DNA of 64,000 bases, taken from contig JARGFU010000010.1 in the NCBI GenBank assembly GCA_029210625.1, forward strand, positions 62,001 through 126,000, in the 5' to 3' direction. Source of the DNA: Deltaproteobacteria bacterium (GTDB lineage: Bacteria > Myxococcota > Myxococcia > SLRQ01). A program made the position numbers and the translations under genes. Positions 1-64,000 of this stretch are shown one piece after another. The notes beneath the pieces were generated by a model. That model saw nothing but the letters and a program-made list of their open reading frames with translations, searched no databases and was not told the origin of the DNA. The number at the start of each line of letters is the position of its first letter. Within the stretch, counting starts at the first letter, position 1.

Positions 1-2259
1 CTCCAGGTAGACGGTCACCGGCACCCCCGCCGGGACGATCCGGCTGCCCTGGTTCATGACCTCGAAGGCGAGGTGCAGGGTGCCGTCCCCGTCGCAGGAG
101 GCCGCCAGGTTCAGGACCACCAGGTCCGGGGCCCAGAAGAGCCCCTCTCCCTGGACGTTCTGCCGGAAGTTGTTGAGGGCCGGGTCGGTCCAGTTGGGGG
201 TCTCCTGCTGGGGGATGTCGCCCCGCTCACCCACGTTCGAGACGTGGTAGCCGTGCTGGTTCCAGATCCGCCGGGTGAAGACCCAGTTGTCGTTGGCATC
301 GGACCAGACGATGATCCCGGGCTGCCCGGCGCCGCTATTGGTGCGGTTCTCGGCGATGATCACCTCGGCGTTGCCGTCGTTGTCCACATCGGCGATCACC
401 GGCTCCTCCAGCCGCGTGTGGCTGCGGTGCGCGGCGTCGGTGAAGAGCACCGCGCCGGTGGTGCCGTCGAAGATCCGGAAGGTGGTCTCGTCGGCGTAGA
501 CGACCTCGGCCTTGCCGTCCCCGTCGAAGTCGAAGACCGAGGAGGCGGTGACCCGGCTGGAGCAGTCCTGGTTGGGGACGGCCCAGAGCACGCCCGGGCT
601 CTGGCAGCCCGCCGGGAGGGGGGGGGCCTGGCAGTCGAGGTCGGCCACCACGTAGAAGTCCCCGGCGGCGGTGCCGATCTCGGGCCGGCCGTCCCCGTCG
701 AAGTCGGCCACCGTCGGCGGCCCGCTCTCGTTGTTGGGGCAGTCGTCCACCGGGATGGGCTGGCGCCACTTGAGCCCGCCGTCGTGCTCGAAGACGAAGA
801 TCTCTCCCTGGCGCACGACGACCACCTCGCCCTCGGGGTCCCCGTCGAAGTTGCCCACGCCGTTGTAGCCGTCGCAGGTCAGGGCGCCCTGGGCGCCGCA
901 GGAGGAGTTGCTGGTGGAGTAGGCGTAGGTCCACCAGACGCTGCCGTCCGCGTGGTAGACGGTGTTGCCGGCGATGACCTCGTTCTCGTTGTCGAGGTCG
1001 AGGTCGGCCACGGTGGAGACGGGGCCCAGGAAGGCGTTGTTGCCGATGCCGCCGGTGCCGCCGCTCTCGACCACGCCGTCCCAGACGAGGGCGCCGGTCT
1101 GGCCGTCGAGGACGACGTTGCCGATGACGACCTCGGGTCCGCCCCGCCCATCGAGGTTGACGATCGAGGGCTGGGCGCCGCCGCGTTGGTGCACGTCGAA
1201 GGTGGGGTAGGTGTCGTTCTGCCAGTAGACCTCCCAGGCCGCGCCGTTCGCCGAGGTGCGCCGGAAGGCCACGGTCCCCTGGGGGCGGCCGTTGCCCGAG
1301 GCAGGGTTCCAGAGGATGCCGACGAGCTCCGGGACCCCGTCGCCGTCGAGGTCGCCCAGGGCCAGGCCGCCCGAGTTGTCGAGGGCCGGGGTGCTGGTGG
1401 CGAAGAGGGTCCGCATCGTGCCGTCGTTGTTGCAGCGCCCGTCCACGATGCGCAGGGTGCCCGGCGTGTTGCAGCAGCCGTCCCCGATGCGGTCGTAGCT
1501 GACGAAGGCGATGTCGGGGAGGTCGAAGGTGTTGGTCAGGCCGTCGTCGGTGTCATCCGTCAGGTTGCCCACCACCGGGGTCATCACGACGTCGACCCGG
1601 TTGGGGTCGAGGTCGCCCGCCGCCGGCGACCAGCGGCAGTCGGCGCCGGGGGTGAAGACGCCGGCGGGCGGGTGGTACTCGCAGGTGCCCACGGAGGTGC
1701 GGTCGATGCAGACCCCGAGATCGCGCTCGCAGATCTGGTCCTCGGGGCAGTCGATGGGCCCGTTGCAGGGGACGAAGGCCGGGGTGCAGCTCGTGCCGTA
1801 GCAGATCTCCCCGGCGCCGCAGCAGAGATCGAGGCCGACGCCGCAGCGCTCGGCCCCGCCGCAGTCGGTCATGCAGAGGCCGGCCTCGCAGACCGTCCCC
1901 GCGCCGCAGCAGAGCTCGAGGGCCGCGCCGCAGCGGGTCCCGAGGCACTCGGGCAGGCAGCGGCCCTCGAGGCACTCGCCCCGCCCCGGGCAGCAGCTAC
2001 CCCCCGCCTCGCAGGCCTCGGCCGGATCGTCGCAGACCTGCTGGCAGAGACCCCCCGAGCAGGTGTTGGTGCCCCCGCAGTCGAGGTCATCGGCGCACTC
2101 GGCGCAGACCCCCTCCACGCAGAGGAGGGGGCTCTGGCAGTCCCGGTCGCGCTTGCAGGCGTCGCCGAGGGCGGCGGTGCCGCTCGTGGGCTCGCAGGAG
2201 CAGGACTGGGTCGTGAGGAGCACGGCGGCGAGGAGAACGATGGGAAGGCGGTGCTTCAT
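1..2259 (-). CDS. FG-GAP/VCBS repeat lipoprotein, 3' end cut by window edge
   Basis: The minus-strand frame is open from an ATG at 2259 to the first base, so 753 codons are seen and the C-terminus lies outside. AAGGAG sits about 10 bases before the start. The N-terminus is a signal peptide ending in a lipobox-like TQSC, followed by a Cys-rich stretch of about 170 residues (CxxDLDC, SCCPGRGEC, LCCGAG patterns) like the spacer of many myxobacterial surface proteins. After that come repeated Asp-rich calcium-loop motifs such as DLDGDGVPEL, DFDGDGRPEI, DFDGDGKAEV and DVDNDGNAEV, typical of FG-GAP/VCBS beta-propeller blades. I infer a lipid-anchored, surface-exposed propeller of unknown ligand. 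The remaining part beyond the window could hold further domains. Confidence 0.85.
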   Translation of the reverse strand, partial: MKHRLPIVLLAAVLLTTQSCSCEPTSGTAALGDACKRDRDCQSPLLCVEGVCAECADDLDCGGTNTCSGGLCQQVCDDPAEACEAGGSCCPGRGECLEGRCLPECLGTRCGAALELCCGAGTVCEAGLCMTDCGGAERCGVGLDLCCGAGEICYGTSCTPAFVPCNGPIDCPEDQICERDLGVCIDRTSVGTCEYHPPAGVFTPGADCRWSPAAGDLDPNRVDVVMTPVVGNLTDDTDDGLTNTFDLPDIAFVSYDRIGDGCCNTPGTLRIVDGRCNNDGTMRTLFATSTPALDNSGGLALGDLDGDGVPELVGILWNPASGNGRPQGTVAFRRTSANGAAWEVYWQNDTYPTFDVHQRGGAQPSIVNLDGRGGPEVVIGNVVLDGQTGALVWDGVVESGGTGGIGNNAFLGPVSTVADLDLDNENEVIAGNTVYHADGSVWWTYAYSTSNSSCGAQGALTCDGYNGVGNFDGDPEGEVVVVRQGEIFVFEHDGGLKWRQPIPVDDCPNNESGPPTVADFDGDGRPEIGTAAGDFYVVADLDCQAPPLPAGCQSPGVLWAVPNQDCSSRVTASSVFDFDGDGKAEVVYADETTFRIFDGTTGAVLFTDAAHRSHTRLEEPVIADVDNDGNAEVIIAENRTNSGAGQPGIIVWSDANDNWVFTRRIWNQHGYHVSNVGERGDIPQQETPNWTDPALNNFRQNVQGEGLFWAPDLVVLNLAASCDGDGTLHLAFEVMNQGSRIVPAGVPVTVYLE

Positions 2260-2279
2260 GGGCGAGGGTGCTCCTTCGG

Positions 2280-2402
2280 GCTACGAGCTGTGAGCTTCGA
2301 GCTGCGAGCAATGAGGTGCCCGGATCTGAAGAGGGCACCCGGGAGCGCGGATTCACCCAGGTGAGCCGGGTTGCTCACAGCTCGTCGCTCGCAGCTCACA
2401 GC
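2280..2402. repeat. REP/MITE-like element, copy 1
   Basis: About 123 bp with inverted arms built from degenerate GAGCTnnGAGC units: GCTACGAGCTGTGAGC on the left and GCTCGCAGCTCACAGC on the right. The core contains CCGGATCTGAAGAGGGC. A second copy with the same arm units and a similar core (CCGGATGTGAAGGGGGC) lies at 5381-5512. No transposase is nearby. The right arm supplies the TGA stop of the gene ending at 2396. Confidence 0.6.
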
Positions 2403-3877
2403 CTTCTCCTCCCGACCGTCGCTCCCACCAATAGCAGCCAGGCGACGACGCCGGCCGCAGACCTCGAGGTGCCCTCGCACCCGCAGCCCTTCGGCTCCTC
2501 TGGCGGCACGGTCCCCCCATCGGGCCCGGGCCCCCCATCCGGCTCGCCGCAGCCCTCGTCGGTGACTCCGTCACAGTCGTCGTCGATCCGGTTGCAGAGC
2601 TCCTCCACGCCCGGCGCGAGGTCGGGATCGTGGTCGTCGCAGTCACCCTCGCAGGCGCTGTAGCCGTCGAGGTCGTGATCGTACTCCTCGGCCGGGACGT
2701 GGCCGTCGCAGTCGTCGTCCTCACCGTTGCAGCTCTCGGCCTCAGGGGCCGGGCCCGCGCAGGCGCCGAAGGCGCCGCCGCTGCAGGTGGCCTCTCCGGC
2801 GCAGCGCCCGAGGCCGCAGGCGATCGTCTCCCCCTCGGTGCAGCTCTCGCAGTCCGCGGGCAGGGCCTGGGCGACGAAGCCCTCGCAGGCGCCGCTTCGC
2901 CAGGCGCCGACCTCGGGCCAGGTGTGGCGGGCGCCGTCGGGGCCGCGGGCCCGGAACCAGTACTGGTGGCACTGGCCGTCGTCGGCGAGCTCGAGCCACC
3001 AGGTGCCGTTCTCGGGGGTGCCGATCTCCCGGCTCATGGGGAGGCAGGCCCCGTCGAGGACCAGGTCCAGCTCCAGCGGTCCGCCCGAGGGCTCGTGGTA
3101 GTTCACGTAGTAGGCGATGCGCCCGCCCCCGAGGTCGCGGTGGACGCCGGCCGGGAGCACGGCGAGGGGCACGGCGAGGTGGGCCCCGTTGGCGCCCCAG
3201 TGGCGCTGCCAGCAGGAGCCGCCCCGGTAGCCTCCCACCCCGATGCTGTCCTGGCCGTCGCTGGTCAGGATCAGGCGGTGGCCGTCCTCGCCGATGCACT
3301 CGGTGATCCAGGCGCGGTTCGCCGTCCAGCCGTCGGACTGGTTCGCCGCCAGCACCTCGTTCTGGGCCGGGAAGCCGAAGAGCCGCCCCCGCTCGAAGGG
3401 ATCGGTGCCGCAGCCGGCCTTGCTGTCGCAGCTCCAGCAGCCGCTGCGGAAGGTGCAGGAGCAGGAGGCCTCCCCGGCGCAGCCGTTGGTCCCCACGTCG
3501 GGCCGCAGATCGCAGTAGCTCTCGTGGGAGAGGCCGCCGCCGTTGAGGGCGGCGTGGGCGCCGTGGAAGCGCGCGGCGCGGGAGCCCTCGAAGGACCACA
3601 TCAGGGGGGGGAGGGGCGCCCGCCAGGCCGATCCCGTCGTGGGGCAGGCGCCCGCCGTCTCCAGCGCCACGTTGTTCGGATCCGAGCGGGAGCGGTTGAT
3701 CGCGACCAGCATCAGCTGCTCGTCGTGGTTGGGGTAGCCCTCGCGGGGCTGGCCGACCCGCAGGCCCTGGCGCCCGGTCTGGAGCTGAGGTTGGAGAGAG
3801 GGGCCGGAGGGTAGGCCCTCGGCGCCGCAGGCGATCATCATCAGTGCGGCGGATGCCGCTGCGAGGACCCCTCTCAT
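2396..3877 (-). CDS. CAP/SCP-domain protein with MopE motifs and MYXO-CTERM tail
   Basis: 493 residues. I start at ATG 3877, where a signal peptide begins (MRGVLAAASAALMMIACGAE), rather than at the longer open frame, whose extra 61 residues are Arg-rich and derive from the inverted repeat upstream. Residues about 52-245 resemble a CAP/SCP domain: AINRSRSDPNNV, then HAALNGGGLSHES. Around 370-440 are two MopE-like Asp-rich motifs (CNGEDDDCDG, CNRIDDDCDG). The C-terminus has GCGCEG, a hydrophobic stretch and RRR, the MYXO-CTERM sorting signal of myxobacteria. It is therefore probably a surface protein processed at its C-terminus. The IAC at the signal end could be a lipobox, which would give it two sorting signals. 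Confidence 0.8.
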   Translation of the reverse strand: MRGVLAAASAALMMIACGAEGLPSGPSLQPQLQTGRQGLRVGQPREGYPNHDEQLMLVAINRSRSDPNNVALETAGACPTTGSAWRAPLPPLMWSFEGSRAARFHGAHAALNGGGLSHESYCDLRPDVGTNGCAGEASCSCTFRSGCWSCDSKAGCGTDPFERGRLFGFPAQNEVLAANQSDGWTANRAWITECIGEDGHRLILTSDGQDSIGVGGYRGGSCWQRHWGANGAHLAVPLAVLPAGVHRDLGGGRIAYYVNYHEPSGGPLELDLVLDGACLPMSREIGTPENGTWWLELADDGQCHQYWFRARGPDGARHTWPEVGAWRSGACEGFVAQALPADCESCTEGETIACGLGRCAGEATCSGGAFGACAGPAPEAESCNGEDDDCDGHVPAEEYDHDLDGYSACEGDCDDHDPDLAPGVEELCNRIDDDCDGVTDEGCGEPDGGPGPDGGTVPPEEPKGCGCEGTSRSAAGVVAWLLLVGATVGRRRL

Positions 3878-3884
3878 TCCCACC

Positions 3885-3890
3885 AGAGTA
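3885..3890 (-). promoter_or_regulatory. -10-like TACTCT, near-leaderless start
   Basis: TACTCT on the minus strand ends 7 bases before ATG 3877. There is no clear Shine-Dalgarno other than GGTGGGA directly before the start. Part of a window-wide pattern. Confidence 0.35.
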
Positions 3891-3900
3891 GCGGAGCATC

Positions 3901-4002
3901 CCCGTACACGTACACGTCCACGTACACGCGCACGGGTTCTCCCCGGCGCCCACGACTCGAGCCTCGGGAGATACCGAGCACGTGGACGTGTACGTGTACG
4001 GG
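3901..4002. repeat. Perfect 23-bp inverted repeat
   Basis: Bases 3901-3923 are the exact reverse complement of 3980-4002; the arms are made of GTACAC/GTCCAC hexamer-like units and enclose 56 bases. It lies between the CAP-protein start and the nfuA-like stop. It could form a long hairpin in the read-through transcript or serve as a binding site for a dimeric protein. Confidence 0.75.
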
Positions 4003-4028
4003 TACGGAGGGTGGCGAGCTCGAGGCCC

Positions 4029-4625
4029 CTACTCGAAGTAGGGATTCTCACCCGCAGCATGATCGGTCACGTCGACCAGCCGGGTGATCTCGGGGATCCG
4101 CTCGACGACGTGCCGCTCGACCCCCTCGGTCAGGGTCGCCGACGCCTGGCCGCAGCCCTGGCAGCCGCCGCCCATGCTCACGTAGGCGATACCGTCCTCG
4201 ACCCGCAGGATCTCGACGAAGCCGCCGTGGCCGGCGAGGGAGGGGTTGATCTCCGCGTCGAGGAGCTTCTGCAGGCTCTGGCTGACGGGATCCTCCCAGC
4301 TGGGGGTCTCCTGGGGGTTTTCGAACTTGAAGCCGGCGCCCTGCAGGCCGCCCATGTCGACGAAGTCGATGGTCGCGCCCTCGAGGTTGGCCGCGCTCTC
4401 GGGATCGACCCAGACCAGGACCTTGCCCTCCCGCAGGGTGAGCACGGCGTCGTCGCTCCGGGCGTCGGTCTCGGGGACGACGTCCATCCCGTAGACGAAG
4501 CGCCGGACGCCGATCCGCCGGGCGCGCACCCGGATGGCGTGATCGCTCGCCTCGCCCGAGGCGAGGGCCTCGGCGAGGAGTTTGAGGGCAGGCTCGGTGA
4601 TCTCCAGCTTCAGCTTCGTTTCCAT
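4029..4625 (-). CDS. nfuA: NfuA-type Fe-S cluster carrier
   Basis: 198 residues. The start is ATG 4625 (METKLKLEITEPAL) with GGAAG 5-6 bases upstream; an upstream ATG at 4652 has no such site. The N-terminal half (about 1-100) follows the A-type carrier fold (IscA/SufA-like) but has no cysteines, as in E. coli NfuA where this half is degenerate. The C-terminal half is a NifU domain with the cluster-binding CxxC in GGGCQGCG and the preceding LAGHGGFVEI. The family binds a [4Fe-4S] cluster at a dimer interface and passes it to apo-proteins in the cytoplasm. It diverges from the PEGA gene; no other isc/suf genes are in the window. Confidence 0.88.
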   Translation of the reverse strand: METKLKLEITEPALKLLAEALASGEASDHAIRVRARRIGVRRFVYGMDVVPETDARSDDAVLTLREGKVLVWVDPESAANLEGATIDFVDMGGLQGAGFKFENPQETPSWEDPVSQSLQKLLDAEINPSLAGHGGFVEILRVEDGIAYVSMGGGCQGCGQASATLTEGVERHVVERIPEITRLVDVTDHAAGENPYFE

Positions 4626-4729
4626 GTGGCTTCCGATGATAATCCCCTGCACGGGATCTCGCAGGCGGGGCTCGCGAAAGGTGGCGGTCTTTACACGATC
4701 GAGGCCGTCAGGCGAAGATCGGCGCCGCG

Positions 4730-5365
4730 ATGAGCGGGGAGCGAGACGAGCACAGGGATCCTTCCTCGGGCGAGCAGGAGCGGGGCGGCTACCTCAAGGT
4801 GGCCCTGGTCTTCCTGATCTCCTGCCTGCTGGCCGCGGGCGCGGTGGCCCTCTACGACGCGGGGGGCCCCTCGGCCCTCTTCGGGCCTCGCCTCGAGGAG
4901 TTCGAGGCCGGCCCGCCCCCGGAGGGGGCCGAGTCCGAGTCCGAGCCTGCCCCGCCGACGCGGCCGCGGAGGGTGAGCCGGCCGGGCAAGCCGGTGCCCG
5001 GGCGCCAGGTCTCCGAGCGGCCGGCGGCGGATCCTGCCGGTGAGGCGGGTGAGGCGGCGGCGCCGGCCGTGATCGGCGATCCTGCGGCCCTGGGCAACGG
5101 GCAGCTGGTCGTCCGCTGCAGTCAGCCCTGCCGGGTCACGGTGGACGGCGCCATCGTGGGGGAGGCCAAGCCGGTGCTGCACCTGGTGCAGCCCGCCGGG
5201 GATCACACCGTGCGGGTCGAGGAGCTCGACGGAGACGACCTCGCCACCCGCAAGATCATCGTCGCGCCCAACCGGGAGCGGGAGGTCTCCTTCCTGCTCG
5301 GCAGCAAGCCGCCGGTGAAGGACTTCTTCAAGGACATCGAGGGCACCGAGGAGTGGGAGCGGTAA
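4730..5365 (+). CDS. Single-pass membrane protein with PEGA-like domain
   Basis: 211 residues. One transmembrane segment lies at about residues 22-42 after a short charged cytoplasmic tail, then a Pro/Glu/Arg-rich linker (about 50-115). From about 120 there is a compact beta domain (QLVVRCSQPCRVTVDGAIVG ... HTVRVEEL) that matches the PEGA pattern of a 'vyvDG...g.tP...l..G.h.v.v' surface beta sandwich. PEGA domains sit on many bacterial envelope and kinase-linked proteins; no kinase is attached here. No good ribosome site precedes the ATG, so the start is only probable. The copy-2 repeat begins 16 bases after the stop. Confidence 0.7.
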   Translation: MSGERDEHRDPSSGEQERGGYLKVALVFLISCLLAAGAVALYDAGGPSALFGPRLEEFEAGPPPEGAESESEPAPPTRPRRVSRPGKPVPGRQVSERPAADPAGEAGEAAAPAVIGDPAALGNGQLVVRCSQPCRVTVDGAIVGEAKPVLHLVQPAGDHTVRVEELDGDDLATRKIIVAPNREREVSFLLGSKPPVKDFFKDIEGTEEWER

Positions 5366-5380
5366 AGCTGGTGTACCTGT

Positions 5381-5512
5381 CGGCTGTGAGCTGCCAGCTT
5401 TGAGCTGCGAGCTTTGAGCAAGCCGAAGTCCGGATGTGAAGGGGGCCGTGGCTCGCCTCTTCATTCAGGGGAGCACTCCTCGCTCACAGCTCGCAGCTCA
5501 TAGCTCGTAGCC
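5381..5512. repeat. REP/MITE-like element, copy 2
   Basis: About 132 bp with inverted arms made of AGCTnnGAGCT units (CTTTGAGCTGCGAGC left, GCTCACAGCTCGCAGC right) and the core CCGGATGTGAAGGGGGC, matching the element at 2280-2402. The right end ATAGCTCGTAGCC is the reverse complement of the left end of copy 1 apart from a base or so. The flanking DNA is otherwise unrelated. Confidence 0.6.
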
Positions 5513-5590
5513 ATCGCCCCGGGCGTGGACGCCACCGAAGAGGACCTTTCCCGAAGCTCGGAGGCGCCGCGACGGCAATGCGGTGCGTGA

Positions 5591-6298
5591 TCAGAAATCC
5601 GGGTCCCACGACGAGGCCGGCAGGATCTTCAGGCCGGTGTCGTGGCTGTCGGTCTTGAAGCGCACCACCCGCAGGGGCCAGGTGCGGTCGCCGCCGTCCT
5701 TCTGCTCGCGCGCCTCCTTGACCAGGAAGACGTGGACCTCGAGCTCGTACTTGCCCGCCTGATCGATGGACTCGACCAGCAGCCGCCAGGGGTTGTGGGG
5801 GTGCCAGTAGACGGCCTTGCCCACCCGGGCGACCTGCGCGAAGACCGGGTGGTCCTTCTGGAACGCGGCGATCTGCTTGCGGGTCGGGGCCAGGGTCTTG
5901 GTGACGGCCTTGGGGGCCGGGGCCTTCTTGTCGTCGTCGAGGAGCGCGGTCAGCGACTTCGCGCCGGCGGCGTCGAGGTCGTGCATGTACTTGATGGCCG
6001 GGGCCAGGAAGGCGCTCTCCTTCACGACGGCCTTGCGCTCGATGATCTCCCAGTTGGGGATCGTCACGTCCTCGGCGCTGAAGGTCACGCCGCCCAGGAG
6101 GTAGCCCCGGGCCGACTCGTCACCCTTGCCCGCCAGGGCGTCGAGGTAGGCCTCGGCCACCTTGCGGGGCTCGTCCTGGAGGGCGAGGCCGGCCTCCTTC
6201 GACTTCGGGTCGGTGGCGGCCTTCTTGGGGGCGGCCAGCGCCGAGGTCGCAGAGAGAAGCAGAAGGGCAGTCAACGCCAGCGAAAAGATTCGTCCCAC
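5591..6298 (-). CDS. Secreted protein of unknown function
   Basis: 235 residues from a GTG at 6298 with AAGGAG 6 bases upstream. A clean signal peptide (MGRIFSLALTALLLLSATSALA) is followed by a Lys-rich mature start. I do not recognise the fold. The segment VAEAYLDALAGKGDESARGYLLGG resembles the first helix of NTF2/cystatin-like domains, and the C-terminal VEVHVFLVKEAREQ...PLRVVRF part looks like mixed beta strands, so an NTF2-like periplasmic domain is possible. It lies after the pilY1 operon on the same strand but beyond a strong terminator, so it probably has its own promoter in 6300-6380. Confidence 0.75.
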   Translation of the reverse strand: MGRIFSLALTALLLLSATSALAAPKKAATDPKSKEAGLALQDEPRKVAEAYLDALAGKGDESARGYLLGGVTFSAEDVTIPNWEIIERKAVVKESAFLAPAIKYMHDLDAAGAKSLTALLDDDKKAPAPKAVTKTLAPTRKQIAAFQKDHPVFAQVARVGKAVYWHPHNPWRLLVESIDQAGKYELEVHVFLVKEAREQKDGGDRTWPLRVVRFKTDSHDTGLKILPASSWDPDF

Positions 6299-6380
6299 GA
6301 TCGTCTCCTTGGCTCGTCATCCCCGGCCGTCGGGGCCGTCCTGGTTTGGTAGCACGCCTCGGGCTGCGGCGAAATGGAGC

Positions 6381-6422
6381 CCAACAAAAGAGTGGGGCCG
6401 GCCTCTCCTCGAAGCCGGCCCC
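6381..6422 (-). terminator. Rho-independent terminator of the pilin/pilY1 operon
   Basis: Bases 6394-6402 and 6414-6422 are perfect 9-base inverted copies (GGGGCCGGC / GCCGGCCCC) with an 11-base loop. Read on the minus strand the stem is followed by ACTCTTTTGTT, a short T-rich tract. It starts 50 bases after the pilY1 stop and separates that operon from the 6298 gene. Confidence 0.7.
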
Positions 6423-6471
6423 GGATGGAACCCAAAAGCGAAGGTTCCCACCTCCCCCTGGAATCAGGTGA

Positions 6472-9400
6472 TCAGGGCGCTTCCACCTCGGCCGCGTGGC
6501 GGACGTTGTGGGTATCCGTCGGGACCTCGATGACGGTGTAGGACTGGAAGAGGGAGTCACCCTGTCCCACGTCGACCCCGCCGCCCTCGGCGGTGGCCAC
6601 CGAGCTCTTCACCTGGCCGGTGCTCGAGGCCTGGACGATGACCTGCGGCGGCGGCGGCGGCTTGGGATCGGAGCCCATGTTCTGGCGGCCCTCGGTGGCG
6701 TCCCAGCCGGTGCCGGTGTTGTCCACGCAGCCCACCTTTCCGGTGACGGCGTTGCGGAAGTACATGTAGGCGATGTTGCCGCCTCCGAGGCCGCAGGCGT
6801 TCCCCCCCTTGCCCGAGCAGCTGGGCGGGGGAGCGGCCTGGAGCGAGCCCCAGATGATGCAGGCGCCGCCGCCCACCGCGCCGGTGGCCGTCCGCTCCTC
6901 GAGCACCGGGTACTCGTAGTACCAGCCCGGGGAGAGGCTGCCGACGGCGAAGGTGTTGGCCTCGACGATGTTGGTCGAGGGCGTGGTGCCGTTGGAGAGC
7001 ATCGAGCTGTCGTAGGCGGCCGCGCTGGAGGCGTCGTTGTAGGGGGTGCGGGTGCCTCCGAAGACCCGGATCGAGTAGAAGCGGTTCTTCGGCCAGGTGG
7101 ACTGATCCGCACACTTGATGGCGCCCACGTCGAAGCCGGTGGGCGTCGTCGTGCAGCTGCTGTTGTCGCAGTCGTAGAGGCCGTCGGTGGTGAACTTGGT
7201 GGTGCCGCTGGGGACGCCGGGGCACTCCAGGTCGATGTTGGCCCGGGCGAAGACCCCGTCGGTGCAGGCCGACTTGCCGGAGCTGAGCTGGAAGTCCTGG
7301 TGGTGGTCCTTGCCCCAGGAGCCGTCGGCGTTGAGGATCCAGTCCACGTGGGTCATGCCGTAGGGGCCGACGATCGGCGAGTCGGGATCGATCGAGACCG
7401 AGCAGCCCATCCGGTTGCAGGCGTAGAGGTTGTCGAAGCCGCACTCGCCGCCGCCCGAGTCGCGCAGGTGGTGGCGGTTGCCGGTGCCGACGTTGGCCCG
7501 CAGCAGGCTCGACTCCTCCAGCACCGAGAACCAGACGATGGAGAAGAAGGGGTTGCGGCCCGAGATGCTCGAGGTCGAGGCGTTCTCCTTGAAGACCCGG
7601 GCGCCGACCCACTTCGTCGGATCGGGATCGGCGAAGCGGCCGCTCCAGAGCTGGCCACCGGTGTCGCCGACGACGAGGGTGTCGAAGTAGGGGTTGTTGT
7701 AGGTCCGGGTGTTGGCGTTGCCCCAGGCCGTCAGCGCGGGCGCGGCGGCGAAGGAGAAGTGCAGCTCACCCTTGATGGCGGCGCCGTCCTGGTGGGTGAA
7801 GTCCCAGAGGACCTCGCCGGTGTAGGCGTCCAGCATGTACCAGCCGCGGCCGCGCAGGTTCAGCTGGTCGTAGCCCGCGCCGAAGGCGACGATCCACCGC
7901 TCGGTGAAGTTGGTGCCGTCGTGGCTCGCCGGGCTGCCGGTGTCCTCGTAGCGGATGGGGCCGATGGGGGCCGGGGCGGGGAGGGTGTCGCCCCAGGTCT
8001 CGCCGGCGTTGACGATCTGCAGACCCACCGCCGAGCTGCTGCCGGTGGCGTCGATGGGCGGGAAGGTCCAGAGGAACTTCGGCACGTAGGAGGGATCGTC
8101 GAGCTCGGTGAGGTCGAGGGCCGTACGGTGCACGCCGCCGCGGCGCTCGTTGAAGATGCCGAGGGTGACGAACTCGCCCTTCTGGCGCTGGTAGTCGGCG
8201 CCGCCCACGAGCCCGTCGACCCAGATGTTCTTCACCCAGGGGGCCCCATCCACGAAGAGGTGGTGGTCGGCCGAGATGACGAAGAACTTCAGCTTGGGCA
8301 GCATGTCCGGAGGGATGAAGGCCCAGAGCTCGTTGCCGTTGCCGCGGTCGTACTCGGGGCTCTTGATGTCACCGGTGCCGCAGTTGCTGGTGCAGTTGCC
8401 GACGTTGACGGCGTGGATCATGCCGCCGTTGGAGCCGAAGACCGCCACCCGGTCCCGGGCCCGATAGTCCTTGGCGAACTCGGCGTAGGCGTTGGTGGTC
8501 CCGGGGTCGGACTGGAACTCGTTGTCCACGCCGAGGGTCACCATCGACTGCGGGTTGCGGAAGGGGGTGTTGAGCAGCCCGAAGGGGGTGGGCGGCTCGA
8601 CGACCACCGGGCTCGAGTGGAAGATGTCGGAGAGGAGGTAGTTGCGGTCACCCGAGTCGTCGAGCTTGCGGCCCCGGACGAAGCGGATCACGGCCTTGGC
8701 GCAGGCCTCGAGGTCCGCGAAGGCCGGGTGGCCGTGGCGGGTGGCGATGTCGGTGCAGGTCGCGGTCGTGAGGTCGAGGTAGGGCAGCAGATCCGCCGCG
8801 TTGGTCTCGGTGAAGGGGATCACCGGATCGCTGGCGTCGATGATGCCGTCCTGCCCCGTGGCGCTGTCGATGACCGTGTAGATCCGGCGGTTGTTGGCGG
8901 TCTTGGCCTTCAGCCGATCGCCGGCCTCCCAGTGGGGCACCGCGGGGGCGTTGCTCAGGTCCGAGTCGTCGCACCAGCCGAGCCGGCCGCAGCTGCCGCC
9001 GGTCTTCTTCCAGAAGAGGCCGAGGACCGGGTCGGACTCGACGGGCTTGCAGGAGGCCGGCGGGGAGGTGACGTTGGGCCAGTCGACGTTGGAGCAGTCC
9101 TTGTCGACGAGGAAGAACTGGTCCTTCTTCCCGTCGTTGTTCAGGTCGATGTCGGCCACGAACTCCGAGAGGAAGTCGAAGCGGTAGAGCTCACCCTTCC
9201 AGGGCACGCCCTTGTCCGGGATCAGGCGGGGGAGCAGGATCGACTGGCTGGAGGTCGACTGCACGCCCGAGAAGCTCGAGGTGGTGAAGGAGATGCTCCG
9301 GCTGACCACGTCGTCGACCACCGACTGCAGGCCCGCGACCAGGGCGGCGGTGTTGTCGGCCTTCACGTAGAAGCCGCCGCCGGCGTCGGCGGTCGCCGAG

Positions 9401-10662
9401 AGGAGCGTGTCCGCGTCGGCGTCGTCCAGGGCGAAGGAGACCGTGTAGGTGGTCATGGTCTGCGCTTCGGCGTGGTAGAGGTTGATGTCCGAGGTGTTGA
9501 AGGCGTGGGCGACCTTGTGGAGGAGGTTGCTGCCGCAGGAGCCTCCGCCGACCGAGGGGCAGGGGGTGCTCAGGTTGGAGATGGCCCAGGGGATGCCGTC
9601 GTTGTCGTCGTAGGGCGCGCCGTCGGTGATCAGCACGGCGTTCGACTGCTGACACTCCCAGCAGATGGACCACTTGATGTCGCTGCTGGTGTTGTTGTCG
9701 CTGGTGAAGTTCGAGTCGATGGTCCAGCCGTTGGCGACGAAGAAGTCGTCACCGAAGCCGAGGAACTGGCCGGCGTCGAGGAGGGCCTCGGCCAGGGGGG
9801 TTCGGTTGTCGAAGTCGCCCTTGGCCAGGGCGTTGATCTTGGAGAGGATCGAGGAGCGGTTGTTGTAGAAGGAGGACTTGTCCGGCGGCCAGGCGTTGTT
9901 GCAGCCGGGATCCGGATCCGAGGCGGTGAGCCACTTGGCGCCGCTGTCTCCGTTGAGGCCCAGCACCGACATCCGCACGGCCTTGGTCTCCCGCACCACG
10001 TCCTTGAGGGCCTTGCGGGCCGCGACGTACTTGGGCGGGTAGATGTTCATGAAGTTGCCCATGTAGAAGATGTGGTCGCTGTCTCTCCTCCAGAAGCCCT
10101 TCGTGGTGAGACAGGTCGAGCAGGTGGTGTTGGTGCCGCAGACGTCGGCCACCTTCGCCGAGGTCTCGCCGCTCTCCTGGCACCGGACGCTCGAGTCGTC
10201 GCGGTCGCAGAGGTAGACCTCCAGGGGATCGTAGAGGCCGACCTGGCCGCTGTCCGGCAGGCCGTCCGAGCCGGTCGTCTTGCCGTCGAAGTCCGGGTAG
10301 GGGTTGCTGGCCGGATCGTGGGCGACCGGATCGTAGCCGAGGCTGTCGTAGCCGGTGAAGCCGCAGCCGTCGCTATCCGGATAGACCGGCATGTGCTTCA
10401 TCGATCCCGAGGTGTCGAGGATCCAGATGAGGTTCGGCGGCCCGCCCGAGGAGGAGAAGAAGTCGTTGTCGCCTCCCTTGGGCGGCGCGACGATGCTCTG
10501 GGCCATGCTGGTGCCCCGCAGGAGGCAGGCGGCCTCGCTCTGGGCCGCGGCCGGGGTGGGCGCGGCGAGGGCGAGGCCGGTGACGCCCAGGAGGGCCAGG
10601 AGGACGCGGCCCCAGGTGGCGGGCTCGCGTGACGCCTTCGACTCGAAGTGCTTCGTGTTCAT
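6472..10662 (-). CDS. pilY1: PilY1-type pilus tip protein with VWA domain
   Basis: 1,396 residues; ATG 10662 is chosen because GAGGAG lies 8 bases before it, inside the slightly longer open frame. A Sec signal peptide (about 1-41) is followed by a von Willebrand A domain with the MIDAS motif DTSGS at 83-87. The region around 700-1000 has the PilY1/PilC hallmarks LLSDIFHSSPVVV and VAVFGSNGGMIHAVN of the beta-propeller. DIDLNNDGKKD resembles a calcium loop. PilY1 proteins cap type IV pili, prime assembly with minor pilins, and act as adhesins. The four minor pilins directly upstream in the same orientation support this call. Confidence 0.9.
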   Translation of the reverse strand: MNTKHFESKASREPATWGRVLLALLGVTGLALAAPTPAAAQSEAACLLRGTSMAQSIVAPPKGGDNDFFSSSGGPPNLIWILDTSGSMKHMPVYPDSDGCGFTGYDSLGYDPVAHDPASNPYPDFDGKTTGSDGLPDSGQVGLYDPLEVYLCDRDDSSVRCQESGETSAKVADVCGTNTTCSTCLTTKGFWRRDSDHIFYMGNFMNIYPPKYVAARKALKDVVRETKAVRMSVLGLNGDSGAKWLTASDPDPGCNNAWPPDKSSFYNNRSSILSKINALAKGDFDNRTPLAEALLDAGQFLGFGDDFFVANGWTIDSNFTSDNNTSSDIKWSICWECQQSNAVLITDGAPYDDNDGIPWAISNLSTPCPSVGGGSCGSNLLHKVAHAFNTSDINLYHAEAQTMTTYTVSFALDDADADTLLSATADAGGGFYVKADNTAALVAGLQSVVDDVVSRSISFTTSSFSGVQSTSSQSILLPRLIPDKGVPWKGELYRFDFLSEFVADIDLNNDGKKDQFFLVDKDCSNVDWPNVTSPPASCKPVESDPVLGLFWKKTGGSCGRLGWCDDSDLSNAPAVPHWEAGDRLKAKTANNRRIYTVIDSATGQDGIIDASDPVIPFTETNAADLLPYLDLTTATCTDIATRHGHPAFADLEACAKAVIRFVRGRKLDDSGDRNYLLSDIFHSSPVVVEPPTPFGLLNTPFRNPQSMVTLGVDNEFQSDPGTTNAYAEFAKDYRARDRVAVFGSNGGMIHAVNVGNCTSNCGTGDIKSPEYDRGNGNELWAFIPPDMLPKLKFFVISADHHLFVDGAPWVKNIWVDGLVGGADYQRQKGEFVTLGIFNERRGGVHRTALDLTELDDPSYVPKFLWTFPPIDATGSSSAVGLQIVNAGETWGDTLPAPAPIGPIRYEDTGSPASHDGTNFTERWIVAFGAGYDQLNLRGRGWYMLDAYTGEVLWDFTHQDGAAIKGELHFSFAAAPALTAWGNANTRTYNNPYFDTLVVGDTGGQLWSGRFADPDPTKWVGARVFKENASTSSISGRNPFFSIVWFSVLEESSLLRANVGTGNRHHLRDSGGGECGFDNLYACNRMGCSVSIDPDSPIVGPYGMTHVDWILNADGSWGKDHHQDFQLSSGKSACTDGVFARANIDLECPGVPSGTTKFTTDGLYDCDNSSCTTTPTGFDVGAIKCADQSTWPKNRFYSIRVFGGTRTPYNDASSAAAYDSSMLSNGTTPSTNIVEANTFAVGSLSPGWYYEYPVLEERTATGAVGGGACIIWGSLQAAPPPSCSGKGGNACGLGGGNIAYMYFRNAVTGKVGCVDNTGTGWDATEGRQNMGSDPKPPPPPQVIVQASSTGQVKSSVATAEGGGVDVGQGDSLFQSYTVIEVPTDTHNVRHAAEVEAP

Positions 10663-10680
10663 GGTCTGGCTCCTCACTTC

Positions 10681-11187
10681 CTACAGTCCGTAGCGGATCA
10701 AGAACTCGACCTCGGAGACGCGCCCCACCGTGTCACGGCAGCGCGCGGTCACCCGCGCTCCGGCGCCCCCGGCGCCCATCGCGGTCGGTCCGATGTCGTT
10801 GGTCAGGGTCTCGGCCATCAGCGCGGTGCGTCCGCGCCCCAGGCTGCCGTCGTCGATGAACTCGATGTCCTGGATCTTCGGTCCGTGGACGGCCATCGGA
10901 TCGTGGCCCGGACCCAGGTCGAGGATGGTGTTGCCGCTGGGGTCCTTCACCTGCATGGCGAAGGTGCTGGGCATCCCCTTCCCGAAGCGCAGGTTCGAGA
11001 CGAAGACCTCGCGGGCGGCCTTGGCGCAGGAGCGCAGGGCCTGCTGGCGGGTCGCCGCCGAGGCCTCTTCGAGGTCGCGGCCGGAGATGGCGATCATCGA
11101 GGCGCCGGCCACCAGGACCGCCGAGAGCAGGACGCTCACCACGACCAGGGTGCTGCCTCGCTCGTACTTTCTCGAGGAATGGTTCAC
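10681..11187 (-). CDS. pilX: PilX-like minor pilin
   Basis: 168 residues from GTG 11187 with GGGAGA about 6 bases upstream. The N-terminus is short and charged, then STLVVVSVLLSAVLVAGASM, the hydrophobic helix of PilX_N proteins; position +5 Glu and the normal GFTLxE signature are missing, as is common in PilX relatives. The remaining part is short beta-rich sequence. Minor pilins of this type sit at the pilus tip with PilY1. The gene lies 18 bases before pilY1 and 14 bases after pilW, so co-transcription is nearly certain. Confidence 0.75.
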   Translation of the reverse strand: MNHSSRKYERGSTLVVVSVLLSAVLVAGASMIAISGRDLEEASAATRQQALRSCAKAAREVFVSNLRFGKGMPSTFAMQVKDPSGNTILDLGPGHDPMAVHGPKIQDIEFIDDGSLGRGRTALMAETLTNDIGPTAMGAGGAGARVTARCRDTVGRVSEVEFLIRYGL

Positions 11188-11201
11188 GTTCGATCTCCCG
11201 G

Positions 11202-12560
11202 CTAGATGAGGGGGATGCCCCGGCTCGCCATGTTCGGCAGGGGGACGACGGTGGAGAGGCGGAAGCGGGGCTTGCCGTCCCGGGCGGCGGGGAGGAGGTG
11301 GTCCTCGGTGCTCGAGAGGAGCGGCGCGTCGACGAGGGTGTTCACCGCGCCGCCGCGCTTGAGCATCGGCCGCTGAGTCTGGGTCAGCAGGGTGAGGCGG
11401 ACGGCGCGCACGTTGCCCCAGAGGGCCTCCGGCTGTCCGGGCTGGGTGGCCGCGGCCGTGGCGTTCGCTCGCTGGGCGGAGGAGTCCAGCTGGCAGGGAG
11501 CCAGGGCCCGGGCCTGGTAGAAGGGGATGGTCATCTCGTTGGAGCAGGGCTCGAGGCCCGCGTCGGTGAGGGCCGAGAGCACCGCGCTCTGGTTGGCGCC
11601 ACCCGGGCGCCGAGCGGACTGCGCGGCCCCCGCGTCCTGACCCCAGACCGTGCCGTCCCGCATGATGTAGGCGGCCTGCAGGTCGCCCACGTTCGCCGAG
11701 ACCACCTCCCAGTCGGTCCAGTCGATCTTGGCGTCCCCGTTGCGATCGAGGCTGCGGGAGAGCAGCAGGTAGCGGCGGCCGATGGCGTTGTCCTGGCGGA
11801 CCATGAAGCGGTAGCGGTTGATGACGAAGGCCCGCGCCTGACCGGCGCCCAGGCAGGCGGCCGAGCCGGCCGCGTTGGACTGCTGGAAGGGATCGTCCGC
11901 CACCTCGGTGGTGAGGGAGACGGTGGTGTCGGTGGTCGCGAGGACGTCCGCGGCGGCGCGCAGGGTCACCAGGGTGTAGGTGTAGCCTCCGGGGCAGATG
12001 GCCAGGAGGACGGTCCCCGGCGGGAGCTTGGTCGCGCTGCCGTTGGCCTCGAGGGTGAGGCTGGTGGCGGAGGCGGCCGAGATCTGCCAGGCCTTGCCCC
12101 GCAGCATGGGGACGGCCTTGGTCGGGTCCGAGTCCGGCTTGGAGGTGTCGGGATCTTCGGCCAGGGCGAAGTAGTTGGGATCCCGGGCGGCGAAGAGGAC
12201 GTCGTCGGAGCCCACGGCGGCGGTGTAGGTCGGGAAGCCCGGCGCGCCGAGGTTGTTGGTCAGGCAGATGCCGTTGTTCGCCTTGCAGTCCTCGTCGGGG
12301 CGGTGGGGGTCGAAGGCGATGAAGGGATCGACGCCGTAGCCGGCCTGGAGGAGCATCCGCTCGAGGACGGCGGTGCCGCGGCGGTTCTGCTGGCCCGCCT
12401 TGCGCTCGTGGCCGAGGTCGGCCTCCATCCGGTTGAAGGCCATCATGGCCGTGACGCCGCCGGCGACGACGAAGCCGGAGATCACCGTGGAGATCATCAA
12501 CTCGACGAGGGTGAAGCCCGCCGCGCTGCGCATCTTCGAGTTCTTTCGCTGGGTCTGCAT
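11202..12560 (-). CDS. pilW: PilW-like minor pilin
   Basis: 452 residues; ATG 12560 is preferred to a GTG three codons earlier because GAGGTG lies 8 bases upstream and overlaps that GTG. The prepilin signature GFTLVELMIS is complete (cleavage after Gly, Phe+1, Glu+5), followed by a roughly 20-residue hydrophobic helix. The long C-terminal part includes CLTNNLGAPGF and many short beta segments. PilW proteins form the tip complex with PilV, PilX and PilY1. It starts 11 bases after the pilV stop. Confidence 0.85.
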   Translation of the reverse strand: MQTQRKNSKMRSAAGFTLVELMISTVISGFVVAGGVTAMMAFNRMEADLGHERKAGQQNRRGTAVLERMLLQAGYGVDPFIAFDPHRPDEDCKANNGICLTNNLGAPGFPTYTAAVGSDDVLFAARDPNYFALAEDPDTSKPDSDPTKAVPMLRGKAWQISAASATSLTLEANGSATKLPPGTVLLAICPGGYTYTLVTLRAAADVLATTDTTVSLTTEVADDPFQQSNAAGSAACLGAGQARAFVINRYRFMVRQDNAIGRRYLLLSRSLDRNGDAKIDWTDWEVVSANVGDLQAAYIMRDGTVWGQDAGAAQSARRPGGANQSAVLSALTDAGLEPCSNEMTIPFYQARALAPCQLDSSAQRANATAAATQPGQPEALWGNVRAVRLTLLTQTQRPMLKRGGAVNTLVDAPLLSSTEDHLLPAARDGKPRFRLSTVVPLPNMASRGIPLI

Positions 12561-12570
12561 GATCGTCACC

Positions 12571-13233
12571 TCACTGCTGCGGGAGCACGAGCTTGCGGTT
12601 GGCGCGGTAGCCCACGACCGTGACGCGCTGGCGGATGCCCAGCGAGGGGTCCCGCCAGGTCACGACCACCCCGATCTTCTTGCCCGGGGAGACCGACTCA
12701 CCCGGACGCGGCGGGTCGTCGACGACGATCCAGTTGCGGTTGAAGTCGTCCTTGCCGTCGTTGTTGAAGTCGAGGGTCGGGCGGTTGCCGGTGCCCTCGG
12801 TGAAGGTGCCGGCCGGGGCGTAGCCCACGAACTGCTGGTCTGCCGGGACGACCACGCCCATGAAGCTGCCAGTGTCGGCGTCGGGCAGATCGCCGCCGGA
12901 GTGGTCGAAGGTGCTGGCGGGCAGGTTGGTGTTGTCCATGCCCGCGAAGGTGCCGTTCTCGTCCATCAGGTCGGTGCCGTTGCTGGTGTGCGTGTCGACC
13001 AGGGCCGGGGCGTCGAAGGGCAGGCGCTCGAGGTAGTGGAGCAGGTCGTAGGCGATGGCCGTCGCCCGGTCCTTGCGCCGCCCGTCGCCGTCGCGCTTGG
13101 CGGCCACGTTGAGCATGCTGACCAGGCCGACCATGCCGACGCTCATCACGACGACGGCGATCATCACCTCGATCAGGGAGAAGCCGGCCTCCCGGCGGGA
13201 GGGGGACGAGTGCCTCTGCTTGGAATCACGCAT
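12571..13233 (-). CDS. pilV: PilV-like minor pilin
   Basis: 220 residues. It has a prepilin peptidase signature GFSLIEVMIAVVVMSVGM typical of PilV, with Gly-Phe cleavage and Glu+5. The start ATGCGTGA overlaps the end of the fimT-like gene by 8 bases, and GGAGAT lies upstream, so the two are probably translationally coupled. The middle contains FNNDGKDDFN, an Asp-rich loop that could bind calcium; a similar loop (FDDDGGKRTD) is present in the neighbouring FimT-like pilin. It is a predicted inner-membrane prepilin incorporated at the pilus tip. Confidence 0.85.
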   Translation of the reverse strand: MRDSKQRHSSPSRREAGFSLIEVMIAVVVMSVGMVGLVSMLNVAAKRDGDGRRKDRATAIAYDLLHYLERLPFDAPALVDTHTSNGTDLMDENGTFAGMDNTNLPASTFDHSGGDLPDADTGSFMGVVVPADQQFVGYAPAGTFTEGTGNRPTLDFNNDGKDDFNRNWIVVDDPPRPGESVSPGKKIGVVVTWRDPSLGIRQRVTVVGYRANRKLVLPQQ

Positions 13234-13924
13234 CGTGGAAGATCTCCACCAGGCCGTAGGGAAGGGAGACGACGATGATGGTCTTCTCGCTGTTCTCTTC
13301 GAGGTTGCTCCGCCCGAGGATCAACGAGATGAAGCGGGCGTTGCCGTTGCCGGGCACCTCCACCTCGCCGTTGGCCTTGAAGCGGATCCAGGTCATCTGG
13401 TTGCTGCCCGTCACGGGGCAGCCCGTGGCCGAGAAGCCGTAGGTGGTGCAGCGGGGCTGGGTGGCGAGGACCACCGGGCGGTAGAAGCCGGGGATCTCGT
13501 TCATCGAGGGGCCCTTCACGTCCGTTCCCCGGTAGTACTTGACGCTCTCGTAGATCTCGCCCTTGGTCAGCAGGCGGTCGGTGCGCTTGCCGCCGTCGTC
13601 GTCGAAGTCGTCCCGGGGGTTTGCCGGATCGAAGCCCGCCCGGTCGAAGTTGCCGTTCCAGTCCTGGATGAGGACGTAGTGGTAGGGCGAGGTGCCGGAG
13701 TTCGGATCCTCGAGCCCCAGCCAGAGGTCGGCGTTCGAGGCCGCGGCGAGGCGGGGGGCCTGCCGGAAGATGGCGACCAGGTCGGCGATCGAGCGGGTCG
13801 CTCGCAGCCGGGGGGTCATCTGCCGGGCGCCGGCGATGGCCAGCCCGGCCATGATGCCCACGAGCGTGACGGTCACCATCAGCTCGATGAGGGTGAATCC
13901 GTGAGTGCGGCGGTCGGTGTTCAT
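13226..13924 (-). CDS. FimT/GspH-like prepilin
   Basis: 232 residues with GGAGGG 9 bases before ATG 13924. The prepilin signature is HGFTLIELMVTVTLVGIMAGLA, with cleavage between Gly and Phe and Glu+5. The C-terminal half (MTWIRFKANGEVEVPGNG ... FISLILG) follows the GspH/FimT pattern of a beta-rich globular domain. This subunit usually comes first in minor pilin operons and helps start pilus assembly or binds DNA in FimT of some Gammaproteobacteria; the function here is inferred from position. It lies 32 bases after the anti-sigma gene. Confidence 0.85.
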   Translation of the reverse strand: MNTDRRTHGFTLIELMVTVTLVGIMAGLAIAGARQMTPRLRATRSIADLVAIFRQAPRLAAASNADLWLGLEDPNSGTSPYHYVLIQDWNGNFDRAGFDPANPRDDFDDDGGKRTDRLLTKGEIYESVKYYRGTDVKGPSMNEIPGFYRPVVLATQPRCTTYGFSATGCPVTGSNQMTWIRFKANGEVEVPGNGNARFISLILGRSNLEENSEKTIIVVSLPYGLVEIFHDA

Positions 13925-13956
13925 GGTCGAAAACCCTCCAAGCGGGGAGGAAGCGT

Positions 13957-14637
13957 TCAGCGTTCGAGAGCGCCGGCGGCCGGCAGCGCGCAGCGCTGGC
14001 CGGGGCCGAGCTCACAGATCAGGGTGTCGTCGGGGCCCAGCACGCGCGCCGAGCCGGTGAGCAGGTGGACGGTTACGTCGTGCCCGGCGGTGGCGGGCCG
14101 CCACTGCAGCTCGCTGCCCTCGGTGAGGCTGATGCGGACGCCGCCGGCGAAGGAGAGCACGCTCTCGGAGGTGGCGGTGAAGGTCTGGAGGGCGGCGGGG
14201 ACCGGCACCCTGGCCGGCGCCAGCTCGAGCGCCTCGTGGCGGGTGGTCTTCGCCGGCGCGAGCTCGCGCTGCTCGGGGAGGCTGTGGGCGAAGGCGATGA
14301 CCGAGAGGGTGACCACCAGCGCCGCGCCGGCGCCGAAGGCCGCCACCCGCCGCAGATCGGAGGGGCCGTGGTGCTTCGGCCGGGGGATGGGCACCGGCCG
14401 GTTGGCCTCGAGGGTGGTCACGGCCAGGGCCATGGCCAGGGCGCGCTCGGAGCGGCGGGGCTCGAGCGAGGGGACGGCGCTGGCCAGCTGGCCGAAGGTC
14501 GCGAGGTAGTCTCCGGTCTCCCGGCACTCGGCGCAGGTGGCGAGGTGCTGCTCGACCTTGATGGCCTCGGCGCTCTGCAGGCCCGCGGCCCGGCCCTCGA
14601 GGAGGGAGGTGACCTCCATGCAGGAGAGCAGGCTCAT
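13957..14637 (-). CDS. Zinc-finger anti-sigma factor with FecR-like domain
   Basis: 226 residues. The first 40 residues carry a zf-HC2-type motif: Cys6, then HLATCAEC giving His31, Cys35 and Cys38. A transmembrane helix lies at about 100-119 (VAAFGAGAALVVTLSVIAF), and the periplasmic part ends in a beta domain (VHLLTGSARVLGPDDTLICELGPG) like FecR. Such proteins hold an ECF sigma factor at the membrane until an envelope signal arrives. Its ATG overlaps the sigma-factor TGA by four bases (ATGA), which implies coupled translation. The minor pilin genes follow in the same direction. Confidence 0.85.
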   Translation of the reverse strand: MSLLSCMEVTSLLEGRAAGLQSAEAIKVEQHLATCAECRETGDYLATFGQLASAVPSLEPRRSERALAMALAVTTLEANRPVPIPRPKHHGPSDLRRVAAFGAGAALVVTLSVIAFAHSLPEQRELAPAKTTRHEALELAPARVPVPAALQTFTATSESVLSFAGGVRISLTEGSELQWRPATAGHDVTVHLLTGSARVLGPDDTLICELGPGQRCALPAAGALER

Positions 14638-15248
14638 CGCTCACCCTCCCCCTGGCCGTGCTGGACCAGGCTGGAGAGCAGAGGATCCCGGCGGGCGCGC
14701 TTCACCAGCTCGCGGCGGGCGAAGAAGACCCGGGACTTGGTCGCGCTCAGGGTGGCCTCCATCAGCGCCGCGACCTCCGCGATGCTGCGTCCCTCGAGGA
14801 CGTGGAGGACGAAGGCGATCCGCTTGCGCTCCGAGAGCGCCTCGAGGTGCTCGTAGAGGCGGCGGATGCCCTCGCGCTGGTCGGCCAGGAGCGGGCCGGG
14901 GCCCTGCCCGGGATCGCCCTCGGGCTCGGGGACCAGCTCGAGGGGGACCCGGCGCCGTGGCGCGCCCTGGCGCCAGTGCTGCCGGACGGTGCGGATCGCG
15001 ATGCCTGCGAGCCAGGTGCGGACCGAGGCCTCACCGCGAAAAGCCGGGAAGGCCGCCACCGCGGCGAGGAGGACCTGCTGCAGCACGTCCTCGCGGTCGG
15101 GATCCGGACCGAGGAGGCGGGCGAGGAGCCGCTCGAGGACCGGCAGCTGCTCGCGGAAGACGCGCTCGAGCGCCGCGGGATCGCCCGCCCGGCAGGCCGC
15201 GAGGGTCTGGGGATCGGGCTCCTGGGGTGCTTTCCGGGGCAGGGGCAT
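14634..15248 (-). CDS. ECF-type RNA polymerase sigma factor
   Basis: 204 residues if ATG 15248 is used; the frame stays open to 15380 but the extra residues have no sigma-like content, and no clear ribosome site marks the start. Region 2 spans about 25-95 (DPAALERVFREQLP ... VRTWLAGIAIRTVRQHWRQ) and region 4 about 135-190 (LSERKRIAFVLHVLEGRSIAEVA ... TKSRVFFARREL) with its helix-turn-helix. Regions 1 and 3 are absent, as in the ECF group. With the overlapping anti-sigma gene it is likely to control its own operon, including the minor pilins and PilY1, in response to an envelope cue; that link is inferred from order only. Confidence 0.85.
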   Translation of the reverse strand: MPLPRKAPQEPDPQTLAACRAGDPAALERVFREQLPVLERLLARLLGPDPDREDVLQQVLLAAVAAFPAFRGEASVRTWLAGIAIRTVRQHWRQGAPRRRVPLELVPEPEGDPGQGPGPLLADQREGIRRLYEHLEALSERKRIAFVLHVLEGRSIAEVAALMEATLSATKSRVFFARRELVKRARRDPLLSSLVQHGQGEGER

Positions 15249-15273
15249 GGGAAGAGACGCGTCATCGTCACCG

Positions 15274-15279
15274 GTATTA
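15274..15279 (-). promoter_or_regulatory. Candidate -10 of the sigma/pilin operon
   Basis: TAATAC on the minus strand lies 25 bases before ATG 15248. No convincing -35 is seen at normal distance, although an A/T-rich run (GGAAAAAAGTTTC) lies further upstream around 15301-15315 and could be an autoregulated ECF site. The rest of the 150-base gap 15249-15398 shows no other feature. Confidence 0.25.
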
Positions 15280-15398
15280 GTGGAGTGGGGGGGCGATCCG
15301 GTTGAAACTTTTTTCCAACCCACTGAAATCACGGACGAATGCGCTACTCCCGAGCCTACCTCCCCGGCCCCCCGATCCACAAATTTCGGGTCCTCCCT

Positions 15399-17300
15399 TT
15401 AAAAGAGGAAGGAGACCCGGAGATCGGCCCGGAGGCGCACCTGCTCGTGGAGCAGGCTGCGGGTGCCCGCGGGGAGCACCGTGAGGGGCAAGAGCGGGAT
15501 CTCGGCGGCCAGCCCGGTGCCCAGCTCGACCCGCCGGAGGCGGAAGCGGGCCTCCAGGCCGGCGGAGAGGTCGGCGGCCAGCTGCGCCTCGGGGGCCAGG
15601 TAGCCGTCCACCACCACCGCCTTGGCCTTCAGCTGCCCCACCCGCAGGGCCACCCGGGGCCCCACCAGGAGCAGGCGCTCGAAGGAGAGGTCGAGGGGCA
15701 GGAGGGCGGCGAGGTCGAGGAGCGCGTAGCGGCCCCGCAGCCAGATGCCCAGGTCGCCGGCCACGATCCGCTCGGCCGCGTCCACCGAGAGGGAGGCGCC
15801 GGCCAGCACCCGCAGATCCGAGAGCCAGGCGGGGCGGCGCAGCAGCTTCAGGTGACCGCGTAGCTCGGTGCCCACCGTGAAGTTCGCCCCGAGCTCGCCG
15901 CCGCCGAGGGCCACCTTCGGGGCCAGGGCGAAGGTGAGGGCGAAGGCCCGGTGGGGCCACCAGGCCAGGCCCTGGGTCTCGCAGACGGCGGTGGTGGGCT
16001 CGGGCAGGGGCGGGACCTCCGGAGTGCCGGGTCCGATGCCGCGCTCGCTCCCCGGGTCGGGGAGGGTGACCTTCGGCGGGCGCTTCAGCGCGGCGCGCAG
16101 CTTGGCGGCCAGGGCCGCCCAGCGCTTGCCCGGCTCGCGCTCCTCGCTCTCGAAGCGCTCCTCGACCATGTCCCCCACGTCTCCGGGGCGGGACATCACC
16201 AGCACCGCCCGGGGGGGCTCGCCCTCGGTCCAGGCCGCGGCCTTCTCCTTGCCCTCGGCGAGGAGCCGCCCGGCCTTCTCGGCGAAGGGCTGGGTGGTCT
16301 TGAAGACCCGGGGGCGGACCCCGGCCTCCCGTAGCGCCTGCACCAGCCCCTCCGGCGGGCCCGCCTCGGGGGCGAGGAGGAGCAGCCCCGGACCCCGCCG
16401 GGCCTCGGGGACCACCAGGGTCAGGTCCGCGCGGCTGACCGGATCCTTGCGCAGGCGCACCTGGACCGTCACCTCGTCCCAGCCGCCCAGGGAGACCGTC
16501 TCCGGGATCCGCACGGCCAGCAGCCCGCCGTCGAGCTCCTCGGGTTGCAGGAGCCCACCGGGCTCGGCCTGCAGCAGCAGGCGCTCCAGGCTGCTCTTCC
16601 CGCGGGCGTGGAGCCAGAAGCCCACCGGCGGAGTGTCCCCCTCCCCGCCGGAGGGGAGCATCCGGAGAGTGACCACCTTGTTCTGCGGTGGGGTGGGGAG
16701 CTTCATCGTCCGCCCCCGCCGGGCCCCGGTGGCGTCCTTGGCCCGGATGGTGGCCGTGTTCTCGCCGGGGCGCGCCGGGAGGCGCAGCTCGACCTCGCCC
16801 CTCTCGTCCGCGGTGAAGGGGCCCGCCGTGCGGCCGGCGATCTCGCCGTAGACCCGCGCGCCGGGGATGGTGTCGACCTTCACCCGCGCGATGCCCGAGA
16901 GGGGGACCTCGAAGGCCGCCAGGGCCTCACCGGTGGAGAGGGGCACCGAGGCCAGCATCAGCAGGTAGTGGGGGTAGCCCACCTCGGGCAGGGCGTAGTC
17001 GATGCGCCAGTGGCCATCTTCCTCGAGCACCGGCTCGCTGGCCGTGCCCGAGTTCACCGCCACCCGCACCGGGCCGGTGGTCTTCACCGGGCGGCCCTCG
17101 GCCTTGCCGTCGGCCGCCGGCAGCAGCAGGCGGAAGGTCGCCGTCTCGTTGCGGCGCAGCACGAGGTGGGAGGGCTTCGACTCCAGGCGCAGCTCGGCGG
17201 CGCTCTGCCCGTGGTGAGCGACCGGCTCCCGGTCGCGGGCGAACGCAGCAGTGGCGGGCAGGAGGACCGCCAGGATCCCCCCCAGGACGAACGACCTCAT
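15399..17300 (-). CDS. Large secreted protein of unknown function
   Basis: 633 residues from ATG 17300, where a signal peptide begins (MRSFVLGGILAVLLPATAAFA); the upstream extension in frame is low-complexity. The N-terminal 250 residues look like two or three Ig/MG-like beta domains (ATFRLLLPAADGK, GRTAGPFTADERGEVELRL). The middle is Pro-rich and charged. The last 200 residues have alternating hydrophobic strands (ALTFALAPKVALGGGELGANF ... LRADLRVSFLF) and end in Phe, as outer-membrane beta-barrels do. An outer-membrane barrel with periplasmic Ig-like domains is possible; I cannot assign a family. Confidence 0.7.
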   Translation of the reverse strand: MRSFVLGGILAVLLPATAAFARDREPVAHHGQSAAELRLESKPSHLVLRRNETATFRLLLPAADGKAEGRPVKTTGPVRVAVNSGTASEPVLEEDGHWRIDYALPEVGYPHYLLMLASVPLSTGEALAAFEVPLSGIARVKVDTIPGARVYGEIAGRTAGPFTADERGEVELRLPARPGENTATIRAKDATGARRGRTMKLPTPPQNKVVTLRMLPSGGEGDTPPVGFWLHARGKSSLERLLLQAEPGGLLQPEELDGGLLAVRIPETVSLGGWDEVTVQVRLRKDPVSRADLTLVVPEARRGPGLLLLAPEAGPPEGLVQALREAGVRPRVFKTTQPFAEKAGRLLAEGKEKAAAWTEGEPPRAVLVMSRPGDVGDMVEERFESEEREPGKRWAALAAKLRAALKRPPKVTLPDPGSERGIGPGTPEVPPLPEPTTAVCETQGLAWWPHRAFALTFALAPKVALGGGELGANFTVGTELRGHLKLLRRPAWLSDLRVLAGASLSVDAAERIVAGDLGIWLRGRYALLDLAALLPLDLSFERLLLVGPRVALRVGQLKAKAVVVDGYLAPEAQLAADLSAGLEARFRLRRVELGTGLAAEIPLLPLTVLPAGTRSLLHEQVRLRADLRVSFLF

Positions 17301-17368
17301 GACCCGCCGAGTATGGCGCAGAAGCCGACCCCGGGTCCAAGATCCCGCACGGCGGGAGGGAAGCGCAG

Positions 17369-17374
17369 TAGAGT
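17369..17374 (+). promoter_or_regulatory. -10-like TAGAGT, near-leaderless start
   Basis: TAGAGT ends 7 bases before ATG 17382 and there is no Shine-Dalgarno in between. The only purine-rich run (GGGAGGGAAG) is about 20 bases from the start, too far for normal initiation. Confidence 0.4.
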
Positions 17375-17381
17375 CGAGCTC

Positions 17382-17756
17382 ATGAGCATCGTCGTCCAGG
17401 CCTTCGAGCGCGACGAGGAGACCGGGGAGCGGCGGCCCGTGCGGGCTCTGCCGGCGCCTCCCCACGACGAGCTGGTGGGCATCGAGGCCACCCGCCACGC
17501 CCTCTGGGGCTCGGAGCTGATGCGCTCCCTGGGCTGCTCGATCCTGCCGCGGATCGCCACGGGGGCCGTCCGGGTCGAGGGCGAGGGGCTCGACCTCCTG
17601 GAGGCCGAGCTCTCGATCGTCGCGCGAGAGGTGGTGCGCCTGGCCACCGACAGCGAGCTGCGGGTGGACTACGTCGTGCGGCGGGTCGGCAACCTGCGGG
17701 AGGCCATCCGCCTGGCCCGGGAGGCCGGGGAGGGCGGGGGCATCCTCATCGAATGA
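17382..17756 (+). CDS. Small cytoplasmic protein of unknown function
   Basis: 124 residues, MSIVVQAFERDEETGERR at the N-terminus and GGGILIE at the end. No signal peptide or transmembrane segment is visible. The sequence is acidic and leucine-rich in the second half with helix-like LLEAELSIVAREVVRLA and LREAIRLAREAGE. I do not recognise the family. It diverges from the secreted-protein gene at 17300 with an 81-base gap, and is followed after 150 bases by the sigma-54 driven macroglobulin gene. The start is supported by the -10-like hexamer just upstream rather than by a ribosome site. Confidence 0.65.
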   Translation: MSIVVQAFERDEETGERRPVRALPAPPHDELVGIEATRHALWGSELMRSLGCSILPRIATGAVRVEGEGLDLLEAELSIVAREVVRLATDSELRVDYVVRRVGNLREAIRLAREAGEGGGILIE

Positions 17757-17849
17757 TCCCCCGCTGGATCACAGTTTTCTGACGGATCGTCCGGCGGCCG
17801 CCCGGGCGAGGAGCCCCTGCTTTCACGCACTTGGGGGGCTCGGGGGCGC

Positions 17850-17864
17850 TGGCACCGGCCTTGC
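17850..17864 (+). promoter_or_regulatory. Sigma-54 (RpoN) promoter of the macroglobulin operon
   Basis: TGGCAC-N5-TTGC, with GG at 17851-17852 and GC at 17863-17864 separated by the canonical 10 bases. Transcription would start near 17876, leaving about 30 bases of leader with AGAGGGG before ATG 17907. An enhancer-binding protein would be required; none is encoded in the window. Confidence 0.8.
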
Positions 17865-17906
17865 GTCATCCGGACCGGGACTTCCTTTTCGAAGAGGGGA
17901 TGAATC

Positions 17907-20900
17907 ATGCTTCGTCTGTCGCGGATCGCTCTGGCTCTCGCCCTGTCCATCTCGGTGGTCGGCTGCTTCAAGGACTCACCGTGGCCCCCGGAGACCCACG
18001 CCATCGACGGGCTCTCCCTCGACGAGGCGCGGATCACCGCCCGGGTCGAGGGCTCGACGGCCACCGTCTCCCTGCCCCTCACCGCCACCAAGGGCGGGAC
18101 GGTCAGCGGGAAGATCGTCCTGCAGCTGGTCGATCTCTCCGGTGAGAAGGACACCGTCGTCGGCGAGGCCGATCGCCGCTTCTCCCTCGCCGGAGGCAGC
18201 GAGCGCTTCGAGCTGGCCCTCCCGGGGGTGGACGCCGGCCTCGACCGCGAGGATCTGGCCCGCTACCTGATCCGCTACGAGATCCGCTCCGGCGGCGAGA
18301 CCATCTTCGGCGGCCGCGACCTCTGGGTGGCCCTCTCCAAGGCCGAGCTGATCCTCCTGACCCCCACCGAGCTGGCCGCCGGGCAGCCCACTTTCGCCCG
18401 CGCCTTCGCCCGCGATCCGGCCTCGGGGCGGCCCCTCGAGGGGGCGCGCCTCACCCTGACCTTCGTCGACGCGGACGAGGTGGCCAGCACCCTCGCGACG
18501 GCCACCACCGACGCCGAGGGCCGGGCCAACCTCGCCATCGTCGCGCCGGAGGTCATCGCCACCGGCACCCTCGAGGCCCTGCTCGAGGCCGGCGAGCTGA
18601 CCGCCGAGCTGAGGCAGCCCCTGCGGATCACCCGCCGGCAGACCGTGCTGCTGACCACCGACAAGCCCCGCTACCAGCCCGGCCAGACGATGCACCTGCG
18701 GGTGCTGGCCCTCGACGGCGACACCCGGGCCCCGGCCGAGGGGCGGGAGGTCCTCTTCGAGCTCCGCGACGCCAAGGGCAACAAGGTCTTCAAGCAGCGC
18801 CACACCGCCGACACCTACGGCATCGCCGCGACCAAGGTGCCGCTGGCCGACGAGCTGAACTTCGGCACCTGGATCCTCCAGGCCACCGTGGACGGAAGCA
18901 CCGCCCAGCGGGAGCTCGTCGTCGAGCGCTACAGCCTGCCCAAGTTCAAGGTCACCCTCGAGACCGACGAGGGCTACTACCGCCCGGGTGACCGGGTGCA
19001 GGGCAGCGTCAGCGCGGCCTACTTCTTCGGGGAGCCCGTGGAGGGGCAGGTGCACCTCGAGGCGCAGATCGGCGCCGGTGAGGCGGCCACCACCCTCGCC
19101 ACCGCCGACGGCGCGCTGATCGACGGCGGCTTCGCCTTCGACCTCCTCCTTCCCACCAGCCTCTCGGTCAGCCAGGCCGGCGGCGCCATCACCTTCGCCG
19201 CCCAGGTCACCGACACCGCGGCGCAGGTGGTGGACCAGAGCGCCACCCGGACCCTGACCGACGGCGACCTCGCGATCTTCGCCCACCCCGAGCACGCGCC
19301 CATCGCCGGGCTCGTGACCCCGCTCATCATCGCCGTCACCGAGCCCACCGGCGCGCCGGTCGTGGCCACGGTCGACGCCGGCACCTTCGGGACGGTGCAG
19401 ACCGACGCCCGCGGCATCGCGACCCTGCAGCTGCCGGCCGGGAGCGAGGCGCTCCTCCTGAGCCTGACCGCCACCCACGCCGACGGGCGGCAGGCCACCA
19501 CCTCCCTCGCCCTCCCCGAGCCCGCCGCGAGCGGCATCGTCGTGCAGACCGACGCCTCGATCTACCAGGTGGGCCAGACCCTGCGGGCCCAGATCCTCTC
19601 CGTCGGCGCGCCCGGCTCCGTCGCCCTCGACCTCGGCCGGGGCGGCCGCGCCCTCTCCCTGACCGAGGTCGCCCTCTCGGGCGGCCGGGGCAGCCTCGAG
19701 ATCCCGCTGACCGCCGCCCACGCCGGCGCGCTCACCCTCGACGCCTCCTTCCCCGGCGACGGCGGAAAGATGGTGCGGGGCAGCCGGACGATCTTCGTCG
19801 ACGCCGACGACGCGGTGGCGATCGAGCTGACCTCCCCGGCCCGCACCGCGCCGGGTGAGGCCACCCGGATCGACGTGCAGGTGCGCGACGCCCAGGGCGC
19901 CGGCATCCCCGCGGCCGTGGGCCTGGCCGTCGTCGACCCTGCGGTCTTCGCCCTCGGCGGCGCGCGCCCGGGCGCCGAGGCCTCCACCCTGGCCTTCGGC
20001 GCCGAGGTGCCCCGGAGCGTGGCCGGTCACGCCGCCTCCGAGATCCTCTCCGGTGACGCCGAGAGCCGCGAGGCCGCCAGCCGCCTCCTCTTCGCCGCCG
20101 GCCCGATGGCCTCGGCCTTCGGCATCGACCTCAACAGCTACCGGGCCGAGCTGGCCGGGGTGAAGGGGCTGGCCTCCCAGCGCTTCACCCGCACCACCGA
20201 CGACCTCATCGAGAAGCTGCAGCGCGCCGCCGAGCGAGGGCTCTTCACCGAGGAGAACGCCGCCCGCTACGTGCCCTCCGTCGCCGGCCACACCGCCGAC
20301 GCCTACGGCCAGCCCCTGCGCACCCGCAGCAGCGACCGCTGGAGCTACCGCTTCCTCGGCGCCGGTCCGGACGAGCTCTTCGACACCGCCGACGATCAGG
20401 AGCGCGCGGTCGACCTGTGGACCCTGCTCTACGGCAACGGCGGCTGGGGCTGGGAGGACGGCGACGCGGCCTTCGACGGCGCGGCGGGTCCGACCGCCGG
20501 GGGCGCGCCCGCCCCGAACGCCCGCGACGAGGGTGGCCTCGGCGGCAGCGCCGCGACGAAGGTGCGCTCGTACTTCCCCGAGACCCTCCTGGTGGAGCCC
20601 GCGCTGATCACCGACGCCAGCGGCGCGGCCAGCGTCGACCTCCTCGCCGCGGACACCATCACCACCTGGAAGATCGCGGCCACCGCCTCGACCCTCGACG
20701 GTCGCGTGGGGGGCGGCGAGGGCGACCTGAAGGTCTTCCAGGACTTCTTCATCGACGCCACCCTGCCGCCCACCCTCACCCGGGAGGACGAGCTGGAGAT
20801 CCCCGTCGCCGTCTACAACTACCTGGAGCAGGACCTCCCGGTGACCGTCACCGCCCAGCCCGAGAGCTGGTACGAGCTCCTCTCGGCCGGCACCGCCACC

Positions 20901-22661
20901 GTCACCGTGCCCGCCGGCAGCGTCCGGGGCGTCACCTTCCGCATCCGCGCCCTGGGCGTGGGCGTGAAGGGCTTCTCGGTCGTGGCGAGCGGGGGCAGCG
21001 TCACCGACGCCATGCGCCGCACGGTCCTGGTGCAGCCCGGCGGCGAGCCCATCGACAACGGCCTTTCCGGCCGCATCGAGCCGGGCACCGTCGGCGGCAG
21101 CGTGACCTTCCCGGTCACCGGCATCGCGGGCGGCAACAAGCTCTCGGTGAAGATCTACCCGGGGGTGATGGCCCAGACCGTCGAGGGCATGGACGCCATC
21201 CTCTCCGAGCCCCACGGCTGCTTCGAGCAGTCCACCTCCACCACCTGGCCCAACGTCATGGTCGCCGAGTACATGCAGGCCAGCGGCACCGGCAGCCCCG
21301 AGACCATGGAGAAGGCGATGACCTTCATCCAGAAGGGCTACCAGATGCTGGTGGGCTACGAGTCGCCCAGCGGCGGCTTCAACTGGTGGGGCAACGACGA
21401 GCCGGGCAACAAGATCCTCACCGCCCTGGGCATCCTCATCCTCGAGGACATGAAGTCGGTGATCGAGGTCGAGCAGGCCATCATCGACCGCCACGCCGCC
21501 TGGCTGGCCGCGCAGCAGGCCGCCGACGGCTCCTGGCCCAAGGGCGACGCCCTCCACATGGGCAACGACTTCCTCTCCGAGGACCCTGCAACCGTCACGG
21601 CCTTCGCCATCGAGGCCCTCTCGGCGGCCGGCGGCCAGGAGGGCGCGGTCAGCCGTGGCCTCTCCTACCTCGAGGGCCGGCTGGCGAGCGGCATCGACGC
21701 GCCCTTCACCCTGGCGGCGGTCAGCCGCAGCCTCTCCCGCGCGGGCAGCAGCCAGGCCGGCGTGGCGCTGGCCTCGATGTACGAGGGCGCCTCGGTGGAC
21801 GCCGAGGGGCACTTCAGCTGGAGCGGCCCCGGCAACCAGTCCTGGAGCGGCGCCTCCGGCAGCAGCGCCGGCATCGAGACCACCGCCGTGGCGGCCCAGG
21901 CCTTCCTCGCCGGCGGCTCCTACCTCGACGCCGCCGAGGGCGCGCTGGGCTTCCTCGCCAAGAGCAAGGACTCCCTGGGCACCTGGAGCCAGACCCAGGC
22001 CACCGTCCAGGCCCTGCGCGCCTTCACCGCCAGCGTGCGGGGGGCGGGCGCCCCGGCCGTGAACGGCACCATCGAGGTGCTGGTGGACGGCATCGTGGTG
22101 GGCACCGCCATCGTCGATCCCGACACCTCCGACGTGGTGCGCCTCCTCGAGCTCTCCGAGCACGCCACCCCCGGTGATCACACCGTCGAGCTGCGCTTCG
22201 CCGGCACCGGTCAGCTGATGTACCAGGTCGTCGGCCTGCACCACCTCGACTGGGGCGCCGGCCGCGCCGCCGGCGGGGTGGCCGTCGAGGTCAGCCACGG
22301 GCTGCAGACCCTCTCGGTGGGTGAGGTCGATCCGGTCTCGGTGACGGTCACCAACACCACGGCCAGCGACGCCGATCAGATCCTGGTGAAGGTGGGCCTC
22401 GCCCCGGGCATGGTGCCGGTGGCGGACGACCTCACCGCCATGGTGCAGACCGGGCGCATCTCGCGCTTCGAGACCAGCGCCACCGGCGTGGTGCTCTACC
22501 TCCACAAGCTCGAGCGCAACGCCAGCGAGACCTTCAGCTTCGGCGCGATGCCCACCCTGGCCGGTGAGCTCGAGGCGCCGGCGACCGAGGCCTACGGCTA
22601 CTACATGCCGCAGGAGAAGGCCGTGTCGCCGCCGGTGGCCTTCGTGGTGACCGCGCCCTGA
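17907..22661 (+). CDS. Alpha-2-macroglobulin family lipoprotein
   Basis: 1,584 residues. The signal peptide ends in SVVGC, giving a lipidated Cys20. MG-type domains follow, including the MG2 signature TDKPRYQPGQ near residue 251. The A2M domain is marked by VRSYFPETLLVEP near 887, and the thioester motif GCFEQ (C-x-E-Q) places the reactive Cys at 1105, followed by an alpha-alpha toroid (AAWLAAQQAADGSW) and a C-terminal receptor-like beta domain. Bacterial A2Ms trap attacking proteases in the periplasm. The usual partner, penicillin-binding protein PbpC, is absent; instead a lipoprotein gene follows 11 bases later. A sigma-54 promoter precedes it. Confidence 0.93.
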   Translation: MLRLSRIALALALSISVVGCFKDSPWPPETHAIDGLSLDEARITARVEGSTATVSLPLTATKGGTVSGKIVLQLVDLSGEKDTVVGEADRRFSLAGGSERFELALPGVDAGLDREDLARYLIRYEIRSGGETIFGGRDLWVALSKAELILLTPTELAAGQPTFARAFARDPASGRPLEGARLTLTFVDADEVASTLATATTDAEGRANLAIVAPEVIATGTLEALLEAGELTAELRQPLRITRRQTVLLTTDKPRYQPGQTMHLRVLALDGDTRAPAEGREVLFELRDAKGNKVFKQRHTADTYGIAATKVPLADELNFGTWILQATVDGSTAQRELVVERYSLPKFKVTLETDEGYYRPGDRVQGSVSAAYFFGEPVEGQVHLEAQIGAGEAATTLATADGALIDGGFAFDLLLPTSLSVSQAGGAITFAAQVTDTAAQVVDQSATRTLTDGDLAIFAHPEHAPIAGLVTPLIIAVTEPTGAPVVATVDAGTFGTVQTDARGIATLQLPAGSEALLLSLTATHADGRQATTSLALPEPAASGIVVQTDASIYQVGQTLRAQILSVGAPGSVALDLGRGGRALSLTEVALSGGRGSLEIPLTAAHAGALTLDASFPGDGGKMVRGSRTIFVDADDAVAIELTSPARTAPGEATRIDVQVRDAQGAGIPAAVGLAVVDPAVFALGGARPGAEASTLAFGAEVPRSVAGHAASEILSGDAESREAASRLLFAAGPMASAFGIDLNSYRAELAGVKGLASQRFTRTTDDLIEKLQRAAERGLFTEENAARYVPSVAGHTADAYGQPLRTRSSDRWSYRFLGAGPDELFDTADDQERAVDLWTLLYGNGGWGWEDGDAAFDGAAGPTAGGAPAPNARDEGGLGGSAATKVRSYFPETLLVEPALITDASGAASVDLLAADTITTWKIAATASTLDGRVGGGEGDLKVFQDFFIDATLPPTLTREDELEIPVAVYNYLEQDLPVTVTAQPESWYELLSAGTATVTVPAGSVRGVTFRIRALGVGVKGFSVVASGGSVTDAMRRTVLVQPGGEPIDNGLSGRIEPGTVGGSVTFPVTGIAGGNKLSVKIYPGVMAQTVEGMDAILSEPHGCFEQSTSTTWPNVMVAEYMQASGTGSPETMEKAMTFIQKGYQMLVGYESPSGGFNWWGNDEPGNKILTALGILILEDMKSVIEVEQAIIDRHAAWLAAQQAADGSWPKGDALHMGNDFLSEDPATVTAFAIEALSAAGGQEGAVSRGLSYLEGRLASGIDAPFTLAAVSRSLSRAGSSQAGVALASMYEGASVDAEGHFSWSGPGNQSWSGASGSSAGIETTAVAAQAFLAGGSYLDAAEGALGFLAKSKDSLGTWSQTQATVQALRAFTASVRGAGAPAVNGTIEVLVDGIVVGTAIVDPDTSDVVRLLELSEHATPGDHTVELRFAGTGQLMYQVVGLHHLDWGAGRAAGGVAVEVSHGLQTLSVGEVDPVSVTVTNTTASDADQILVKVGLAPGMVPVADDLTAMVQTGRISRFETSATGVVLYLHKLERNASETFSFGAMPTLAGELEAPATEAYGYYMPQEKAVSPPVAFVVTAP

Positions 22662-22672
22662 CGAGGCACGCC

Positions 22673-23767
22673 GTGCGCGGGCTCGCTCTCTGCCTGGGAG
22701 GCCTCTTCCTCGCCGCGCTCTGCGGGGCCTGCGGTGAGGACCTGGCGCCCGTGACGCCCGGCCTGCTCCAGGGGCGCGCGACGCCCCACTTCGGGGGCGC
22801 GGGCGACCAGCGCTCCCCGGCGCTGGGCCACGGCCTGCTGGCCTTCGTGGACTACGCGGACGACAGCACCGGCGGCTGCGAGAACGAGGACGGCGATCCC
22901 GACTGCGCGGGCCTCTTGCGGGTGGTGAGCCTGGAGGACGGCGCGGAGGTGGGGCGCGCCGAGGTGGCCGACCCCCGGATCGCCGTGGGCGAGGGCTTCG
23001 TGGTCTGGATCGATCGCACCGACGCCCGCGGCTACGGCAGCGGGCGGGTCTTCCTCCTCTGGCTGGAGAGCGGGCACGTCGAGCGCCTCGATCAGGATGA
23101 CGCCTGGATCGAGCGGGCGGCCGCGCCGGTGGTGGACGGGCACCGGGTCGCCTGGGCCCAGCGCTGGCCCTACGGGACCGTGCGGATCCTCGACCTCGAG
23201 ACCCGGCAGCACCAGGACCTCGTCCGCCAGCAGCTCTCCGGCGGGGTCTTCTTCGACCTCGCCGACGAGGCGGTGGCCTGGCAGACCTACGACCGCAGCG
23301 ACTGGCGTCCGCGGATCGCGCTGCAGTACCTCGAGGAGAGCGAGCCGAGGCTCTTCGATCCCGCCCCCGAGCACTCCATCAGCGGGGCGCCGGCCCTGGC
23401 GCCCGGCCGGGTGGTGTACCGGGAGCAGCCCTGGAGCTGCCCCGGGGACGATCCGGTCTGTGGGGCGCGCCTCGTGATCGAGGACCTGCGCGGCGCCGGT
23501 CGTCGACGGATCGAGCGGCCGGGGATCTCCCGCCTGGGGCCGGTGGTGATCGGCGAGGCCGAGGTCTTCTGGCTCGACTCCAGCGAGGGCCCCTACGCCC
23601 TCTGGGGAGCCCCGCTCACCGAGGGCGCCCCGCGCCGGATCACCCCCGAGGGAGAGCGCCTCTCGGTGAGCGAGCCCATCGCCACCGACGGCGACTGGGT
23701 GGCCTGGGCCAGCTTCGGAGAGGAGGACTTCGACCTCCACACCGGCCGCCTGCGCCCCCTGCCCTGA
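22673..23767 (+). CDS. Beta-propeller-like lipoprotein linked to the macroglobulin
   Basis: 364 residues from GTG 22673, preceded by a GAGG site, 11 bases after the macroglobulin stop, so co-transcribed. The signal ends in CGACGED, a lipobox-like GAC. The body has five to six repeated units of the form 'PAL..G.LLAFVDY', 'IAVGEGFVVWIDRT', 'PVVDGHRVAWAQRW', 'FFDLADEAVAWQTY', 'PALAPGRVVYRE' and 'PIATDGDWVAWASF', which is the TolB/DPP-like propeller blade pattern seen in surface proteins. I infer a lipid-anchored propeller that works beside the macroglobulin; its ligand is unknown. Confidence 0.75.
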   Translation: MRGLALCLGGLFLAALCGACGEDLAPVTPGLLQGRATPHFGGAGDQRSPALGHGLLAFVDYADDSTGGCENEDGDPDCAGLLRVVSLEDGAEVGRAEVADPRIAVGEGFVVWIDRTDARGYGSGRVFLLWLESGHVERLDQDDAWIERAAAPVVDGHRVAWAQRWPYGTVRILDLETRQHQDLVRQQLSGGVFFDLADEAVAWQTYDRSDWRPRIALQYLEESEPRLFDPAPEHSISGAPALAPGRVVYREQPWSCPGDDPVCGARLVIEDLRGAGRRRIERPGISRLGPVVIGEAEVFWLDSSEGPYALWGAPLTEGAPRRITPEGERLSVSEPIATDGDWVAWASFGEEDFDLHTGRLRPLP

Positions 23768-23770
23768 AGC

Positions 23771-24652
23771 TCAGAGCATCCCGTTCTCGTGGGCCGGCTG
23801 GCCGGGGACGGCCTCCCAGACGTTCCAGTGCTCGACGACGAGCCCGGCCTCGAGGCGGAAGAGATCGTAGATCACGACGGCCGTGCCCTCGAGGGTGCCG
23901 TGGCACTGGGTGAGCACGAGGTCGCCCTCGCCGATCACCCGCTCGAGGCGCGTGTGGACGAGGGGGCCGAGGTCGAGATCCCGGGCCCAGGCCGCCGGCC
24001 CGTCGTCGAGGCGCGGGTCGTGCTGGATCAGCTCGTCCGAGACGAAGTGGGCCACGACCTCCCGGCGCTCGATCAGCACCTCGTCGACGAAGCGCTGGAT
24101 CCGCAGCCGGTTCTCGACGCTCTGCTCCCGGTCGCGCACCTCCACCGGACCCTCGAGGAGGCCCCGCCGGCCCGCGGCCTCGTCCGGAGGGTCGCGCTCG
24201 AGCATCCGGGCGCTCCAGTGCTCGACCAGCTTGCCCTCGCGCAGGCGGAAGACGTCGAAGCGCGCGGCGCGCTCTCCCCCGGGGAGGCTCTCCTCGCTGT
24301 GCGCGGCGACGTAGGGCGGGTCATCGAGGGTCCGCAGCACCCGCAGCGAGGATCGCGCCCCGGGCGGGTGGGTGGCGAGCCCGGCGACGTGCCCGAGGAT
24401 CCCCGCGGGCCCGTCGGGCAGGCCGGGATCGTGCTCGGTGTAGGTCTCGCCGAGGAGGGCGGCGACCACCTCGGGCCGCGCCTGCCCGAGGCCCTCCTCC
24501 AGGACGAGGCGCAGGGCCTCGCCCGGCGAAGGATCGGAGGGGACCGGCGGCGAGGCCACCGGCCGGGGCGCGACCGGCGGGTCCGCCACCCGCGGCGTCG
24601 AGGTGCAGGCGCTCGCAACCGCCAGCAGCGACAGGAGGAGGGACCGCTTCAT
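23771..24652 (-). CDS. Lipoprotein with two tandem SnoaL-like domains
   Basis: 293 residues. Signal peptide with lipobox-like ASAC at residues 13-16, a Pro-rich linker to about 40, then two copies of a SnoaL/NTF2-like domain. The copies share LGETYTEHDPGLPDGPAGI against VSDELIQHDPRLDDGPAAW, and FDVFRLREGKLVEHWSARM against YDLFRLEAGLVVEHWNVWE. The paired His-Asp and His-Trp motifs are the pocket signature of the 'predicted SnoaL-like aldol condensation' group. Catalysis is not shown. It ends three bases after the stop of the convergent propeller gene and has no obvious terminator. Confidence 0.8.
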   Translation of the reverse strand: MKRSLLLSLLAVASACTSTPRVADPPVAPRPVASPPVPSDPSPGEALRLVLEEGLGQARPEVVAALLGETYTEHDPGLPDGPAGILGHVAGLATHPPGARSSLRVLRTLDDPPYVAAHSEESLPGGERAARFDVFRLREGKLVEHWSARMLERDPPDEAAGRRGLLEGPVEVRDREQSVENRLRIQRFVDEVLIERREVVAHFVSDELIQHDPRLDDGPAAWARDLDLGPLVHTRLERVIGEGDLVLTQCHGTLEGTAVVIYDLFRLEAGLVVEHWNVWEAVPGQPAHENGML

Positions 24653-24694
24653 GGGGTCCAGGTTGCGTCACCTCGCCCACCCTGACAACGGGTG

Positions 24695-24700
24695 TAAACT
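24695..24700 (+). promoter_or_regulatory. -10-like TAAACT, near-leaderless start
   Basis: TAAACT ends 9 bases before ATG 24710, with only CTCCCCGTC between, so no Shine-Dalgarno is present. Confidence 0.35.
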
Positions 24701-24709
24701 CTCCCCGTC

Positions 24710-25954
24710 ATGAGCATCACGCCGAAGAGCCGCCTCCCCCACGCCGATCGCCTCCTGGTCATCCTCTCGGACATCGAGATGGGGGCCGGGGGGCTCTACG
24801 ACGACTTCCCGCACTCCGACTGGCTCGGTGAGCTGATCGCCACCTACTCGCAGGCCCCCTACGAGGGCCTGCCGGTGGATCTGATCTTCAACGGCGACAC
24901 CTTCGACCTGCTCAAGACCGCCTACCTCGGCGGGCACCCGCGGCACGTCACCCGGGACGTCGCGATGGGGAAGATGGCCTCCATCGCGGCGGCGCACCCC
25001 CTCTTCTTCTCCGCGGTCCGGGCCTTCCTTGCCGGGGGCAGCGAGAAGGCGCCGCGCCAGGTCGTCTTCCTCGAGGGCAACCACGACGCCGAGCTGCGCT
25101 TCCCGGAGGTCCATGCCTTCGTGCGCAGCCTCTGCGGGAGCCCCGAGCAGGTGCACTTCCCCGGGCTCGAGCACTCGGTCGGGCGGGTGCAGATCGAGCA
25201 CGGGCAGCAGCAGGACGCGATGTTCCGGATCGATCCCGAGAAGCCGCTCATCGAGTACGAGGGGAAACAGATCCTCAACCTCGCCTGGGGCTCGGCGGCG
25301 CTCCTCGACACCGTGATCCCGATGCAGCCGCTCCTGCACTTCCACGACCGGCTCAAGCCGAAGAACGAGGTCTTCGATCTCCTGCCGGACGTGAAGGAGT
25401 ACCTGGTCGGCAGCTTCTGGGACTACTGGACCCGGGACTACTGGACCGGCTTCTGGAGCACCAAGGACCCCACCAAGAAGCTCACCTGGACCATGCTCAA
25501 GGAGGTGGTCTGGCGGCTGGGCTCCAAGGAGGTCGAGGTCGAGAGCGAGGAGGACGCCCAGAAGCTCCTGGCCGTGGAGGGTGACTTCGACCTCTACGTC
25601 CGCGGCCACCTCCACGAGGCGCGGATCCGCACCCACGGTCACCGCAAGCTCGTGGTCGCCGGCTGCCTGCGCAACGAGTACATGATGCTCGAGGAGGGCA
25701 AGCGCCTCCACCCGGTGCCCAAGAGCTACGTCGAGGTCTGGCTGCGCGAGGGCGCGCCGGTGGTCTCGAACCTCGTCGAGCTCGAGGCCCCGCCCGCGCC
25801 CGCGGGCTACGTCCCGGACTCGATCTTCGACGTCGTCCCCGAGGTGCAGCGCCTCCTCGCCGAGCGGGAGGCCGCCAAGGAGCACAAGGAGGCCGACGCG
25901 GCCATGCAGGCGCAGGAGAAGAAGGAGGCCAAGGAGGCCAAGAAGGCCGGCTAG
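24710..25954 (+). CDS. Calcineurin-like metallophosphoesterase
   Basis: 414 residues, no signal peptide. The binuclear-metal motifs appear in order: SDIEMG (a variant of SDxHxG, with Glu replacing His), NGDTFD, GNHD at about 123-127, and RGHLHEA near 300. The substrate is not evident; relatives act on phosphodiesters, UDP-sugar lipids or protein phosphates. The last 40 residues are a Glu/Lys/Ala-rich charged helix (AKEHKEADAAMQAQEKKEAKE), possibly a coiled coil. The spacing between GNHD and GH is unusually long (about 175 residues), with aromatic-rich FWDYWTRDYWTGFW inside. The stop shares a CTAG palindrome with the convergent Kelch gene. Confidence 0.85.
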   Translation: MSITPKSRLPHADRLLVILSDIEMGAGGLYDDFPHSDWLGELIATYSQAPYEGLPVDLIFNGDTFDLLKTAYLGGHPRHVTRDVAMGKMASIAAAHPLFFSAVRAFLAGGSEKAPRQVVFLEGNHDAELRFPEVHAFVRSLCGSPEQVHFPGLEHSVGRVQIEHGQQQDAMFRIDPEKPLIEYEGKQILNLAWGSAALLDTVIPMQPLLHFHDRLKPKNEVFDLLPDVKEYLVGSFWDYWTRDYWTGFWSTKDPTKKLTWTMLKEVVWRLGSKEVEVESEEDAQKLLAVEGDFDLYVRGHLHEARIRTHGHRKLVVAGCLRNEYMMLEEGKRLHPVPKSYVEVWLREGAPVVSNLVELEAPPAPAGYVPDSIFDVVPEVQRLLAEREAAKEHKEADAAMQAQEKKEAKEAKKAG

Positions 25955-28900
25955 GGCAGGCGGTAGTGGAGGGAGAGCTCCACGTAGTCGGTCATCAGCC
26001 AGGCGTCGGTGGTGCCGCCCTGGCCCTCCGGGACGGTCCGCAGCGCCACCGTTCCGTCGGTGAAGTGCTGCCGCACGGCGGTATCGCCGGTCACCGAGAA
26101 GGTGAGGGTCGCCGGGCTGGTCGGGGTCGCGGGATCGGAGCTCCGGGGCACCCAGGCCTGCTGGCGGACGTCCCAGACCTCGAGGGAGATCCCCGGCAGG
26201 CTCGCGCCCGCGCCGTCCTCGCCGAGGCCACCGCCGATCACCGTCCCGGAGAGCGAGACGAAGGAGGCGCCGGTGCCGGCGCGTGCCTCCCGGACGGCGA
26301 AGCTCGCCAGGTGGCTCGGTCGCTGGCCCGCCCGGCTCGGCAGGGTCCAGGTCTCCAGGGGCCCACCACCCTGCGAGGCGACGGTCATCACCGTCTCCCC
26401 TCGGACCTCGTCGTGCACCGCCGCGACGTTCCCGAGGATCGTGGGCTGGTTCAGGACCGAGAGGGGCTGCCAGTTCCCGGTCTCGAAGCTCCAGGGCTGG
26501 GAGGGGGCCGGCCATCCGCCCAGGAGGAGGGCGCGGCGGGCGGCCCGGTCGGTGACGAGCTGCCAGCTCCAGTCGTGGCCCGGCGCGTTGGTCGTGAGGA
26601 TCTGGCTCCAGCTGCTCCCGTCCCAGGCCCAGGTCTCATCCGTCGGCGTGTTGTTCCAGTCGGTGGCGCCGAAGATGATCACCTGCTGCAGGACCGGATC
26701 CCAACCCAGCGTCGCACCTTGAGAGGCGACGCCCGAGCCGCCGGGGACGCGCTGGCTCCAGTCCCCGCCGTCGAAGACCCAGGTCTCGTCGAAGGAGGTC
26801 CCGGCGATGAGGACCACCTCGCCCGCGACCTCGTCGTAGGCCATCCCGGTGTTGTTGAAGTTCACCGGGTTGGTGGTGAGCTCGGGCGAGCTCCAGTTCG
26901 CGCCGTCCCAGGTCCAGATGTCGGAGGTCGCGGGCATCCCCTGGTGGCCGCCGAAGAGGAGGAGCTGCTGCCGGGCGGCGTCGTAGACCAGCTCGGCGTC
27001 GGCCCGCGGCGGGGGCGAGCTGGCCGGGTAGGCCTGGCTCCACGCCGTGCCGTCCCAGCGCCAGGTCTCGTTCAGGTAGGTGCCGAGCGAGTCGATCCCT
27101 CCGAAGAGGATGACCTCCTGCCGGGCGGCGTCGTAGGCGAGGTTGTAGCTGTAGTAGCCGTCCCGGACGGGGGCCGCGCTCGAGCCGAGCCGGCGCCACT
27201 GGGAGCCCGAGAGCCGCCAGGTGTCGTCCCGATCGGCCTCGCCGTCGTAGCCGCCGCTCAGGATGATGCTCTTGCCGTCCCAGGAGGCGGCCGCGTATTC
27301 GAGGGTCGTGGGGTTGCCGGCCAGGAGGGGGCTCCAGGCCGCGCCGTTCCACTCCCAGGCGTCCCCGAGGAGGAACCAGCCGGCGTCCTCGCCACCGAAG
27401 ACGAGGGTCGTGCCGCGCACCGGATCCCAGGCCATGCCGTGACGGGAGCGCGCGGAGGGGCCGGGGGCGGGGTTGGGCGCGAGCCAGTCGACGCCGTTCC
27501 ACTCGAAGACCGTGGAGGTCCCGGTGAAGGTCTCGTCCTGCCCGCCGAAGACCACGACGCGGCTCCGCGCCCAGTCGGTGGCCATGGTGTGGTAGCGGCG
27601 AGCCGGCCCCGGGGTCGCGGGGGTGATCTCCTGCCACTCGACGCCGGTCCACTCCCAGAGGTCCGAGGCCAGCTCGCTGGTGCCGGACGGCAGGTAGCGG
27701 CGGCCGCCGTGGATCAGGACCTTGCCGCGCACCGGATCGAAGGCGGCGGTGTGGCCGTACCGTGGTGGAGGGGAGACGGCCGGCTGGAACTCTCGCCACC
27801 GCTCGCCGTCCCACTCCCAGGTGTCGTCCAGGGTGTCCGCGGCGTCTCCGCCGAAGACGACGGTCCGCGCGCGGATCGGATCGTAGGCCATGGCGAAGTA
27901 GGCCCGGGCCGGCGGGCTGAGCGAGGGCGAGCGCCGGGTCCAGCTCACGCCGTCCCACTCCCAGGTCTCGGCCAGCGGCCCGAGCTGATCCCGGCCGCCG
28001 AAGGCCACCACGCGCCGCCGGTTCGAGTCCCAGACCATGGCGTGGGCGTGCCGGGCCGGGAGGCGCGCCCCGGGTGAGCGCAGCTCCCAGGCCGGCGTGG
28101 CGGTCGAGAGCACGCCGGTCCCGTCCGCCGCCTTGAGCTCCGCGTCGCCGTGATCGATCGGGTGCAGGGCGTCCCAGGCGAGCGGCCCCGAGCGATCGTC
28201 GGGCAGGGCGCTGAAGCGGTTGGGGTTCGAGATCGGATCCTGGGGGATCTCGCCGATGAGGGTGGCCGTCCAGATCACGTCGCGCACCCGCGCCGGGTCC
28301 GAGGCGTTGCCGGCCGGATCGACGAAGGTCAGCCAGAGCTCGGGCCGATCGGTGGGGATCAGGGAGAAGGCGGCGATGCTGCCGTCGGCGCCGCTCGGGG
28401 TCCGCCCCATCTCGCCGCCGCTGCCGTCGCCGGCGGTCGAGGTGATCACGGTGCCCGGACCCTCGACCGCGCCGGCGCCTCCGGAGAGCCGCATCCGCAC
28501 GGCGCCGCCGCTGGCCTGAGTGCCCCAGGGCTCGCGCTCGAAGACGATCCGGCCCGGGGTGTCCACGTCGGGCGGCGCGGGCCGGGTCGTGTCCACCTCC
28601 AGCGGGCTCGCGCCCGAGAGCGCGAGGAGCCCGACGTTGCCGACCGTGTCCCGGACCGTGGCGACGAGGGCGTGGGCGCCGTCGAGGGCCTCGGCCGCCG
28701 AGACCGTGAGCGACTGGACGAAGCTCGTGGTCAGCCCGGAGACCGGGGTGAAGAGCTTGCCCGCGGGCCCGAGCCTGACCTCGGGGGTCGCGCCGACCGG
28801 CTCGTCCACCGTGAAGGAGACCCGGGCCTCGCCTCCCTCCCCGAGGGCGGTGACCCTGCCGATCGGGGACGAGGGGGCCGGGAGGAGCTGCAGCTGATCG

Positions 28901-30357
28901 GTGCCGGGAACCAGGCCGGGCGGCGTGAAGTCGAAGATCGTGCTGGTGCTCACGAAGGTGAAGTTCCCCGCCGGATCGACGGCGCGGACCTCGACCGCCA
29001 CCGAGCCCTCCGGCTCGGTGCCGTCCAGCCCGAGGGTGCAGGCGTAGCTGGCCGTCGCCGGCTGCCAGGCGCCGCAGCTCATCGGCGTCCCGGCGACCAG
29101 GACCAGGAGGGAGGCCTCCGGATCGTCGAGGCTCTCCGGGATCCCGAAGGTGACGGTCACCTGTTCGTAGGGGGCCACCGCGCTGTAGCGCGGCCGGTCG
29201 GTGGTGAGGTCCGTGATCGCGGGGGCGATCCCGTCCAGCAGGAGGGGCGCCAGATCGAGCGGGACCATGACGTTGCCGGCCCGGTCGGCGGCGCCTTCGA
29301 GGCGCAGCTGGGTCGGACCGTCGGCGCCCTGCGGGACCGGCAGGCTGAAGGAGGCGATGGAGCCCTCGAGGGGGCTGGCGGTGAAGACGAGCGGGGGACC
29401 ACCGTCGTCGGGCACGGCGCGCAGCGAGGGGGCCTGACCCAGGAGCTCGGAGAAGGCGACCGAGACCCGCACGACGTCACCCGGCCCGGCGACCGTGTGG
29501 CTCACCACGTTCGTGGTCACGGTCGGGATCGTGAAGTCGACGACCAGCTCACCGATGCGCGCATCGCGCAGCACGTTGCCCGCGACGTCCCGGGCGGTGA
29601 GGTGGAGCGTGCGCTCGCCCTCGGGCTCGCTGCCGTCGGGCGTGAGGTGGGCCGTCCAGGTCTGGGCGTCGCTGCCGGCCTCGACGGTCCAGAGATCGGA
29701 GAGGGGCCCGGCGCCGCTCCGGCTCTCGACCGCCGGTGGGGCGGCGAGGGGCTCGGAGAAGACCAGCTCGACGAGGGTCTCGGCGCCGGCCCGCACCTCG
29801 GCGGGGGTCGGAAGCGAGGGCGTCACCCGGGGAGCGGTGAAGTCCAGGAGGATCGTGCCGGCCGAGAGATCCCGGGCGGGCAGCCCCGAGGCGTCGACGA
29901 GGTCGGCCAGCAGGGGGTGGGGGCCGGCTGACTCGCTGCCGTCGGCGACGTGGGAGTAGCGATAGTGCAGCGCGGCGCGATCGGTGCCGCTCTCGTCGAC
30001 CTGCCAGAAGACCTCCCGCCCGCCGCTGGTCTCGAGCCGCACGACGGGGTCCTGCCGCAGCGGCTCGGAGACCTCGAAGTCGATGGTGAAGAGGGTGTCG
30101 AGGGTCCCGCTCGGGGGCGCGATCGCCGGCGTGCCGGTCAGGGCCGGAGGGGTCGTGTCCTCCCGGCCTCGGGGCACGCAGAGCCGGGAGCTCTCGTTGC
30201 AGGACCAGTCGGGGGGACAGTCACTCTCGGTCGCACACCGGATCGCCGAATAGGGCTCTTCCTCCGGGGCCTCGACGGTCGCGTCGAAGCCACAGGCGCC
30301 GAAGAGGAGAGTCGAGGCGAGTGCGCCGAGAACCCGAGGGAGCGACGGCATTCTCAT
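25951..30357 (-). CDS. Kelch-repeat lipoprotein with Ig-like modules
   Basis: 1,468 residues. Signal peptide with a lipobox-like FGAC (Cys22), then a Cys-containing 'CATESDCPPDWSCNESSRLC' spacer common in myxobacterial lipoproteins. Residues about 65-770 hold repeated Ig/cadherin-like units with the motif 'TTPPALTGTPAIAPP', 'DFTAPRVTPSLPTPAEV', 'VDFTIPTVTTNV'. The region from about 780 to 1340 contains many Kelch blades of the form 'ARHAHAMVWDSNRRRVVAFGG ... ETWEWDGVSW'. The C-terminal 120 residues are a separate beta domain. It is likely a surface adhesin or sugar-binding protein. Either of two adjacent Met codons could start it. Confidence 0.85.
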   Translation of the reverse strand: MRMPSLPRVLGALASTLLFGACGFDATVEAPEEEPYSAIRCATESDCPPDWSCNESSRLCVPRGREDTTPPALTGTPAIAPPSGTLDTLFTIDFEVSEPLRQDPVVRLETSGGREVFWQVDESGTDRAALHYRYSHVADGSESAGPHPLLADLVDASGLPARDLSAGTILLDFTAPRVTPSLPTPAEVRAGAETLVELVFSEPLAAPPAVESRSGAGPLSDLWTVEAGSDAQTWTAHLTPDGSEPEGERTLHLTARDVAGNVLRDARIGELVVDFTIPTVTTNVVSHTVAGPGDVVRVSVAFSELLGQAPSLRAVPDDGGPPLVFTASPLEGSIASFSLPVPQGADGPTQLRLEGAADRAGNVMVPLDLAPLLLDGIAPAITDLTTDRPRYSAVAPYEQVTVTFGIPESLDDPEASLLVLVAGTPMSCGAWQPATASYACTLGLDGTEPEGSVAVEVRAVDPAGNFTFVSTSTIFDFTPPGLVPGTDQLQLLPAPSSPIGRVTALGEGGEARVSFTVDEPVGATPEVRLGPAGKLFTPVSGLTTSFVQSLTVSAAEALDGAHALVATVRDTVGNVGLLALSGASPLEVDTTRPAPPDVDTPGRIVFEREPWGTQASGGAVRMRLSGGAGAVEGPGTVITSTAGDGSGGEMGRTPSGADGSIAAFSLIPTDRPELWLTFVDPAGNASDPARVRDVIWTATLIGEIPQDPISNPNRFSALPDDRSGPLAWDALHPIDHGDAELKAADGTGVLSTATPAWELRSPGARLPARHAHAMVWDSNRRRVVAFGGRDQLGPLAETWEWDGVSWTRRSPSLSPPARAYFAMAYDPIRARTVVFGGDAADTLDDTWEWDGERWREFQPAVSPPPRYGHTAAFDPVRGKVLIHGGRRYLPSGTSELASDLWEWTGVEWQEITPATPGPARRYHTMATDWARSRVVVFGGQDETFTGTSTVFEWNGVDWLAPNPAPGPSARSRHGMAWDPVRGTTLVFGGEDAGWFLLGDAWEWNGAAWSPLLAGNPTTLEYAAASWDGKSIILSGGYDGEADRDDTWRLSGSQWRRLGSSAAPVRDGYYSYNLAYDAARQEVILFGGIDSLGTYLNETWRWDGTAWSQAYPASSPPPRADAELVYDAARQQLLLFGGHQGMPATSDIWTWDGANWSSPELTTNPVNFNNTGMAYDEVAGEVVLIAGTSFDETWVFDGGDWSQRVPGGSGVASQGATLGWDPVLQQVIIFGATDWNNTPTDETWAWDGSSWSQILTTNAPGHDWSWQLVTDRAARRALLLGGWPAPSQPWSFETGNWQPLSVLNQPTILGNVAAVHDEVRGETVMTVASQGGGPLETWTLPSRAGQRPSHLASFAVREARAGTGASFVSLSGTVIGGGLGEDGAGASLPGISLEVWDVRQQAWVPRSSDPATPTSPATLTFSVTGDTAVRQHFTDGTVALRTVPEGQGGTTDAWLMTDYVELSLHYRLP

Positions 30358-30364
30358 GGCCGCG

Positions 30365-30370
30365 ATGATA
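30365..30370 (-). promoter_or_regulatory. -10-like TATCAT, near-leaderless start
   Basis: TATCAT on the minus strand ends 7 bases before ATG 30357; the intervening CGCGGCC has no ribosome-binding character. Confidence 0.45.
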
Positions 30371-30419
30371 GCACGCAGTCAGAGCTGGGCTGACCGGGAG
30401 AGTCCGGCGCCGTGGCGCT

Positions 30420-31562
30420 TCAGGCCGCGCTCTGCAGCGCGGGAGCCTCCTCTTCCTCCGGCTCAGGATCTGGCGGGAGCAGGCGCGAGCGAAGCAGCTG
30501 GGTGGCGCGCTCGGCCTCGGCGGTGGGGACCAGCAGCTCGACCGGGACGTAGGGGCCGAAGAAGTTGAGCAGCACCCGGTGGCCGAAGGCCCGGGGGTAG
30601 GCGGGGATGCCCTCCCCCTCGAGGAGGGCGAGGACCGGCAGCACCGCGTAGACCCGGTGCAGGGGCCAGACCCGCGCCACCGCTCCGTGGCGGCGGCGGA
30701 AGGCCCACTCGCCCGCGAGATCCCGGGCGATGAGCACGGCGATCATCACCAGCAGCGATCCGAGGGTGGCGTGGAGCATCGAGGTGGTGTTGCCCACCAC
30801 GTTCGCCGCCAGGTAGGCGCCGAAGAAGAGGAGGCTCGCGAGGGTGCCGCGGGCCATCAGCCGGCCGGCCTCCTCCTCCAGGGGAGTGAGGCCGGCGTTC
30901 GGCAGGGGATGACGCCCGACCCGCAGCCCGGTGGCCGGGAGCGCGTGGCGCCGGGTCTCGAGCCCCCACCAGCCCAGCCAGCCGGTGAAGGCGGCCAGGC
31001 CCAGCGCGATCAGCGGATCGGCGAGGGGCAGGACGCCTGCCCGGGCGAGCTCGAGGGCCTGGACGCCGAAGTCGTGGAGGAGCCAGAGGACGCTCCAGCC
31101 GATGAGCACCGAGAAGCCGTTGCCCAGCCCGTGCCGCTCCACGAGCCAGGTGCCGGCCCAGAGCAGCATCGTCGTGGCCGTCAGGGTGCAGATCACCAGC
31201 AGCCGGAAGCCCCAGCCCGGCTCGGTGACGACCGGGTAGGGGAGCTCCCAGCCGCCGAGGCTCTCGAGGTAGAGGGCGATGCCGTGGGCCTGCAGGGCCG
31301 CCGTGGCCAGGCTGACCCAGCCCACCACCCGCGTGAGCCGGGCGCGGCCGGCCGGCCCGCCCGTGCGAAGCCGGTCCCAGCCCGGCACCAGCGCGGCCAG
31401 GCACTCGACGATCACGTGGGCCGAGATCACCGGCATCAGCCCCACCGCCACGATGCTCACCATCGCGAAGGTCTCGGAGGTGGAGCGGGCGAAGAGGCCG
31501 GCCAGCCCCGTCGCGCCCTCGCCCGCCACGCCCAGGAGCGTCTCCATCGCGGAGAGGTCCAC
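30420..31562 (-). CDS. Shortened SecY-like membrane protein fused to a DUF2007-like domain
   Basis: 380 residues from GTG 31562, the first standard start in the uninterrupted frame. Residues 30-155 align by eye with SecY: LMPVISAHVIVECLAALVP (TM2), GPAGRARLTRVVGWVSLATAALQAHGIA, then LTATTMLLWAGTWLVERHGLGNGFS, the 'lGERGIGNGiS' region. 205-226 (HPLPNAGLTP) matches the SecY 'LPLKVNMAGVIP' loop. After 240 only about two helices remain, so TM7-TM9 appear lost. Residues 295-361 (RVWPLHRVYAVLP...LLEGEGIPAY...PYVPVELLVPTAEAERATQLL) look like DUF2007, a small ligand-type domain. No ribosomal or sec genes are nearby. The true N-terminus lies upstream and is interrupted (next entry). Confidence 0.65.
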   Translation of the reverse strand: MDLSAMETLLGVAGEGATGLAGLFARSTSETFAMVSIVAVGLMPVISAHVIVECLAALVPGWDRLRTGGPAGRARLTRVVGWVSLATAALQAHGIALYLESLGGWELPYPVVTEPGWGFRLLVICTLTATTMLLWAGTWLVERHGLGNGFSVLIGWSVLWLLHDFGVQALELARAGVLPLADPLIALGLAAFTGWLGWWGLETRRHALPATGLRVGRHPLPNAGLTPLEEEAGRLMARGTLASLLFFGAYLAANVVGNTTSMLHATLGSLLVMIAVLIARDLAGEWAFRRRHGAVARVWPLHRVYAVLPVLALLEGEGIPAYPRAFGHRVLLNFFGPYVPVELLVPTAEAERATQLLRSRLLPPDPEPEEEEAPALQSAA

Positions 31563-31685
31563 CCCCGGCAGGGGGACGAGGCTGGCGAGCTCGAGGAAGA
31601 GGGGGAGGCAGAGGGTGACCCCCAGCCGCCGTCAGAGCTCGGAGAGCGACCCCGGCGCGCTGCCCCTGGAGTCCGGCGGCGTCAC
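31563..31685 (-). other. Upstream N-terminal remnant of the SecY-like gene with in-frame TGA at 31632-31634
   Basis: The same frame continues upstream of GTG 31562 as RRLGVTLCLPLFLELASLVP-LPG, which matches SecY TM1 and the 'IPiPGid' motif (E. coli GELKRRLLFVIGALIVF ... FIPIPGID). Immediately before is a TGA, and before that SLSEL, so the stop takes the exact place of Lys/Arg in SecY's ELKRR. CGA to TGA is one transition. A GTG at 31685 is the best upstream start. Either this is a nonsense mutation, a sequence error, or translation begins at an unusual codon. Confidence 0.6.
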
Positions 31686-31719
31686 AGGGGGCTCAGGAGC
31701 GTGCGGTTCATGGTCCGGG

Positions 31720-31795
31720 GACTCTAGATCAGAACTCTCGATTCCCGAACGTCACCGGCGCCGCACTTCTCCAGGGGGTGTTCTGGTCTAGAGTC
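31720..31795. promoter_or_regulatory. Divergent pair of a 16-bp promoter-like element
   Basis: GTTCTGGTCTAGAGTC at 31780-31795 on the plus strand and GTTCTGATCTAGAGTC at 31735-31720 on the minus strand differ at one base. Each contains a TAGAGT -10-like hexamer pointing toward its own gene: the M28 peptidase (plus) and the SecY-like gene (minus). The 44 bases between them have no other feature. Confidence 0.5.
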
Positions 31796-31839
31796 GGACC
31801 TCCCGCCGGAAGGGCGTGCGGGAGGAGGGGACGGACGCG

Positions 31840-33003
31840 ATGCAGAGCACGGCCGAGCGGATGCGGGCGGAGATCGCCGAGGGGCTGGAGGCCGGCCCGC
31901 GGGGCGCCTGCTCCGAGGGTGAGCGCGCCCTGGGGCGCCTGCTGGAGGAGCGCTGGGGCGCCTTCGCCGGAGAGGCGCGCGCCGAGGCCTTCCGCTGCCA
32001 GCCCCACGCCTTCCTGGGCTTCATCCCCTTCGTCTCGCTCCTGACCCTCGCCGCCCTCGCGCTCCTGCCGCGCTGGCCCGCCGCCTCGGCGTCGCTGGCC
32101 GCGGTCTCGCTCCTGGTCACCGTCTTCGAGCTGCTCCTCTACCGGGAGCTGGTCGATCCCCTCTTCCCGACCCGGACCGGCCACAACATCGTCGCGAGGA
32201 TCGCGCCGGCGGGGGAGATCGAGCGGCGGGTCGTGCTCAGCGCGCACCAGGACGCGGCCTACGAGTTCAACCTCTGGTACTGGTTCAAGGGCGCCGGGGT
32301 GGGGGTCAACGTGCTCGGCCTGGGGGCCGCGCCGCTCCACGCCGGGGTCGTCGGTGGCCTGGCCTGGGCCGGCCTGCTCGAGGCGGGGACCCTCTCCACC
32401 CTCGCCTGGGTCGGGGCCCTGCTGGCGCCCTTCGCTGCCCTCCACCTGCTCTTCCACACCTTCCGCGTCGTGCCCGGGGCGATGGACGATCTCGCCGGCC
32501 TGGCCGCCATCACCGCTGCGGCGCGGGAGCTCTCCCGCGAGGGCCTCGAGCACACCGAGCTCCTGCTCCTCGGCTGCTCGGCGGAGGAGTGCGGGCTGCG
32601 CGGCGCCAAGCGCTACGTGGCCGCCCACCGGGAGGAGCTGCTGGCGACGCCGACCCTGAACCTCAACGTGGACGGCGTCTACGACGAGCGCTTCCTGACG
32701 GTGATCACCCGCGAGCTGACCACGGGCGTGCGCCACTCTCCGGCGTTGATCGAGCTGGCGCAGGAGAGCGCCCGGACGCTCGGGCAGCCGATGCGGCCCG
32801 GGATCATCCCCTTCGGGGCCACCGACGCCTCGGCCTTCGGACAGGCGGGCGTCGAGACGGTCTCCCTGCTCTGCCAGGACATCGGCCGGCTGGCGCCCAA
32901 CTACCACACCCGGCTGGACACCCTCGAGCGGGTGCGGCCCGAGGCGCTCACGGTCATGCGCGATCTCCTGATCGAGATGGTGCGCCGCCTCGATCGGCCC
33001 TAG
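31840..33003 (+). CDS. M28-family zinc aminopeptidase with two membrane helices
   Basis: 387 residues. ATG 31840 is chosen because GGGAGGAGGGG lies just upstream, inside a slightly longer GTG-started frame. Two transmembrane helices at about 60-105 (FLGFIPFVSLLTLAALALL, ASLAAVSLLVTVFELLL), then the metallopeptidase domain. The M28 residues are all present: SAHQDA (His, Asp), MDDLAG (bridging Asp), SAEECGLRGAKRY (Glu-Glu), LNVDGV (Asp) and NYHTRLDTLE (His). A hydrophobic insertion of about 60 residues after SAHQDAA adds further membrane-like segments. The family removes N-terminal residues from peptides. Its stop shares the palindrome CTAG with the convergent protease gene. Confidence 0.88.
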   Translation: MQSTAERMRAEIAEGLEAGPRGACSEGERALGRLLEERWGAFAGEARAEAFRCQPHAFLGFIPFVSLLTLAALALLPRWPAASASLAAVSLLVTVFELLLYRELVDPLFPTRTGHNIVARIAPAGEIERRVVLSAHQDAAYEFNLWYWFKGAGVGVNVLGLGAAPLHAGVVGGLAWAGLLEAGTLSTLAWVGALLAPFAALHLLFHTFRVVPGAMDDLAGLAAITAAARELSREGLEHTELLLLGCSAEECGLRGAKRYVAAHREELLATPTLNLNVDGVYDERFLTVITRELTTGVRHSPALIELAQESARTLGQPMRPGIIPFGATDASAFGQAGVETVSLLCQDIGRLAPNYHTRLDTLERVRPEALTVMRDLLIEMVRRLDRP

Positions 33004-35828
33004 GGCGTCCGCACCCACCCCTCCGGCTTCCAGTCGAGGCGGGAGGTGGGCCAGTTGGCCAGGTCGAGCAGGAGGGTGACGACGTCGGGGCGGCCCTGCA
33101 GATCGACCGTGTCGAGGCGGACCACCGCGCGCTCAGGCAGATCCTTCACCGCGGCCAGGAAGCCCTCGAGGTCGGCGACGCTCTCGCCCTGCACCGCGAC
33201 GATCCGCCGCGTGGGCTGAAGCGGGTAGCGCTGCGCGGGGGAGCCGGCCGAGACCCAGGAGATGTAGACGCCCTCCCGGGGCTGGCCCCAGTCGGCGGTC
33301 AGCGGCCAGTGGGGCTCCTGGAGGAGGGCGCCGGCCCAGAGCACGATCTTCTCGGTGCCGCGCCCCGAGAGGGGGACGGTCTTCGCCTGGAGCTCGAGCT
33401 CCTTGCCCTCCCGCAGCACGGTCAGGCGCAGCTCCTCGCCCCGCTCGGCCTGCTCGACGGTGCGGTAGTCGGCGGCCAGCCGGCCCCCCACCCGCAGGAG
33501 GAGGTCGCCCTCCTCGAGGACCTCGCTGGCGGGGACGCCCCTGGCCAGGCGCGCGACCGAGAGGAGGCGGCGCAGGCCCGCCTTCTGGAACTCGGCGATC
33601 CACTTCGCCGAGAGCCCCTGGTCCCGGGCGCTGGCGAGGGGGGTGAGGGCGAGGTCGGCGCCCAGGGTGCGGACCGTGGGCGCCTTGCCCTGCCGCAGGG
33701 CGGGGAGGAGGTCCTTGATCAGATAGGTGGGCAGGGCGAGCATCCGGCCGTTGCGCCCGTCGAGGACCGAGAACCAGAGCGCGGCCACCTGCCCGGCGCC
33801 GTCGACCAGGGCCCCGCCGATGTTCTTCTCGGAGTCGTTCACCGAGGCCACCAGCACGTTGCCCTCGCGGAAGCGCGGGGGGCTTCCCCGGGTGATCCCC
33901 GGGGCGTCGACCTTGGTGACCTCCACCTCCTGGGTGACCACCTGGAGGCTGCGGGTGAGGGCGAGGAGGCGCAGCTTCTCGCCCGCCTCGGGGGGGCGAT
34001 CGCGCAGGACCGCGGGCCGCACCGGCGTCTTGCCGATCAGCTTCGGGTCGTAGCGGACCACCGCCACGTCGTGGAGGGGGTGGAGGAAGACCACCTCCGC
34101 GGGGACGCGCAGGCTGCCGCCGAAGGTGACGGTGCAGTCGCCGAGGGGGACGGCGACCGTGTCGCGGTCGACCACCACCAGGCCGCGGGTCGCGTCGAGG
34201 ATCAGGCCGGTGCCGGCGAAGTCGTCGCCGTTGACGCCGTCGACCCGGAAGGGCACCCGGTAGCGGACCTCCACCAGGCTGTCCGCCGCGGCCTGGAGGC
34301 GCGCGGGCTTCACCTTCGGCAGGGCCACGGTGGCCGGCTCCACGGGGGGGGTCGGCGGAACCTCGGTGATCTCCTGGCAGGGCCAGCGGCCGGTGGCGTC
34401 GTCGCGCTTGCAGCGCCGGAAGGGGAAGAAGCGGCGGTCGACGGTCATCACCCCGGAGATCGAGCGGTGGCGATCGTGGGGCAGGAAGGAGCGCACCGGC
34501 ACCCGGGCGCCGTCGCCGAGCGAGGCGAGGATGGCCGCGGCCTCGTCGAGGGTGGTCACCGGCTTGCCGTCGATGGCGGTGAGCACCGAGCGGTGGGCGA
34601 CGCCACCGGAGTCGAACATGTAGCCGGGCCGGGCGACGTAGACCCCCCGGGTCGGCAGATCGAACTGCCGGGCCACCTGGTAGGAGAGGGCGTTGAGGAT
34701 GCCGCCGCCCACCTCGAGGTACTCCGCCGGCGTGATGGCGTGGAGGTCGTCGACCTTCAGCATCGCGCGCACGCGCTCGCCGGCGCGCTCGACCACCACC
34801 TCGACCTCCTGGCCCACGGCCTCGTCGAGGACCGTCTCCACCGCGAGGAAGTCCACCGCCCGGCGCCCCCCCACCGAGAGGAGGACGTCGCCGACCTTCA
34901 GCGCCTCGGCGGCCGGCCCCCCCGGAGAGATCCGGCGGATGACGAGCATGCCGTGGCCCTCCGGGGCGGCCTTGCGGAAGGCCTGCTCGGTGGCCTCCGT
35001 CGTCCCGAGGCGGCGCACCTCGTGGTAGGGCTCGTAGACCGTGGTGAGCTGGAGGGTGCCCCGGGAGATGGCCCGGCCGGCGCGGATGGCGTCGAGGGCG
35101 CGCACGACCCGGTCGAGGGGGAGGTAGTAGCTCGAGGCGGCCAGCATCCGGCCGCCGGCGTTGAGGGCGACGACGTGGCCGTGGACGTCGAGGACCGGCG
35201 AGCCCGAGGAGCCCCCGGAGGTCGAGGAGGCGGCCTGGATGTAGAAGGTGTTGAAGTCGTTGAAGCCCCCGCGGCCGTAGGCCGGGGCCGAGCGGTCGGT
35301 GCGGGCGATCGTGCCGGCCAGGATCGAGAGCTTCTCCCCCGAGTCGTTGCCCACCACCCGGATCTCCCGGCCCACGGTGGCGTGGTCCGGGCGCAGCTCG
35401 AGGGCGTCGAGCTGCTGGTAGCGGACCTGCTTCGGATCGAAGCGGTAGACCCCGAAGTCGTGGACCGGATCCCGGTAGACGGGGGTGAGCTCGACCTCCT
35501 CGTGGTCGGCGAAGACGGCCTCCGCCACCGAGGGGCCGGGCCCCACGACGTGGCGGTTGGTGAGGATCAGGCCCTCCTTCGCGTCGACCAGGAAGCCGGT
35601 GGCCTGGCTGGTGACGGAGTGCTCGGTGTCGAAGGCGCGCACGAAGCGGATCTTGATGGAGACCACCGAGGGGACCACCGTGGCCAGGGTCTTCGACCAG
35701 GCGCCGCTGTCCGCGGCGGGCGGCGGGGTGGCCCCGCTGGCCTCCGGGCCCTGGCGGGCCTCGGCCCCGGGCGGGATCGAGAGGAGGGCGAGGGCGAGGA
35801 GGGCGGTCCGGGCTCGGAAGTGACGCAT
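33000..35828 (-). CDS. Nma111/Deg7-like double trypsin-PDZ protease
   Basis: 942 residues with a signal peptide (cleavage near GAEA, 22-25). The first protease domain (about 45-265) has the triad His93 (LTNRHVV), Asp124 (VHDFGVYRFD) and Ser208 in GGSSGSPV; this GGSSGSP form and 'FNDFNTFYIQAASSTS' are characteristic of fungal Nma111/plant Deg7, not of classical DegP. PDZ-like units follow (ISPGGPAAEALKVGDVLLSV and later ones). A second protease domain at about 520-720 is degenerate: the His and Ser positions read VVDRDTV and EKNIGGALVDG. Further PDZ-like segments end the protein. Likely a periplasmic quality-control protease; the second half is probably structural. Confidence 0.88.
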   Translation of the reverse strand: MRHFRARTALLALALLSIPPGAEARQGPEASGATPPPAADSGAWSKTLATVVPSVVSIKIRFVRAFDTEHSVTSQATGFLVDAKEGLILTNRHVVGPGPSVAEAVFADHEEVELTPVYRDPVHDFGVYRFDPKQVRYQQLDALELRPDHATVGREIRVVGNDSGEKLSILAGTIARTDRSAPAYGRGGFNDFNTFYIQAASSTSGGSSGSPVLDVHGHVVALNAGGRMLAASSYYLPLDRVVRALDAIRAGRAISRGTLQLTTVYEPYHEVRRLGTTEATEQAFRKAAPEGHGMLVIRRISPGGPAAEALKVGDVLLSVGGRRAVDFLAVETVLDEAVGQEVEVVVERAGERVRAMLKVDDLHAITPAEYLEVGGGILNALSYQVARQFDLPTRGVYVARPGYMFDSGGVAHRSVLTAIDGKPVTTLDEAAAILASLGDGARVPVRSFLPHDRHRSISGVMTVDRRFFPFRRCKRDDATGRWPCQEITEVPPTPPVEPATVALPKVKPARLQAAADSLVEVRYRVPFRVDGVNGDDFAGTGLILDATRGLVVVDRDTVAVPLGDCTVTFGGSLRVPAEVVFLHPLHDVAVVRYDPKLIGKTPVRPAVLRDRPPEAGEKLRLLALTRSLQVVTQEVEVTKVDAPGITRGSPPRFREGNVLVASVNDSEKNIGGALVDGAGQVAALWFSVLDGRNGRMLALPTYLIKDLLPALRQGKAPTVRTLGADLALTPLASARDQGLSAKWIAEFQKAGLRRLLSVARLARGVPASEVLEEGDLLLRVGGRLAADYRTVEQAERGEELRLTVLREGKELELQAKTVPLSGRGTEKIVLWAGALLQEPHWPLTADWGQPREGVYISWVSAGSPAQRYPLQPTRRIVAVQGESVADLEGFLAAVKDLPERAVVRLDTVDLQGRPDVVTLLLDLANWPTSRLDWKPEGWVRTP

Positions 35829-35833
35829 GGGGC

Positions 35834-35839
35834 AGGTTA
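35834..35839 (-). promoter_or_regulatory. -10-like TAACCT, near-leaderless start
   Basis: TAACCT on the minus strand ends 5 bases (GCCCC) before ATG 35828; no Shine-Dalgarno fits in between. Confidence 0.35.
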
Positions 35840-35976
35840 TTGGGGCCTCGAGGGGGGGCGGTCAAGTCGGTCCCCCCGTCCCCGTTTCTCAGCTAGGATG
35901 GGCCCCTCACTTCCGGCCGCGGCGATCGGGTGCCGCGGACCGGTCAGGCAAGACGAGCTCTTCGGGAGGATCGAGC

Positions 35977-36513
35977 ATGACAGACGCACCCAGAACCGCA
36001 GTCGCCAGCGAGGGGCTCCGTGTCGGAGCGATGCTGATGATGCAGTTCAAGGACGTCCGCATCGGCGCGTCGGTCCAGAAGGCCCTGCGGGTCATGGATC
36101 CCGAGCAGTCCACCCAGGGCGGCAAGCAGGCTCGCCAGCCCATCGCCCTGGTCGCCATCGGCGGCGAGGCGATGAGCCTCGTCTTCGGCTGGATGGACGT
36201 CGCCCAGAAGCAGGCGGCCTTCAAGGACTTCGACTCGGTGGCGGCGACCTTCGCCCAGCGCAGCGGCATGCAGGTCGACTTCGCCCGCAACGAGTACGAG
36301 CAGGTCGTGGCCGGCGTCGTCTCCTTCCTGCAGTCCCAGGGCATCCAGGCCCAGATGCCGGCGGCGAGGGTCACCATGGCCGAGCCCCAGGGGATGCAGG
36401 CCGCCGGCGGCGCGCCGCCCGCCAAGGAGGCGAACCTCGGCCTGGCCATCATGTTCGGCGGCGTGGGCATCGCCATCGGCTTCGGCCTCGGCTACGTCGT
36501 CTTCGGGATGTAG
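35977..36513 (+). CDS. Tail-anchored protein of unknown function
   Basis: 178 residues. ATG 35977 follows GGGAGG at a good distance; the longer open frame upstream has no support. The first 130 residues are soluble and mixed alpha/beta (ALVAIGGEAMSLVFGWMDVAQKQ, VVAGVVSFLQSQGIQAQ). A short Gly/Ala/Pro linker precedes one C-terminal transmembrane helix (NLGLAIMFGGVGIAIGFGLGYVVFGM) that ends the protein, so it is tail-anchored. I recognise no family. dnaE follows 24 bases later on the same strand and might be co-transcribed. Confidence 0.7.
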   Translation: MTDAPRTAVASEGLRVGAMLMMQFKDVRIGASVQKALRVMDPEQSTQGGKQARQPIALVAIGGEAMSLVFGWMDVAQKQAAFKDFDSVAATFAQRSGMQVDFARNEYEQVVAGVVSFLQSQGIQAQMPAARVTMAEPQGMQAAGGAPPAKEANLGLAIMFGGVGIAIGFGLGYVVFGM

Positions 36514-36537
36514 CGCGCCGCCCGCGGCAGTACTTTC

Positions 36538-39500
36538 GTGGCGGACTTCGCGCACCTGCATCTGCACACCCTCTACTCGCTCCTGCAGGGAGCGATCCGC
36601 CTCGGTCCGCTGATGGAGCGGGTCAAGGCGGGGGGCATGGACTCGGTCGCCATGACCGACACCGCCAACCTCTACGGGGCGGTGGACTTCGTGAAGCAGG
36701 CGAAGAAGCACGGCGTCCACCCGATCCTCGGCAGCGAGATCTTCGTCCAGGGCGCCGACGCCCGGCCCGCGGCCCTCGTGCTCCTGGCCGAGAACGGGAC
36801 GGGTTACCGCAACCTGCGGCACCTGCTCTCCACTGCCTGGTTGGAGCACCACGAGCCCAGCGCCCGCTTCCCGTTGATCCCCTTCTCGCTGCTCTCGAAG
36901 CACACCGAGGGGCTCTTCGCCCTCTCGGGCGGCCTCGACGGCGAGCCGGCGCGGGCCTTCGTCGAGCGGGGGCCGGACGCCGCCCGCGAGGCAGTGGCGC
37001 GCTACCGCCAACTCTTCGCGCCGGCGCACTACCACCTCGAGCTGCAGATCAACGGCTACCCCGAGCGCCGGCGGGTCAACGAGTTCTTCAAGGAGCTCTC
37101 CCGCGACGAGAAGATCCCCCTGGTGGCCACCGGCGACTGCCACTACCTCGACCGGCGCGACGCCCGGGCGCACGAGGTGCTGCTCTCCATCGCCGAGCAG
37201 GTGCGGGTCGAGGAGCTGCGCCGCAGCCGGCAGGTGGGCGAGACCCAGTACCTGCGCACGGCCGAGGAGATGCTCGAGCTCTTCGAGGACGTGCCCGACG
37301 CCGTCTACCGCACCGCAGAGATCGCCGAGGCCTGCTCGGTGGACCTCGAGCTGGGGAAGCACACCTACCTGCCCAACTTCGAGGTGGGGGAGGGGCACGA
37401 CCAGGCCAGCTGGCTGGCCAAGGTGAGCGCCGAGGGGCTGGGGAAGCGCTTCGCCGAGATCGGCGACAGCTACCCCTACGACGAGCAGGAGTACCTCGAT
37501 CGCCTGGAGCTGGAGCTCAAGGTGATCACCGACATGGGCTTCCCCGGCTACTTCCTGATCGTGCAGGAGTTCATCAACTGGGCGAAGGACCACGGGGTGG
37601 CGGTGGGGCCGGGCCGCGGCTCGGGCGCCGGCTCCCTGGTCGCCTGGGTGCTGCGGATCACCGACCTCGATCCCATCCACCATGGCCTGCTCTTCGAGCG
37701 CTTCCTCAACCCCGAGCGGGTCTCGATGCCCGACTTCGACGTCGACTTCTGCCAGACCCGACGCGACGAGGTGATCGAGCACGTCAACCAGCTCTACGGC
37801 GTCGAGAACGTCGGCCAGATCATCACCTTCGGTCAGCTCAAGGCCCGCTCGGTGATCCGCGACGTCGTGCGGGTGATGGGCCTGCCCTTCGCCGAGGGTG
37901 ACCGCCTGGCCAAGCTGGTGCCGCCCGACCTGGGGATGACCCTGGAGAAGGCGCTGCAGCAGGAGCCGCGGCTCAAGGAGCTCTACGAGAGCCGCGAGCA
38001 GCCCATCTACCGCGAGATCATCGACATCGCGATGAAGCTCGAGGGCCTCAACCGCCAGGCGGGGGTCCACGCCGCCGGCGTGGTCATCGGCGACAAGCCG
38101 CTCTGGGAGTACGTGCCGGTCATCCGCTCGAAGGACGGGGACATTGTCACCCAGTTCGCCAAGGAGGAGGTCGAGGAGGCGGGCCTGGTGAAGTTCGACT
38201 TCCTGGGCCTGAAGACCCTCACCATGATCGAGGACGCCCTGCGGCTGGTGAACCGCGGGCGCCCCGAGGAGGAGAAGGTCCGGGTCGAGGGCCTGCCCCT
38301 CGACGATCCGAAGGTCTACGAGCTGATCTCTCGCGGCGACACCACCGGCGTCTTCCAGCTGGAGTCCTCGGGCTTCAAGGAGCTGCTCAAGAAGCTGCGC
38401 CCGGATCGCTTCTCGGACATCGTCGCCGCGGTCGCCCTCTACCGGCCGGGCCCCCTGGGCTCGGGGATGGTCGACGACTTCATCGCCCGCAAGCACGGCC
38501 GGCAGGCGGTCTCCTATCCGCACCCGGCCCTGGAGCGGGTGCTGGAGGAGACCAAGGGCGTCATCGTCTACCAGGAGCAGGTCATGGAGATCAGCCGGAT
38601 CCTCGCCGGCTACTCCCTCGGGCGCGCGGACCTGCTGCGCCGGGCGATGGGCAAGAAGAAGGCCGAGGTCATGGCCGCCGAGCGCTCCGGCTTCCTCGAG
38701 GGCGCCGCGGCCAACGAGATCGATCCGGACCTGGCCGGTCAGATCTTCGACCTGATGGAGAAGTTCGCCGCCTACGGCTTCAACAAGTCGCACTCGGCGG
38801 CCTACGGGCTGATCACCTACCAGACCGCCTGGCTCAAGACCCACTACCCGGTCGAGGCGATGGCGGCCCTCCTCACCTCCGAGCGGGACAACACCGACAA
38901 GGTGGTCACCCACATCGGCGAGGTGCGCCGGGACATGGGCATCGAGGTGGTGCCGCCGGACATCAACCGCTCGGGCGAGTTCTTCGACGTGCTCCCCCCC
39001 GACGAGGGCGAGCGCCTCGGGAAGATCCTCTTCGGCCTCGGGGCGGTGAAGGGCGTCGGTCACGCGGCGATCGAGGCGATCCTCGAGGCGCGCGAGGAGG
39101 AGGTGCACTTCCGCGGCCTGCTCCACTTCTGCGAGGCGGTGGACACCCGCCGGGTGAACAAGCGCACCGTCGAGGCCCTGATCAAGGCGGGCTGCTTCGA
39201 CTACGTCGGCGTGCCCCGCGAGAACCTCCTGGCCACCCTCGACCGCGCGATGGAGCGGGGACAGAAGGCCCAGAAGGACCGTGAGATGGGCCAGTCCGAT
39301 CTCTTTGGCGGCGGCTTCGCCAGCGGGGGCAAGTCCGCCAGCGCCACCGAGAACGAGCGTGCCGACATCTACCGGGAGAACGAGGAGGGGCCCTGGACCG
39401 AGCGCGAGCGCCTCGGGGCCGAGAAGGAGGCCCTCGGCTTCTACCTCACCGGTCACCCCCTCGATCGCTTCGCCAAGGCCGCCGGCCGCCTGGCCACCCC

Positions 39501-40038
39501 CCTCACCCAGCTCGCCCGCTGCGAGCCCTACGAGGAGGTGAAGGTGGCGGTGATCGTCGAGGGGGTTCAGGAGCGGGTGACGAAGGCCGGCGCCCGGATG
39601 GCCCGGCTGGTCCTCGAGGACCTCGCTGGCCGCTCCGACGCCGTCTGCTTCTCGGGTACCTTCCTGGAGATCGAGGAGCTGCTCAAGGGAGACGACCCCC
39701 TCCTCCTCTCCGGCCGGGTGCGGGTCGAGGGCGAGGGCGAGGAGGCCACGGTCGAGTTCCGGGTGCAGGGCGCCCAGCGTCTGGAGGACGTCCGCGCCGA
39801 GGTGGCCAGCGCCATCACCCTCTCGGTGCCCCCCGAGGTCCTCGACGAGGGGAAGGCGCGGCGGCTGCGTGAGCTGCTCGCCGCGCACCCCGGCCGCTGC
39901 ACCACCTTCCTGAAGATCCGCGAGGAGGGCAGCTGGGAGACGGTGCTCCGCCTCGGCGAGCTCTCGGTGCAGCCCACCGAGGCGCTCCTCGCCGGCGTCG
40001 ACGCCCTCTTCGGGCGCCGGGTCACCGAGGTCCACTAG
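36538..40038 (+). CDS. dnaE: DNA polymerase III alpha subunit
   Basis: 1,166 residues from GTG 36538; no clear ribosome site. The PHP domain starts at once (HLHLHTLYSLLQGA, later TGDCHYLDRRDA). The C-family polymerase core has GPGRGSGAGSLVAW, the catalytic Asp pair in MPDFDVDFC at about 398-403, and the fingers/helix-hairpin-helix region HSAAYGLITYQTAWLK. The tail includes an OB fold (VAVIVEGVQERVTKAGARM). This is the replicative DNA polymerase. The PHP motif TDTANLYGA has Thr where active PHP domains keep His (TDHGNLFGA), so exonuclease activity may be lost. It converges on the nitrilase gene with a 3-base gap. Confidence 0.97.
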   Translation: MADFAHLHLHTLYSLLQGAIRLGPLMERVKAGGMDSVAMTDTANLYGAVDFVKQAKKHGVHPILGSEIFVQGADARPAALVLLAENGTGYRNLRHLLSTAWLEHHEPSARFPLIPFSLLSKHTEGLFALSGGLDGEPARAFVERGPDAAREAVARYRQLFAPAHYHLELQINGYPERRRVNEFFKELSRDEKIPLVATGDCHYLDRRDARAHEVLLSIAEQVRVEELRRSRQVGETQYLRTAEEMLELFEDVPDAVYRTAEIAEACSVDLELGKHTYLPNFEVGEGHDQASWLAKVSAEGLGKRFAEIGDSYPYDEQEYLDRLELELKVITDMGFPGYFLIVQEFINWAKDHGVAVGPGRGSGAGSLVAWVLRITDLDPIHHGLLFERFLNPERVSMPDFDVDFCQTRRDEVIEHVNQLYGVENVGQIITFGQLKARSVIRDVVRVMGLPFAEGDRLAKLVPPDLGMTLEKALQQEPRLKELYESREQPIYREIIDIAMKLEGLNRQAGVHAAGVVIGDKPLWEYVPVIRSKDGDIVTQFAKEEVEEAGLVKFDFLGLKTLTMIEDALRLVNRGRPEEEKVRVEGLPLDDPKVYELISRGDTTGVFQLESSGFKELLKKLRPDRFSDIVAAVALYRPGPLGSGMVDDFIARKHGRQAVSYPHPALERVLEETKGVIVYQEQVMEISRILAGYSLGRADLLRRAMGKKKAEVMAAERSGFLEGAAANEIDPDLAGQIFDLMEKFAAYGFNKSHSAAYGLITYQTAWLKTHYPVEAMAALLTSERDNTDKVVTHIGEVRRDMGIEVVPPDINRSGEFFDVLPPDEGERLGKILFGLGAVKGVGHAAIEAILEAREEEVHFRGLLHFCEAVDTRRVNKRTVEALIKAGCFDYVGVPRENLLATLDRAMERGQKAQKDREMGQSDLFGGGFASGGKSASATENERADIYRENEEGPWTERERLGAEKEALGFYLTGHPLDRFAKAAGRLATPLTQLARCEPYEEVKVAVIVEGVQERVTKAGARMARLVLEDLAGRSDAVCFSGTFLEIEELLKGDDPLLLSGRVRVEGEGEEATVEFRVQGAQRLEDVRAEVASAITLSVPPEVLDEGKARRLRELLAAHPGRCTTFLKIREEGSWETVLRLGELSVQPTEALLAGVDALFGRRVTEVH

Positions 40039-40041
40039 CCT

Positions 40042-41430
40042 CTAGATCTCTTCCTTCTCGCCGCCCCGGCCGGTGAAGACGCAGCGGTAGAGATCGGTGC
40101 GTCGGTCGCGCCAGTTCTGGGTGGTGCCGGTGAGCCGGTGGCGCCGGATGAGCTCGAGGTCGAGGTCGTGGAGGAGCACCTGCGCGATGTTGGCGCTGGC
40201 CTCGGCGGCGATGCCGTCGCGGCTGAAGGGGATATCGCAGGGAGAGAAGATGGCCGACTGGGCGTAGTGGATGTCGGCGTTCTCGACGAAGGGGAGGTTG
40301 CCGACGCAGCCCGAGATGACCACGTACATGTGGTTCTCGATGGCGCGCGCCTGGGCGCAGTAGCGGACCCGGTTGTAGCCGTTGCGCTCGTCGGTGTTGA
40401 AGGGGACGAAGAGCAGCCGGGCGCCGCGGGCCGCCGCGAGCCGCGCCAGCTCGGGGAACTCGACGTCGTAGCAGACGTTGATGGCGATCCGCCCGCGGTC
40501 GGTCTCGAAGACCTCCAGGGCCTCGCCCGCGCTGATGCCCCACCAGCGGCGCTCGTTGGGGGTGACGTGGATCTTGTACTGCTTGGCGATCGTTCCATCC
40601 CGGCGGAAGAGGTAGGCGACGTTGTAGAGGCAGTCCTCCTCCAGGGTGAACTGCGAGCCGCCGATGATGTTCACGTGGTAGCGCACGGCGAGCCCGGTCA
40701 TCAGGTCGAGGTAGCGGGGCGTGTACTCGGAGAGCAGCCGGGCGGCCTGCCCGGGGCCGTGCGCCTCGACCAGCGAGAGCAGCTCCAGGGTGAAGAGCTC
40801 GGGGAAGACGACGAAGTCGCTCCGGTAGTCCGAGGCGACGTCGACGTAGAACTCCACCTGCCGGGCGAAGTCCTCCCAGGCGACGAGGTTGCGCATCTGC
40901 CACTGCACGGTGCAGACGCGGACCTGGTTGACCGCCTTGAGCTGCCGCTTGCCCTCGGGGACGTACTCGAGGTTGGTCCACTCGAGGTGGGTGGCGTAGC
41001 CGAGGGATTCGGCGTCGCCCTGGAGGTAGTTCGGGATCAGGCCCCGCAGGACGAAGCCGTTGGAGAGCTGAGGGGTGAGCACCTGATCGTAGATGTCCTT
41101 GTAGACCACGTACTCGATGTACTCGCGGGGGGTCATCTCCGAGGCGTGGCGGTGGTAGCCGGGGATCCGGCCGCCGATGATGATCCGCTGGAGGTTCATT
41201 CGCCGCACGACATCCTTGCGGGCCTCGTAGAGGCGCCGGGAGAGGCGCATCCCCCGGTAGCGCGGGTGCACCATGATCTCGATGCCGTAGAGGGTGTCGC
41301 CCTCGGCGTCGTGGTTGCGGATGAAGCCTCCGTCGGCGATGAGCTTCCAGTCGTGCCAGTCCTGGTATTGCGAGAAGTCGACGACCACGCTCGAGGCCGA
41401 GGCGACGATGTGCCCCCGGTACTCGACCAC
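40042..41430 (-). CDS. Carbon-nitrogen hydrolase with C-terminal part of a GNAT domain
   Basis: 462 residues from GTG 41430. The first 150 residues are the second half of an N-acetyltransferase ([20 protein letters not shown], the acetyl-CoA loop). The nitrilase domain (about 168-440) has the triad Glu211 ([10 protein letters not shown]), Lys286 (KQYKIHVTP) and Cys320 ([10 protein letters not shown]). Family members join a GNAT domain to a nitrilase in one chain of about 510-560 residues. Here the N-terminal 98 residues are separated by one in-frame TAG (next entry), and the frame and homology run straight across it. If the stop is real, this part may be made from GTG 41430 without its acetyltransferase start. 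Confidence 0.8.
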
Positions 41431-41433
41431 GAT

Positions 41434-41730
41434 CTAGCCCTCGGGGAAGAGGTCGAGCTGGCTCTCGATCTGCTCCCGGGACCAGGTCACCATCCCCGGG
41501 AAGCAGGCCTCCTGCATGGCGACCAGGTCCTCGAAGTCGTCCAGGCGCATGGGTCGCACGCGGATCTGGCGCTCGAAGCTCTTGAGCTTGAGGGGGGCTC
41601 CGGTCTTCACGCCGGAGGCGCCGCGGCCGGGCTTCTTCTGCTTCTTGCCGATCGGCTTCTTCTTGGCCGCGCGCTTCTTGGCCGCCGTCTTCTGGGTCGT
41701 CTTCTTCTGGGTGGTCTTCTTCGCCGCCAT
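41434..41730 (-). pseudogene. N-terminal fragment of the GNAT-nitrilase gene with Lys-rich tail, ended by in-frame TAG
   Basis: 98 residues from ATG 41730, with GAGGAGG 8 bases upstream, a strong initiation site. Residues 1-40 are histone H1-like (AAKKTTQKKTTQKTAAKKR). From 50, QIRVRPMRLDDFEDLVAMQ and CFPGMVTWSREQIESQLDLF-PEG is the first half of the acetyltransferase. The TAG at 41434-41436 sits between FPEG and IVVEY; relatives have a Gln there (FPEGQ-IV), so CAG to TAG by one transition. The full unbroken gene would be 40042-41730. Either a recent nonsense mutation, an assembly error, or read-through. Confidence 0.75.
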
Positions 41731-41856
41731 CGCTCGGGCCTCCTCACCGGTGCCAACGGTAGGCCGTCGCCCGGGTCGGCACCACCCCGACCGGCTTGGT
41801 ACCCTCGCTCGCACCCAGTACTCGCCGGGTCCGGCACCCGGCGCCAAGGAGGCCCC

Positions 41857-42603
41857 ATGAAGACCAGGCTCTCGATCCTTCTCCTCTCCCTCGCCCTGCT
41901 CGGCGGCTGCGCTGCCACCAGCGCCGGCGCCCAGTACCACTCCCCCGAGTACCAGGCCCGGGAGGTGCTCTCCCAGCCGGTGATCCAGGCCAAGGACGCG
42001 CTCCTCTCCGAGGAGGCGATCCGGATGCTGCTCTCCCACCGCATCGTCCTCCCGGCGAAGGCGAAGCTCGCGGTCGTCGACCTCGGCCACGAGAGCATCG
42101 GTGGCGGGGGCTACTACCGGGCGAACAGCGCCGAGTTCCTCCAGCTCAAGAAGGAGAAGCTCGAGGCCATCGAGGCGCCCCTCGAGGCCACCGGCCGCTT
42201 CACCGAGATCACCCACGTGCCGCGGCTGCTCCACGGCGGGTACACCTCCCTCGTTCGCCTGCGCGAGGCGGCGGCGCTGATGCAGGCCGACCTCCTCCTC
42301 GTCTACCAGTCCCGCTCCCAGCTCGTTTACGACTTCAACCTCTTCTCCAAGGACGAGGTGCGGGCCCACGGCAGCATCGAGGTGCTGGTCATCGACGTCA
42401 CCTCCGGCGCGGTGCCGATGGCCGACACCTTCGAGGCCTTCCACCTCGAGAAGGGCAAGAAGGAGGACGTGGACGACTTCGAGCTGAAGAAGCGCGCCGA
42501 CCGGGCGGTGACCTTCGCGACCCTGGAGGCGGCGGTGGCGGGGATCTCCGACTTCTTCGCCCGCCGGGCGCCTGCCACCCCGGCGGAGGCCGACGCCGGG
42601 TAG
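41857..42603 (+). CDS. Lipoprotein of unknown function
   Basis: 248 residues. AAGGAGG lies 6 bases before ATG 41857, an excellent ribosome site; the longer open frame upstream has none. The signal peptide (MKTRLSILLLSLALLGGC) ends in a lipobox with Cys18. The mature part has 'KAKLAVVDLGHESIGGGGYYR', 'ADLLLVYQSRSQLVYDFNLFS' and 'IEVLVIDVTSGAVPMADTFEA', which look like alternating strands and helices of a CsgG-like or nucleotide-binding-type fold. I do not assign a family. The next gene starts after about 10 bases. Confidence 0.8.
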   Translation: MKTRLSILLLSLALLGGCAATSAGAQYHSPEYQAREVLSQPVIQAKDALLSEEAIRMLLSHRIVLPAKAKLAVVDLGHESIGGGGYYRANSAEFLQLKKEKLEAIEAPLEATGRFTEITHVPRLLHGGYTSLVRLREAAALMQADLLLVYQSRSQLVYDFNLFSKDEVRAHGSIEVLVIDVTSGAVPMADTFEAFHLEKGKKEDVDDFELKKRADRAVTFATLEAAVAGISDFFARRAPATPAEADAG

Positions 42604-42606
42604 AAT
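42601..42606 (+). promoter_or_regulatory. -10-like TAGAAT, near-leaderless start
   Basis: TAGAAT lies 6 bases before GTG 42613 and its TAG is also the stop codon of the preceding gene, so chance is more likely here than at the other sites. Confidence 0.25.
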
Positions 42607-42612
42607 GACGAG

Positions 42613-43428
42613 GTGGGCACGCCAAGTGCACTACCCCCCCGTGCGATGAAGGAATACGGCCACTTGGGGGCTCGTGAGCCCGGAGAACGGCGCAGACCTT
42701 CCACAGGTGTGCGCCGCTTGCGTCAGATCGTCCTGCCCCTGTCGGCGGCCCTCTGCCTCGGCGCGGCCCTGGCGCCGGCGCCGGCGCGCGCCCAGACCGT
42801 CAGCACGGTGCAGTGGCTCAACCTCCTCTTCGGCATGCGGGGCGTCGACGACGGTAACCGCATGTTCGCGCTCGAGCTCCACGGGGTCCTCGACCTCAAC
42901 CCCCGGCCGGCGCCCGCCCTCTCCCGGCCCGGCTGGGTGCTGCGGCCGGGCGGCGAGGCCCGGGCCAACCTCGGCTTCTCGAACGGCTACGAGTTCGTGG
43001 CCAGCGTCGGCTGGCTCTTCTCCGACCCCTCCCGGCAGGGGACCCTGCGCCCCAACGTCGGCGCCTCCTTCAACCTGCCCACCGGGGCGGGGGGCGCCAT
43101 CTACGGCCTGCTCACCTTCGGCCTGTGGATCAACCTGGACGGGCAGGAGGACGCCTGGGGACCTCCCCTGGGCGCCGAGACCCGGATCGCCTTCGGCGGC
43201 CGCTTCCCGGTGACGCCGATCCTCTCGATGGTCACCGAGTTCAACATCACCACCGTCTCGGTGGGGGGCGGTGAGTTCGCGCCCTTCGTCGGGCTGCGCC
43301 TGGGCTGGGCGATCTCGCCCCCCGATCCGAAGCGGGAGGAGGCCCTGCGCCGCCGCGAGGAGCGGCGCCTGCGCAAGCTGCGGCAAGCGCCGCTCACGCC
43401 GCCACCCCCGCCCCCGCCGACCCCCTAG
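42613..43428 (+). CDS. Secreted barrel-like protein of unknown function
   Basis: 271 residues if GTG 42613 is used; the true start may be ATG 42646 or GTG 42709, which begins a compact signal peptide (RRLRQIVLPLSAALCLGAALAPAPARAQ). The mature chain has amphipathic strands: MFALELHGVLDLNPR, GEARANLGFSNGYEFVASVGWLF, GAGGAIYGLLTFGLWINL, TRIAFGGRFPVTPILSMVTEFNI and VGLRLGWAI, as in small outer-membrane barrels. An Arg/Lys-rich then Pro-rich tail follows. The stop shares a CTAG palindrome with the convergent gene at 43425. Confidence 0.65.
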   Translation: MGTPSALPPRAMKEYGHLGAREPGERRRPSTGVRRLRQIVLPLSAALCLGAALAPAPARAQTVSTVQWLNLLFGMRGVDDGNRMFALELHGVLDLNPRPAPALSRPGWVLRPGGEARANLGFSNGYEFVASVGWLFSDPSRQGTLRPNVGASFNLPTGAGGAIYGLLTFGLWINLDGQEDAWGPPLGAETRIAFGGRFPVTPILSMVTEFNITTVSVGGGEFAPFVGLRLGWAISPPDPKREEALRRREERRLRKLRQAPLTPPPPPPPTP

Positions 43429-44720
43429 GTCGGACCCGGGTGGCGCCCGGCGCGCAGGGCGAGCAGGCGCCGGAAGGCGGTGAGCGCGGGGAGGAAGCCG
43501 TAGACCAGGTTGGTCAGGAGGATCAGGGCGACGGTCCCCTTCAGGCCGAAGGCGAGGCCGCCCACCAGGAGCAGGAGGAGGTAGGCGGGCGCCGCCCGCA
43601 GGACGCGGGGCTCCTGCTCGAGCCGGCGGCCGAGGTGGAGGTAGGGCGTCGTGAAGGAGACCATCTGGGCGCAGGCCACGCCGACCAGCAGCCCGGTCAG
43701 GGCCGGGGTGTGGGGGAAGAGGATCGCCGCGCAGATCGCGATCAGCGCGCCGACGGTGCTGGGGGCGCCGGCGAAGTGGGCCGGATCGGAGCCGGCCTTG
43801 TTCAGGGTGAAGTAGACGAGGCGGCCGATCGTGAAGATCGCGTAGGCGGCGCCGATCGCCACGCCCTCCAGGCCGCCGAGGGCGAAGGCGAGGACCACCC
43901 CGGGGGCGAGGCCGTAGTTCACCGCGTCGGCGACGTCGTCCGAGTAGACCCCCCAGCGGGTGCCTCCCCAGCGGCGGGCCGCGGCGCCGTCGAGGCCGTC
44001 GCAGGCCGCGCCGAGCAGCAGGAAGAGCAGGCTGATCTCGAAGCGGCCGTGGGACGCGAAGTGCATCGAGAAGATCCCGCAGGCGAGGTTCGTCGCCGAG
44101 AGGAGGTCGGCCAGGAAGCGCTTCTGGAGCAGGTCGAGGTTGTGGGCGACCACCAGCGAGGTGAAGGCGATGTTGATCGCGAGCAGCGCGGTCACCACCT
44201 TCGGGGTCAGGAGGTGGGGCAGCAGACCCTGGGAGAGGAAGAAGAGGGAGAGCAGGGTGGCGTAGCTCATCACCGTGCGCAGGCGGTTCTGGGTCGAGCC
44301 GCGGCCGAGCAGGTAGAGGACGAAGAGCAGCAGGTCGAGGCCGAGCTTCACGGCGACCAGCGGCGCCGGCAGCACCTCGAGGCAGAAGCCGGCGAAGACG
44401 AAGAGCAGGGGGTAGTCGCAGACCCGATCGAAGATCCGGCCGAAGGCGGTGGCGAGGCCGCGGGCCCGGGCGACCACCCCGTCGAGGTAGTCGAGGGCGG
44501 CGAAGGCGAGGAAGGCCGCCACCGCCACCCGCGGCCCGCCGGGGATCAGCTCGAGCTGCCGCAGCGAGAGGATCACCAGCGGCGTGACCACCAGCAGCTT
44601 CACCGCCGAGATCAGGTTCGGGTGCAGGGGGATGCGGGAGCCCAGCGCCTGCTCGAGGCGCTGGAGCCAGGCGGGGGAGGGGACGAGGCGGCGCTGCGCC
44701 CCTTCGACGGAAGCGTCCAT
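43425..44720 (-). CDS. Tandem CDP-alcohol phosphatidyltransferase
   Basis: 431 residues, multi-pass membrane. It holds two CDP-alcohol phosphatidyltransferase motifs. The first, DYLDGVVARARGLATAFG-RIFDRVCD, fits D-x2-DG-x2-AR-x8-G-x3-D-x3-D exactly. The second, DGLDGAAARRWGGTRWG-VYSDDVAD, is followed by AVNYGLAPG, as in the PssA group; its AR-to-G spacing is one residue short. Family enzymes join CDP-diacylglycerol to an alcohol in phospholipid synthesis. Two different catalytic halves in one chain (PgsA- or Cls-like and PssA-like) is not a usual arrangement. Substrates are unknown. No lipid genes are adjacent. Confidence 0.85.
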   Translation of the reverse strand: MDASVEGAQRRLVPSPAWLQRLEQALGSRIPLHPNLISAVKLLVVTPLVILSLRQLELIPGGPRVAVAAFLAFAALDYLDGVVARARGLATAFGRIFDRVCDYPLLFVFAGFCLEVLPAPLVAVKLGLDLLLFVLYLLGRGSTQNRLRTVMSYATLLSLFFLSQGLLPHLLTPKVVTALLAINIAFTSLVVAHNLDLLQKRFLADLLSATNLACGIFSMHFASHGRFEISLLFLLLGAACDGLDGAAARRWGGTRWGVYSDDVADAVNYGLAPGVVLAFALGGLEGVAIGAAYAIFTIGRLVYFTLNKAGSDPAHFAGAPSTVGALIAICAAILFPHTPALTGLLVGVACAQMVSFTTPYLHLGRRLEQEPRVLRAAPAYLLLLLVGGLAFGLKGTVALILLTNLVYGFLPALTAFRRLLALRAGRHPGPT

Positions 44721-44830
44721 GGGGACCGGTCAGTGCACGCCCGGTGCCACCCGCAAGCCCGCGAGATCACGGCGATCGTCGATCGACGCGCTGCGTAAGC
44801 GGCTACGCGGGCGCAGGAGCTTTCGCGGGG

Positions 44831-45946
44831 TCACTCGGTGAAGAGGGTCCCCAGGTCGTCGATCACCTCGACGCCGCTCTGCTTGTAGACCTTCACCGGC
44901 AGGCGCAGGTAGCTCGAGGTCGCGTAGATCTCGGGCTCTCCGGCGGGGGACATCCAGCGGTGGAGGACGACCTCGACCTTGCTGCCCTCCTGCTCGGTGA
45001 CGAAGCGGCAGGCCTCCTCGACGCCGGCCGGGATGGCCTCGACGTAGGTGTCGACCCGCAGGCGGAAGATCTTGTCGATCCAGCCGCTGGCCACGCTGCT
45101 CTTCTCCTCGGGCTTCGCCGCGAAGGCCCAGTAGGCGGCGCGACGATCGGCGCGGTTCTGCTGGACGAGGCGCTGGGAGCGCTCGCCGGAGCGGGCCTCG
45201 ACGGCGGCCACCTCCTCCCGCTTCAGGCCGATGATGCTGCGCTCGAGGAGCTGCCGCTCGGCGCCCTCGAGGTTGCGAAGGGCGGTGGCCTCGACGAGGT
45301 AGACCTTGGAGGTCCCCTCCTCGTGGAGGTAGCGGCGGGAGCCGCCGAAGGCCTGGCCGCCCACCCCGAAGGTCCAGGTGCGGTCGCCCCGGGTGATCGA
45401 GAAGGTCGCCTCGGCCGGCTTCAGGCCGAGCTTCTCCAGCCGCTCCTCGGGTACCTCGTCCATGGCTCGCAGGGCGGTCAGGGGTGCGAGGCGATCGAGG
45501 AGGCGCTCGGCGCTGCGCCCGCCGGCGAAGCGGCGGGTCTTCTTCTCGGCGGCGGGCTCCCCTGCCTCCGGCGCCGCGGGGGCCGGGGCGGCGTCGGGGG
45601 CCTCGGGCGCCTCCGGGAGCGGGGCCTCGCCCTCCTCGCCCTCACCCTCGCCCTCTCCGGGCTCGGGCTCGGGGAGCTCCGCGCCGGAGTCGTCGGCCTT
45701 CTTCCCCACGGTCTCGGTGAGCGAGACGACGTAGTAGCGGCCGTTGGCGTCGCTCTTCGCCTCGAGGACCGCCTCGCGCTTCGCGGTGGCGAAGCTCACG
45801 CGGTCGATCTGATCGGCCTTCAGGTCGAGGATCACCACCGGGGTGCTCTCGCCGGAGGTGACCGTCGCCTCGTGGGTCCAGGCGAAGTAGGCGCCGACGA
45901 GCAGCACCAAGAGAGTGAGGGACCATCCCCAGGCTGCCCGGCTCAT
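44831..45946 (-). CDS. DUF4340-type protein of the Gld ABC cassette
   Basis: 371 residues. One transmembrane helix at about 8-22 (WSLTLLVLLVGAYFAW), then periplasmic beta domains with ATFSITRGDRTWTFGVGG, a DUF4340-like signature. Between about 88 and 135 lies a Glu/Pro/Ala-rich acidic linker (PEPEPGEGEGEGEEGEAPLP). DUF4340 proteins follow GldG-like genes in many bacteria and are probably periplasmic partners of the ABC complex. The start overlaps the gldG stop by four bases (ATGA). Confidence 0.75.
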   Translation of the reverse strand: MSRAAWGWSLTLLVLLVGAYFAWTHEATVTSGESTPVVILDLKADQIDRVSFATAKREAVLEAKSDANGRYYVVSLTETVGKKADDSGAELPEPEPGEGEGEGEEGEAPLPEAPEAPDAAPAPAAPEAGEPAAEKKTRRFAGGRSAERLLDRLAPLTALRAMDEVPEERLEKLGLKPAEATFSITRGDRTWTFGVGGQAFGGSRRYLHEEGTSKVYLVEATALRNLEGAERQLLERSIIGLKREEVAAVEARSGERSQRLVQQNRADRRAAYWAFAAKPEEKSSVASGWIDKIFRLRVDTYVEAIPAGVEEACRFVTEQEGSKVEVVLHRWMSPAGEPEIYATSSYLRLPVKVYKQSGVEVIDDLGTLFTE

Positions 45947-47766
45947 GAGCGCCTCCTCCGGCTGCGCACGCGGAGCAGCCCTGCCACGATGATGATCACC
46001 GGCACCAGGACGCTGGTGCCGTAGAACCAGGCCTGATCCTCGTCCCGGGAGTGCTCGATCCGGACGTCCTCCTCGGACTCGACGGTGCCCGAGAGGGCCT
46101 CGTCACCGGTGAGCCAGTTCACGGTGTCGACCACGTACTGGAGGTTGGCCTCGTTCGGCACCGCCGCGTCGGAGACCGCGGCCAGGGTCGCCAGGGCGGC
46201 GTTCCGCGCGCCGGTCTCCTTGTTCTCGGCCGCGGTGCCGATCACGTAGACCGCCGCCTTCTCCTCCGGCGCGTTCAGGGCATGGTTGCCGTCGGCGTCG
46301 GGCCAGGCGCCGCTGCGGGTCCGGATCGTCGGGGTGGTGAGCTTGCCCTGCTCGGTGAGGGTCTCGAGCCAGCCCGAGTAGGGCGCCACGAAGATCAGGC
46401 GCGACTTGTTGCGGGAGAGGGTGCTCACCGAGCCGTGGGTCGAGTAGGCGTTGGTCATCAGCAGCGCCCGGTCAGTGGGGCCGTTGACCTTCACCAGGTG
46501 GTCCCGGGCGTGGTGGAGCTGCTCGGGGTGGAAGCGCACGCCCAGCAGGGGTCCGAGGCCCGGGTCGAAGACCTCGCCGGCGGCGGGGTCGTCGATGGAC
46601 TGGGCGTCGAAGAGGACCAGCAGCTTGCCGCCGCCCTCGTGGTAGGCGCGCAGCGCCTCGACCTCCTCGGGGAGGAAGGCCCGCCGGGCGCCGGCGACGA
46701 TGACGAGCGCGGCGTCCTCGGGGATCTCCCGGCCCAGGCCCTGGTCCAGGGTCAGCTCCTTCACCCGGTAGTTCAGCCGCTCGAGCACCTGCTTGAAGAT
46801 GCCGATCTTCCGCACCGCCTCGGTCTCGCCCGACCAGCGGGCCTCGCCGTGGCCGGCGGTGAAGTAGGCCACCCGCGCCTTGCGGCCGAGCTTGAGGAGC
46901 TTCTCGTGGACCTTCTCGTCCAGCTTCTTCAGGGACTGCCGGGCCCCGTCGAGCTGCTGGCCGATGTTGATCCGCTCGATGTCGGCGTCCTTGCCGGTGC
47001 CCTTCACCAGCGCGATCGTCCCGTTGCTGCTCACCCGCAGGTTCTTGGCCAGGTCGGGCTGGAGGGCCTGATCGGCGACCTCCAGGCTGAGCAGCTCGGC
47101 GGCGCCGGTGAGGCGCTCGAAGTAGGGCATCAGCTCCCGCTGCACCTCGTTCGCCGGCGGGAAGAAGAGCACCACCCGCACCGGCTCCTCGAGGCTGCCG
47201 GCCACCGCCAGGGTCGCCTCCCCCACCTCGGTGGTCTTCAGGTAGCGAAGGTCCGTGGTGTCGTTGAGGCGGTGGGCGATGAGGTTCAGGGGGAAGACGC
47301 AGGCCACGACCAGGGCGCAGACGACGCCCACGTCGAGGGCCACCGCCACCCGCCGGGCGTGCAGACCCTCGGGCTGGGCCACCAGCGCCCGGTCCACCAG
47401 GAGCAGCGGCAGCAGGGTGACCGCGACGCCGATCGGCCAGAGCGCCCCGAAGACCCCGGACCAGCGCCGGGCCGCCTCGGTCGAGAGGGCGAGGCCGTCG
47501 ACGACCGCGTCGGTGGAGAGGGCGTAGAGGAGGAGCGCGCCCAGGGTGCCCAGCGAGAGCCAGAGGAGCTTGCTCTGGGCGGCGTGGGTGGTGGTGCCCG
47601 GCGTGGCGGCCTTGCGGGCGCGCAGGCGCAGGGCGAGGGCGCCGGCCAGGGAGAGCGCCGCGATGACGCGGACGACCCAGGCCGAGGTGCCCTCTCCCCC
47701 GAGGAGGCGCTCGGCCCCGTAGAGGAAGAGGAGGGCGACGACGAGGAGGATGGCCGAGGGACTCAT
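45943..47766 (-). CDS. gldG: GldG-like ABC auxiliary protein
   Basis: 607 residues. ATG 47766 overlaps the gldF stop (ATGA); the longer open frame upstream is antisense-like. Several N-terminal membrane helices (MSPSAILLVVALLFLYGAERLL and others to about 190) precede a large extracytoplasmic domain (about 200-560) of the ABC_transp_aux / GldG type with FTAGHGEARWSGE, IVAGARRAFLPEEVEALRAY and GGGKLLVLFDAQS, which matches the GATase-like fold of that family. A last transmembrane helix (TSVLVPVIIIVAGLLRV) ends in RSRRRRS. It should assemble with GldF and GldA. Confidence 0.85.
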   Translation of the reverse strand: MSPSAILLVVALLFLYGAERLLGGEGTSAWVVRVIAALSLAGALALRLRARKAATPGTTTHAAQSKLLWLSLGTLGALLLYALSTDAVVDGLALSTEAARRWSGVFGALWPIGVAVTLLPLLLVDRALVAQPEGLHARRVAVALDVGVVCALVVACVFPLNLIAHRLNDTTDLRYLKTTEVGEATLAVAGSLEEPVRVVLFFPPANEVQRELMPYFERLTGAAELLSLEVADQALQPDLAKNLRVSSNGTIALVKGTGKDADIERINIGQQLDGARQSLKKLDEKVHEKLLKLGRKARVAYFTAGHGEARWSGETEAVRKIGIFKQVLERLNYRVKELTLDQGLGREIPEDAALVIVAGARRAFLPEEVEALRAYHEGGGKLLVLFDAQSIDDPAAGEVFDPGLGPLLGVRFHPEQLHHARDHLVKVNGPTDRALLMTNAYSTHGSVSTLSRNKSRLIFVAPYSGWLETLTEQGKLTTPTIRTRSGAWPDADGNHALNAPEEKAAVYVIGTAAENKETGARNAALATLAAVSDAAVPNEANLQYVVDTVNWLTGDEALSGTVESEEDVRIEHSRDEDQAWFYGTSVLVPVIIIVAGLLRVRSRRRRS

Positions 47767-48500
47767 GCTGAGCGCCTCCAGGCCTGCACGTGGGTGGTCA
47801 CCACCAGGAAGGCGGTCGTGAGGCTGAGATGGAAGACGATCGACTCGCTGGGGATGCGTCCCTCCATGAAGGGGCGGAAGTGCGAGTCCCACAGGGCGAT
47901 GTACGAGAAGAGGCCCCCCAGGGGCGGGTCGGCGACCTGGGCCAGCTTCCACATCAGGAGGAGGGTCACCAGCACCACACCGGAGGTGACCCCGGCGACG
48001 ACCTGGTTCTGCGAGAGGCTGGAGCCGAGGGTGCCGATGGCGACGGCGGAGCTGCCCAGGAGCAGCAGGCCGAGGTAGCCGGCGAAGACGTGGCCGAAGC
48101 TCACCTTGCCGTTCACCATCACCATGATCGGCATGTAGACGGTGAAGGCGACCATCAGGCCCAGGAAGATCAGGGCCGAGAGGTACTTGCCCAGCACCAC
48201 CGAGCCCTGGGAGATGGGGGCTCCGTCGAGCAGCACGCCGGTGCCGGTGGAGCGCTCCTCGGCGAAGAGGCGGATGGTCAGCAGCACCGCCGCGATCATC
48301 GTCACCCCCGAGGAGAACTCGAAGAAGCGCTCGATGACGTCGGTGGAGAGCTGGGCGCCGGCGCCCAGGGCGTAGGCGTTGAAGAGCAGCCCGTTGACGA
48401 GCAGCAGCGCGCCCACCACGGCGTAGCCCCAGACGGTGTTGAAGTAGGCGCCGAGCTCTCGCTTCGCGACGAGGCCGGCCCCACGCAGGGAGTTGCTCAT
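47763..48500 (-). CDS. gldF: GldF-like ABC-2 permease
   Basis: 245 residues, about six transmembrane helices: AVVGALLLVNGLLFNAYAL, GVTMIAAVLLTIRLFAEER, LSALIFLGLMVAFTVYMPIM and VFAGYLGLLLLGSSAVAIG among them. The RLFAEERSTGT and GSVVLGKYLSAL motifs are those of the ABC-2 permease (gliding motility GldF / NosY group). It overlaps gldA and gldG by four bases at each end. Substrate unknown; in Bacteroidetes the homologous transporter is required for gliding, but elsewhere it is more general. Confidence 0.88.
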   Translation of the reverse strand: MSNSLRGAGLVAKRELGAYFNTVWGYAVVGALLLVNGLLFNAYALGAGAQLSTDVIERFFEFSSGVTMIAAVLLTIRLFAEERSTGTGVLLDGAPISQGSVVLGKYLSALIFLGLMVAFTVYMPIMVMVNGKVSFGHVFAGYLGLLLLGSSAVAIGTLGSSLSQNQVVAGVTSGVVLVTLLLMWKLAQVADPPLGGLFSYIALWDSHFRPFMEGRIPSESIVFHLSLTTAFLVVTTHVQAWRRSA

Positions 48501-49447
48501 GCTGCCTCCTCCTTCGCTTCGCTCTTGGTGAGATCGAGGAAGGCCTGCTCGAGCTCGGTCTCGGTGGGCATCACCTGCCGGATGCCGCAGCCTGCGCCGA
48601 CCAGAGCGGCCACGGCCGCCTCCACCAGCTCGGCGGTGGCGGTGAGGGTCAGCTCCAGGCCGTCCTCGTCCTCGACCCCGAGGTCGAGGCCCTGGATGCC
48701 CTCGAGCCCCTTCAGGGTGCTCTCGATCGAGGCCCGCGCGCCGCGCACCCGCAGGCGCCAGCGCCCGCCGCCGCCGCCGAGGCGCTCGGTCAGCTCGTCC
48801 TCGGTGCCCGAGGCCAGCAGCCGGCCCTCGTGGATGAGCAGGATGCGATCGCAGGTCTGGGAGATCTCGGGGAGGATGTGCGAGGAGACCAGCACCGTGT
48901 GCTGACCGCGCAGGGCGCCGATGGTCTCGCGCATCTCGACGATCTGCCGGGGGTCGAGGCCGCTGATGGGCTCGTCGAGGATGACCAGGGCCGGCTCGTG
49001 GAGCACGGCCTGGGCGATGCCCACCCGCTTGCGGTAGCCGTGGGAGAGCTCGCCGATGACCCGGTGCAGGTCGCCCCGGGCCAGGCCGGCCTGCTCGAGG
49101 GTCTTCGGCAGCCGGGCCTCGATCTCGGCCCTCGTGCGGCCCTTGAGCTGCCCGGCGTAGAGGAGGTAGTCGCCCACCGTCATCTCCCGGTAGACCGGCG
49201 GCTCCTCGGGGAGGTAGCCGATCCGCGAGCGGGCGGCCGCCGGGGCGTCGACCACCGAGCGGCCGTCCACCCGGGCTTCGCCAGCCGAGGGCAGGAGCAG
49301 CCCGGAGAGGATCTTCAGGAGGGTGCTCTTCCCGGCCCCGTTCAGGCCCAGCACTCCGACGATCTCCCCCTGCTCGATGGAGAAGGAGACGTCGGAGAGC
49401 GCCCGGCGGGACCCGTAGTAGCGGGTCAGAGACGTCGTTTCGACCAT
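48497..49447 (-). CDS. gldA: GldA-like ABC transporter ATPase
   Basis: 316 residues from ATG 49447 (METTSL after Val; a second ATG two codons upstream is possible). Walker A GLNGAGKSTLLKIL, the signature LSHGYRKRVGIAQAV, Walker B ALVILDEPISGLDP, and the H-loop VSSHIL are complete. After residue 220 there is an extra C-terminal domain common in GldA/NosF-type ATPases. It overlaps gldF by four bases, forming a four-gene cassette (gldA-gldF-gldG-DUF4340) with ATGA junctions throughout. No Shine-Dalgarno precedes the start. Confidence 0.92.
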   Translation of the reverse strand: MVETTSLTRYYGSRRALSDVSFSIEQGEIVGVLGLNGAGKSTLLKILSGLLLPSAGEARVDGRSVVDAPAAARSRIGYLPEEPPVYREMTVGDYLLYAGQLKGRTRAEIEARLPKTLEQAGLARGDLHRVIGELSHGYRKRVGIAQAVLHEPALVILDEPISGLDPRQIVEMRETIGALRGQHTVLVSSHILPEISQTCDRILLIHEGRLLASGTEDELTERLGGGGGRWRLRVRGARASIESTLKGLEGIQGLDLGVEDEDGLELTLTATAELVEAAVAALVGAGCGIRQVMPTETELEQAFLDLTKSEAKEEAA

Positions 49448-49487
49448 GGCCATAAGGCCGGCAAAGTTGGCCACGACCGCCCTGAAG

Positions 49488-50234
49488 TCAAGGGGTTGGA
49501 GCGGGTGGGCCGGTCAGCAGGGTCTCGAGCTCGCGCAGGGCCTCGATCCGGGCGTCGGGCGCGTGGTCCCCCGGCGCCGGCTCGAAGCGCTCGATGGGGG
49601 CGTGCTCGGAGGTGAGGATGGCCTGCATCCCCATCCGGCGGGCGCCCTGGATGTCGGCGAGCCAGTTGTCGCCCACATAGACGCACGCCTCGGCGGGCAG
49701 GCCCAGGCCCTCGAGGAGCCGCTCGAAGGGGCGGGGGTGGGGCTTCACGAAGCCGACCTCGCCGGAGACGACGATGGTCTCGAAGTGCCGGGAGAGGTCC
49801 AGGCGATCGAGGCCCTCCCGGATCGCGGGGCCCGAGGGGTAGTTGGAGAGCAGGGCCAGGCGGTAGCGCTCCCCCAGGCGCCCGAGCAGGGCCGGCACGG
49901 CCGGATCGACGGCGATCACCTCGAGGAAGGCCTGGTGGCGGCAAGCGGCGAGGGCGGCGAGGTCGCCCTCGCTGGCCTCCCGGGCGAAGAGGGCCTGGAT
50001 CAGCTCCCGGCCGAGGGCCTCGAGGTCGTTCTCCCGCAGGTCGCGCTCGTAGGGGCGCCGGTACTGCTCGGCCCGCAGCGCGTGCATCCGCTCGAGGTCG
50101 AAGGGGCCGAGGCGCTCCTCCAGGGTGCGGCGCAGGGCCTCGTTCATCCCCTGGACCTGCCGGGGGCCGAACTCGATGAGGGTGCCGCCCAGATCGAAGC
50201 AGAGCGCCTGGATGCGATCGGGGTCGAGGGTCAT
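49488..50234 (-). CDS. HAD-superfamily hydrolase
   Basis: 248 residues. All HAD motifs are present: DLGGTL near residue 14 (nucleophile Asp then Gly-Gly rather than the usual DxD, so the second Asp of DxDGT is replaced), SNYP (motif II), KPHP (motif III) and GDNWLADIQGA (motif IV). A cap domain lies between motif I and II. The Asp-to-Gly change at DLGG suggests either a dehalogenase-like or altered chemistry, as some HADs of this 'DLGGT' form are known and active. Forty bases separate it from gldA, so linkage to that cassette is uncertain. Confidence 0.85.
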   Translation of the reverse strand: MTLDPDRIQALCFDLGGTLIEFGPRQVQGMNEALRRTLEERLGPFDLERMHALRAEQYRRPYERDLRENDLEALGRELIQALFAREASEGDLAALAACRHQAFLEVIAVDPAVPALLGRLGERYRLALLSNYPSGPAIREGLDRLDLSRHFETIVVSGEVGFVKPHPRPFERLLEGLGLPAEACVYVGDNWLADIQGARRMGMQAILTSEHAPIERFEPAPGDHAPDARIEALRELETLLTGPPAPTP

Positions 50235-50309
50235 GGGAGGCCTTCATCGCCTCCGGCCCGGCCGGCTGGCAAGTCCAGGGAGGGGTGCCCTTGCCCGATT
50301 CCCCGGGTG

Positions 50310-50315
50310 TAGGGT
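50310..50315 (+). promoter_or_regulatory. -10-like TAGGGT, near-leaderless start
   Basis: TAGGGT ends 6 bases (GGCCCC) before ATG 50322, the spacing expected if transcription starts at the A of ATG. No Shine-Dalgarno is present. Confidence 0.45.
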
Positions 50316-50321
50316 GGCCCC

Positions 50322-51752
50322 ATGCCGGATCCCTTCGCCGACGCCCTGGGAGAGGCGCAGTTCGCCGAGACGGACTGGGACGAGTCGGGCAGCACCCAGC
50401 AGCACGATCCGGGCCGGGGCCTCGAGGCGGTGATCGAGCCCGAGCAGACGGTGATGCTGGGCGAGGAGGGCACGACCTACCTGCCCGGCGGCGAGGCGGT
50501 GGCCGACGCCCTCAAGCTCGGCCGGCGCCGGGCGGCCGGGCGCTGGGGCCGGCTCCTGGAGCGCCTCCTGGGGCGCCGGGATCAATTCCCCCCCGAGGAG
50601 CGGATGGCGGCGGTCTTCGCCCTGGTGGTCGGCGCCGGCGCCGCGATCGGGGTGCCCGCCAACCTGGCGCTGAAGATGGACACCGAGCTGGTGATCCTCT
50701 GCGCGGTCTACGCGCCCCTGGGCTTCGGCCTCTACGCGGCCCTGCGGCTGCGGCGCCTCCCCTCCCGCTTCATCCCGGCGGCGATGTTCCTCCTCACCGC
50801 TAGCTTCATCACCCACTACTGGCTGCGCTTCGACGGCGCCTCCGGCGGCGCGCCGATCTCGGCCTTCGTCTTCGCGGTGCTGCCGGCCGTCGTCGCCCGG
50901 GGCTGGCGGCGCCTGGCGGTCCTCGGCGGCTTCGGCCTGCTGGGGGCGGTGCTCTTCGCCCTCGAGCTGGCCTGGCCCGCCGCCATCCGCCACACCTACC
51001 TGAACGTCGCCCAGCGCAAGGCGGACATCGCCGCCACCTGGCTGCTCTGCTTCGTCATCCTCGGCGTCATCGTCCTCGTCCTCTCCCGGGCCTACGCCGA
51101 CCTGGTCGAGCAGGTGGAGCAGGCCCGCGAGCGCACCGAGTTCCTGCTCAACAACGTCATGCCCGCCCCGGTGGTCGCCCGCCTGCGCCGGGGCGAGCGG
51201 AACATCGCCGACAGCATCGACTCGGTGACGGTGATCTTCGCGGACCTCGCCGGCTTCACCCAGGCGGCCTCCAGCCGTCGGCCGGGCCAGGTGCTGGCCC
51301 TCCTCAACCAGCTCTTCTCCGAGTTCGACGCCATCTGTCAGCGCCACGGGGTCGAGCGGATCAAGACCATCGGGGACGCCTACATGGCCGCCGCCGGCGT
51401 GCCGACGCCCCGGCCGGACCACGCCCCGGCCGCCGCCCGGGCGGCCCTGGAGATGATGGCCTTCGCCCGCCGCAACCCGGGCCTCATGCTGGGCGGGGGC
51501 CTGCGCATGGGCCTCCACTCCGGCCCGGTGGTGGGCGGCGTGGTGGGCATCGCCCGCTTCGCCTACGACCTCTGGGGGGACGCGGTGAACCTCGCCAGCC
51601 GGATGGAGTCCCACGGGGTGGTCGGCAAGGTGCAGGTCAGCCGGGACACCGCGGAGCTCCTCGGCGGCGCCTTCGAGCTGGAGGCCCGCGGCGAGATCGA
51701 GGTGAAGGGCCGCGGCCCCATCACCACCTACTTCGTCCTGCGCGAGCGCTAG
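50322..51752 (+). CDS. Membrane-bound class III adenylate/guanylate cyclase
   Basis: 476 residues. Acidic N-terminal 90 residues, five to six transmembrane helices at about 97-268, a short coiled linker (AYADLVEQVEQARERTEFLLNN), then the class III catalytic domain. It has both metal-binding Asp residues (VIFADLAGFTQ and the later GDAYMAA) and the SRMES/DLWGDAVNLA motif that precedes the transition-state Arg. It makes cAMP or cGMP; substrate choice cannot be read with certainty. The start is supported by a -10-like hexamer 6 bases upstream, not by a ribosome site. Confidence 0.9.
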   Translation: MPDPFADALGEAQFAETDWDESGSTQQHDPGRGLEAVIEPEQTVMLGEEGTTYLPGGEAVADALKLGRRRAAGRWGRLLERLLGRRDQFPPEERMAAVFALVVGAGAAIGVPANLALKMDTELVILCAVYAPLGFGLYAALRLRRLPSRFIPAAMFLLTASFITHYWLRFDGASGGAPISAFVFAVLPAVVARGWRRLAVLGGFGLLGAVLFALELAWPAAIRHTYLNVAQRKADIAATWLLCFVILGVIVLVLSRAYADLVEQVEQARERTEFLLNNVMPAPVVARLRRGERNIADSIDSVTVIFADLAGFTQAASSRRPGQVLALLNQLFSEFDAICQRHGVERIKTIGDAYMAAAGVPTPRPDHAPAAARAALEMMAFARRNPGLMLGGGLRMGLHSGPVVGGVVGIARFAYDLWGDAVNLASRMESHGVVGKVQVSRDTAELLGGAFELEARGEIEVKGRGPITTYFVLRER

Positions 51753-51754
51753 CG

Positions 51755-51955
51755 CTAGCGGGCCTTCCAGCCGAGGCGCAGGAGGACGGGCGGGTGATCG
51801 GAGAGGGGCTCTCCGGCCTCGTCGACGAAGCCCCCGGGCCGGCTCCACTCGAGGGCCGAGAGCTCCCCCTCCGGTGCGCCGCAGGCCGTCAGGAGAAGCA
51901 AGAGCCCGGGAAAGAAAAGGAAAAGGGAGGCCGGAACCGGCGGGGGGCGGGGCAT
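51755..51955 (-). CDS. Small lipoprotein
   Basis: 66 residues with a Pro-rich start, a hydrophobic core and lipobox LLTAC (Cys25) followed by GAPEGELSALEWSRPGG. The signal peptide form makes a chance open frame unlikely. A TATTCT hexamer ends 7 bases before the start. The mature part is only about 42 residues; no family is recognised. It converges with the cyclase gene 3 bases away. Confidence 0.6.
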   Translation of the reverse strand: MPRPPPVPASLFLFFPGLLLLLTACGAPEGELSALEWSRPGGFVDEAGEPLSDHPPVLLRLGWKAR

Positions 51956-51962
51956 CTATGCC

Positions 51963-51968
51963 AGAATA
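51963..51968 (-). promoter_or_regulatory. -10-like TATTCT, near-leaderless start
   Basis: TATTCT on the minus strand, one base off the TATAAT-like consensus family, ends 7 bases before ATG 51955. No ribosome site lies between. Confidence 0.45.
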
Positions 51969-52048
51969 GTGCATCGGCTCTCGCCGGGGGGCGACCGGCG
52001 GGCGGAGCGGAAGAAAAGTCCGAGCTGCGCGGGAACGGGGAGGTTCCA

Positions 52049-62131
<10,083 letters not shown>

Positions 62132-62189
62132 GGGTCACCAGGCCTCCCCCGCGGCCGCGTCTCCACGGGCGCGTCCGCGGGGAGGGGCC

Positions 62190-62195
62190 TAGACT
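62190..62195 (+). promoter_or_regulatory. -10-like TAGACT, near-leaderless start
   Basis: TAGACT ends 8 bases before ATG 62204. A GGGGAGGGG run lies upstream of the hexamer, too far for a normal ribosome site. Confidence 0.35.
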
Positions 62196-62203
62196 CCAGG
62201 GGC

Positions 62204-62668
62204 ATGAACCCCTGGAACTCCTGGACGACCCGCATCGCTGCTGCCCCCCTGGGCTTCGTCGCCGGCGCCGTGCTGGCCCTGGTCTGGACCGGCGGCCACC
62301 ACGCCCAGAAGCGCCGCTGCCACCCGCCGGTGAGCGCGGCCCACGCCTCGGTCGGCGGCTACCACGCCCGGCCGGCAGAAGGCCCGGTCCTCCGTCGCGC
62401 GGTGGTGGTCCCCGTGGGTCAGGCCCTGACGATCCACGTCGAGGGCGGCCTGAAGAGCGTGGTCCACGACGCGGCGCTGGCCGAGGTGGCGGAGGTCACG
62501 CCCCTGGTCGACGGCTCGCTGCGGATCGAGGGCCAGGCGGCCGGGGAGGGGAGCTTGAGCGTCTGGCGGCCCGACGGCGGCAAGACCGTGTACCGGGTGG
62601 AGGTCCTCGGTGAGGACTACCGGCCTTACCAGCCGCCCTGCGGCAAGCGCAGCCTCTGGGTCCATTGA
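62204..62668 (+). CDS. Anchored protein with T2SS/T3SS pilus N-domain
   Basis: 154 residues. One N-terminal membrane helix (IAAAPLGFVAGAVLALVW), a His-rich short stretch, then a single beta domain: RRAVVVPVGQALTIHVEGGLKSVV, AEVAEVTPLVDGSLRIEGQAAGEGSLSVW, VYRVEVL. This is the pattern of the T2SS-T3SS_pil_N domain (the N-terminal ring domain of CpaC/secretin-type proteins: 'vpvGqs.tl...gv.rv.v.dp.iadv...'). It stands alone here, without a secretin. Partner genes are not in the window. Confidence 0.65.
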   Translation: MNPWNSWTTRIAAAPLGFVAGAVLALVWTGGHHAQKRRCHPPVSAAHASVGGYHARPAEGPVLRRAVVVPVGQALTIHVEGGLKSVVHDAALAEVAEVTPLVDGSLRIEGQAAGEGSLSVWRPDGGKTVYRVEVLGEDYRPYQPPCGKRSLWVH

Positions 62669-62674
62669 TAGAAT
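62669..62674 (+). promoter_or_regulatory. Candidate -10 TAGAAT with leader
   Basis: TAGAAT just after the stop of the preceding gene, 25 bases before ATG 62700. Unlike the others the gap holds a GGAGGGG ribosome site, so a normal leader is expected. Confidence 0.35.
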
Positions 62675-62699
62675 CAGCCCCTCTTCGCTGGAGGGGTCC

Positions 62700-63857
62700 A
62701 TGAGGTTCCGGCTCGTCATCGTCGTCGCGCTGCTCTCTTCGGCGCCGCTGATCCTCCTCGTTGCCGGCTGTGATGCGCTGGCCTGCGGACCGGCGCCGGG
62801 CACGGTCTGCGCCGATGACGGTCGACCCGAGCCGCCCTGCTACGTCTGCCAGAACGGGGCGTGGCGGGAGCAGCACTGGGACCCCGCCACCGACGGCGGC
62901 ACCTACCGACCCGCCTTCAAGACCTGCAGCAGCTCCGACCTGCCGCCGATGGCGACGGTGGACTGGGAGCACCCGGTGCTCACCGGCGCGGTGCTGCTCG
63001 CCGGCGCGCCCGACCACTCGGCCCAGGACGTGATCGCGATCGAGGATCAGAGCACGACGATCCCCGGGAAGTTCGCCTACGGGGACATCTCCAAGGATCT
63101 CGAGGGAGAGTACGTCGAGGTCTACCTCGACGACTGCTCGGGGCAGCTTCGGTTGATCGGCGAGACCCTCACCGACAGTGATGGCCGGATCGCGCTGAGC
63201 GTGCCCTGGAACGAGCGGCCGCCCGTGGGGGCTCATCGCCTCCACTTCCGGGTGAAGGGCGACGACAGCCGCACCTCTTCCTGGCTGCGGGTCGTGCCGC
63301 CGGGGACGAAGGCGATGGTCGCCGACATCGACGGGACCCTCACCACCTCGGACCTCGAGCTCTTCCAGGACATCTTCTCCGAGTACTTCGATCAGCTCGG
63401 CGCCGGGGCCTACGTCCCGGAGGCGCGGGCGGGGGCCATCGACCTGACCCTGCGGCGGCGGGTCGAGCAGGGCTACCTGCTGATCCTGGTGACCGGGCGG
63501 CCCTACTACCTCACCGACATCACCCGGGAGTGGCTGGAGACGACGGGGGTCGCCCCGGCCCACCTCCACGTCACCGACTCCAACGCCGAGGCCGTGCCCA
63601 GCGACACCGGGGTGGGGGCCTTCAAGGCCGACTACCTGAACGGCCTGAAGGCGATGGGCCTCGACCTGGTCGCGGCCTACGGCAACGCCACCACCGACAT
63701 CTACGGCTTCGAGCAGGCCGGGATCGACAAGGCAAGCACCTTCATCCTGGGCAAGCACGGCGGCGAGAGCGGCACCGTGGCGCTCGGCGAGGACTACCTG
63801 CAGCACCTGCAGGACATCGCCGCCGAGCCCCCGGCGACTCAGCCCTTCGACGGGTGA
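62700..63857 (+). CDS. Lipoprotein with a lipin-like (LNS2) HAD phosphatase domain
   Basis: 385 residues. ATG 62700 is preceded by GGAGGGG; signal peptide with LVAGC (Cys24). Residues about 100-200 form a beta-rich domain (VYLDDCSGQLRLIGETLTD ... FRVKGDDSRTSSWLRVV). From about 205, MVADIDGTLTTSD is the DxDGT motif of the HAD phosphatases in the LNS2/lipin family; LLILVTGRPYYLTDITREWL and AYGNATTDIYGFEQAGI follow, as in that family. Lipins dephosphorylate phosphatidate; LNS2 proteins of bacteria are mostly uncharacterised. A periplasmic or outer-membrane role is implied by the lipobox. Confidence 0.85.
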   Translation: MRFRLVIVVALLSSAPLILLVAGCDALACGPAPGTVCADDGRPEPPCYVCQNGAWREQHWDPATDGGTYRPAFKTCSSSDLPPMATVDWEHPVLTGAVLLAGAPDHSAQDVIAIEDQSTTIPGKFAYGDISKDLEGEYVEVYLDDCSGQLRLIGETLTDSDGRIALSVPWNERPPVGAHRLHFRVKGDDSRTSSWLRVVPPGTKAMVADIDGTLTTSDLELFQDIFSEYFDQLGAGAYVPEARAGAIDLTLRRRVEQGYLLILVTGRPYYLTDITREWLETTGVAPAHLHVTDSNAEAVPSDTGVGAFKADYLNGLKAMGLDLVAAYGNATTDIYGFEQAGIDKASTFILGKHGGESGTVALGEDYLQHLQDIAAEPPATQPFDG

Positions 63858-63868
63858 CCCGCAGCCGG

Positions 63869-63874
63869 TAGTCT
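63869..63874 (+). promoter_or_regulatory. -10-like TAGTCT, near-leaderless start
   Basis: TAGTCT ends 6 bases (GCGGCC) before ATG 63881. TTCGAC 17 bases upstream of the hexamer could be a -35. No Shine-Dalgarno. Confidence 0.45.
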
Positions 63875-63880
63875 GCGGCC

Positions 63881-64000
63881 ATGACGGCCGCGATCGGACT
63901 GACCCTGCTCCTGCTCGCCGGAGGCGATACAGTCGCCCGGGTGAGCGCCCCCGTCCCCTACGCCGAGGCCGAGAAGGCCGCGCTGGCCAGCGCCGGGGAG
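63881..64000 (+). CDS. Exported protein, 3' end cut by window edge
   Basis: Only 40 codons are inside the window. They read as a signal peptide (MTAAIGLTLLLLAGGDTVAR) followed by VSAPVPYAEAEKAALASAGE. The family cannot be told. It lies 23 bases after the LNS2 gene, but its own -10-like hexamer suggests a separate transcript. Confidence 0.55.
   Translation, partial: MTAAIGLTLLLLAGGDTVARVSAPVPYAEAEKAALASAGE

Follow-up and report, generated by a model that had tools for sequence, protein, structure and literature searches.

A single in-frame TAG interrupts a gene for a GNAT-nitrilase fusion on the minus strand of the window (the whole 64,000-nucleotide stretch of DNA analysed here), at a position where the homologues of the gene have a conserved Gln residue. 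On balance, we lean towards a recent single nonsense substitution, which turned a sense Gln codon into TAG in a single-copy GNAT-nitrilase gene. Such an event is of an ordinary kind, and we infer that the substitution is present in the organism. RF1 would then read the TAG as a normal stop, the product would be a 98-residue fragment made mostly of a leader and the beginning of the GNAT fold, presumably devoid of activity, and the bifunctional enzyme would be lost or strongly reduced.

Structure of the interrupted gene

The gene occupies positions 40042..41730 (minus strand) and is 562 codons long, with the TAG included and the terminal stop left out. From ATG 41730 to the stop ending at 40042 there is a single frame, of which the TAG at 41434..41436 (minus strand), placed at the conserved Gln by the frame and the homologue alignment, is the one interruption. 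The preliminary description had proposed that a TAG in this exact position and frame splits an otherwise full-length gene of about 562 codons, preceded by a ribosome site and a start at 41730. These elements are borne out, as the remainder of the gene is undamaged and the motif GAGGAGG (41745-41739, minus strand) lies 8 bases 5' of ATG 41730. The exact start, placed by the ribosome site, is a probable one, as the first ~48 residues (41587-41730, minus strand), rich in Lys, Ala and Thr, form a leader with no clear counterpart at the starts of the homologues. The first fragment (41437..41730, minus strand) has 98 codons, encompassing the Lys/Ala-rich leader and the start of the GNAT domain. A second fragment can be drawn from GTG 41430 (40042..41430, minus strand), and it contains the remaining part of the GNAT domain and a nearly complete carbon-nitrogen hydrolase domain.

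The gene encodes a fusion protein with a GNAT domain at the N-terminus and a carbon-nitrogen hydrolase behind it, presumably branch 12 of the nitrilase superfamily with its RimI-like N-terminus. Downstream of the TAG, the 463 remaining codons match nearly the whole CN_hydrolase profile (PF00795; E 8.6e-30, 104.3 bits against a cut-off of 23.2), and they pass the cut-off of Acetyltransf_1 (PF00583) by a narrow margin, with 22.5 bits against 20.7 over positions 39-98 of the 116 of the profile. Searched alone, the 98 codons before the TAG gave no Pfam or NCBIfam match. Glu311, Lys386 and Cys420 are present and make up the catalytic Glu-Lys-Cys triad of nitrilase domains. As both profiles are matched after the TAG and homology extends on both sides of it, the frame downstream of the stop does not occur by chance. 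The gene resembles other GNAT-nitrilase fusions in the order of its two domains and in this triad, but it differs from them by its internal TAG and its Lys/Ala-rich leader. A literature search yielded no paper on this fusion among the matches listed, as judged by title and beginning of abstract.

On one side, the convergent neighbour (36538..40038, plus strand) is putatively the DNA polymerase III alpha subunit gene dnaE by reading of its translation, and on the other flank a divergent frame reads as lipoprotein-like. No sigma-70-type promoter or terminator patterns were found at 39900-42000, which carries little weight at the 69-74% GC of the window.

Homologues and the age of the lesion

Gln occupies the site in all 15 homologues whose alignment covers it and none has a stop there; it is preceded by Glu-Gly in 13 of them. 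In the seven site-covering loci whose codons were examined, the codon is invariably CAG. The earlier suggestions that relatives have Gln at this position and that CAG was changed to TAG are thus corroborated. The comparison with relatives also revealed no homologues that are naturally two genes, given that eight matches from the phylum (E <= 1e-40) and seven contigs are open across the site. What we observe is an in-frame stop within a region homologous to intact genes, with a sense codon in the relatives, i.e. a nonsense-interrupted gene. Homologues are 46-65% identical to the window gene across most of its length, and the eight matches found elsewhere in the phylum show homology on both sides of the TAG, with 47-64% identity. 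Among named genome contigs, the scan identified 11 loci, seven of which cover the site, including, as titled, three from Planctomycetota and one each from Candidatus Sumerlaeota, Myxococcales and UBP1; the matches of the remaining four (L041, L043, L044 and L045) fall outside it and were left out of the site count.

Within the phylum, the gene was detected at E <= 1e-40 in eight of 195 genomes, namely its own and seven others with eight matches, none of which contains an internal stop. Its distribution in the phylum is therefore patchy. In 37 relatives there were distant matches only, nearly all of them to the nitrilase portion; two weak matches fell within the GNAT portion. No orthologue was found in the sole genome of the same family, which is 85% complete, and no second intact copy in the organism's own genome, which is estimated to be 98% complete. 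The three other matches in that genome show 26-33% identity in the nitrilase part, or correspond to pieces of it.

The set of homologues has some peculiarities of its own. In two of the 13 that reach the position (L048 and L051), Gly stands in place of the nitrilase catalytic Cys, and from their sequences these nitrilase halves are possibly inactive. One related genome has two adjoining, convergent GNAT-nitrilase genes, L048 and L053 (G053:C6:3883-6993), 57% and 47% identical to the window gene. A close homologue (90% identity over 41 residues) is represented at L043:3751-3891 by no more than its final ~46 codons, which are preceded by an unrelated reading frame; this contig is rearranged or chimeric.

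Apart from the TAG, we found no second defect in the 562 codons. Third-position GC is 0.98 before the stop and 0.97 after it. At columns invariant in the other homologues, the window gene deviates in three of 85, within the range of 13 intact homologues tested alike (from 0/82 to 15/97), L039 and L052 being left out of this test, as contig ends cut them, and kept in the site count. By part, the deviations amount to 0/5 before the stop, where only these five invariant columns are informative, 2/30 in the rest of the GNAT domain and 1/50 in the nitrilase domain. Given the few deviations, the even third-position GC and the intact triad, any loss of function is, by the yardstick of these comparisons, a recent one, or else it is not real. 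The nonsense substitution is thus either recent in the organism or confined to the consensus, and the missing decay is explained equally well by a consensus error and by a recent mutation.

That the organism carries an intact gene, and that the TAG is confined to the assembled consensus, introduced there by a base-calling mistake, DNA damage or an allele of a minority strain, is in our view a tangible possibility, markedly less probable than a substitution in the organism. Beyond the lack of a second defect, it is in line with the fragmentation of the assembly into 64 contigs, and with the absence from its predicted tRNA set of tRNA-Ile(GAU) and tRNA-Ala(UGC), which are often located in rRNA operons; such absences are probably shared with many assemblies built from short reads or metagenomes. 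Another isolated in-frame TAG, this one on a different contig, also points that way. It lies in an ABC ATPase domain (G000:C12:122453-122455, i.e. L091:2453-2455, minus strand). However, in-frame stops occur in only one of 54 PF00005 matches and none of 136 matches to the response-regulator domain PF00072, and the consensus is therefore not generally poor. Moreover, a handful of interrupted genes is usual in bacterial genomes. Among the PF00005 matches listed for six relatives, there were no in-frame stops.

Decoding of TAG in this genome

RF1 was found with 512.5 bits against a curated cut-off of 423.25. The search of the genome with the Rfam model returned 44 tRNAs with 42 distinct anticodons, and none of the 44 has a CUA anticodon. 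As for pyrrolysine insertion, the only trace of PylS is a 20-bit match to PylS_Cterm, far from the cut-off of 178.15. In 239 kb, comprising the window and sampled stretches, 165 gene-like ORFs end with TAG (81), TGA (79) or TAA (5); the count comes from a crude codon-score gene finder, and the 81 TAGs may include both in-frame ones, as the ORF before each stop was counted. TAG is an ordinary terminator in this genome, and one of its two main ones.

A search for the DNA pattern of a CUA anticodon arm gave five matches, versus two for the control. Two of the five are inside tRNA-Gln genes (anticodons CTG and TTG), where they start 10 bases in and off the anticodon, and the remaining three overlap none of the 44 tRNAs. 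In a separate ARAGORN search, a tRNA-Ser(CGA) was predicted at positions 201-279 of the window (plus strand). It is missing from the Rfam tRNA search of the genome, which lists a tRNA-Ser(CGA) on contig C15, and the ARAGORN prediction is probably spurious.

It is scarcely conceivable that TAG has been reassigned to Gln or is efficiently suppressed as Gln. The existence of two in-frame TAGs, together with the complete absence of in-frame TAA or TGA among the domain matches listed, would agree with such a change, but the presence of RF1, the lack of a CUA tRNA among the 44 found and the prevalence of TAG as a terminator all argue against it, and both reassignment and a suppressor tRNA were rejected on these grounds. 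The ABC ATPase site is also at odds with it, as none of the 11 aligned homologues has Gln there (Trp in four, Gly in three, Pro in two, Arg and Ala in one each). Ranked by E-value, the top two, L112 and L113 of a single genus, carry Trp and the next one Gly, and L116, the one of the same family, has Arg. Judging from this alignment, the original residue was probably, but not certainly, Trp. A coding-score scan of the 239 kb gave four candidates and missed the known ABC case; in its relaxed form it gave 13, both known in-frame TAGs among them. On inspection, the remaining 11 resemble ordinary junctions between genes, where a start codon is close by; full frames were read for two of them, L110 and L107. 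The in-frame TAGs of this genome look like scattered nonsense changes.

Possible residual function and implications

Should the substitution be real, the gene might still be partly functional, a reading that we consider unlikely. Termination at the TAG could be followed by reinitiation at GTG 41430, to yield a nitrilase that keeps the greater part of its GNAT domain; alternatively, some of the ribosomes could read through the stop. The GTG lies three bases 3' of the TAG, the ribosome-site-like GAGGG (41438..41442, minus strand) is 7 bases 5' of it, and the second fragment would keep both its nearly complete hydrolase domain and the triad. Nevertheless, the GAGGG coincides with the Glu-Gly codons, and as the same two residues also precede Gln in most of the intact homologues, it needs no selective explanation. 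Furthermore, the product would have a GNAT fold without its first part. Ordinary termination at the TAG is the most likely course, with reinitiation at GTG 41430 a possibility. An even more daring proposal, which we find most improbable, is that the fusion has been split into two cistrons, in which a terminate-and-reinitiate site created by the stop at this GTG makes the nitrilase independent of a complete GNAT partner, and that selection has maintained this arrangement in the lineage.

Low-level read-through may also occur at the TAG. According to PMC5289835, U after the stop is reported to reduce read-through, mainly for UAA; here, the stop is followed by A. Belinky et al. 2021 (PMC7918605) argue that in-frame stops in conserved bacterial genes are often read through, while the vast majority are assumed not to be functional recoding. 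The situation is similar here in that a single in-frame stop is found in an otherwise conserved gene, and their worked example also opposes TAG to CAG at one orthologous position, which lends some support to partial function. In contrast, their focus is on stops common to two or more species, and ours is found in one genome only. As none of the 15 homologues shares the stop, this is not a conserved recoding site, and programmed read-through was rejected.

For annotation purposes, the locus is best entered as an interrupted gene, rather than as a shorter nitrilase whose start has been reassigned or as a case of unusual decoding. If the TAG is real, a fusion enzyme known from several phyla has recently been lost from this lineage, or is being split in it.
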